A DNA stretch of 38,134 nucleotides from Opitutia bacterium (GTDB lineage Bacteria > Verrucomicrobiota > Verrucomicrobiia > Opitutales > UBA953): NCBI GenBank assembly GCA_947373115.1, contig CANBWJ010000001.1, positions 1-38,134 of the forward strand, in the 5' to 3' direction. This document shows positions 1-38,134 of this stretch, piece by piece; the stretch's first letter is position 1; each line of letters starts with the position of its first letter. The notes below the pieces were generated by a model that did no database searches, was not told the DNA's origin, and worked only from the letters and a program-made list of their open reading frames with translations. Made by a program: the position numbers and the translations under genes.

Positions 1-74
1 AAGCGTGGTTGAAGCTCTAAGGCAAAGCCTCCTGCAAGGTTGCATTCTCGGTAAAGTCTGCTCTTTGTGATGCC

Positions 75-1454
75 ATGTCCGTTAAAGTAGGCCTAGTCTC
101 ACTTGGTTGTGCCAAGAACCTGATTGATTCCGAAATCATGATTGGTCACCTGGCCAAGGCCGGCATGACCATGACCGGTAACCCTGCTGAAGCCGACGTT
201 ATCATCGTCAACACTTGCTCCTTTATTGATGCTTCTAAGCACGAGGCCCTTGAAGCTATCTACGAGATGAGTGATGGTAAAGCGACGGCGCGTCGCAAAG
301 ACCAAAAGCTTATTGTCGCAGGTTGCATGGCCCAACGCTATCAGGGCGCCCTCCCTGTCGTCGAAGGTGCCAAAGGCCGCGTGGAGCTACCTCAGGTCGA
401 TGCCTTCATCGGTCTCGACCAGGTTACTAACATTGTACCAGTTATTGAAAAAGTTTTAGGAGGTTCGGCCGGTCGCACTGAGTTCGTGGCTAAGACCACC
501 ACCTTCATTCCCGATTACGATACGCCCCGTTTCCGTCTCACCCCGAAGCATTCGGCTTATATAAAAATCGCGGAAGGCTGTAACCACCCTTGCACCTTTT
601 GCATCATCCCACGTATTCGCGGTCGCCATCGCAGTCGCACCGTTGAATCAGTTGTCAAAGAGGCCCGCCAATTAGTTAAAGAAGGCGTCAAAGAACTTAA
701 TTTAATCTCACAAGACACGACCTACTTCGGCATGGATCGATGGACGGAAGAACGTCCTAACCCACGCAGCAAGGTCGACTCAACCAAGGGCGAGTCTTTG
801 GCATCTTTGCTGCGCGAACTCGATACGATTGATGGGGATTTCTGGATTCGTCTCCTTTACACTCACCCGGCACACTGGAGCGATGAGTTGATTGAGACCA
901 TTGCCAACTCACGTCACGTCGCTCGTTACGTCGACATCCCCCTGCAGCATATCTCAGATAAGATGCTCACCACGATGCAGCGCGAGACCAGCGGTGATTA
1001 CATTCGTGACCTCATCAAGCGGATGCGCCTCGGTGCCCCCGATATGGCGATTCGTACGACTTTCATTGTAGGCTTCCCGGGTGAAACCGAAACCGATTTT
1101 AGCGAGCTCTTGCAATTCCTCGAAGCCACGCGCTTTGATCGGGTCGGTATTTTCAAGTATTCCAAAGAAGAAGGCACCAAGGCGGCCAAAATGGAAGGCC
1201 ACCTCTCCGACGAGGTAAAGCAAGAGCGTTACGACCGAGCGATGTTACTTCTTCAGAAGCTTTCTAAAGAACGCGGCGAACGTTTTGTCGGTCGAAAGAT
1301 TCGCGTACTCATTGAGAGCCCAGGCGTGGGTCGCAGCCAAGGCGATGCGATGGACATCGATGGTATCGTCAAGGTACCCAAGAAACTTTCGGTGGGTGAG
1401 TTTGCTGAAGTGACTGTGACAGGCGCCGAAGAGTACGACTTAATCGCTAAGTAA
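75..1454 (+). CDS. rimO: Ribosomal protein S12 methylthiotransferase RimO
   Basis: RimO is a radical-SAM enzyme that adds a methylthio group to an aspartate of ribosomal protein S12 in the cytoplasm. The 459-residue length fits the family. The N-terminal UPF0004 domain carries the three cysteines that bind the auxiliary Fe-S cluster: C12 (SLGC), C48 (NTC) and C84 (AGC). The radical-SAM CX3CX2C motif is C169, C173 and C176 in EGCNHPCTFC. A TRAM domain fills the last ~65 residues. The SLGCAKNLIDSE opening and RIRGRHRSR after the radical-SAM motif favour RimO over the tRNA enzyme MiaB. The ATG at 75 gives the conserved N-terminus directly; no Shine-Dalgarno sequence precedes it. The gene ends one base before the stop of the convergent SNF2 gene, leaving no room for a terminator between them. 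Confidence 0.96.
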   Translation: MSVKVGLVSLGCAKNLIDSEIMIGHLAKAGMTMTGNPAEADVIIVNTCSFIDASKHEALEAIYEMSDGKATARRKDQKLIVAGCMAQRYQGALPVVEGAKGRVELPQVDAFIGLDQVTNIVPVIEKVLGGSAGRTEFVAKTTTFIPDYDTPRFRLTPKHSAYIKIAEGCNHPCTFCIIPRIRGRHRSRTVESVVKEARQLVKEGVKELNLISQDTTYFGMDRWTEERPNPRSKVDSTKGESLASLLRELDTIDGDFWIRLLYTHPAHWSDELIETIANSRHVARYVDIPLQHISDKMLTTMQRETSGDYIRDLIKRMRLGAPDMAIRTTFIVGFPGETETDFSELLQFLEATRFDRVGIFKYSKEEGTKAAKMEGHLSDEVKQERYDRAMLLLQKLSKERGERFVGRKIRVLIESPGVGRSQGDAMDIDGIVKVPKKLSVGEFAEVTVTGAEEYDLIAK

Positions 1455-1455
1455 A

Positions 1456-3987
1456 TCACTGGTCGTTCTCGCCATTCTCACGCACGGGTTCTGCTGAAGC
1501 CGCTGCCGCCGGAGAATCACTTAACCGAATTAGGGCATCGAGCGACGTGAAGTGTCGGGTCCAATCCGTCATATCTGGAATATCGCCCACCACCGCCGAG
1601 AAGAGTTCACGTTTCTCCTGCTTTAGCTCCTCGATACGTTCTTCCACGGTGCCAGGGGCAATCATGCGGTAAATTAATACCGGGTTCTTCTGACCAATGC
1701 GGTGAACTCGATCGACCGCTTGGGCTTCGACCGCAGGATTCCACCATGGGTCCATTAAGAATACATACTCAGCGGTGTTGAGTGTGATACCTGTACCGCC
1801 GGCTTTAAGTGACGCCAAAAAGAGCGCTGGGCCTTTCGTTTCTTTGAATTCTTCCACGGGTGTCGCTCGGTCTTTAGTTTCTCCGGTTAATTCAAAAATC
1901 GGTAAATTCGGCAGGTCGCGGGCGAGGGCCGATTTCACGCGCTCGAGCAAGGATACGAATTGCGAGAAGACGACGGCCTTCGAGCCGTTGGCGGAAATCT
2001 CCGAAAGTTTTGAAACCAGCAGCGTCACCTTGCCGGAGTGTAAACTCGGGCAGTCTGAGTTATCCGGCAGTAAACCCGGATCACAACAGACCTGACGGAG
2101 TCGCATTAAGAGCGTCAGTACCGAAGTGGCATCCCTGGAAAGCAAGCTCGCAAGTTCACCCGACAGCCCGCTGCCCCGTGTGAGGTGTTGGTAGAGCGAA
2201 CGTTGCTCCATGGTCAAAGGACAAGGCAGGACGACTTCCATCTTGGGTGGAATATCCGAGGCAACGTGACGTTTGAGACGTCTAAGAATAAACGGTGAAA
2301 CCTGTCGACGCACCTTAGATAAAGCCACCGCCGCATCGCGTAACATGATACGCTCGAAGTTGGCACGCTTACCCAACAAACCGGGCATCAAGAAACGGAA
2401 AATCGTCCACAGGTCGGTCGGCCGATTTTCCAGTGGCGTGCCGGTAATCGCAATGCGGTGTTCGGCTTGGACCGACAAACAGGTTTGGGTGGTCTTGGCT
2501 TCAGGATTTTTAATCGCCTGCGCTTCATCCAATACCACGTAACCAAATTTAATTTTATCAAGCTGCTCAGAATGTCGACGGAGCTGTGTGTAACTTGAAA
2601 TCCATAACTTGGCCTGCGGCGATTTGATGAAATCGTCATCCGTTGTTAACACCGAGGCTTGAAGTTCGGGGTGGAATTTTCGAATTTCCCCCAGCCACAC
2701 CGGAATGACACTCGCCGGACAAACAATGAGCGAACGTTCACCTGCTGGACGCGAGGCCAGTAGCGCCAGGACCTGTACGGTCTTACCTAAGCCCATTTCA
2801 TCGGCCAATAATGGGTGTGAACCTAAATCACACAACCGACCAAGCCAGGCCACGCCCTTCGCTTGATAGGGCCGCAAGTGTGCGGGTAGGCCGTCGGGCG
2901 CAGCCGGTTCCTGCAACAGGCGATCCTTCCATTCCTTCAAATCATCATTCAATCGCAGGCTACCCACGGCAACGTGGTCAAAGAGCGAAAGTAATAAGTA
3001 CCTTGGCACCTCACCGTCCTTGACCTTCCAGTCCTCCGAGAAATCAGCCACCGACGCATTGTAAGCCACCACGCCTTTACCCGGTAAGATCACCGGTCGA
3101 CCGCCAGCTTTTAATAAAAGTTTTTGTTCCTCGGGTAACAATTGGTGCGTGCCGGCTTTTAGGCGCCAGTTCAGACGGAACGATTTGCCGTCTTGCCCCG
3201 CTTCAGCCTCAGCATCAACCGCCACCTGCAGTTGTTCGTTACGAAAAATGGTTAATGCTTCTTCACCCTGTAACTTGAAACGCTTTCGCCACTCGTTGAG
3301 TTCTTCCCGCACGAAGCGTTCAATTCTGCCGATATTATCCAGGGCCCATGTGCCCGAAGTTTTACTGTAGGTGAACCCTGCGCGGTGGGCGACGTTACTG
3401 AAGCGGAAGAGGGTCTGTCGTTGTTCATCGGAAAGTTCTTCCCCAGGAATCGAGCCGGGTCCAAAACAACTATGTGCATGCCCACCCCGCCCCACCCACG
3501 CCGCCGAGGTGGTTAAGCCCTCGAACGTGAGTGCAAATGTCACCTGCAACTTTAATGTATTTTTTTGACCGGTCTCGCGACGCTCAGGGACCACTGGCTC
3601 AGCGACCTCCACCGGTGCCACCGAATCATCAATCGCTTTAATTTCGTCCGCTAACAGTTCCTCCACCTCATACATCGCCGCAATGGCGTACGGTGCACCG
3701 TTTTCAGAATCAGGCAAAGAGCTGCGCCACTCCATCTTGCCGGCTCGCAGCTCGATCACGGCGCGGACGGATTGCGACTCCGACTTAATCTGCACCTCAG
3801 CGGTCCCCGGCTTGAGTTCAATCGAACGAACCAAGCCTTCGGTATAAAGTTTTCGCCCCAGCGTTAAATCTTTCGCTTTAAAAATACGCTCCCACTCCTC
3901 CGGCAGGGCCTCGAACCAATGCTCGAGTGCTTCCGTGGAGTATGAACGATTAGCCGGTCTGGGGTTAGACATTAGGCGAAGCCGCAT
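1456..3987 (-). CDS. SNF2-family DEAD/H-box helicase with degenerate SWIM-like N-terminus
   Basis: This is a large superfamily 2 ATPase of the Snf2/RapA type, expected to translocate on double-stranded DNA or remodel protein-DNA complexes. The C-terminal half has the full motif set: LADEMGLGKT (Walker A, about residue 400), VVLDEAQAIKNP (motif II, about 490), ITGTPLENRPTDLW (III), SQF (IV), LKAGGTGITL (V) and QAVDRVHRIGQ (VI). About 390 residues precede the helicase core, as in bacterial SWIM-SNF2 proteins. The first ~110 residues look like a SWIM domain (GRKLYTEGLVRSI), but the expected CxC...CxH ligands are absent. The start is ambiguous. I chose the ATG at 3987 because AGGGG lies 9 bases upstream; ATGs at 3972 or 4014 would give 838 or 852 residues. 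The gene is divergent from sucA and tail-to-tail with rimO. The exact cellular role is unknown. Confidence 0.9.
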   Translation of the reverse strand: MRLRLMSNPRPANRSYSTEALEHWFEALPEEWERIFKAKDLTLGRKLYTEGLVRSIELKPGTAEVQIKSESQSVRAVIELRAGKMEWRSSLPDSENGAPYAIAAMYEVEELLADEIKAIDDSVAPVEVAEPVVPERRETGQKNTLKLQVTFALTFEGLTTSAAWVGRGGHAHSCFGPGSIPGEELSDEQRQTLFRFSNVAHRAGFTYSKTSGTWALDNIGRIERFVREELNEWRKRFKLQGEEALTIFRNEQLQVAVDAEAEAGQDGKSFRLNWRLKAGTHQLLPEEQKLLLKAGGRPVILPGKGVVAYNASVADFSEDWKVKDGEVPRYLLLSLFDHVAVGSLRLNDDLKEWKDRLLQEPAAPDGLPAHLRPYQAKGVAWLGRLCDLGSHPLLADEMGLGKTVQVLALLASRPAGERSLIVCPASVIPVWLGEIRKFHPELQASVLTTDDDFIKSPQAKLWISSYTQLRRHSEQLDKIKFGYVVLDEAQAIKNPEAKTTQTCLSVQAEHRIAITGTPLENRPTDLWTIFRFLMPGLLGKRANFERIMLRDAAVALSKVRRQVSPFILRRLKRHVASDIPPKMEVVLPCPLTMEQRSLYQHLTRGSGLSGELASLLSRDATSVLTLLMRLRQVCCDPGLLPDNSDCPSLHSGKVTLLVSKLSEISANGSKAVVFSQFVSLLERVKSALARDLPNLPIFELTGETKDRATPVEEFKETKGPALFLASLKAGGTGITLNTAEYVFLMDPWWNPAVEAQAVDRVHRIGQKNPVLIYRMIAPGTVEERIEELKQEKRELFSAVVGDIPDMTDWTRHFTSLDALIRLSDSPAAAASAEPVRENGENDQ

Positions 3988-4048
3988 TAAAGTTAACCCC
4001 TTTGGCTGAGACAATACCCAAGTCTGCTAATTTTTAAATGGTCTGTAC

Positions 4049-4077
4049 TTGTTTAATTACGACCTGACTGCTATTTG
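4049..4077 (+). promoter_or_regulatory. Candidate sigma70-type promoter for sucA
   Basis: In the 115-base divergent region between the SNF2 gene and sucA, TTGTTT (4049-4054) and TATTTG (4072-4077) are separated by 17 bases. Each matches only three of six consensus positions. The location, about 25 bases before the AT-rich run leading to the sucA ATG, is suitable, but the match is weak. Confidence 0.2.
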
Positions 4078-4102
4078 TTAACCAACTTTTAACCTTAATT
4101 AA

Positions 4103-6835
4103 ATGAAACACTTAAGTGTAGGAACTCGTTGGAATGCGGACCTGGTCGCCCAGTACCACGAAAAGTGGAAAATGGACCCTCAGTCCGTAGACCAAGATTG
4201 GCGTAATTTTTTTGAAGGTTTTGAACTCGGCCTCTCCCTGCCACCTAAACCAAGTAAGGCTGCTGCAAGTACCGTCGCAGGGGGTGTCGATGCTGCTGCG
4301 CAGTCCAAGGTGCTCGCCGCCATTCACGCTTACCGCACCCTCGCTCACGCACAGGCTCGCATCAACCCCTTACACGATCCCGTCCCACACCACGAGCTGT
4401 CGGACAAAGCATTGGGACTCGATGGTATTCCAGTTAATCAGATTTTTCACACGGGTGATTTTCTCGGCGGGGTCATGTCACCACTTTCGGAAATTCTCGC
4501 TAAATTAAAAACGATATACGGCGGCACGATTGGTGTAGAGTTCACGCACATTCAAGACGGTGCCCGTCGTCGGTGGATCCAAGAACGCGTGGAAGGTTGC
4601 GGCTTGCGTGCCAGCTACGACGCCACCGCCCGTCGCGGCTTCCTGCGTACCATCGTCCAAGCAGAACAATTCGAACGCTTCCTCCATCGCACGTTTGTGG
4701 GGGCTAAACGCTTTTCCGTCGAAGGTGGCGAAACCTTATTAGTCGCCCTAGAGCAAGCCATTCACCGCGCCCCCGGTTTTAATATTTCAGATATTATCAT
4801 CGGCATGGCACACCGCGGTCGTCTTAATGTCTTGGTAAATATCCTCGGGAAAAAGCCCGATCAACTTTTTCGCGCTTTTTCTGAAAACTACATTCCCGAC
4901 ACCTCGACGGGTGATGGCGATGTGAAGTACCACCTTGGCTATGAAGGCAGTCGGACGGTTAGCGAAAAAAATATTGCGCTGACCCTTGCTTACAACCCGA
5001 GTCACCTCGAAGCCGTTAATCCCGTTATCCTCGGACGCGCCCGTGCCCGTGCCGATTTACAAAACCAAGCCCAACGGGCGAATGTTCTGCCCATCTTAAT
5101 TCACGGTGATGCCGCTTTCTCCGGACAAGGCATCGTCATGGAAACCCTTAATCTCTCGGGGGTGAAAGGCTACGAGGTCGGCGGCACCGTACACTTGGTG
5201 ACCAATAATCAAGTGGGCTTCACCACCAATCCCGAAGAAGGTCGCACGGGTCACCATTGCACCGAGATCGCCAAGTTCATCGAAGCCCCAGTTTTACACG
5301 TCAATGGTGACGACCCTGACGCGGTCGTGCTCGCCACCGAAATCGCCCTGGAATACCGCCAGAAATTCGCCGCCGACATCGTCGTCGATATCGTTTGCTA
5401 CCGCCGCTACGGTCACAACGAAACCGATGAGCCCGCTTTCACTCAACCGATTCTTTATAAAAATATTACGGCTCACCCGAGTGTGGCCGAACTTTACGCT
5501 TCACGCCTAACGGAATCTGGCTCCGCTCCCAGCGGTGAGCTGCAAGCCCTGCGCACCGAATTTGATGTCTTATTAAACGCCGCTCAAGAGCGCGCCAAAG
5601 CATCCTTAAATGAGAAAGGTGAAGATGAAGTCACCCCCACTGCCACCACCCTTCGTCCCTTCCAATCCCCTTATGATGGCCAAGTGGATACACGCGCCAC
5701 CATGGAACTGCTGCAAAAAGTCGCGCCTGCCCTTTGGCAAATGCCTCCTGACTTTGCACCGAATCCCAAAATCAAACGCTTACTCGATGCGAAAGCGGAA
5801 GCCTTTAACTCCGGTAGCAATATCGACTGGAGCTTAGGTGAGGCACTCGCCTTCGGTTCACTTTTAGCTGAGGGCTACCCGATTCGACTCTCGGGCCAGG
5901 ACTGCGAGCGCGGCACCTTCTCGCACCGTCACGCGGTCTTACACGACCCCTCCAACGATGCCGAATACACACCTCTCAATGCGGTCGCTGGCGGTGAAAA
6001 CATCGAAATTGTTAACTCCACCTTATCCGAATATGCCGTGCTTGGTTTTGATTACGGCTACGCCCTCGAAGCCCCTGATTCTCTGGTGATCTGGGAAGCG
6101 CAATTTGGTGACTTCTCTAACGGCGCCCAAATCGTCATCGATCAATTCCTCGCTTCTGCCGAATCCAAGTGGGGACAGGTCAACGGACTCGTCATGCTCT
6201 TGCCACACGGCTACGAAGGACAAGGCCCTGAACACTCCTCCGCCCGCCTCGAACGTTTCTTGCAACTCTGTGCCGAAAATAATTTACAAGTCATCCAGCC
6301 TTCGACACCCGCTCAACTCTTCCACGCACTCCGACGCCAAGTTAAAGCGGAGCACCGTAAGCCACTCGTGGTGATGACGCCTAAAAGCTTACTGCGTCTC
6401 AAGGCATGCGTGAGTGAACTAAAAGATTTCACCAACGGTCGCTTCGAGACGATCATGGCTGACCCAAAACCTGCGGCCAAAACTGAGCGACTCATTCTCT
6501 GCTCCGGTAAGGTTTTCTACGAACTCGACACCGAACGTGCCAATCGTAAGGACACGTCCACTACCATTGTACGCGTCGAGCAATTCTATCCATTTGACGC
6601 GGCCGCCCTCCAAAAGATTCATCAACAATACGGTTCACCTAAGAAAGTGGTCTGGGTGCAAGACGAGGCCCAAAATATGGGCGGCTGGTCTTTCATCGCC
6701 CCTCTGATCGAATCTACCCTGGGCCTTAAGCCCCTTTATGCCGGTCGCGACAGCGCCGCATCCCCTGCCGTTGGTGCCCTTTCGATTCATAAACTCGAGC
6801 AAGCCGACGTTATTCGCCAAGCATTTACGGCCTAA
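4103..6835 (+). CDS. sucA: 2-oxoglutarate dehydrogenase E1 component
   Basis: SucA is the thiamine-diphosphate-dependent E1 subunit that decarboxylates 2-oxoglutarate in the TCA cycle and passes the succinyl group to the lipoyl arm of E2. The 910 residues fit the ~930 of the family. The N-terminus has the typical E2-binding segment (DPQSVDQDWRNFF). GMAHRGRLNV lies at residues 234-243. The ThDP/Mg signature HGDAAFSGQG begins at H334 and is followed by NNQVGFTTNP. YRRYGHNETDEP and the C-terminal transketolase-like pyrimidine-binding domain follow, with HGYEGQGPEHSSAR clearly visible. The ATG at 4103 gives a canonical start and is preceded by an A/T-rich, G-free leader. sucB follows after 136 bases that contain a hairpin, so the two are probably cotranscribed. 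The length and motifs separate it from pyruvate dehydrogenase E1. Confidence 0.97.
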   Translation: MKHLSVGTRWNADLVAQYHEKWKMDPQSVDQDWRNFFEGFELGLSLPPKPSKAAASTVAGGVDAAAQSKVLAAIHAYRTLAHAQARINPLHDPVPHHELSDKALGLDGIPVNQIFHTGDFLGGVMSPLSEILAKLKTIYGGTIGVEFTHIQDGARRRWIQERVEGCGLRASYDATARRGFLRTIVQAEQFERFLHRTFVGAKRFSVEGGETLLVALEQAIHRAPGFNISDIIIGMAHRGRLNVLVNILGKKPDQLFRAFSENYIPDTSTGDGDVKYHLGYEGSRTVSEKNIALTLAYNPSHLEAVNPVILGRARARADLQNQAQRANVLPILIHGDAAFSGQGIVMETLNLSGVKGYEVGGTVHLVTNNQVGFTTNPEEGRTGHHCTEIAKFIEAPVLHVNGDDPDAVVLATEIALEYRQKFAADIVVDIVCYRRYGHNETDEPAFTQPILYKNITAHPSVAELYASRLTESGSAPSGELQALRTEFDVLLNAAQERAKASLNEKGEDEVTPTATTLRPFQSPYDGQVDTRATMELLQKVAPALWQMPPDFAPNPKIKRLLDAKAEAFNSGSNIDWSLGEALAFGSLLAEGYPIRLSGQDCERGTFSHRHAVLHDPSNDAEYTPLNAVAGGENIEIVNSTLSEYAVLGFDYGYALEAPDSLVIWEAQFGDFSNGAQIVIDQFLASAESKWGQVNGLVMLLPHGYEGQGPEHSSARLERFLQLCAENNLQVIQPSTPAQLFHALRRQVKAEHRKPLVVMTPKSLLRLKACVSELKDFTNGRFETIMADPKPAAKTERLILCSGKVFYELDTERANRKDTSTTIVRVEQFYPFDAAALQKIHQQYGSPKKVVWVQDEAQNMGGWSFIAPLIESTLGLKPLYAGRDSAASPAVGALSIHKLEQADVIRQAFTA

Positions 6836-6859
6836 TCCCTGTCAGTAGATACTTTTAAG

Positions 6860-6885
6860 CGGGTTGTAGGCTTTCCTACTACCCG
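6860..6885 (+). other. Intergenic hairpin between sucA and sucB
   Basis: The arms CGGGTTGTAGG (6860-6870) and CCTACTACCCG (6875-6885) form an 11-base-pair stem with a single central T-T mismatch and a CTTT loop. No T-run follows on the + strand, so it does not look like a simple intrinsic terminator. It begins 24 bases after the sucA stop and ends 86 bases before the sucB start. It could act as an mRNA processing or stability element that adjusts the E1:E2 ratio, but that is inference. Confidence 0.55.
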
Positions 6886-6971
6886 ACCATGTGCCCATTA
6901 GCCCTTAAACGAGAGGCATTTCCCCGTTGAAACTGAGCCCAATGGCTACCAAGGTTAACCACCTCTTTATT

Positions 6972-8255
6972 ATGGTTTTAGAAGTCAAAATTCCCGCAAT
7001 GGGAGAATCCATCACCGGCGGCCTCCTGGCTTCATGGACCGTCAAGTCGGGCGATACCGTCAAAAAGGGTCAGGCACTTTTTTCTTTCGAGACCGATAAG
7101 ATCACTTCCGATGCCACGGCCGAAGCTGACGGACAAATTACCATCAGCGTTCCCGCGGGCACCGAGGTCCTCGTCGGACAAGTAGTCGCAACCATCGACA
7201 GCTCAGTGAGCACACCCACCGCGAGCGTATCAGCGACACCCGCCCCTGCACCCACTGTAGCGATTACCGCAGCAGCTCAGGTCGCCGCTAAAGCCTCCGC
7301 ACCTTCTCTTTCCAAATCTGGCAGTGCATTAGAAATTTCACCCGCGGTTCGTCGTATTGCCGCCGAGACCGGTTTAAATCCCGCCTCAATTCCTGGGACG
7401 GGCAAAGGTGGACGCGTCACCAAGGGTGATATGTTGGCCGCCCTCGACGGACAAACCCCGATTGCGGCAGTTGCCACTGCACCCGCACCGCTTGCTCCGG
7501 CCGCAACTGCCGCACCTGCAGCTAAACCCGCTGTCGTTGAAATTCCTTCGCGCGAAGGTCGCACCACGCGCAAGAAGATGTCTCCTTTGCGTCGCAAAAT
7601 TGCCGAACGTCTCGTGCAAGCAAAGTCCGAGACCGCAATGCTCACCACCTTTAACGAGGTTAACATGGCTCCTGTCATGGAACTTCGCAAACGCCACGGC
7701 GACGAATTCCTCAAGAAATACGGTATTAAACTCGGTTTCATGTCCTTCTTCGTGAAGGCCGCGGTTCAGGCCCTGAAAGATGTTCGTGCCGTTAACGCCC
7801 AGCTCGACGGCGAAGAGATCGTCGAAAACAATTTTTACGACATCGGCGTTGCCGTTGGCACCGACAAGGGCCTCATGGTCCCGGTGGTCCGCGATTGCGA
7901 TCAACTCACTTTCGCAGGTATCGAAAAAGCGATTACCGATTTTGGCAAACGCGCGCGCGATGGCAAAATCCAACTGCCGGAATTACAAGGCGGCGTCTTC
8001 ACTATTTCCAATGGCGGTATTTACGGATCGATGCTTTCCACGCCGATTCTCAATCACCCCCAAGCTGCCATCATGGGGCTGCATAACATCGTTGAACGTG
8101 CGGTCGTGGAAAAAGGGCAAATCGTTGTCCGCCCCATCATGTACCTCGCCCTCTCTTATGACCACCGCATCATCGATGGCAAAGAGGCGGTCACCTTCCT
8201 TGTGAAGGTTCGTCAGTACATTGAAGAACCTCAAACGCTCCTCTTCGGCGCTTAA
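6972..8255 (+). CDS. sucB: Dihydrolipoyl succinyltransferase, E2 of 2-oxoglutarate dehydrogenase
   Basis: SucB is the core E2 subunit that transfers the succinyl group from its lipoyl arm to CoA. The order is one lipoyl domain (residues 1-77, lipoyl lysine K43 in FETDK), an Ala/Pro-rich linker, a peripheral-subunit-binding domain ([15 protein letters not shown]...GRVTKGDML), a second Ala/Pro linker, and the catalytic acyltransferase domain ending with the active-site motif [13 protein letters not shown] chose the ATG at 6972 because it starts the lipoyl domain with [13 protein letters not shown], giving 427 residues. A TTG at 6927 or ATG at 6942 would add a non-homologous leader. Pairing with sucA supports succinyl rather than acetyl specificity. 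Lpd follows 18 bases downstream. Confidence 0.95.
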
Positions 8256-8273
8256 AACTTTTATACTACTCAT

Positions 8274-9674
8274 ATGTCTCAATTAGATCTTGTTGTTATC
8301 GGTGCCGGACCCGGCGGCTACGTGGCTGCCATTAAGGCCGCGCAGCTTGGACTGAAAGTCGCCCTCGTTGAAAAAGAACCTGCCCTCGGCGGCACTTGCC
8401 TCAACATCGGCTGCATTCCCTCCAAGGCGCTCCTCCACTCAACTGAAGTCTTTCAACAGACCCTGCACGGCAAAAAGCACGGCCTCGTGGGCTCCGAAAA
8501 AGTCACCTTCGATGTGGGTGCGATGATGTCGAATAAAGAAAAAGTCGTCGCGCAACTCAACAAGGGCGTTGAATACTTGGTCTCTAAACGCGGCATCGAA
8601 ATTGTACGCGGCCTTGGTCGCCTCGGCAAAGCTGGACAAGTTTTAGTGCGCAGCACGAGCGGAGAACGCATTATTGATACTAAAAATATTATTATCGCTA
8701 CCGGTTCTTCGGTGGTCGAATTGCCCTTCATGAAGTTCGATGGCGAAACCATCATTTCTTCAGACCAAGGCATCGCCCTTAAAGAAGTTCCCGCTAAAAT
8801 GGTAGTCGTGGGAGCGGGCGCCATCGGACTCGAGCTCGGCTCGGTCTGGGCTCGCCTCGGTAGCCAAGTCACCGTGGTCGAAATGGGCACCTCCATCGGT
8901 GGTCCTGCCTACGACAGCGATGTCGCTAAGGTCGCGCAAACTGCCTTCGAAAAACAAGGCCTTAAATTTGAACTCGGCGCCAAAGTTACCGGCGCTAAGA
9001 AATCCGCCGCTGGCCTTTCACTCACCGCTGAACGCGATGGCAAGACCCTCGAATTCCCGGCCGATAAAATCCTCGTCGCCGTGGGTCGTAAGCCCAACAC
9101 GGTCGGTCTCGGCGCCCAAGAAGCCGGACTGAAACTCGACGAGCGTCAACGCATCGTGACTGATGATCATTTTCGTACCAACCTCCCTGGCGTCTACGCC
9201 ATCGGTGACGTCGTGGTCGGCCCCATGCTTGCCCACAAAGCCGAAGAAGAAGGCGTGGCTTGCGCTGAAATCATCGCCGGTAAATCGGGTCACGTTAATT
9301 ACGGTATCATCCCCGGCGTCATTTACACCGACCCCGAAGTGGCTGGCGTCGGCATGATTGAATCCGAGGCCAAGGCCAAGGGCATCGAGGTGAAGATTGG
9401 AAAATTCCAACTCGCTGGAAATGGTCGCGCCATCGCGGCTGATGCGACCACCGGTTTTTATAAAGTCATCGCCTGTGCCAAAACCGACAAACTTCTCGGT
9501 GTCCAAATTGTCGCACGTGGTGGCTCTGAGATGATTGCCGCTGCCTGTGCGCATATGGAATACGGCGGTAGTGCCGAAGACGTGGCACGCACATGCTTCG
9601 CTCACCCCACCATCAGCGAGTCCTTCAAGGAAGCCGCGATGGCCGTCAGCAAGATGAGCATTCACTCGCTCTAA
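8274..9674 (+). CDS. lpd: Dihydrolipoyl dehydrogenase (E3)
   Basis: Lpd is the FAD-dependent E3 flavoprotein that reoxidises the dihydrolipoyl groups of E2 with NAD+. Features are an N-terminal FAD-binding GAGPGGYVAA, the redox-active disulfide C42/C47 in GGTCLNIGCIPSK, the NAD-binding VVGAGAIGLELG, the second FAD motif YAIGDV, and the C-terminal active-site HPT motif in CFAHPTISES. The 466-residue length is standard. It is the third gene of sucA-sucB-lpd, so it probably serves this complex, although E3 can be shared with pyruvate dehydrogenase and the glycine cleavage system. The ATG at 8274 is preceded by an A/T-rich leader without a Shine-Dalgarno sequence. The convergent SRP RNA ends 28 bases downstream. 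Confidence 0.97.
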   Translation: MSQLDLVVIGAGPGGYVAAIKAAQLGLKVALVEKEPALGGTCLNIGCIPSKALLHSTEVFQQTLHGKKHGLVGSEKVTFDVGAMMSNKEKVVAQLNKGVEYLVSKRGIEIVRGLGRLGKAGQVLVRSTSGERIIDTKNIIIATGSSVVELPFMKFDGETIISSDQGIALKEVPAKMVVVGAGAIGLELGSVWARLGSQVTVVEMGTSIGGPAYDSDVAKVAQTAFEKQGLKFELGAKVTGAKKSAAGLSLTAERDGKTLEFPADKILVAVGRKPNTVGLGAQEAGLKLDERQRIVTDDHFRTNLPGVYAIGDVVVGPMLAHKAEEEGVACAEIIAGKSGHVNYGIIPGVIYTDPEVAGVGMIESEAKAKGIEVKIGKFQLAGNGRAIAADATTGFYKVIACAKTDKLLGVQIVARGGSEMIAAACAHMEYGGSAEDVARTCFAHPTISESFKEAAMAVSKMSIHSL

Positions 9675-9702
9675 TCTCTCGGGCGGATTCGTTAAAAGTT
9701 AA

Positions 9703-9798
9703 GGGGCTAGGCTGACCACGGCACACGGGGAACCAGACTGCCGTTGCTTCCTTCCGGACCTGGCGGGGTTCGTCGGCACCCATTGCATGGGGCCTAGC
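9703..9798 (-). ncRNA. ffs: Signal recognition particle RNA (small bacterial 4.5S type)
   Basis: The reverse strand of the lpd-valS gap carries the conserved SRP domain IV core AGGTCCGGAAGGAAGCA, including the GGAA tetraloop and the asymmetric-loop bases that bind Ffh. The 5' arm (GCTAGGC, 9798-9792) pairs with the 3' arm (GCCTAGC, 9712-9706) to close a ~96-nucleotide hairpin, the size of the Alu-less 4.5S RNA. The product assembles with Ffh to target nascent membrane proteins. Exact ends are estimated from the terminal pairing. It lies antisense to both flanking protein genes, so it needs its own promoter within the valS leader region. I do not see a convincing one. Confidence 0.93.
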
Positions 9799-9868
9799 TT
9801 ACCTTTAAGAGTGGCCAATTCATTAGCGCTTTTCAACCTCCATCTTACCCCCTACACCTTTCCTTCCG

Positions 9869-12592
9869 ATGGCTGAGATTCCTAAATCCTACGACCCACA
9901 AGGGGTAGAACAACGCTGGTACGAACAATGGCTGGCAGCCGGATGTTTCAAGGGAAAGGTCGATACGTCGCGTGAGTCGTTCGCGGTGATGATTCCGCCA
10001 CCCAATGTGACAGGCGTCCTGCACATGGGCCACCTGCTGAACAACACACTGCAAGACATCATGATTCGGCGCGCCCGCCAAGAAGGCAAATCTGCCCTCT
10101 GGTTACCTGGCACCGACCACGCGGGTATCGCGACGCAATCACGCGTTGAAAAAGAACTTCGTCAAAAAGAAGGAAAAACCCGTCACGACTTAGGGCGCGA
10201 AAAATTCATCAAAGTCGCTTCCGAGTGGCGCGATAAACACGGCGGTATTATTTTATCTCAATTACAAAAGCTCGGCGCCTCGTGTGACTGGGATCGCAAA
10301 GTACACACCCTCGACGAGGGCTACTCCCAAGCCGTCCTCCAAGCCTTCGTTACCCTTTACGAACGTGGCTACGTTTACCGCGGGAAACGCATGGTCAATT
10401 GGTGCCCCGTTTCCCAAACGGGTTTATCCGACGAAGAAGTAATCATGAAGCCCACGCAGGGATCATTATTCAAGATGCGCTATGAGGTCGTCGAACAGCC
10501 CGGTACATTTTTAGAAATCTCCACCACTCGCCCTGAAACCATTCCGGGTGACGTCGCCGTAGCCGTTAACCCCGAGGATAGCCGCTACCAACACCTCATC
10601 GGCAAGCACGTTTGGCGCCCCTTCCCTCGTGCCCAAATTCCCATCGTCGGCGACGCGGCGGTGGAAAAAGATTTTGGTACCGGTGTCTTAAAAGTCACCC
10701 CGGCTCACGATCGAACCGACTTTGAAATCGGTAAACGTCACAACCTCACCGTACTCGATGTGATGAATCCCGATGGCACAATGAATGCCGACGCTGGTCC
10801 ACTCGCCGGACTCGAACGCTTCAAAGCCCGTTCCGCTGCCGCCAAACTTCTCGAAGAGCTCGGCGCCCTCGTTAAAATCGAGCCCTATGAAAATACCGTT
10901 GGCTATTCTGAACGTGCCGATGTGCCGATTGAGCCCCGCCTGAGCGAACAGTGGTTTATTCATTACCCCAAAATCGAAGAGGCTAAGCGTGCCGTGACAT
11001 CGGGAATGATTAAGTTCCACCCCGAACGCTGGACCAAAACTTACCTGCACTGGCTCGATAATATTCAAGACTGGTGCGTGAGTCGCCAACTCTGGTGGGG
11101 ACATCGTATTCCCGTTTGGTACCGCAAAGGTTCGGACCGCAACGAAGCGAAGAACCGTCATGTTTCCCTGCAGCCGCCCAGCGACCCCGCCAACTGGGAG
11201 CAAGACAATGACGTCCTTGATACCTGGGCCTCGTCCTGGCTTTGGTGCCTTGCCACCATTGGCTGGCGTAAACCCGGTGAGACCACCGATGAACTGAAGC
11301 ATTGGTACCCGACTGGTGCCCTGGCAACTGGTCCCGATATTATTTTCCTTTGGGTCGCACGTATGATTATTGCCGGACTCGAACTCCACGGCCCTGAAAA
11401 GAAAACCCTGACGGATGATGAAATCCGCGCCCGCATTCCCTTTAAGCGTGTCTACTTTAACGGTATCATTCGCGATAAGCTCGGACGGAAGATGTCCAAA
11501 TCACTCGGCAATTCTCCTGAACCGCTCGACTTGATTGCAAAGTTTGGCGCCGATGGTCTGCGCTTCGGCCTACTTTCTATCGCTCCGAAGGGACAAGATA
11601 TCCTGTTCGACGAGGATCGCGTTTCACAGGGTCGGAATTTCTGTAACAAAATTTGGAATGCTGCTCGCTTCCGTCAAATGTCTGGCCCGATGTTCGACAA
11701 CTCGAGCATCACCTCAATCGTCCAACGCATTAACCCCGCTCAATTGGATGACGATGACTCCGCTATTCTCCATGGCCTGATCGGATTGTCCCAAGCCACC
11801 GCCCACCAACTCGACGAACATGAGTTCACGGCGTATGCGCAAGGGCTCTATGCTTACTTCTGGGGTGATTTCTGCGATTGGTATGTTGAAGCTTCCAAGG
11901 TACGACTCGCCGACCCCGCCCTGCGCGACCATTGTCTCGCAGTTCAGGACCTAGTGCTGCGACAGTTCTTACTTCTACTCCACCCCGTCGCCCCCTTCAT
12001 CACCGAAGAACTCTGGCACCTCTTGGGTTACGGCAAAGAAAATGAATTCATTCAGAATCAAAACCCCAGTGATGGCAGTGACCTTAACAACGCTTTCCTG
12101 ACAGCTTCGGTAAAGCTTGATGTGAGCAAAGTCGCTGATGTTGCCCTCCTGCGTGAGTTTGTAGCGGAAGTTCGAGCGACCAAATCTCAAGCCAACCAAG
12201 CCACAAAGCGTGACAGCATCATCACCGTCATTCCCAAAGATGCTAAAGCCAAAACCTTGCTCACTCATAATCGCGACAAACTCGGACGCTTAGCTGGACT
12301 CTCCGAAATGCAATTCGCCGAAAGTTCAGGCGACCGACCCGGTACTGTCTGCCAGCTCGGCACCGTAATCCTCGAACAGAGTGGCACCATCGATGTGGCG
12401 GCCGAAAAAATACGCCTCAGCAAAGAGCTCGAGAAGATCGAGAAAGCCGTTGTTGCGGGCGAAGCCAAACTCTCCAACGAAACTTTTGTTTCCAAAGCCC
12501 CTGCTAATATCTTAGATGGGGCTCGTAAACAACTTGCCGAGGCCACCGCTAAACGCGACGAAATCGTGCGCATGCTTAAAACGCTTAACTAA
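9869..12592 (+). CDS. valS: Valyl-tRNA synthetase
   Basis: ValS is a class I aminoacyl-tRNA synthetase that charges tRNA-Val and edits misacylated threonine. The HIGH-type motif is HMGH at residues 52-55 after PPPNVTGV, and KMSKS is at 541-545. The N-terminus (SYDPQGVEQRWYEQW) is typical. The CP1 editing insertion lies between the two motifs, with ISTTRPETIPGDVAVAV and PAHDRTDFEIGKRH. The anticodon-binding helical domain follows, and the last ~70 residues form the coiled-coil arm typical of ValRS (SKELEKIEKAVVAGEAKL). The length of 907 is normal. The ATG at 9869 follows a C/T-rich, G-poor leader. The nucleotidyltransferase-like gene starts 17 bases after the stop, suggesting cotranscription. 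Confidence 0.97.
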   Translation: MAEIPKSYDPQGVEQRWYEQWLAAGCFKGKVDTSRESFAVMIPPPNVTGVLHMGHLLNNTLQDIMIRRARQEGKSALWLPGTDHAGIATQSRVEKELRQKEGKTRHDLGREKFIKVASEWRDKHGGIILSQLQKLGASCDWDRKVHTLDEGYSQAVLQAFVTLYERGYVYRGKRMVNWCPVSQTGLSDEEVIMKPTQGSLFKMRYEVVEQPGTFLEISTTRPETIPGDVAVAVNPEDSRYQHLIGKHVWRPFPRAQIPIVGDAAVEKDFGTGVLKVTPAHDRTDFEIGKRHNLTVLDVMNPDGTMNADAGPLAGLERFKARSAAAKLLEELGALVKIEPYENTVGYSERADVPIEPRLSEQWFIHYPKIEEAKRAVTSGMIKFHPERWTKTYLHWLDNIQDWCVSRQLWWGHRIPVWYRKGSDRNEAKNRHVSLQPPSDPANWEQDNDVLDTWASSWLWCLATIGWRKPGETTDELKHWYPTGALATGPDIIFLWVARMIIAGLELHGPEKKTLTDDEIRARIPFKRVYFNGIIRDKLGRKMSKSLGNSPEPLDLIAKFGADGLRFGLLSIAPKGQDILFDEDRVSQGRNFCNKIWNAARFRQMSGPMFDNSSITSIVQRINPAQLDDDDSAILHGLIGLSQATAHQLDEHEFTAYAQGLYAYFWGDFCDWYVEASKVRLADPALRDHCLAVQDLVLRQFLLLLHPVAPFITEELWHLLGYGKENEFIQNQNPSDGSDLNNAFLTASVKLDVSKVADVALLREFVAEVRATKSQANQATKRDSIITVIPKDAKAKTLLTHNRDKLGRLAGLSEMQFAESSGDRPGTVCQLGTVILEQSGTIDVAAEKIRLSKELEKIEKAVVAGEAKLSNETFVSKAPANILDGARKQLAEATAKRDEIVRMLKTLN

Positions 12593-12609
12593 CCCCCAAT
12601 CACCCCACA

Positions 12610-13515
12610 ATGAAACCCACACTCCTCGTCATGGCTGCCGGCATGGGAAGTCGCTACGGTGGCTTGAAGCAGATCGACGCCATGGGCCCCTCGGGCGAAA
12701 CTATCCTCGACTACTCCGTCTTCGATGCAATCCGTGCCGGCTTCGGCAAAGTCGTCTTCATTATCCGTCCCGACTTCGCCGCCGACTTCCGCGAGCGCAT
12801 TGGCAATAAATTCGCCGGAAAGATCGAAGTTGCTTACGCTTTCCAAACCCTCGACAAGCTTCCGGCGGGTTTCACCGTGCCAGCCGGACGTGAAAAACCG
12901 TGGGGCACGACCCACGCAATTCTGTGTGCACGTGAATGCATTGATACGCCCTTCGCGGTCATCAACGCCGATGATTTCTACGGACAAGATTCATACGCCG
13001 TCTTGTCAAAGAAACTCCAAGCGTCCGCCAATAACGAACACCACTACTGCATGGTCGGCTTCACGCTTAAGAATACCCTCTCCGACCACGGCACCGTCGC
13101 TCGTGGCGTCTGTCGCACCAACGCTCAAGGGTTCTTAACCGACATCCAAGAGTTACTTAAAATCGCCAAAACGGCAAATGGTGGTGAAAATAAAGCCGAA
13201 GATGGTACAGTCACAAAGCTAACCGGAGACGAACCAGTCTCCATGAACATGTGGGGCTTCACGCCGAGCATTTTCCCTCAGCTCGAAAAACTCTTTAAGG
13301 AATTCCTCACTACCAAGGGACAGGAAATGAAGAGCGAATGCTACATTCCTCTGAGCTTAGGTGAAATCGTGAAGGCGGGTAATGCGGATTGTGCCGTCCT
13401 GCGTACACATTCGACATGGTTCGGGGTCACCTACCGCGAAGACAAACCGATTGTGCAAGCGAGTATCAATCAACTCGTCCAGCAAGGCGCCTACCCGGCG
13501 AACTTGTGGGGCTGA
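12610..13515 (+). CDS. Sugar-phosphate nucleotidyltransferase-like protein
   Basis: The protein has the nucleotidyltransferase fold: the N-terminal nucleotide-binding loop MAAGMGSRYGGLKQ (residues 8-21), GETILDYSVFDAIRAGF, and the metal-binding NADDFYG near residue 119. Related enzymes transfer NMP to sugar-1-phosphates. This 301-residue group is usually annotated only as nucleotidyltransferase, and its substrate is not established. It contains PWGTTHAILCA, which matches the acceptor-site helix region of glucose-1-phosphate uridylyltransferases. An NAD-dependent epimerase starts 11 bases downstream, which fits a nucleotide-sugar pathway. The ATG at 12610 starts the beta-strand leading into the loop. 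Confidence 0.85.
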   Translation: MKPTLLVMAAGMGSRYGGLKQIDAMGPSGETILDYSVFDAIRAGFGKVVFIIRPDFAADFRERIGNKFAGKIEVAYAFQTLDKLPAGFTVPAGREKPWGTTHAILCARECIDTPFAVINADDFYGQDSYAVLSKKLQASANNEHHYCMVGFTLKNTLSDHGTVARGVCRTNAQGFLTDIQELLKIAKTANGGENKAEDGTVTKLTGDEPVSMNMWGFTPSIFPQLEKLFKEFLTTKGQEMKSECYIPLSLGEIVKAGNADCAVLRTHSTWFGVTYREDKPIVQASINQLVQQGAYPANLWG

Positions 13516-13526
13516 TTTAAATCTAA

Positions 13527-14447
13527 ATGCGTATTCTCATCACCGGCGGGGCTGGGTTTATCGGCTCTCACATCGCAGAATCCTTTCAAGGCAAAGCCGA
13601 GGTGGTGATTCTCGATGACTTTCGTAGTGGTGATCGGAAGAATTTAGTAGGTCTTAACTATCAACTCATCGAGGGGTCCATTCTCGATGAGGCCAAACTT
13701 CGTGAAGCCATGCAGGGCGTGGATCAGGTTTTCCATTTGGCCGCCATGATTTCGGTCATGGAATCCGTACTTAAACCCCAGGAGTGCGATGCCTTAAATA
13801 CTCAAGGTACTTTAAAAGTCCTCGAAGCTGCGACTAAGGCTAAAGTCTCAAAGGTCGTCCTCGCTTCGTCCGCTGCTATTTACGGCAATAACCCAACCGT
13901 CCCCAAGGTTGAGTCGATGCCGCCCGAGCCCCAATCCCCTTACGCCAGCACTAAGCTCGACGGCGAACACTTGCTCGAACGCTTCCGGACCGAACACGGA
14001 CTCGCCACGACCAGCCTGCGCTTCTTCAATGTCTTCGGTCCGCGTCAAAACCCACAATCAGCCTACGCCGCTGCCGTCCCCATCTTCATCGCTCAAGCCA
14101 TCAAAGGCGAAGACATTAATATTTACGGTGACGGTGAGCAAACGCGGGACTTCATCTACGTCGGTGACATTGTCAGTGCCCTCACCTTTGCCGCAGCCAA
14201 CTCGGCCATGCATGGCACTTATAACGTGGGCTATGGACAGAAAATTTCGATTAACGACCTCGCCCGACTGATTATTAAGTTAACTCACTCAAACTCACGT
14301 ATCGTCTACCACCCTGCCCGACTCGGCGACGTTAAACACTCACTGGCCAGCAATGCCAAATTAGTGAAAGCCGGCTGGAAGCCGCTCTTCACCTTCGATG
14401 GTGGCATGGCGAAGACGGTCGATTATTTCGCCAAGCTTAAGGCGTAA
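13527..14447 (+). CDS. NAD-dependent nucleotide-sugar epimerase/dehydratase
   Basis: This is an extended short-chain dehydrogenase/reductase acting on an NDP-sugar. The NAD-binding motif GGAGFIGSH is at residues 7-15. HLAAMISV, the SSAAIYG strand, the catalytic YASTK and the substrate-loop segment FFNVFGPRQNP all fit the UDP-glucose/UDP-N-acetylglucosamine 4-epimerase branch (GalE/WbpP-like). The length of 306 is normal for that branch. The partner nucleotidyltransferase-like gene sits immediately upstream, so the two may supply an activated sugar for envelope polysaccharide. The exact substrate cannot be read from sequence. The 3' end overlaps the convergent His-rich protein gene by 11 bases. 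Confidence 0.88.
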   Translation: MRILITGGAGFIGSHIAESFQGKAEVVILDDFRSGDRKNLVGLNYQLIEGSILDEAKLREAMQGVDQVFHLAAMISVMESVLKPQECDALNTQGTLKVLEAATKAKVSKVVLASSAAIYGNNPTVPKVESMPPEPQSPYASTKLDGEHLLERFRTEHGLATTSLRFFNVFGPRQNPQSAYAAAVPIFIAQAIKGEDINIYGDGEQTRDFIYVGDIVSALTFAAANSAMHGTYNVGYGQKISINDLARLIIKLTHSNSRIVYHPARLGDVKHSLASNAKLVKAGWKPLFTFDGGMAKTVDYFAKLKA

Positions 14448-15300
14448 CTTCAATCGGCAGGTAAAGGTAATCATCCTGACCGTCATTAATGTTGAGCCAG
14501 AAATCATAGCGTCCTGCCTTCGGTAAACGAACTTTGAAGCTTAACGTCGGACGAACCTCATACTCGCCGCCCTCGAGCGATGGATGCATGTGCGCATATC
14601 CCGTAAGGTTTTTTGACTCCGCAAATAACACTGCGTGCCCGAGCGCACCCATGATGGGTTGAAGTTTTAAACCCGACCCCACGAGACGATCGAGTTGCAC
14701 CTTAATCAATGCCGACTCACCCGCCTTATGCGTGCTGACCGATGATGCAATGATCTGATTACGACGTGGATGAGGCCAGGCGCTCGTCACTTGAGTCGGC
14801 AAGGCTGCGGTTGCCTCCGCCAACATCACGCGCCCCGAACGTACGGGCACAAAATCGACATAGGCTTGCAGGTCTCCGCCTGGGTTACCGAGTAAAAATT
14901 CCGGTGGGAAAATAAAACTCCAAGTGCCATCGTCTGCCGGCACAGGATGCAGGTGAACATAATCACTCCGCCCACTCACTTGCCTGATGTGCAAATGCAG
15001 TTTTTGAGTATGTGATACCGCTAATTCGTAATTCAAGTAAGGCTGACCGTCTTCCTTAACTAAACGAACCGTGCCGCCGCTGGCCTTGATCGACAGTTGC
15101 AGCTTAACCGGAAACTGCAACGCATTGGGCTGATAGAAATTCGCCTCTTCATTCAGTCCGCAAAACTCCACGCCGTTACTGTAGACCGGTTGATGGTCCG
15201 CGTGTAGAAAGGCACAATGTGTATCGGGCAACGACCGTAAGCCTACAAACAAGAGCAGAGCGCCCACACTCAAACCGATGATATAGCTTCTGATTGTCAT
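14437..15300 (-). CDS. Envelope protein with paired HxHP motifs, putative metal binding
   Basis: I do not recognise a named family with certainty. The 287-residue protein has an N-terminal hydrophobic segment (residues 4-21, signal anchor or signal peptide) and two beta-rich lobes. Lobe 1 contains LHLH (101-104) and VHLHP (115-119). Lobe 2 contains GHAV (221-224) and AHMHP (236-240). Each lobe continues into a strand-rich stretch ending in YVDF or FWLN, suggesting an internal duplication. Two cysteines (C29, C47) lie near the N-terminus. The histidine clusters suggest metal binding, possibly copper, because the start codon overlaps the stop of the SCO1/SenC gene (ATGA), a sign of translational coupling. 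The 3' end overlaps the convergent epimerase gene by 11 bases. Function is inferred from context only. Confidence 0.8.
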   Translation of the reverse strand: MTIRSYIIGLSVGALLLFVGLRSLPDTHCAFLHADHQPVYSNGVEFCGLNEEANFYQPNALQFPVKLQLSIKASGGTVRLVKEDGQPYLNYELAVSHTQKLHLHIRQVSGRSDYVHLHPVPADDGTWSFIFPPEFLLGNPGGDLQAYVDFVPVRSGRVMLAEATAALPTQVTSAWPHPRRNQIIASSVSTHKAGESALIKVQLDRLVGSGLKLQPIMGALGHAVLFAESKNLTGYAHMHPSLEGGEYEVRPTLSFKVRLPKAGRYDFWLNINDGQDDYLYLPIEVTP

Positions 15301-16151
15301 TGCTTGAGCTTTGTTTCGGTCAATTGCACGAGGGTTGCGATGACATCGCTGGGATCGAAGATTGAGCCCTCTCGACGCTGCACAATGCGGCCTTCGGGAC
15401 TCACAATAATCGTCGCCGAATTATGGACAATCGTCCCATCAGCTTCAGTAGTTAAAATTCCATAATGACGCATCAAATCTTTTACCTGATTTTTATCGCC
15501 GGTTAAAAAACGATGCCTCTGTCCGTCGATTTGATAACTGTCGGCATACATCCGCAACACCCCAGGAGTGTCGTAAGTGGGATCAAAGCTAATGGTAACC
15601 AGCCTAACGTTAGCTAGCTGGGCATTCGCCGCTAACGCGTCGCCCAGTTTCTTCATGGTCTTTGTGGCAGCGGGGCACATCTTCGGATTGCCACATCGGG
15701 TGAAAATAAAATTTACCACCAACGGAGCACCGAGAAAATCTTTCTTAAGATAAAATTTTCCGTCCTGCCCCCAAAGCGCCATGGCAGGCATTAATTCATT
15801 CGCCCCTCGGGTCACCACGCGCCCGCGCTCAAAGGTATCACGCTTCAAGGCCTCGGTAATCTCAGTGGCTTGCCGCAATTCTTCGGGATCGGCCGACATG
15901 ATTTTTTCGGCGCGCAGTTTCCCGTCCGACTCCACCAAACTACAACTGATGCGACGGCCTTGCCAGCCGATTGCCCCATCGCCCACTGACAAGGCAACCT
16001 GCTTTACTTCTGCACCGTTAAGTGCAGTCGTAAATTGCGCCGTCAGTTGGGCCTGATCTAACTTCAAGAAATACCCTTCCAAGCGCGAGGTCTGTTCGGC
16101 TGCACACAGAATGTGCGCTAAACTGAAGCCAATTAATAATAAGGAGCGCAT
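15297..16151 (-). CDS. SCO1/SenC-family copper/redox protein
   Basis: SCO proteins are membrane- or periplasm-located thioredoxin-fold proteins that deliver copper to the CuA site of cytochrome c oxidase or act as thiol reductases. Residues 1-18 form a signal sequence. A ~110-residue N-terminal region (20-135) of unclear fold precedes the SCO domain. That domain has the strand VVNFIFTRC, cysteines C153 and C159 spaced as CX5C (the classical form is CX3C), SFDPTYDTPGVLRMYA, and H243 in IVHNSATIIV at the position of the third copper ligand. I chose the ATG at 16151 because it starts at the signal peptide and overlaps the ppx/gppA stop as TAATG. A longer open frame reaching 16346 runs through ppx/gppA and is not credible. 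It is coupled to the downstream HxHP protein. Confidence 0.88.
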   Translation of the reverse strand: MRSLLLIGFSLAHILCAAEQTSRLEGYFLKLDQAQLTAQFTTALNGAEVKQVALSVGDGAIGWQGRRISCSLVESDGKLRAEKIMSADPEELRQATEITEALKRDTFERGRVVTRGANELMPAMALWGQDGKFYLKKDFLGAPLVVNFIFTRCGNPKMCPAATKTMKKLGDALAANAQLANVRLVTISFDPTYDTPGVLRMYADSYQIDGQRHRFLTGDKNQVKDLMRHYGILTTEADGTIVHNSATIIVSPEGRIVQRREGSIFDPSDVIATLVQLTETKLKQ

Positions 16152-17074
16152 TAAATGAGGCCCCCGGTGTCGCGCATGAGAACCTGCACCATACCGTGTC
16201 GCACCCCTCGATGCGTCAGATAGAAAGACTCCGCCTGACTCAAGTCGGCTAAGACACAAACGGTCAGCAATGCTGCCGGCATAATGTCCACGCGATCTCC
16301 GGGGATGCCTGGAATGCTTCGCCGTTGCTCGGGGGTGAGCTGACAAAGTTTATCTTTCAATTCACGGATTCGTAAAACCGGCAACCGCCCGCCCACTGGC
16401 TTCTCTCCAATGGCTTCCAAGTAAAGGGCAATGACGGCGAAGGCGCCACCCGCACCGACGATAATTGCATTTTCGGACGCATGGGCAGGCACAAAAGCTG
16501 CCAGCGCATTGTGCACTTCACGTTGAAAATACTCCTGCTGGCCTTGGCCAATGATGCTCCCCGCCCCTTGCAATAAACTATGCGTGAGTCGGACCGAGCC
16601 CAAGGGGAAGCTTTTCGCCAAGGTGCAACGCTGCCCGCGTAGTTCAATGACTTCCAGGCTGCCACCACCTAAATCAAACGCCACAATGCGCGGGTAGGCG
16701 GCCAGAGCTGGATCAGAACGAATGCCCTCCGAGGCTAAACGTGCCTCCACTTCGCCCGAAACCGTCAGCAAGGGTAGCCCAGTTGCTTTCAGTAATGCGT
16801 CCGAAAATTCACCACGGTTGGTGCATTCCCGTAACGCACTGGTGCCTAATAAAATAATCTTATCTGCACCTTTCTCGCGCGCAAACGTTACGAGGCGAAC
16901 CACTGCCTCCGTTGCTAAAAGGATTTTTTCGGGCGCAAGCGTGACCGCACTTTCTGTTTCAGGAAAAATGCGGATTGATTCCGTCATCCGGCCTAACTCC
17001 AACTGCGTTATGGCATCAACGACCGAGACCTTAAAGGAGTTCGAACCCAAATCAACAACAGCAATAATTTTCAT
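16151..17074 (-). CDS. Ppx/GppA-family exopolyphosphatase or pppGpp phosphatase
   Basis: This is an ASKHA-fold phosphatase that hydrolyses polyphosphate or pppGpp. VDLGSNSFKV (residues 7-16) is the phosphate-1 motif, LLGTSALREC follows, GEVEARLASEGI is the conserved helix carrying the catalytic glutamate, and AFDLGGGSLEV is the phosphate-2 motif. The 307-residue length matches the two-domain short form without the C-terminal HD-like domain. Sequence alone does not separate Ppx from GppA. It starts 3 bases after the LpxR-like gene and its stop overlaps the SCO start by one base, so it is embedded in a four-gene operon. Confidence 0.9.
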   Translation of the reverse strand: MKIIAVVDLGSNSFKVSVVDAITQLELGRMTESIRIFPETESAVTLAPEKILLATEAVVRLVTFAREKGADKIILLGTSALRECTNRGEFSDALLKATGLPLLTVSGEVEARLASEGIRSDPALAAYPRIVAFDLGGGSLEVIELRGQRCTLAKSFPLGSVRLTHSLLQGAGSIIGQGQQEYFQREVHNALAAFVPAHASENAIIVGAGGAFAVIALYLEAIGEKPVGGRLPVLRIRELKDKLCQLTPEQRRSIPGIPGDRVDIMPAALLTVCVLADLSQAESFYLTHRGVRHGMVQVLMRDTGGLI

Positions 17075-17077
17075 ATC

Positions 17078-18034
17078 CTAAAATTTAATATCGGCCTTCA
17101 GGCCACCAAAACAATGTGCCTTGGCTTGCGTCTCAAATTCTTTGGTACGATAAGCCATATAATAAGCAACCGAGAGACGGTAAATATTCACCGTGGCACC
17201 TGCCATAAACTGAAGCACCACGGGCCGATTCTCGACTCGACGAGACTCGCGGAAGTTGGTGCCGTTGGTCGCATAATTCCTCATCACGACCTCGAGCTGA
17301 GCATCCGCAAAGAACCATGATGAATAATTCGCAGGGTAAACCCCCGTACCATCAAAGTCTGGGTTAAAGGCATTCGAATGTCGGATCGTCCCCTGCCCCC
17401 ATGACTGATTCAGGTTCCAGCCCCATCGAATTTGCGATCCGATAATTCCCTCGGTACGAATGGTCCCCGCCTGAAAAGCACCGCGTAAAATTAAGTCCCG
17501 AATCGGGTGTTCAATCGGACTAATGGCAAAGCGCCGGCGAAACTCCACGTTCACATTCGCCACTGGCTCACTCGGAATTTGCGTCCCCCAGCCAGCAACT
17601 TCGTCGGTCCCAATTAACTGGTGAAAACGATTCTGAATCGTCTCCGCGCCAGACGCTGGACCCGTCACACCGATTTGCCCCTCAATCGAAAACAGACAGT
17701 CGCGACGGCCATCCCGGTCTAGAATTTTACCATACCCATAAGATAAATATAAAACCCCCGAATAAGGCAGATCGGTGTCAGGCGGATTAGGCGTGTGGGT
17801 ATCAAGTGGAGTATTAATCTCCTGCGTTAGCGCAAAATAAGTGTGTGGGTCCATTTGCACCGCCATCCGCAGACCCTGAGTGTAATAACAGTCCGACCCG
17901 TCTGCGCCAAATTTATCATTTTCTTCGACCAACGACACCACGGCACCACGCGACTCCGCTGCAGGTACAGGCAAATCTCCTGTGGATTGCGCCACGGCTT
18001 TAGCCGCTAACAATGTGAGGAACAATTTACGCAT
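17078..18034 (-). CDS. LpxR-like lipid A 3'-O-deacylase (DUF2219 family)
   Basis: LpxR enzymes are outer-membrane beta-barrels that remove the 3'-acyloxyacyl chain of lipid A. The ATG at 18034 gives an 18-20 residue signal peptide (MRKLFLTLLAAKAVAQ) and a 318-residue protein. Family landmarks are visible: N39/D40 in EENDKF, the YYTQGLRM strand, DLPYSGVLYLSYG, the GPASGAETIQNRFH segment with H138 at the catalytic-histidine position, and GWGTQIPSEP. The protein ends in alternating beta strands with the terminal aromatic F (KADIKF), as in porin-like barrels. The longer frame to 18286 runs through the divergent mlaE and is rejected. The gene heads the operon with ppx/gppA, SCO and the HxHP gene and lies 91 bases from the divergent Mla operon. 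Confidence 0.87.
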   Translation of the reverse strand: MRKLFLTLLAAKAVAQSTGDLPVPAAESRGAVVSLVEENDKFGADGSDCYYTQGLRMAVQMDPHTYFALTQEINTPLDTHTPNPPDTDLPYSGVLYLSYGYGKILDRDGRRDCLFSIEGQIGVTGPASGAETIQNRFHQLIGTDEVAGWGTQIPSEPVANVNVEFRRRFAISPIEHPIRDLILRGAFQAGTIRTEGIIGSQIRWGWNLNQSWGQGTIRHSNAFNPDFDGTGVYPANYSSWFFADAQLEVVMRNYATNGTNFRESRRVENRPVVLQFMAGATVNIYRLSVAYYMAYRTKEFETQAKAHCFGGLKADIKF

Positions 18035-18056
18035 CAAAAGGAGGTTCAGCAAACAA

Positions 18057-18070
18057 CGCTTCCTCAAGCG
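18057..18070. other. Small inverted repeat in the lpxR-mla divergent region
   Basis: CGCTT (18057-18061) and AAGCG (18066-18070) form a perfect 5-base inverted repeat around CCTC, inside the only 91-base gap between the two divergent envelope operons. It could be an operator half-site pair or a small leader hairpin. An AAAAGGAGG run at 18036-18044 lies beside it, but no start codon stands at proper spacing. The evidence is short and weak. Confidence 0.25.
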
Positions 18071-18125
18071 GGACAATGCCTTTCTGCTTGTGAAGTTACG
18101 ATTCCCGAAGTATCTGACTATCAGG

Positions 18126-19220
18126 ATGTCGCACAATCCCAATCCACCTTCCTGTGCCCAGGTTGAAATCCGCTCCGATGGCAGTACACAGGTGACGATT
18201 TCCGGAAACTGGAGCATCGAGTGCAACGTCCCCCCTCTAGAATTTAAAGGTGATAAAGTATACCTGGTTTCCGATAAGCTCGGCACCTTCGACTCTTCCC
18301 TTCCCGCCTGGCTTTTTCAAAATTTTAAAAACGTCCGCCAACTCGACCTCAGTCAATTGCCCCCACGACTGCAGTCACTGTACAACCTGGCCGAAAAATC
18401 TACTACCTGGGAAAGCCCTTCCGCACCACCCGGATTCGTTGAACGATTTGGCGTCTGGGGAATCGAAAGTTTTGCATCCTGGCAACGGGCACTGGATCAC
18501 ATCGGACAAACTGCGGCGGGTCTATTTCGGACGCTCATCGGGCGCGGGCGCGTCAATTGGAACGACTTTACCCTTCAGCTCCAGACCTCCGGTGTCGATG
18601 CCCTTCCGATTGTTATCCTGCTGGGTTTCCTGATGGGCCTCATTATGGCCTACGTCGGACTCATTCAACTCCGACAAGTAGGCGCCACCGTCTACGTCGC
18701 CAATCTCGTCGCCCTCGCGATGACCCGTGAAATGGGCGCACTCATGACCGGTGTTATCGCCTGCGGACGCACCTCCACCGCCTTCGCCTCTCAACTCGGC
18801 AGCATGAATGTCAGTCAAGAGTCCGACGCCCTGCGTGCCCTCGGCATCAGCCCGATCGAATACCTCGCCGTGCCCCGCATCCTCGCCGTGACCCTCATGG
18901 TGCCACTCCTCAGCCTCTTCGCCACGTTCGTCGGCATCTTCGGTGGTATGATTGTCGCCTGTGCGGGAGACCTAAGCATCGAACAGTACCTCACCCAAGC
19001 CATCCGCGCGATTACCTTTAAAAGCTTCCTCGTCGGCTTCATTAAATCATTCGCCTTCGCCTTCATTGCCGCATGGGCGGGGTGTTACCGCGGTTACGTC
19101 GCCCAACGCTCTGCCCTCGGCGTCGGTGATGCCGCCACCTCCGCCGCCGTTCTCGGCATTACCCTCATCGTGATCGCGGACGCCATTTTCGCCGTGATCT
19201 TCAACCTGTATAATTTCTAA
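18126..19220 (+). CDS. mlaE: MCE/Mla-type ABC transporter permease with N-terminal STAS-like domain
   Basis: MlaE is the inner-membrane permease of the MCE phospholipid transport system. The first ~110 residues resemble an STAS domain (VTISGNWSIE..., LDLSQLPPRLQSL), the function supplied by separate MlaB in Escherichia coli, so MlaB and MlaE appear fused. The permease domain follows with several membrane segments: LPIVILLGFLMGLIMAYVGL, the conserved REMGALMTGVIACGRTSTAF, IEYLAVPRILAV, and C-terminal helices through ITLIVIADAIFAVIFN. The ATG at 18126 (MSHNPNPP) is preferred, giving 364 residues. An upstream GTG at 17982 would lie inside the lpxR-like gene and add a basic, non-homologous tail. 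mlaF begins one base after the stop. Confidence 0.92.
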   Translation: MSHNPNPPSCAQVEIRSDGSTQVTISGNWSIECNVPPLEFKGDKVYLVSDKLGTFDSSLPAWLFQNFKNVRQLDLSQLPPRLQSLYNLAEKSTTWESPSAPPGFVERFGVWGIESFASWQRALDHIGQTAAGLFRTLIGRGRVNWNDFTLQLQTSGVDALPIVILLGFLMGLIMAYVGLIQLRQVGATVYVANLVALAMTREMGALMTGVIACGRTSTAFASQLGSMNVSQESDALRALGISPIEYLAVPRILAVTLMVPLLSLFATFVGIFGGMIVACAGDLSIEQYLTQAIRAITFKSFLVGFIKSFAFAFIAAWAGCYRGYVAQRSALGVGDAATSAAVLGITLIVIADAIFAVIFNLYNF

Positions 19221-19221
19221 G

Positions 19222-19977
19222 ATGACGACCAAGCCTATCCTCATCAGTCGCAACATGAGCGTAGGCTACAATGGTAAGCCTGTGATGAGCCAAATCGATT
19301 TCAGCCTAGATGCTGGAAAGATTTTAGCGATCGTGGGACCCAGTGGTTGCGGCAAAAGCACCCTCATGCGCGTGTTAGGTGGCCTCGATGAACCACTTGC
19401 AGGAATGTGCGAATTACTCGGTGTCAACGTCGAGGAATCCAATGCCCAACAACGCGAAGCCACCCTGCGACGTTCGGGTTTCCTCTTTCAGGGTTCTGCA
19501 CTTTTTTCTTCTTTAACGCTTCGCGAAAATATTGAAATGCCGATGCGAGAGTTTCTTGGGATCAGCCAGCTACAAATTCGTCAACTTGCGGAATACAAGT
19601 TAGCCCTCGTTGGCCTGGCAGAAGCGATGGATAAACTTCCCTCTGAAATCAGTGGCGGCATGGCCAAACGCGCAGGCATCGCACGTGCCATGGCCCTAGA
19701 CCCCGAAATCATTTTCCTCGATGAACCAAGCGCCGGACTCGACCCCTTGAGCTCCACTCGACTTGACGAACTCATTCTCAAGGTTCGTGAATCCTTTGGC
19801 ACGACGATTGTATTGGTGAGTCACGAGATCCCCAGCATTCTCCGCACGGCCGACTTCTGCGTTTACCTCGACTCCGACACGGGCACGATGGGCGCCTACG
19901 GCCCACCGAAAGACTTTCTGCTCGCAAGCTCCCACCCGAAAGCCCACGCCTTCTTCAGCCAAATTAAAATTTCCTAA
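19222..19977 (+). CDS. mlaF: MCE/Mla-type ABC transporter ATP-binding protein
   Basis: MlaF is the cytoplasmic ATPase that powers lipid movement by MlaE-MlaD. Walker A is GPSGCGKST (about residues 39-47). The Q-loop is FLFQGSALFSSLTLRENI. The ABC signature is ISGGMAKRAGIARA, the variant characteristic of Mla ATPases. Walker B is IIFLDEPSAGLDP, and the H-loop is VSHE. Length 251 is normal. The gene lies one base after mlaE and is followed after 2 bases by the MCE-domain gene, so translation is probably coupled. Confidence 0.95.
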   Translation: MTTKPILISRNMSVGYNGKPVMSQIDFSLDAGKILAIVGPSGCGKSTLMRVLGGLDEPLAGMCELLGVNVEESNAQQREATLRRSGFLFQGSALFSSLTLRENIEMPMREFLGISQLQIRQLAEYKLALVGLAEAMDKLPSEISGGMAKRAGIARAMALDPEIIFLDEPSAGLDPLSSTRLDELILKVRESFGTTIVLVSHEIPSILRTADFCVYLDSDTGTMGAYGPPKDFLLASSHPKAHAFFSQIKIS

Positions 19978-19979
19978 GC

Positions 19980-21008
19980 ATGCGTCGCACCGCCAATAAA
20001 TCCCTCATCGGCGCCTTTGTGGTCGGAGGCATCATCCTCTTTATCGCTGCCTTTATTCTTCTCGGCGCTGGCTCCTTCACGGGCGTTAAGCCGAATGCCA
20101 TCGCTTACTTTCAAGACTCGGTCAGCGGACTCGACATCGGCGCACCCGTAAAGTTTCGCGGCGTCACCATTGGCAAAGTTTCGCAAGTCCTCCTCCGCAC
20201 CGCCAATCAAGCCCCGGCCGATTACTCCATTCCAGTAGTCATGGAATTCACGCCGGACCTGCTGACTCGGCGCGGACTCGACCAAGCACTCATCGATAAA
20301 TCCGGACTGCGGACCTCCATCGAGAAAGGGTTGCGCGCCAAACTCCAACAGCAATCCGTTATCACGGGCGTACTCTACGTGGAACTCGATTACCTCCCCG
20401 ACACTGCCTACCAACTTCACGATCTCCGAGGTGAGCAACCCGAAATCCCCACCCTACCATCTAATCTCGGCGCCCTCACGAAAGCCGTTTCTCAAACGCT
20501 TGAACAATTGAGTCGCGTGGATTTCGTGAGCATCACCAAAAAAGTGGATTCAATCCTCACACGCATCGATCAAGGTGCCTCGCAAATCGAGTTCACCAAA
20601 ATTAATAATAATCTCGTTAAAGCCTCCGACAATATTGCCCGAATCACGAGCGATCCTTCAATTAACAAAGCTATCGCCGACTTCTCTCAAGCCATGCAAT
20701 CGGTGGATGAATTAGTGAAGCGCTTTAACACCAAAGTGGATCCCGTGGCGGATGACATTAAATCGATGGCCACCTCCGGACGCAAAGCCCTGGACCGCCT
20801 CAATGAGGCCGCCGAGAACGTCCGCGCCCTCACCAAGGCAGGCTCACCCACGCGTCGTGAACTCGATGCCGCCCTCGCCGACGTTTCGGAGGCGGCCGCC
20901 AGCATTCGCTCGCTAGCCGACTTCTTAGAACGTAATCCTGAAACAATCATTCAAGGTCGCGGCTCCAAAGAAACCGGCGAAACCAAAACGGAGAAAACCA
21001 CACCATGA
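19980..21008 (+). CDS. mlaD: MlaD-like MCE-domain lipid-binding protein
   Basis: This is the MCE-domain subunit that forms a periplasmic hexameric ring and receives lipid from or delivers it to the MlaE permease. Residues 8-30 form one membrane-spanning anchor (SLIGAFVVGGIILFIAAFIL). The MCE domain is at about 35-115, with VSGLDIGAPVKFRGVTIGKV and GLRAKLQQQSVITGVLYVEL. The rest is a long predicted helical/coiled-coil tail. The 342-residue length is nearer to PqiB/LetB-like single-MCE proteins with long C-terminal helices than to the 183-residue E. coli MlaD. Such tails can span part of the periplasm. The stop overlaps the lipoprotein start by 4 bases (ATGA). Confidence 0.92.
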   Translation: MRRTANKSLIGAFVVGGIILFIAAFILLGAGSFTGVKPNAIAYFQDSVSGLDIGAPVKFRGVTIGKVSQVLLRTANQAPADYSIPVVMEFTPDLLTRRGLDQALIDKSGLRTSIEKGLRAKLQQQSVITGVLYVELDYLPDTAYQLHDLRGEQPEIPTLPSNLGALTKAVSQTLEQLSRVDFVSITKKVDSILTRIDQGASQIEFTKINNNLVKASDNIARITSDPSINKAIADFSQAMQSVDELVKRFNTKVDPVADDIKSMATSGRKALDRLNEAAENVRALTKAGSPTRRELDAALADVSEAAASIRSLADFLERNPETIIQGRGSKETGETKTEKTTP

Positions 21009-21580
21009 GAATAGCCTTCGTTCTCGCATCGATCGCATTAATCCTCAGCGGCTGTATTGTTTTTGATCAAAAGAGCACCGCGGTCACCTTTCACCAATTC
21101 AACACACCCACCGCCGCACCCACTAAAAACTGGCCGGTCGTTTTCATTCCGCGCGCTCAAATTCCCGCTGCGGTTCGTCGCCCTACCCTGGTGATTAATG
21201 ATATCGGTGGCAAAACGGTCATCGATGATTCGCAACGCTGGGTCTACAGCCTCGACCGCGCCATCAGCGATACCATCGGACGCCATATCGTTCAAATCAC
21301 TGGCCTGCCCTACAGCACCCAGGCTCCCTCTGACACCCACGTTGTGCTACTGATCGACGTCATGCAGTTCGGCGTGAATGACGGTTCGACCATTCTGCAA
21401 ATCTCCTACCACATTGAATCCTCGGCCGGCGACACCCTCACGCAAGGCCAAGGCACCTGGCGAGGCAAACGCGCAGACTCACCCCAAGCTTTCGTTGATC
21501 AACAATCAAGCAACCTAAGTCTCGCCGCTGCCGAAATCAGCCAAGTCCTCCTTAAAGTCCTATCTAAACCATCGCCATGA
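21005..21580 (+). CDS. PqiC-like ABC transport auxiliary lipoprotein
   Basis: The N-terminus is a lipoprotein signal with lipobox LSGC and lipidated C17. The mature part resembles the ABC-transport auxiliary family (PqiC/YmbA), where VVFIPRAQIPAAVRRPTLVI...QRWVYSLDRAISDTIGRHI matches the conserved core. These lipoproteins sit at the outer membrane and dock with MCE tunnels. The 191-residue length is normal. It overlaps the mlaD-like gene by 4 bases and the DUF5069 gene by 4 bases. That supports a complete envelope-spanning system encoded by four consecutive genes. Confidence 0.85.
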   Translation: MRIAFVLASIALILSGCIVFDQKSTAVTFHQFNTPTAAPTKNWPVVFIPRAQIPAAVRRPTLVINDIGGKTVIDDSQRWVYSLDRAISDTIGRHIVQITGLPYSTQAPSDTHVVLLIDVMQFGVNDGSTILQISYHIESSAGDTLTQGQGTWRGKRADSPQAFVDQQSSNLSLAAAEISQVLLKVLSKPSP

Positions 21581-22050
21581 GCGCCCAACCTTCTCCTCGT
21601 CCCAACGGCTTCAGCGAAGCCACCGGTGAAATTTGTTACGACCTTCCGTCGGCCTACATTCCTCATCCTGCCACCGGCTTACTTCACTTGCCGCGCTTTC
21701 TGGGCAAAATTCGTAAGCACCTCAGCGGCCAGCTTCCAAAATCTTACCAACGTAATTTCTGCAAAGGCTTTGACCGCTTCCTCTGCTTACACTTAGGCGT
21801 CGACCCCGAACAGGTCATTCAATGCGTCAAAGAGGCTCAGAATGAGACCGATCTCGACGCCCGCTTACTCAAGTTATTCCCCGCTGACCTCCGCGTACAT
21901 GTCTGGAATCGCGAATTAGTCCAAAAAGGCATGAGTGAGATGGGCCGCGAGGCCTTAAATGATGCGAAACGTAAAATGGGTGCCCTCGACCGCACGGATG
22001 TCCTTTCCTTTGCCGACATGATTGACTTTGATGAAGGCCGAATCCTGTGA
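21577..22050 (+). CDS. DUF5069 domain protein
   Basis: The 157-residue soluble protein matches the DUF5069 pattern seen mainly in Verrucomicrobia and Planctomycetes: DLPSAYIPHPATGLLHLPRFLGKIRKHLSG near the N-terminus, a small helical region, and FCKGFDRFLCLHLGVDPEQVI in the middle. The role is unknown. No signal peptide or membrane segment is present. It overlaps both neighbours by 4 bases (ATGA and GTGA), so it is translated together with the Mla genes. That alone does not prove a role in lipid transport. Confidence 0.82.
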   Translation: MSAQPSPRPNGFSEATGEICYDLPSAYIPHPATGLLHLPRFLGKIRKHLSGQLPKSYQRNFCKGFDRFLCLHLGVDPEQVIQCVKEAQNETDLDARLLKLFPADLRVHVWNRELVQKGMSEMGREALNDAKRKMGALDRTDVLSFADMIDFDEGRIL

Positions 22051-22880
22051 GCCACTCCGAAGCTAATCCCAATCGACTTGTCCTCCGCGGACTCGCAGCC
22101 GTCCTGGCTTGTATCGAACATCACCCCAAATCCCTGCGTGAAATTCAGGCGACGCCCGCCTTCGTGCCCGCACTGTCGCCCCACATCATCAAACTCGAAG
22201 CGCTCGGCGTAAAATTCCGAACCTCCTCAGTCGACGACCTTTCGCATTTCGCCGAAGCCCACTGCGAAGATGTTTGCGCCCTTACCTTCCGTCCCGACCC
22301 CGGACATGTTCGCGTTGCAGATTTCAGCGAATGGCGCGAAACCCATGAGACGGTCGTTATCGCCGATCGCGTCACGCGCCCCGCCGACCTCGCCGCCATC
22401 GCCCGTGCGATGAGTGCCTTCGGTATTCATCGACTTCTGCTTTCATCGACTACCACACAGTTAAGTTTTAACCCCGAGGTCTGGCACCTCGCAGGTGGCG
22501 CCATGGAACAGGTTCGCATCATGCATGCGGCCGCCCTCGGCGGTTTGCTCAAACTCGTAAAAGAAAAATGCTGCGTGGTCGGACTTACCCCAGGCGTGGG
22601 TCGAAAAATTGACCTCGGTACGCCGGTGAGAGTACCCGGTCGTCACCTTGCGTTACTAGTTTCAGGCACAGAAATTGATGCCGACCTCCTGCCTCGCGTC
22701 GAACATTGCTACCGCTTCCCCGGTCTCACCACTCGCCCCACCCTCGACCTGGCCACTGCCGCCCCCATTGCCATCGCATGGATTGCCTCTACCCCCAAAC
22801 CTCGAACCGATGGATTTCTCGCTCGCAAACGGGCCCGTCACGCAAAATCTGACGACTCTACTCCTCCTGCTACCGCCTAA
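22047..22880 (+). CDS. TrmH-like RNA methyltransferase homologue with degenerate motifs
   Basis: The 277-residue protein has the layout of a SpoU/TrmH 2'-O-ribose methyltransferase: an N-terminal substrate-binding-like region (1-~90) and a SPOUT-like domain. The three SPOUT motifs are poorly preserved. Motif 1, normally N...R, reads DRVTRPADLAAIARAMSAFG. Motif 2 reads LALLVSGTEID. Motif 3 reads YRFPGLTTRPTLDLATAAPIAIAW, where the SLNVS core is missing. It may bind RNA without methylating it, or methylate with relaxed requirements. The start is a GTG that overlaps the DUF5069 stop (GTGA). A basic C-terminus (ARKRARHAK) could contact RNA. Confidence 0.65.
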   Translation: MSHSEANPNRLVLRGLAAVLACIEHHPKSLREIQATPAFVPALSPHIIKLEALGVKFRTSSVDDLSHFAEAHCEDVCALTFRPDPGHVRVADFSEWRETHETVVIADRVTRPADLAAIARAMSAFGIHRLLLSSTTTQLSFNPEVWHLAGGAMEQVRIMHAAALGGLLKLVKEKCCVVGLTPGVGRKIDLGTPVRVPGRHLALLVSGTEIDADLLPRVEHCYRFPGLTTRPTLDLATAAPIAIAWIASTPKPRTDGFLARKRARHAKSDDSTPPATA

Positions 22881-22891
22881 AACTTTTTCTC

Positions 22892-23698
22892 ATGTCACAG
22901 CCCGATCCTAACGCTGAAGAGAATGTCATTTCCCTTCAGAACATTAACCGAAATTTCCTGACCGCCCTTCAGCGTCAGTACGATATGCTGGCTTTCACCC
23001 TAGCCGGCATCCGCTCCGCCGATCCTAAGGCCTACGAATACTTCTCGAGCGTCTCGCGCGCTATGCCCGCACCGTCGGCCCACTTACCGCACGAGCAAAT
23101 GGTCGCGTATTCGCACGGCTTACTTTTACGCACCAGCATGAACGACTTGCTGGCCCTCTCCTCCGAGTGCCTCAATCAATGTCACCTGCTTTGCCTCCTC
23201 ATTAAGACCCGCGGTCGTAACACCGCCAGCACCCCCGACAGCGATCGTATCATCGGTGAAAAACAGGCGGCTTTCGCCCAGATGAACTTACAGGATAAAT
23301 TCAACGCCATGGAGCAGTCGTTCGATATTATTAGCGACCTCGAAGACAGCGTCTTTAGCATCGCTGCCGCCCTCCGGGTGCTCGTTCGTGGCGGTCTCGT
23401 AACCAACGACGATATTTCCCCCGACGGCTCTCTGACCCTTGAGTTTAAATCGATTAAAGAATTCGATGCGCCGATTGTTGAGCCAACCGCAGCCGGTGTT
23501 ACGAAAAATAGCGACGCACCTGCACCTGCCAAAGCCACTAAACTTACCGATAGCTACCGCACCTTTAAACCGGGCGAAGTACTTGAGTTAACCGACGAAG
23601 AATTACTGGGACTCAATATTACCATCGCCAAATTCTTTGACGGACTCTTTCGCTCAATTGATGCTTACGGCCGCGAACAATTAGGCGGTAAAGCATAA
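22892..23698 (+). CDS. Hypothetical protein at the end of the Mla operon
   Basis: The 268-residue soluble protein is unrecognised. No signal peptide or membrane helix is visible. Residues 15-185 are mostly helical with Leu-rich stretches. A low-complexity Pro/Ala linker (PAPAKATK) separates this from a C-terminal segment (ELTDEELLGLNITIAKFFDGLFRSIDAYGRE). Clustered cysteines lie in SSECLNQCHLLCLL. The ATG at 22892 follows the TrmH-like gene by 11 bases, and the MFS gene begins 8 bases after its stop, so it belongs to the same transcription unit. It reads as an intact gene, with a long frame and codon use like its neighbours. Confidence 0.75.
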   Translation: MSQPDPNAEENVISLQNINRNFLTALQRQYDMLAFTLAGIRSADPKAYEYFSSVSRAMPAPSAHLPHEQMVAYSHGLLLRTSMNDLLALSSECLNQCHLLCLLIKTRGRNTASTPDSDRIIGEKQAAFAQMNLQDKFNAMEQSFDIISDLEDSVFSIAAALRVLVRGGLVTNDDISPDGSLTLEFKSIKEFDAPIVEPTAAGVTKNSDAPAPAKATKLTDSYRTFKPGEVLELTDEELLGLNITIAKFFDGLFRSIDAYGREQLGGKA

Positions 23699-23706
23699 GA
23701 CTTTCG

Positions 23707-24987
23707 ATGCGTGAAGGGGTAATCCATGACCCGCGCCAACGTAAAATTTGGCTTTGGGTCTTCGCGGGCTTTCTCTTTCAAACCATCCCCGCGGCGATTC
23801 GCGACGAAGCCCTCCCCGTGGCCCTAAAGAACGCAGGTGCAACCAATCAGGCGATCACTCAAACCGTTAGCCTACTAGGTTTTATCGTCGCATTGAAACT
23901 ATTTTGGGCACCAGTGCTCACGCTATGGGGTCGGCCCCGCACTTCTATTATCATCTCCCAGGCAGCCCTGGTTGTGCTGCTCTTCAGTCTTGCGTACTTC
24001 ATCTCACCATCGGGACACAGTACCTTAGCCATCAGCTGCACCCTCGCCTTGCTCTGCCTCTGCTCTGCGGCCCACGACTTCCTTTTGGATGGTTACTACG
24101 TTTCGTCACTGAGTGATACGCAGCGTGCTTCACATTCAGGGCTTTTAAGCTTCGCCTCAAAACTCGGGCAAGTGCTGGCAGGCCCCGGAGTCATCTGGCT
24201 CGCCGGTTACGCCCTCTCGAGCAATCAATCGGTCAACCAAGCGTGGAGTCACGCCCTCTACCTCACAGCGGCAGCGACCGCACTCATTCTCGGACTCATG
24301 TCCTACGGTTTTAAGCCTGAACCGACAGAAGTTAAGAATCGCGCTTCCCCACTGCAAACCTTAGCGGAAATACGGTTTTCACTGACGAGCCTACTGCGCG
24401 ACCCGCGCACGCCCGCCCTGATGGGTTTAATTATCTTTTACCGTCTCAGCGAGGTACACCTCATTCGAGTTGTGCCACTATTCTCACTCGACCTGCATGT
24501 GCGCGGAGGCCTCGAACTCACCAACGAACATTACGCAGTTATCCGCCTGACGTCTGCCATCATTGGTTTAGCCGTCGGTGGCATCATCGGCTCCTGGATC
24601 ATCACTAAACGTGGCCTCGCCGAATCACTTCTGCCGCTAGGATTTAGCATGCACCTACCATTACTGGGCATAGCTTGGCTCGCGTATCATCCCGCTCAAT
24701 CGCTTCTACTTATCGGGATTATTTTCTTAATCGAATACATCGCATTTGGTGCAGGTATTTGCGCACTACTCTTAGCAATGATGCAAGTGGCCAGCGGCAC
24801 CCACGCGGCCGTGCGTTATGCGCTTCTATCCACGATCGCCGTTCTCTCCGTCTACATTCCCGGACTTTGGGCTGGCAACTTGAGCGATTACCTCGGCTAC
24901 CAGAATTATTTCCTATTCACCCTCGTGCTGGCCATTCCGGGGCTACTCTCAGCTTACATTGCCCAAGAAAAATTAAAGGTGAGTTAA
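23707..24987 (+). CDS. MFS transporter, AmpG-like
   Basis: A 426-residue integral membrane protein with about 12 hydrophobic segments in two halves separated by the cytoplasmic loop GFKPEPTEVKNRASPLQTLAE. Each half resembles the AmpG/acetyl-CoA-transporter branch of the major facilitator superfamily. The second half opens with LLRDPRTPALMGLIIFYRLSEV, the position of FYKLGD in AmpG. AmpG imports anhydromuropeptides for cell-wall recycling, but the substrate here is not proven. The start ATG (23707) lies 8 bases after the preceding gene. The last 4 bases overlap the stop of the convergent M16 peptidase gene. Confidence 0.78.
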   Translation: MREGVIHDPRQRKIWLWVFAGFLFQTIPAAIRDEALPVALKNAGATNQAITQTVSLLGFIVALKLFWAPVLTLWGRPRTSIIISQAALVVLLFSLAYFISPSGHSTLAISCTLALLCLCSAAHDFLLDGYYVSSLSDTQRASHSGLLSFASKLGQVLAGPGVIWLAGYALSSNQSVNQAWSHALYLTAAATALILGLMSYGFKPEPTEVKNRASPLQTLAEIRFSLTSLLRDPRTPALMGLIIFYRLSEVHLIRVVPLFSLDLHVRGGLELTNEHYAVIRLTSAIIGLAVGGIIGSWIITKRGLAESLLPLGFSMHLPLLGIAWLAYHPAQSLLLIGIIFLIEYIAFGAGICALLLAMMQVASGTHAAVRYALLSTIAVLSVYIPGLWAGNLSDYLGYQNYFLFTLVLAIPGLLSAYIAQEKLKVS

Positions 24988-27539
24988 GCTTTCTTTGGCG
25001 TCACGATCAGTTGCTGGGCAAACTTAGGGTTCAAGTACTGCTTGACGTAGTTCTGAACTTCCGTCGCGTGCGTGAGATTCATTCGTCGCTCCCATTCCGT
25101 GTCAAAGTTAGCGCCCATACCCACGAGCTCTCGGGTAATCGCCCCCTGCATGCGATTACCGGCCGATTGGCGCCCTTGTCGACGGGCCACGCGCATCCGA
25201 CGCTTCGCGTCCTCAATCTCATTCGGTTTAAACTTACCGTTTCGCAGGCGCTCCAATTCCGCCTTCATCTCAATGACCACTTGTTCAGTGGCCTCTGTCG
25301 CCGTTCCAGCATAAAGGTAAAACATCCCGAGGTCTTTGGTTTCCACCCGAGTTGCTCCTACAAAATAAGCGAGGCCTTTCTCTTCACGTACACGATGAAA
25401 CAACCCGCTGGCCATACCGCTGAGTAATTCCTCGGTCACATTGGCCGCCGTCACCATCTCAGTGCCGAATCCACAATGGGGAAACGCCAGACAGACGACC
25501 GCCTGTTCACCCGTGGCTTCAAGCTTCTTTTGCGCAGCGGCCTTCGGACTGTGCGTCGGTAACACGCTGGCATTAAAAATCTGTTTAGGTAAAACCGCAA
25601 AATACTGGTTCACGAAATCCATCACGGTCTTTCGATCAAAGTTACCGCTGATGCCTATGACCATGTTTTCGGGCACCACAATCCGGCGATGCAAGGCGGC
25701 AACATCTGTAACGGTTAAAGCGGCCAAAATTTCAGGCGTACCCATGGGGTCGACCGACATGGGGTGCTTATCAAAGAATTGTTCTAAAAGTTTAATGCGG
25801 GCCTTCTCGACAATGTCGTCCAATGACTCGCGACAGCCCGTCAGTGCCGCAGCCTTCTCTTGCGTAAAACAATCCGGCAATAATTTCGGGTAGAGTACCC
25901 CATTCTTCACCAATTCTGCAATGGTGGCAAAATCGGAACTCAGGGCCTCACCCCATAATCCACATGTCAGCTGCGAACTGATATCATTAAAAGTTGCCCC
26001 CAGTCGATCCACCGTCTCGGCGACTTCTTGGCGCGTATGCTGAAGCGTATCACGTGCAAACATGGTGGAGAGCAAACCTGTCACCCCGCGTTTATCCGCT
26101 GGTTCATAAGCCGTCCCTGCCTCAACGAACAAGCCAAAGCCCACCTTGGGTATCGAGTCATCCGACTGCAAAATCACTCGAATACCATTACCAAGCTTCA
26201 CCACTTCAAAGGCTTCCGCGGGTTGTTTCACCACCGCGGTGACATTCGCCACCGAAGTCTTATTTTTGTGCATCGTCGCCAGTGTGACGGTATTGGGCTT
26301 TAGCCATTCACGTCCGACCTTCGTTAGGTCCTTTGGGTCAATCTTGGCTAATTGCTCTACGCTACGCATAGGCCAACCGATGTCGTAACCGACACATGAA
26401 GCATAACCAAAACGACTGGTCGCAGAGTGAATACTTTTTTGTCCGTTGACCATCGCCACAACACTTTGTCGACGGACTTTTTCAAATTGTGCATCAGTGA
26501 CTCCTTTTTGAAGTAAATCATCAATGACTTCCATCGTCGCCGCCTCGACCGCAGATGCATCGACGTTTTCATTTCCAATCCAACCCAACCATGCCACGCC
26601 AACATCCGAAAGCCCCATCGCCTGCGCATCGATGGAATCAACCAAGCGACGTTTCTCCCTTAGTTCATCCCAAAGTCTCGAACTATTGCCGCTACCCAAA
26701 ACCCCGAGGAATAAATCCAGTTCCATTCGATGTTTAGCAAAAAAACCAGGAATCCGCCAAGCGGCTACACCCTTAGTCGTCGCCACATCACGCGATAATT
26801 CAACGCGCCGTACCCCGCCCTGCGGCGGCTCAAAGGCGGGGACATGCTCCAGCACAGGTCGACGGTTAAAGCGTCCAAACCAGCGTTCAGCTGAGGCCAT
26901 CACGGCCTCTGGCTCCATCGAACCACCGATGGCTAAGACGACATTACTGGGGGCGTATCGCCCCGCATGGTAAGCCCGCAAATCATCCGGCGCGATCCGT
27001 ACAAATAATTCTTTATGCCCAATGATCGGGTGACGCATCGGGTGATTGCGAAAAGTCTCTAATAAAACATTTTCAGCCAAGACGCTGTCGTGCTCGTCAT
27101 CACGCATCGCGATTTCACGTAAAATGACTTCGCGCTCCATCTTCGCATCCGCATCCGTGATGAGCGGATCAAAAACCATTTCTGAAATCGCCTCCATCGC
27201 GGTTTCAAATCCTTCAGCGGGTGCATCGACATAATACACCGTGCGATCAAACGTGGTATAGGCGTTTGAATTGCCACCCGAACGGTGAATCGACTCCGTC
27301 AGCTCGCGATTGGTAAATCGGCCTGTGCCCTTAAAAACCATGTGCTCTAGATAATGCGATATGCCCGAGCCTTCCCACTTGCCTTCATGGGCACTGCCCG
27401 TCCTGACCCATGCTTGTACCGTACATAAACCGATGCCAGGTCGCTGCGTATACAGTACCTCGAGTCCGTTCGCCAAAACCCAACGCACCGGCGTGGGTCC
27501 AGCTATTTGGGCAAAACTCAACCCTTCGAGGTATGACAT
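24984..27539 (-). CDS. M16-family zinc metallopeptidase, two-domain fusion
   Basis: This is a pitrilysin-type protease. The inverted zinc motif HxxEH is HYLEH (H62, E65, H66) in the first domain, followed about 75 residues later by the expected downstream glutamate (ETAMEAISEMVFDPLI). The second half (from about residue 420) repeats the fold without a zinc motif, as in many PqqL/YmxG-like fusions where the second domain is structural. The length of 851 is normal for this form. No signal peptide is evident, so it is probably cytoplasmic. The ATG at 27539 starts directly at the domain. It converges on the MFS gene with a 4-base overlap and follows the VOC gene on the same strand after 61 bases. 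Confidence 0.9.
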   Translation of the reverse strand: MSYLEGLSFAQIAGPTPVRWVLANGLEVLYTQRPGIGLCTVQAWVRTGSAHEGKWEGSGISHYLEHMVFKGTGRFTNRELTESIHRSGGNSNAYTTFDRTVYYVDAPAEGFETAMEAISEMVFDPLITDADAKMEREVILREIAMRDDEHDSVLAENVLLETFRNHPMRHPIIGHKELFVRIAPDDLRAYHAGRYAPSNVVLAIGGSMEPEAVMASAERWFGRFNRRPVLEHVPAFEPPQGGVRRVELSRDVATTKGVAAWRIPGFFAKHRMELDLFLGVLGSGNSSRLWDELREKRRLVDSIDAQAMGLSDVGVAWLGWIGNENVDASAVEAATMEVIDDLLQKGVTDAQFEKVRRQSVVAMVNGQKSIHSATSRFGYASCVGYDIGWPMRSVEQLAKIDPKDLTKVGREWLKPNTVTLATMHKNKTSVANVTAVVKQPAEAFEVVKLGNGIRVILQSDDSIPKVGFGLFVEAGTAYEPADKRGVTGLLSTMFARDTLQHTRQEVAETVDRLGATFNDISSQLTCGLWGEALSSDFATIAELVKNGVLYPKLLPDCFTQEKAAALTGCRESLDDIVEKARIKLLEQFFDKHPMSVDPMGTPEILAALTVTDVAALHRRIVVPENMVIGISGNFDRKTVMDFVNQYFAVLPKQIFNASVLPTHSPKAAAQKKLEATGEQAVVCLAFPHCGFGTEMVTAANVTEELLSGMASGLFHRVREEKGLAYFVGATRVETKDLGMFYLYAGTATEATEQVVIEMKAELERLRNGKFKPNEIEDAKRRMRVARRQGRQSAGNRMQGAITRELVGMGANFDTEWERRMNLTHATEVQNYVKQYLNPKFAQQLIVTPKKA

Positions 27540-27600
27540 GCCTGTAGGTATGCCGTCCGACGGCCAAGGTGCAAGTGTGCGAATGAACTAAATGATTAAA

Positions 27601-28086
27601 CTACGCGTCCAACAGTAGAGCAGCTAAATCGAGCGGACGGGTAAACATCTCAACCCCACCCTTCGCATCCCGTGGCCACTCAGCCATCGGACGATCCCAA
27701 TACAGCTCGACTCCATTGCCATCTGGATCACGCAAGTACAAAGCTTCACTTACCCCGTGATCCGCTGCCCCATCCAGTTCCACTCCCTGGGACATCAACT
27801 GACGTAACACCTGGGCCAGGTCTCGTCGCGTCGGATACAAAAAGGCAACGTGGTATAAACCAGTCGTACCTTCCGCCGGGGCGGCACCGTCTCGACTCTC
27901 CCAAATATTTAAACCAATGTGATGGTGATAACCACCGGCCGAAAGAAACACCGCCGACTGACCAAAGTGCTGCATGACTTCAAAACCAAGCACACCGTGG
28001 TAAAAACCTAGTGCACGTGCCAAATTAGAGACCTTCAAATGGATATGCCCAACACGCACCCCTTTAGGTATTTCGTATTTTGCCAT
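27601..28086 (-). CDS. VOC-superfamily metalloprotein, CatE/glyoxalase-like
   Basis: A 161-residue (from ATG 28086) vicinal-oxygen-chelate protein with two beta-alpha-beta-beta-beta modules. The probable metal ligands are H16 in GHIHLKV, H79 in LYHVAF and E127 in GVELYWDRP, the arrangement of catechol-2,3-dioxygenase-like enzymes (CatE). Also present are YHHHIGLNIWES and YLRDPDGNGVE. The substrate is unknown; glyoxalase, extradiol dioxygenase or resistance protein cannot be separated by sequence. A TTG at 28092 would add two residues. It is divergent from prfB. Confidence 0.86.
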   Translation of the reverse strand: MAKYEIPKGVRVGHIHLKVSNLARALGFYHGVLGFEVMQHFGQSAVFLSAGGYHHHIGLNIWESRDGAAPAEGTTGLYHVAFLYPTRRDLAQVLRQLMSQGVELDGAADHGVSEALYLRDPDGNGVELYWDRPMAEWPRDAKGGVEMFTRPLDLAALLLDA

Positions 28087-28134
28087 CCTCAAAACATTGC
28101 CGATTCACCCCCGAAAGCAAATCGAACAATGCCA

Positions 28135-28163
28135 TTGAATAAACGGCGTACCCTCGGTATCTA
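28135..28163 (+). promoter_or_regulatory. Candidate promoter for prfB
   Basis: TTGAAT (28135-28140) and TATCTA (28158-28163) are 17 bases apart, 35 bases before the prfB start, in the divergent gap with the VOC gene. The -35 matches four of six and the -10 three of six consensus bases. This is suggestive only. Confidence 0.25.
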
Positions 28164-28198
28164 ACCTTCCTTCGTCTCCCCCATTCCTTTAACGCTTC

Positions 28199-29344
28199 AT
28201 GTATATTCAGCCCGAAATTCGTAGCCAACTCGAGGAAGTCGAACGTCGTTCGGGTCACCTATGGAAATTCCTCGATGTCACTGGCAAGCAGGCTCAAATC
28301 GCACAGCTCGAAAACCAGATGACGGCGGCCAATTTCTGGGATAGCCAAAAATCAGCCCAGAAAGTGATTTCGGAATGCAACAGTTATAAAACCGTCGTCG
28401 CCCCTCAGATCGCCTTCCGTCGTAAACTTGAAGACGCTAAGACCCTAGCGGAAATCATCGCCGAGTCACCCGACGGTACGGCCGACGCTGAAATGGAAGA
28501 ACTCCGAAAATCCGCGGCCGACCTCGTGCTCGAAGTAGCTGACCTCGAAATCGCCTCCTTCCTCTCCGGCCTCCACGATAAATCTAACGCCATCGTCACC
28601 GTCAAAGCCGGCGCTGGCGGCACCGAGTCCAACGACTGGGCCGACCTGCTCTTCCGTATGTATACCCGCTGGGCGGAACGTCGCGGCTTCAAAGTTGAAG
28701 TTGAAGACGTCGCCGAAGGCGATGGTGCCGGCATCAGCCAAGCAACCTTCCGCATCGAAGGCCCCAATGCCTACGGCTACATTAAGGCCGAACGGGGCGT
28801 CCACCGCCTAGTCCGGATCTCCCCCTTCGATGCGAACGCGCGTCGACACACTTCCTTCGCTTCGGTGGACGTGGTGGCTGAAATCGATGACGATATTGAT
28901 ATCGAAATCAATGAAGCAGATCTCCGTGTCGACGTCTACCGCTCCAGCGGTAAAGGCGGCCAACACGTTAATAAAACCGAATCAGCCGTTCGCCTGACAC
29001 ACATTCCCACTGGCTTGGTCGTGGCCTGCCAACGCGAGCGTTCACAAGTTAAAAACCGCGCCCTCGCGATGAAAATCCTGCGTGCCCGGATTTACGAAAA
29101 AGCCCTCGACGATAAACGTACCGAAATGGAAAAATACTACGGCGAAAAGGGTGACATCGGCTGGGGCAATCAAATCCGCTCCTACGTTTTCCAACCTTAC
29201 CAAATGGTGAAAGATTTGCGTACTGGGGTGGAAACCGGCAATATCCAAGCGGTCATGGACGGCGACATCGACGCCTTCATCAACGGCTGGCTTCGCGCGG
29301 GCGGACCCCGTACACGTAATAAAGATATAAAAATCGAGGACTAA
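28199..29344 (+). CDS. prfB: Peptide chain release factor 2
   Basis: RF2 recognises UGA and UAA stop codons and triggers peptide release. The anticodon-like SPF tripeptide is at residues 208-210 and the GGQ hydrolysis motif at 253-255 (GKGGQHVNK). The N-terminal coiled coil is intact. The length of 381 is slightly above the E. coli 365. The frame is continuous: the early LWKFLDV region lines up with the frameshift site of other prfB genes but has no TGA, so the usual autoregulatory programmed +1 frameshift is absent. The ATG at 28199 follows a pyrimidine-rich leader with no Shine-Dalgarno sequence. The ATP-grasp-like gene begins 4 bases downstream. Confidence 0.96.
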
Positions 29345-29348
29345 CCCG

Positions 29349-30749
29349 ATGCCCTCCCAAGAAGTTCTCCGCCGTAAGTTACTCGAGCCTCCCCTCTTCG
29401 CGGAGAAAATCTGGAAACTTTCGCCGGAACCTTGGCCCATCTCCGAAGCCCAACTCAAAGACCTTAAGGTCATCGGGGCGGCCTGCCTCAGCTATCACCG
29501 TGCCCTCGAACGCTTGTACGTTCGCTCCTTCACCGATAAAAAAATTCTTCGTAATCGCGACGTCCACGCGAAGTGGGTTTCCGAGTACCTCGATCGTTAC
29601 AAGCCCGCTGGACTCATTGAACACGGACGCCACCGCTCCGTCAAAGGTCAGTGCCCCGTCGTACTTCGCCCCGACCTCCTTATCACCGACCAAGGGTTCA
29701 CGATGACCGAACTCGACAGCGTCCCTGGCGGTATCGGACTCACCGCCTACCTGAACGAGGTCTACGCTGAAGACTTTCCTAATCTCATCGGGGCCACCGC
29801 CATGCCCGAAAGGTTCTTCGGTGCACTCAAACGATTAACCCCCGAACAACGCTTCCCACTCGTCGCTATCGTTGTTAGCGAAGAGTCCGCCACCTATCGC
29901 CCAGAGTTCGATTGGCTCGGCGAAAAACTCCGCACCCTCGGTCACGATGTACACGTGGTCGACCCCACACAAATCATGCAGATGGGCGAAGAGTCTTTCA
30001 TCCCCGTCGATGGTGCCCCGCGCAAAGTCGACCTCATCTATCGGTTCTTCGAGCTCTTCGACCTCGCGAATGTCAAAGGTGCCGACGGTATTTTTAATGG
30101 CGTCGAATCGGGCAAGGTCATTCTGACTCCGCCGATGAAGGCCTACCAGGAAGAGAAGTTAGGCTTGGCATTATTGCATCACCCCATGCTCGCCGAATTC
30201 TGGAAAGAAAATCTTCCAGAAAATCACCTCGAAGCACTCTTCCGTATCGTCCCCAAAACCTGGATCATCGAACGCACCGACCTTCCACCCACAGCCGTCC
30301 TCCACGCCCCACAAGTCAACGGTCGACCCATCCGCGAGTGGACCGAACTAGCCGAAGCCTCCCAACGCGAACGCAACTTCATCATCAAAGCCAGCGGCTT
30401 CCACGAAACTGCCTGGGGTGCTCGCAGCGTCACCTTAGGTAGTGATGTCTCACGCGAAGAATGGCTCGAGGCCATCGAACGCGCCCTGGATCCCGAAAAC
30501 GAAACGTTCCACATTCTACAAGAGTACCATAAGCCCTCGCGCTTATCGCACCCAGTCTACGCGAACGACGGCACTATTCACAGTGCCGAAGGAAGAGTTC
30601 GCCTCTGCCCCTACTTCTTTGTCGATGGCGACACCGTCGAAATCTCGGGCATCCTCTCCACCTTCTGCCCCGCGGATAAGAAAATTATACATGGCATGAA
30701 AGACGCCGCCCTCCTGCCCTGTCAGTTGAAGGATCAGGGGACGCGCTGA
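29349..30749 (+). CDS. ATP-grasp-like protein of unknown substrate
   Basis: A 466-residue soluble protein with features of glutathionylspermidine synthase-like or circularly permuted ATP-grasp enzymes: RPDLLITDQGFTMTELDSVPGGIGLTAYL (about 107-135), LIYRFFELFDLANV, ILTPPMKAYQEEKLGLALL and FIIKASGFHETAWGARSV with an ATP-binding-type lysine, then ILQEYHKPSR. ATP-grasp enzymes ligate a carboxylate to an amine or thiol. The motif evidence is by eye only, so the family is likely and the reaction unknown. The ATG at 29349 is 4 bases after the prfB stop, implying cotranscription. Functional linkage to translation termination is not implied. Confidence 0.68.
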   Translation: MPSQEVLRRKLLEPPLFAEKIWKLSPEPWPISEAQLKDLKVIGAACLSYHRALERLYVRSFTDKKILRNRDVHAKWVSEYLDRYKPAGLIEHGRHRSVKGQCPVVLRPDLLITDQGFTMTELDSVPGGIGLTAYLNEVYAEDFPNLIGATAMPERFFGALKRLTPEQRFPLVAIVVSEESATYRPEFDWLGEKLRTLGHDVHVVDPTQIMQMGEESFIPVDGAPRKVDLIYRFFELFDLANVKGADGIFNGVESGKVILTPPMKAYQEEKLGLALLHHPMLAEFWKENLPENHLEALFRIVPKTWIIERTDLPPTAVLHAPQVNGRPIREWTELAEASQRERNFIIKASGFHETAWGARSVTLGSDVSREEWLEAIERALDPENETFHILQEYHKPSRLSHPVYANDGTIHSAEGRVRLCPYFFVDGDTVEISGILSTFCPADKKIIHGMKDAALLPCQLKDQGTR

Positions 30750-30925
30750 GCACGTTGGCACGGTGACAAGGGGTGATTTAGGTAAAGTTACGACTGCGTC
30801 GTGCTCGCTACACAGTAGTCCACTTTCCATACTTTTTCACAGCGACAGGGTCGCGGTTTGCACTTTTACACCGTTCTTTATCCATGCCCCTTGCCCATCT
30901 GCCTACTATGCCCCATAATTACTAA

Positions 30926-31393
30926 ATGAGCTTCGATAAACCCCTTGTCCTAACGTTTGCAGATTTTCGCCGTCAACTCGGAGTTTATCCAATGCTTGGC
31001 CTACGCTTCAAACTTCCCACCGGTAGCCTCACCCCCATTCACCTTCACCTAACCGAAGTCGCACGTGTAGAAAAAAAATTCATCGATTGTGGCGGCACCG
31101 TGCGCACTCAAGTTTCTGCACGCCTCCAACTCTGGGCTGCAGATGACACCGATCATCGCGTCAACGTCACCAAATGCTTAGAGGTTCTTAATCGCGGTAC
31201 CGACTTACTTGGTTCGACCGACCTTCCCCTCGAAGTCGAATACGACCTACCCTACCTCACCGCTTTCCCTGTACTCGGCACCGTCGTTGAAGATGGTAAC
31301 CTGATTGTGCTACTGGGAACCATCAAGGCCGACTGCTTAGCACCCGATGTTTGCGTTCCTAAAAAATGCACCCCAGGTGGTGGCTGCTGCTAG
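30926..31393 (+). CDS. DUF6428-like protein with Cys-rich C-terminal tail
   Basis: A 155-residue protein resembling the DUF6428 group, whose core reads HLTEVARVEKKFIDCGGTVRTQVSARLQLW followed by DDTDHRV. Seven cysteines are present: C55, C84, C137, C143, C148, C154 and C155. Five of these lie in the last 19 residues, which end GGGCC. Histidines H39 and H41 precede the core. The arrangement suggests metal or metalloid binding or thiol chemistry. No signal peptide is visible. The start follows a 176-base gap with no convincing promoter or RNA. The DsbD-like gene starts 19 bases downstream, suggesting a shared transcript. Confidence 0.78.
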   Translation: MSFDKPLVLTFADFRRQLGVYPMLGLRFKLPTGSLTPIHLHLTEVARVEKKFIDCGGTVRTQVSARLQLWAADDTDHRVNVTKCLEVLNRGTDLLGSTDLPLEVEYDLPYLTAFPVLGTVVEDGNLIVLLGTIKADCLAPDVCVPKKCTPGGGCC

Positions 31394-31412
31394 TTCGCTA
31401 ATCTTTAAGCTG

Positions 31413-33434
31413 ATGCGCTTCTTCTCGTTTATCTTTATTGGCCTACTTGGATTGGCTCAACCCGCCCTCGCCGCCATTCACTCACAGGTGGATTTGGTAA
31501 ACGTTACACCCAACGTTCAACCTGGCGAAAAAGTAACACTCGCCCTGCGTTTTAAGTGCGAATCCCAATACCATATTTATTGGAAGAATCCGGGCGACGC
31601 TGGCACAGCGCCATCGATTAGCTGGACCGAAAAATCCGGCACCGAACCCGGCCCCTTACTCTGGCCAGGCCCCACCTTACTCGACCTCAGCGGCGTCATT
31701 AATTTTGTTCATGCCGATGAAACCTTACTACTAATCGAAACTCATGTACCTAAAAATTCACCCAACGAAATTACCCTCAAGGGTCACGTACAGTGGCTCG
31801 AGTGCAACGAGGGCGGTTGCTACCCTCAAGAGAAAGATGTCAGCCTCACTCTCAAGATGGGCGCCGACGCCAATGCGGCCTCATTTAACCCTAAACTCTA
31901 CGCCGAGCTGCAGCCCACCATTAATTTAAGCGGACGCATTAGTAATCAAACCCTCACGGTTCAATCGACCGACGCATACAAGCAGGTCTGGTTTCCCGAA
32001 AAGAATTTCATTAGTCCAACGGCTACCGCCAAACAAACATCCTCTGTCGGAACAAAAACCTTCTCGTTAGCGGATGCGACCGAGCCGCCCACCTCTGACT
32101 CCCTTTATTTTGTCAGCGCCGATAGCAACGGCGCCTTTCGTCGCATCCATGTCGAGTTAGAAAACAAAGCTAGCAGCCAAACTGTTTCCAACTCGAGCAC
32201 CAGACCAATCGACTTAAATTGGGGAACCTGGTCGCCCGATGCCCAAGCCGCTGCGTTGGCCGCTGGGAAAACGGTCTATCTCGACTTTACCGCCCGCTGG
32301 TGTGCGACCTGCCAGGTAAATAAGCGCGTCTACCATCAACCCGACGTCATCGCCGCCCTACAGCAAAATAACATCGTTCTACTGCGAGCTGACTGGACCA
32401 AAAAAGATCCCCTCATCGCTCAAGAACTCAAAAAATACGGACGAGAAGGCATTCCGTTCAACGTCCTCCTAAAGCCCAACCAGCCGCCGATCATTTTCTC
32501 CGAATTACTAACAGGGAATGAAATCGTTAACGCCCTTAATTCCACCCCTTCCCCCAACCCTTCCCCTGCCTCCACTCACTCCTACCTCGTCTGGCTCATC
32601 TTCGCTTTCGGCGGTGGCATGCTCTTAAATTTAATGCCCTGCGTCTTCCCTATGCTCGGACTTAAAGTTCTTGGCTTCGCCCAAGAATCCGGTGCGGAAC
32701 GTCGCACCGTCATCCTACACGGAATGCTCTACACCCTTGGTGTAATTATAAGTTTCTTAATTCTCGCCCTCCTCATCGTGGGCCTTAAAGCCAGCGGCAA
32801 CTCAATCGGATGGGGCTTCCAAATGCAGTCACCTGGCTTCGTCCTGCTGACCTGCATTCTGATGATTACCCTGGGACTAAGCCTCGTGGGTGTCTTTGAA
32901 ATCGGCACCAGTCTAGCGGGTCGTGCCGGACAGCTCGAGAATCGTGCGACCTCCACGGGTGCCCTTCTTTCTGGCATGCTCGCTACAGCCGTCGCCACAC
33001 CCTGCACCGCTCCAGGACTCGGCGCGGCACTTGGCTTCGCACTCGAATCCACGCGCACCACTTCCGAAACCCTGCTCTTCTTCTTCGTCATCGGACTCGG
33101 CATGGCGACACCCTACCTGATGCTTTCACTCTTCCCGAAATTAACTCGCCTCCTCCCCAAACCCGGCGCCTGGATGGAAACGCTAAAACAGGTGATGTCC
33201 TTCCCGCTCTTCGCTTACGCCATCTACTTACTCTGGGTGCTCTACGCCTTAGTCGACGATGCCACCTGGCTGCGCGATGCTTCCCTTGGACTCATCGTCG
33301 TCGCCGTAGCCTGCTGGATCTTCGGACATTGGGGCGCTTTGCATCGCACCCCGAAACAACGCTTCCTCGGTCGCCTCGTCGCCCTACTCATCTTCGCGAC
33401 CACCATCGGCTACCTGCTATCGACGTTGCCATAA
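31413..33434 (+). CDS. DsbD-like thiol:disulfide reductase with domain order N-beta, thioredoxin, membrane
   Basis: DsbD carries electrons from cytoplasmic thioredoxin across the inner membrane to periplasmic partners. The ATG at 31413 gives a clear signal peptide (MRFFSFIFIGLLGLAQPALA) and 673 residues; the upstream in-frame start at 31347 overlaps the previous gene. An N-terminal beta-sandwich domain with paired cysteines (about 30-270) is followed by a thioredoxin-like domain with CATC at C297/C300. The eight-helix-type membrane domain comes last, with redox cysteines C410 (MPCVFPMLGLK) and C531 (ATPCTAPGLGAALGF). In E. coli DsbD the thioredoxin domain is C-terminal. A Ser/Pro-rich linker (STPSPNPSPASTHS) joins it to the first helix. 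A bidirectional terminator follows. Confidence 0.88.
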   Translation: MRFFSFIFIGLLGLAQPALAAIHSQVDLVNVTPNVQPGEKVTLALRFKCESQYHIYWKNPGDAGTAPSISWTEKSGTEPGPLLWPGPTLLDLSGVINFVHADETLLLIETHVPKNSPNEITLKGHVQWLECNEGGCYPQEKDVSLTLKMGADANAASFNPKLYAELQPTINLSGRISNQTLTVQSTDAYKQVWFPEKNFISPTATAKQTSSVGTKTFSLADATEPPTSDSLYFVSADSNGAFRRIHVELENKASSQTVSNSSTRPIDLNWGTWSPDAQAAALAAGKTVYLDFTARWCATCQVNKRVYHQPDVIAALQQNNIVLLRADWTKKDPLIAQELKKYGREGIPFNVLLKPNQPPIIFSELLTGNEIVNALNSTPSPNPSPASTHSYLVWLIFAFGGGMLLNLMPCVFPMLGLKVLGFAQESGAERRTVILHGMLYTLGVIISFLILALLIVGLKASGNSIGWGFQMQSPGFVLLTCILMITLGLSLVGVFEIGTSLAGRAGQLENRATSTGALLSGMLATAVATPCTAPGLGAALGFALESTRTTSETLLFFFVIGLGMATPYLMLSLFPKLTRLLPKPGAWMETLKQVMSFPLFAYAIYLLWVLYALVDDATWLRDASLGLIVVAVACWIFGHWGALHRTPKQRFLGRLVALLIFATTIGYLLSTLP

Positions 33435-33435
33435 A

Positions 33436-33463
33436 AAAACCCGCACGTTGCCGAACGGGTTTT
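33436..33463. terminator. Bidirectional rho-independent terminator
   Basis: AAAACCCG (33436-33443) pairs with CGGGTTTT (33456-33463) around a 12-base loop. A T-run lies at the right edge on the + strand and an A-run at the left gives a T-run on the - strand. It sits in the 49-base gap between the convergent dsbD-like and OmpA/Pal-type genes, so it can end both transcripts. Confidence 0.75.
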
Positions 33464-33483
33464 GAAAATTCTCCAATCTTAAA

Positions 33484-34053
33484 TTAGAGTGCAGGCACTG
33501 GGGCAGGTGCGCCAGATGACTTAAAGGGTGTAGCCGCCGGACGGGCCACTGGACCAGCATAGTTGGCATCCACCACAATCGCCTTGCGATCGGAGCTCAT
33601 CGCCTCGCGCGTCGAGGCACTCTGATTCGCATTCTGCTCACCTAAGGCTAAGACTTCGACGTTGTTCTGGGTGCTACCCAAACGCACGAGGTATTCGCGT
33701 ACCGATTGCGCGCGACGATCCGACAAACCGAGATTGTACTCTTCGGTGCCCGATTGGTCCGTGTAACCCGCAATAATAAGTTTAGTATTCTTTGCACGAC
33801 CGGCGATGCCGTCGAGCTTGTTGCGCTCTTTGGCATCCACGGTGTACTTATCGAAATCAAAATAAACCGTCGTCAGAATGGCTTCAGGTGGAATATTGCC
33901 CGAACGAATGGCTTCCGCCATTGAACTGAAACCCGAGCCACGCGACTCCATACCCGAACCACTCAGGTTGCCTGAAAAATCAGAAGGCATTTTGGAAGGA
34001 CCACAGCCGACTAAAAATGCGGCAGGAAGAAGGAGTAAGGCGAAGCGCTTCAT
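33484..34053 (-). CDS. Pal/OmpA-family peptidoglycan-associated lipoprotein
   Basis: A 189-residue lipoprotein: signal sequence and lipobox LVGC with C17, then a Gly/Ser-rich linker and an OmpA C-terminal domain (about 62-150). The diaminopimelate-binding residues are present in IAGYTDQSGTEEYNLGLSDRRAQSVREYL, namely the Asp of YTD and the Arg of RRA. It anchors the outer membrane to peptidoglycan, as in the Tol-Pal system. No tolB or ybgF is adjacent. The C-terminal Pro/Ala-rich tail (ARPAATPFKSSGAPAPVPAL) is not part of the domain. The ATG at 34053 has an A/T-rich leader. Confidence 0.88.
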   Translation of the reverse strand: MKRFALLLLPAAFLVGCGPSKMPSDFSGNLSGSGMESRGSGFSSMAEAIRSGNIPPEAILTTVYFDFDKYTVDAKERNKLDGIAGRAKNTKLIIAGYTDQSGTEEYNLGLSDRRAQSVREYLVRLGSTQNNVEVLALGEQNANQSASTREAMSSDRKAIVVDANYAGPVARPAATPFKSSGAPAPVPAL

Positions 34054-34103
34054 AATTAACTTAATAAAGGTAGAGTTTTTGCCATCGGCAAGCCTCGACT
34101 GAC

Positions 34104-35252
34104 CTAATAACGGGCGACTGTTTTATCGATTTTGAGCGACCAGGCCTCAATTCCGCCCTTCACATTGCTGACTTTCGTGTAGCCCTTTGATCTTAAAAAT
34201 TGGGTCACCCGCAAGCTGCGACCGCCGTGGTGACACTGCACCAATACGGGCACATCCTGCGGAATTTCCGACAATCGCCCAGGCACCTCACCCATCGGTA
34301 TCAGTTTCGCCTGTGGGATACGACAGATCTCCCACTCGTTAGGCTCACGCACGTCGATCAATACCGGCGGCTTCGCACCTGATAAAAGTCGAGCGGCGTC
34401 TTCAATGGAAATTTCAAGCGGGGTTTCGTTCATAGGTGAAACAGAAAGGGCACAGTCATCAGAAATATAAAGTGCAGGCTCAATTGAATGAATCTCGGGG
34501 TGTTCACCACAGGATGGGCATTCATCGGCGGGCTGGACTTGAACCACACGCGAACTGCCAGCCATCACATCCACAATCAATAATCGTGAATGGGTACGCC
34601 GACCCAAAATAACCGCAATCGCCTCCGATGCCATCCAAGAGCCAATCACGCCACAGGTCGAACCCATCACGCCGCCTTCAGCACACGTGGGCACATCACT
34701 GGCCTTTGGCATCGTCGGGTAAACACACCGGTAACACCCCGCTTCTGGCAGAAATACACCCACCTGCCCCGCCCCCTGTAAAACGCTACCATGCACCAAT
34801 GGCTTTTTCGCTAACACACAGGTATCAGCCACTAAGTATCGCGTTGCAAAATTGTCCGCACCATCGAGCACCAGATCGTAACGCGACACCAACTCCATCG
34901 CATTGGTCGTGGTAATACCCTCTGGATGTAAAATGATTTTTAATCCCGGATTAATTTCCGCCAAAGCTTCCGCGGCCGAAATCGTTTTCGGCAAACCTTG
35001 CGTGTCGAAGCCATGGATAATCTGACGGTGTAAATTATTCAACTCCACCTTATCGGGATCCGCGATGCCCATCACGCCGACACCCGCCGCTGCCAAATAC
35101 ATCGCTGCCGGCGAACCCAACCCGCCCGCACCAATCAGAAGCACCTTGGCACCCTTAATCTTTAATTGCCCGCTCTCACCGACTCCAGGCAGCCGAATCT
35201 GCCGGGCATATAGGGCACGTTCTAATTCACTCAACTGACCTTCAGTGGACAT
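34104..35252 (-). CDS. MoeB/ThiF-type E1-like adenylyltransferase fused to rhodanese domain
   Basis: A two-domain enzyme of the MoeB/MOCS3/ThiF type that adenylates the C-terminus of a MoaD- or ThiS-like sulfur carrier and can thiolate it. From the ATG at 35252 (382 residues), the nucleotide-binding GAGGLGSP is at 41-48, DNFATR at 133-138, and zinc cysteines are C173/C176 (CYRC) and C245/C248 (CPSC). The catalytic cysteine is C190 in PTCAEGGV. A rhodanese domain from about 280 has active-site C340 in CHHGGRS. An ATG at 35279 would add nine residues. No moaD or thiS lies nearby, so the sulfur carrier must be elsewhere. It is divergent from ruvX. Confidence 0.9.
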   Translation of the reverse strand: MSTEGQLSELERALYARQIRLPGVGESGQLKIKGAKVLLIGAGGLGSPAAMYLAAAGVGVMGIADPDKVELNNLHRQIIHGFDTQGLPKTISAAEALAEINPGLKIILHPEGITTTNAMELVSRYDLVLDGADNFATRYLVADTCVLAKKPLVHGSVLQGAGQVGVFLPEAGCYRCVYPTMPKASDVPTCAEGGVMGSTCGVIGSWMASEAIAVILGRRTHSRLLIVDVMAGSSRVVQVQPADECPSCGEHPEIHSIEPALYISDDCALSVSPMNETPLEISIEDAARLLSGAKPPVLIDVREPNEWEICRIPQAKLIPMGEVPGRLSEIPQDVPVLVQCHHGGRSLRVTQFLRSKGYTKVSNVKGGIEAWSLKIDKTVARY

Positions 35253-35340
35253 ACCCCAATCCAGCCCATGCAACCCCAACTGTCAAACCCACCCGAAAGC
35301 AGGTATTGAAAACCTCCTCAACCCTTCACACTTTCACACC

Positions 35341-35787
35341 GTGGCATCCGTCTACCTTGGCATCGATTACGGCTCCAAACGCATTGGCCTCAGCCATGGC
35401 GACGAACTCGGCTTTGCCTTTCCCCTGCCCGCTGCCACCGCCGAAGACCCTGCTCAACGCTTTGCCCACATCGCCCAGGAAATCACCCGACTCCGCGTCA
35501 CGCACCTCGTCCTTGGTTACCCGCTCTCACTCGAAGGGGAAAAAACCAAACGCTGCCTCGAGGTCGATGCCTTTGCACTCGAGCTCACTCAACGCTTTCA
35601 CCTACCCATCGATCTCATCGATGAAGGGCTCACCAGCCAAGCGGCCGATAGCCTGAGCTCCCAGAAAAAACCTCGCTCCTCAAAAGAGCGCCAGGACCAA
35701 ACCAAATCTGGCGAACGCGATTCGCGTGCCGCCGCCGTCTTGCTCCAAGATTTCTTTAACAGCCGAGGCATCGGACAAAACTCCTGA
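35341..35787 (+). CDS. ruvX: RuvX/YqgF-type Holliday junction resolvase-like nuclease
   Basis: RuvX/YqgF is an RNase H-fold nuclease involved in 16S rRNA 5'-end processing and possibly Holliday-junction resolution. The GTG at 35341 gives MASVYLGIDYGSKRIGLS with D9. The other catalytic acids are E95 in IDEGLTS and D127 in RDSRAAAVLL. The 148-residue length is typical. An upstream in-frame start at 35245 would overlap the divergent MoeB gene's start and has a Pro/Asn-rich, non-homologous tail, so it is rejected. The stop is 2 bases from truA. Confidence 0.9.
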   Translation: MASVYLGIDYGSKRIGLSHGDELGFAFPLPAATAEDPAQRFAHIAQEITRLRVTHLVLGYPLSLEGEKTKRCLEVDAFALELTQRFHLPIDLIDEGLTSQAADSLSSQKKPRSSKERQDQTKSGERDSRAAAVLLQDFFNSRGIGQNS

Positions 35788-35789
35788 TC

Positions 35790-36617
35790 ATGGGTAAGCC
35801 TAAAGCCAAGACCGACCTCACGCCCGAGAGGTTCTTAATTACCGTGGCCTACGACGGTACCGATTACATGGGCTGGCAGATTCAGAACGACGTCCGCACG
35901 GTCCAAGGCGAAGTTCAAGCCCGACTGTCTCGCATCTTTAAAAATAAAATTATCGTTCAATCCAGCGGACGCACTGATGCTGGAGTGCACAGCGAGGGCC
36001 AATGCTTCCACTTCGATGCCTTCTGGCCGCACTCGACCTCTAAACTTCAAGACGCCCTCAACACAGGCGAACAAGCCGGCTTGCTCATCACGCAAATCCG
36101 TCGCGTGCATCCCAAATTCCACGCGCGTTATTCGGCTATCGGCAAACGCTATCGCTATGAAATCCATGTGGGCTTCGCCCCACCCTGGAAAGCACGCTAC
36201 TGCCTCGGTCGCGACTGGGAATCGCTCGACGTTAAAGAAATGCGCCGTGCTGCCAAAATGCTTGTCGGTAAACATGACTTCCGTGCCTTCGGCGCCACCC
36301 ACGGACAAGGCATGGAAAACGAACATCCCGTTAAGGACTTGCGTCGTCTCGACCTCAAAGTGAAGGGTCGACACATCACCGTGACCACCGAGGCCAACGG
36401 CTACCTCTATAAGATGGTACGTCGACTCGTGGGCGGACTGCTCCGCGTCGGCGAAGGAAAAATCACCCCCGAACGCCTCATCGCCTATCGCGAAGAGAAA
36501 ATTATCACCGCCGAAGTTCCCACCGCCCCCGCCCGCGGCTTGTTCATGGAAAAAGTTTTTTATCGACCTGCCGAACTCCGCTCCCGCAAACCACCCGCCT
36601 CAACGGCAGAAAAATAA
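35790..36617 (+). CDS. truA: tRNA pseudouridine synthase A
   Basis: TruA modifies U38-U40 of tRNA anticodon stems. The family signature SSGRTDAGVHSEGQ contains the catalytic aspartate in GRTDAGVH, preceded by VAYDGTDYMGWQ near the N-terminus. The conserved KRYRYEI, HDFRAFGATHGQ and YLYKMVRRLVGGLLRVGEGK segments follow. The 275-residue length is normal. It begins 2 bases after the ruvX stop and is adjacent to the HupE-like gene, indicating one transcript. Confidence 0.95.
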   Translation: MGKPKAKTDLTPERFLITVAYDGTDYMGWQIQNDVRTVQGEVQARLSRIFKNKIIVQSSGRTDAGVHSEGQCFHFDAFWPHSTSKLQDALNTGEQAGLLITQIRRVHPKFHARYSAIGKRYRYEIHVGFAPPWKARYCLGRDWESLDVKEMRRAAKMLVGKHDFRAFGATHGQGMENEHPVKDLRRLDLKVKGRHITVTTEANGYLYKMVRRLVGGLLRVGEGKITPERLIAYREEKIITAEVPTAPARGLFMEKVFYRPAELRSRKPPASTAEK

Positions 36618-37757
36618 ATGCGCAATTTATTTTTAGCATTAGTCACGTGCCTTAGTCTCACCCTCCACGCCCACCCCGAATGGAAAGAGGCCTCCTGCAC
36701 TGGCATCATTGAAGAAAATAATGATTTTAACCTCACCATTCGTTTCGATGTTCCGCCCTATTTAATCAATAAACTCCCCAAAGACGCATCGGTCAGCGAA
36801 CTCGATGACTTAGTCTACGATCGACCTCGCCTCATTTCCTCCACCCAGGCGGCACGCGTAAAGTTTTTATCGGAAACAAAAATCTTAGCCGACGGACAGA
36901 CTCTATCGCTGAACGTCGATGAATTTCCGAGCCCTGAAGCCATTAAGGCTCAGTCCACTCAACAAGGCGAAGCAGACCGCTACCCAGTCATCATGCCTGT
37001 AAAAATTCATACACACCTTCCAGATAAGACCCATAAAATCGAAATCGCTTTTCCTCCCCAACTCGGGCTGATCTTCACCAACTTGCGCAAGGAAATGAAC
37101 TACCAAGTCGTGATGGCCGTCGCCCCAAACGAAAAAGCCGAATTCGTTATTAGTGATAAACCATCGGAAAATTCAGGCCTGCTCACCACTGCTCAAAACT
37201 TTCTTATCCACGGCTTTAATCACGTCATACCCGCTGGCTGGGATCACGGTCTATTCATGCTGGCGATGTTCCTCGGCGCCACCTCCCTCGCTAACGCCCT
37301 CACACGCTCACTGGCCTTCACCGCTGGACACTGTCTTACTTTGGCTGCCGTTTGGCTTCACCTTTTACCTACGCCTGGGCCTTGGATTGAGCCCGTCATC
37401 GCCCTTACCATCGGCATTGCAGGTCTTCTCGCTGCTCGAGGCAAGACGTCCAATCAAACCGTCTTCATTGGTGCCGTTGCGTTTGGACTCCTTCACGGAC
37501 TCGGTTTTGCCGCCGCCGCGCAAAACAAACTCGAGAACTGGACCGGCATCAAAGCGCTCGCAGCCCTCGCCGGCTTCAACCTCGGTGTCGAGTTCGCCCA
37601 AGTCGTCGTCATTCTCCTATCGGCAATTCTCTTAGCGAGCCTCCAACGTACGCCACTTAAGGCTTACAATATTCGGCGTTATTTAAGTTACGCCGTCGCC
37701 GTCGCAGGCTTTGCCGTGATGACTTCCCGACTTTGGGAAATTATTTTCGACGCTTAA
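36618..37757 (+). CDS. HupE/UreJ-family membrane protein with periplasmic domain
   Basis: This family includes Ni/Co-related membrane proteins, though this large form is usually of unknown metal. A signal peptide (residues 1-18) ends before H19, followed by a ~170-residue extracytoplasmic domain. The C-terminal membrane domain (from about 195) has H198, H202 and H210 in HGFNHVIPAGWDHGLFML, GHCL (H238), FGLLHGLGF (H293), and FNLGVEFAQ, the conserved family motifs. The 379-residue length and domain order fit the HupE/UreJ_2 type. It starts immediately at the end of truA, and its 3' end overlaps the convergent glutaredoxin by 4 bases. Confidence 0.86.
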   Translation: MRNLFLALVTCLSLTLHAHPEWKEASCTGIIEENNDFNLTIRFDVPPYLINKLPKDASVSELDDLVYDRPRLISSTQAARVKFLSETKILADGQTLSLNVDEFPSPEAIKAQSTQQGEADRYPVIMPVKIHTHLPDKTHKIEIAFPPQLGLIFTNLRKEMNYQVVMAVAPNEKAEFVISDKPSENSGLLTTAQNFLIHGFNHVIPAGWDHGLFMLAMFLGATSLANALTRSLAFTAGHCLTLAAVWLHLLPTPGPWIEPVIALTIGIAGLLAARGKTSNQTVFIGAVAFGLLHGLGFAAAAQNKLENWTGIKALAALAGFNLGVEFAQVVVILLSAILLASLQRTPLKAYNIRRYLSYAVAVAGFAVMTSRLWEIIFDA

Positions 37758-38029
37758 ATTTTCAGGCCGAGTTCTTTGCAGACCGATGGATGCTTCCGTG
37801 CCTTGTTCTTAAATTCTTCGACGGAAAAATCGGCGACAATGAAATCGCCATAACGCAACGAAGGACACTTGGATTGACCGGTGAGCGAAACCAGCTGACG
37901 CATTTGGTGCATATCAGCCACGACATCGCGAACATCCAATTGCACACCCTGCTCTGCAAAAAACTCCAAGGCCTGCACACACCACGGGCATCCAGGCTTA
38001 ACATAAAGAATCGGCAAAGGTTGTGGCAT
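37754..38029 (-). CDS. Glutaredoxin-family protein
   Basis: A 91-residue thioredoxin-fold protein with the dithiol motif CPWC (C14, C17) after the first strand LPILYVKPG, and the cis-proline region KCPSLRYGDFIVADFS. It would reduce disulfides with glutathione or another thiol. The start is uncertain. The ATG at 38029 places the active site at the normal distance, but ATG at 38083 or GTG at 38101 would add 18 or 24 residues. GGAGG stands only one base before the 38029 ATG. It ends inside the 3' end of the HupE-like gene (4-base overlap). Nothing else is recognised in the last ~100 bases. Confidence 0.82.
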   Translation of the reverse strand: MPQPLPILYVKPGCPWCVQALEFFAEQGVQLDVRDVVADMHQMRQLVSLTGQSKCPSLRYGDFIVADFSVEEFKNKARKHPSVCKELGLKI

Positions 38030-38134
38030 TCCTCCAATCGATACGATTTCAGGATGATTGGCAAGCAACCACGACGTAATCATCGCTTGCCCCTCTGCCA
38101 CATTAAACGAAACTTCCGATTAGCCACAGGGTTA

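Follow-up and report, generated by a model that had tools for sequence, protein, structure and literature searches.

CtaK and Sco act together on CuA of the caa3 oxidase in Bacillus, where PCuAC is absent (PMC9145763, PMC13344008). CtaK of Bacillus subtilis (YtkA; PF13115) is a membrane-tethered, extracytoplasmic protein with conserved His and Met residues that performs this function together with Sco (PMC9145763, PMC13344008). For caa3 oxidases, a review table places Caa3_CtaG on the CuB side, and the same review describes the oxidase assembly machineries as diverse and incompletely known (PMC9145763). Here we describe a gene pair found in a 38,134-nucleotide stretch of DNA (the window), in which an SCO gene is followed by a gene for a protein with an HxHP motif in each of two lobes (the HxHP partner). 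The role that we propose for this protein is like that of PCuAC (PF04314), a periplasmic copper donor that serves CuA together with Sco.

The HxHP partner resembles CtaK in its membrane tether and its conserved His and Met residues, and two remote relatives scored above the PF13115 cut-off over short stretches; PF13115 gave no match in the window protein, and the matches obtained for 34 members at E up to 10 did not include it. In contrast to CtaK, the HxHP partner has two domains and a transmembrane anchor instead of a lipid anchor. Its ligand pattern (H/M-x4-H...HxHP) and the fixed position of its gene beside SCO also set it apart. The window protein matched neither PF04314 (PCuAC) nor PF04442 (Cox11/CtaG). 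An open-access literature search found no paper on an HxHP copper protein or an SCO/HxHP pair, which is weak evidence of novelty.

The SCO gene and its two-lobed partner

The window belongs to a draft genome of 1.47 Mb (82% complete) whose close relatives are recorded as Opitutae. An earlier note on this DNA had described an SCO gene overlapping by ATGA a downstream gene, whose product was said to carry VHLHP in lobe 1 and AHMHP in lobe 2 and to have arisen by internal duplication. Both ORFs were found on the minus strand where they had been placed (Table 1), and the overlap is real, as seen at the junction, which reads CAAGCAATGACAATC. The two motifs are present at residues 115-119 (VHLHP) and 236-240 (AHMHP). 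The duplication was borne out as well, since comparing their profiles showed one lobe to be a homologue of the other (hhalign probability 93%, E 3e-7).

On the upstream side, the SCO start lies inside the stop codon of a GppA/Ppx-like gene, such that the two genes overlap by one base (TAATG). Because this arrangement is followed by the ATGA overlap, the three genes likely constitute one operon in the window genome. The GppA/Ppx-like gene is of the exopolyphosphatase type, yet it sits in a putative copper operon and is translationally coupled to SCO. We also observed that the 3′ end of the HxHP partner gene is overlapped by 11 bases by the epimerase-like gene (window 14437-14447).

Table 1. Features of the window and of the HxHP partner. 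Nucleotide positions refer to the window; residue numbers refer to the HxHP partner.
Feature	Position	Strand	Basis or remark
SCO1/SenC-family gene, 284 aa	16151-15297	minus	Pfam PF02630 (SCO1-SenC), E 7e-21
Two-lobed HxHP partner gene, 287 aa	15300-14437	minus	directly downstream of SCO
ATGA start/stop overlap, SCO to HxHP partner gene	15297..15300	minus	junction read in sequence
GppA/Ppx-like gene	16151..17074	minus	directly upstream of SCO; family from reading the sequence, no profile search
Epimerase-like gene	13527-14447	plus	ORF; convergent to HxHP partner gene
Small bacterial SRP RNA	9702-9799	minus	72.6 bits
Predicted metal site, lobe 1: H97, H102, H116, H118 (ends at HxHP)	14947..15012	minus	conservation; metal presumed
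Predicted metal site, lobe 2: M217, H222, H237, H239 (ends at HxHP)	14584..14652	minus	conservation; metal presumed
Segments of the HxHP partner	TM anchor 3-23; C/H segment C29, H33, C47; lobe 1 ~62-172; lobe 2 ~178-287

The upstream gene belongs to the SCO1/SenC family, as its product has an SCO domain with two Cys residues in a CX5CP motif (CGNPKMCP) and a later His (H243); C153, C159 and H243 were invariant in 46 sequences. The textbook form of the SCO motif is CX3CP. We considered CX5CP as a special mark of the pair and rejected this idea because partner-less SCO proteins carry CX5CP too. The N-terminal region of the window SCO occupies the position of the CusF domain in other SCO proteins of the order, without the Met motif. 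That motif (MPAMTMxF) is intact in most partner SCO proteins of one family and has been lost in the window's genus and in several other families. The possibility that an intact CusF motif in SCO is a mutually exclusive substitute for the HxHP partner was also rejected, since 19 of 26 partner SCO proteins from a second draw of loci have the Met motif.

Profile searches with the HxHP partner found no Pfam and no NCBIfam family above cut-off. In the window protein the repeated cluster exceeds HxHP: lobe 1 reads H-x4-H-x13-HxHP and lobe 2 reads M-x4-H-x14-HxHP. The first and second ligands are spaced by five residues in both lobes of all 46 sequences. These clusters form the two predicted metal sites, with the site geometry, and copper as the metal, being presumed. 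Both sites were kept in 73 distinct sequences with a sole exception at H97. Residues H33, C47, H102, H116, H118, P119, M217, H222, H237, H239 and P240 were among those invariant in the 46 HxHP partners of the first alignment, with H97 and C29 each found in 45 of them. In a second set of 29 sequences, which shares two genomes with the first, all ligand positions of both lobes were kept in 29/29 and H33 and C47 in 28/29, with C29 being variable. Shuffling the composition of the HxHP partner produced one HxHP in 3.7% of cases and two in 0.06%. As the pair of motifs is rare in shuffles and both motifs were kept in every aligned homologue, we conclude that they are not due to chance. Thus, the earlier reading of the protein stood when HxHP conservation was checked in orthologues.

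The AlphaFold2 model of the HxHP partner (mean pLDDT 89) consists of a transmembrane helix (residues 3-23) and two beta sandwiches. In each lobe of the model, the second ligand is placed on one strand, and the first HxHP histidine follows on the strand after it. PDB sequences were searched with a profile of the whole protein and also with lobe 1, and neither search found a match. When the whole model was used for a fold search, the hits were only generic Ig/FnIII sandwiches, for which lobe 2 was responsible. Because lobe 2 dominated this search, lobe 1 was modelled alone (pLDDT 94.5). Its nearest solved folds were mostly FetP/P19, which is known for iron uptake, and CrdA, with Z values of 8.0-9.2 over 90-99 residues that are only modestly above the usual background. 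For P19/FetP, the alignment had a Z of 9.2 over 96 residues, with an rmsd of 2.7 and 6% identity. P19/FetP/FtrA and CrdA, which gave the best alignments of the lobe 1 model, are periplasmic, and several have been solved with copper or silver, but they share only 3-11% identity with lobe 1 over the aligned part. CrdA has been described as lacking His and Cys (PMC9182242).

Distribution of the pair and its association with the caa3 oxidase

The HxHP partner was present in 35 of the 37 genomes of the window's genus. Within this genus the Ppx and epimerase genes around the pair are conserved and the pair sits away from cox. Because the Ppx-SCO-partner order is inherited within the genus, the genus counts are not independent, and the counts from other families are those that matter. 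In those families, which belong to the same order, the SCO/HxHP pair remains together in differing surroundings. A first set of genomes from these families contained the HxHP partner in 10 of 20 cases; overall, it was found in 41 of 57 genomes elsewhere in the order, and nearly all carriers, within the genus and beyond it, have SCO directly upstream. Each of the 46 fetched loci that extend into the upstream gene (L002-L047, including two from a single genome) has SCO immediately before the HxHP partner gene and in the same orientation; SCO was adjacent in 26 of 29 loci from a second draw from the phylum. The association described in the earlier note is therefore a conserved gene pair. Three Verrucomicrobiota members from outside the order are longer ORFs (427-475 aa) that cover the two lobes only, and no SCO was recognised by eye beside them.

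Outside the genus, COX2 (the CuA subunit) was present in 41/41 carriers of the HxHP partner as compared to 4/16 non-carriers (Fisher 3e-9, uncorrected for shared ancestry), and the four COX2 ORFs of non-carriers were all short (245-273 aa). In 24 of the 41 carriers, the HxHP partner gene and COX2 are 2.7-6.1 kb apart, and homologues of CtaA (heme A synthase) and CtaB (heme O synthase) adjoin the pair at four sampled loci (L035, L037, L038 and L043). A fusion of COX2 with cytochrome c is encoded both in L035 and in the window genome, the latter having a COX2-COX1-COX3-Caa3_CtaG cluster on another contig; the COX2 of the window genome retains the CuA motif CAEFCGDSHAYM. In the first set outside the genus, Caa3_CtaG exceeded the cut-off in 10/10 carriers and 0/10 non-carriers, a comparison that ignores kinship. 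Genomes without COX2 (G046 and G055) keep a closely related SCO and have no HxHP partner, indicating that the partner is tied to the CuA oxidase and not to SCO as such. Three carriers within the genus (G005, 87% complete; G018, 93%; G007, 64%) had no detected COX2 and no detected Caa3_CtaG, which reflects either an assembly gap or a role beyond caa3. The loci of two of these genomes (L045 for G005 and L005 for G018) both contain the SCO pair.

Profile searches, which diverged helper proteins could escape, found Cox11 (PF04442) in 0/57 genomes and PCuAC (PF04314) in 0/57, and the controls expected to carry each protein were positive. YtkA/CtaK was found in one of the 57 genomes, a non-carrier, and was absent from every carrier searched.

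Relatives in copper-efflux islands

A tblastn search of plasmids identified 162 records with relatives of the HxHP partner (E down to 4e-9). From tblastn and alignment, the HxHP partner belongs to a two-lobed superfamily whose lobe 1 carries H-x4-H...HxHP and whose lobe 2 carries x4-H...HxHP; its hosts include Actinomycetota, Bacillota, Bacteroidota and haloarchaea. A heavy-metal P1B ATPase is encoded close to the relative in seven inspected regions; a copZ-like gene is present in five of these, and five have a metal-sensing regulator, at least four of these regulators being csoR-like. No P1B ATPase, copZ or csoR-type neighbour was seen in two further inspected regions. Plasmid relatives beside copZ-like, P1B ATPase and csoR-like genes were found in Rhodococcus, Arthrobacter, Micrococcus, Mycolicibacterium and Staphylococcus, and the Hymenobacter relative carries an HMBD domain.

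These copper-island proteins have the same two-lobe layout as the HxHP partner but differ in their neighbours, which are copZ, ATPase and csoR genes instead of SCO and cox, and in having Leu for M217. The four lobe 1 histidines together with H222, H237 and H239 were kept in all seven aligned relatives, and Leu occupies the M217 position in 7/7. Two of the three Verrucomicrobiota members from outside the order have Met at this position.

Proposed copper delivery to CuA and alternative readings

What the data presented above show directly is the gene pair, the conservation of its ligands, the lobe duplication, a predicted anchor, linkage to and co-occurrence with caa3, and the lack of detectable Cox11 and PCuAC, together with that of YtkA/CtaK in every carrier searched. 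Because the HxHP partner travels with SCO and one type of oxidase in an order without the usual helpers, it probably hands copper to that oxidase. Our favored explanation, which we consider probable, is that the HxHP partner is a membrane-anchored periplasmic copper-binding partner of SCO, with which it is translationally coupled, and loads CuA of COX2 in the caa3-type oxidase. According to this model, two tandem Ig-like domains, each with one predicted His/Met metal site, would take up copper in the periplasm and hold it at these sites. The protein would then hand copper to SCO, via its CX5C motif and His, or straight to apo-COX2, thereby filling the place of CtaK in Bacillus or PCuAC in Proteobacteria. 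We infer the transfer, its direction and the phenotype, with CuA rather than CuB as the presumed target.

The absence of Cox11 from all 57 genomes would also fit a chaperone that supplies copper to CuB, or to heme-copper oxidases generally (caa3 and cbb3), and that stands in for Cox11 and not for CtaK or PCuAC; in a few carriers of the genus (G005 and G018) the sole COX1 seems to be a short, cbb3-like one. We consider such a chaperone unlikely, since the CuB-side factor Caa3_CtaG (PMC9145763) accompanies the HxHP partner in every carrier of the first set outside the genus, and the COX2-less genomes have SCO without the partner.

The earlier note had proposed a periplasmic copper-binding partner for either cytochrome oxidase assembly or copper storage. 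The conserved pair, the conservation of HxHP and the co-occurrence with the CuA oxidase favor assembly, and the efflux neighbourhoods of the relatives favor copper; storage became less likely, because no more than two sites are predicted and the gene follows a single oxidase. Thus, a periplasmic buffer, detoxification or storage protein that is merely co-transcribed with SCO seems quite improbable. Such a protein would be in keeping with the copZ-like, P1B ATPase and csoR-like genes that adjoin the plasmid relatives, but the branch in this order follows SCO and the CuA oxidase. We view it as highly improbable that the HxHP partner carries no copper and serves SCO or the caa3 complex as a structural or redox accessory, its His sites binding zinc or nothing. 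Although the conserved C47 and H33 could have a redox or assembly role, eight His/Met positions are conserved over the two lobes, and seven of them are common to the relatives in copper operons.

Returning to the proposed copper delivery to CuA by the HxHP partner, we tentatively suggest that it may represent a third, independent way of metallating CuA. An HxHP domain that was duplicated and that is kin to the copper-efflux-island proteins may have acquired or kept the lobe 2 Met and become a dedicated, SCO-paired copper donor for caa3 in the Opitutae, with the CusF-like domain of the partner SCO having decayed in several families. The SCO/HxHP pair is a concrete candidate for CuA copper delivery in a whole bacterial order, and bears on how CuA may be supplied in bacteria without PCuAC or CtaK.

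The pair also offers an initial clue to the function of a copper-linked superfamily that has no name and ranges from plasmids of staphylococci to haloarchaea. A short, unnamed HxHP relative occurs in about 90 staphylococcal plasmid records. In the record that we inspected (L080, 4887-5543), the gene is downstream of copZ, a copper ATPase gene and a gene for a metal-sensing repressor.
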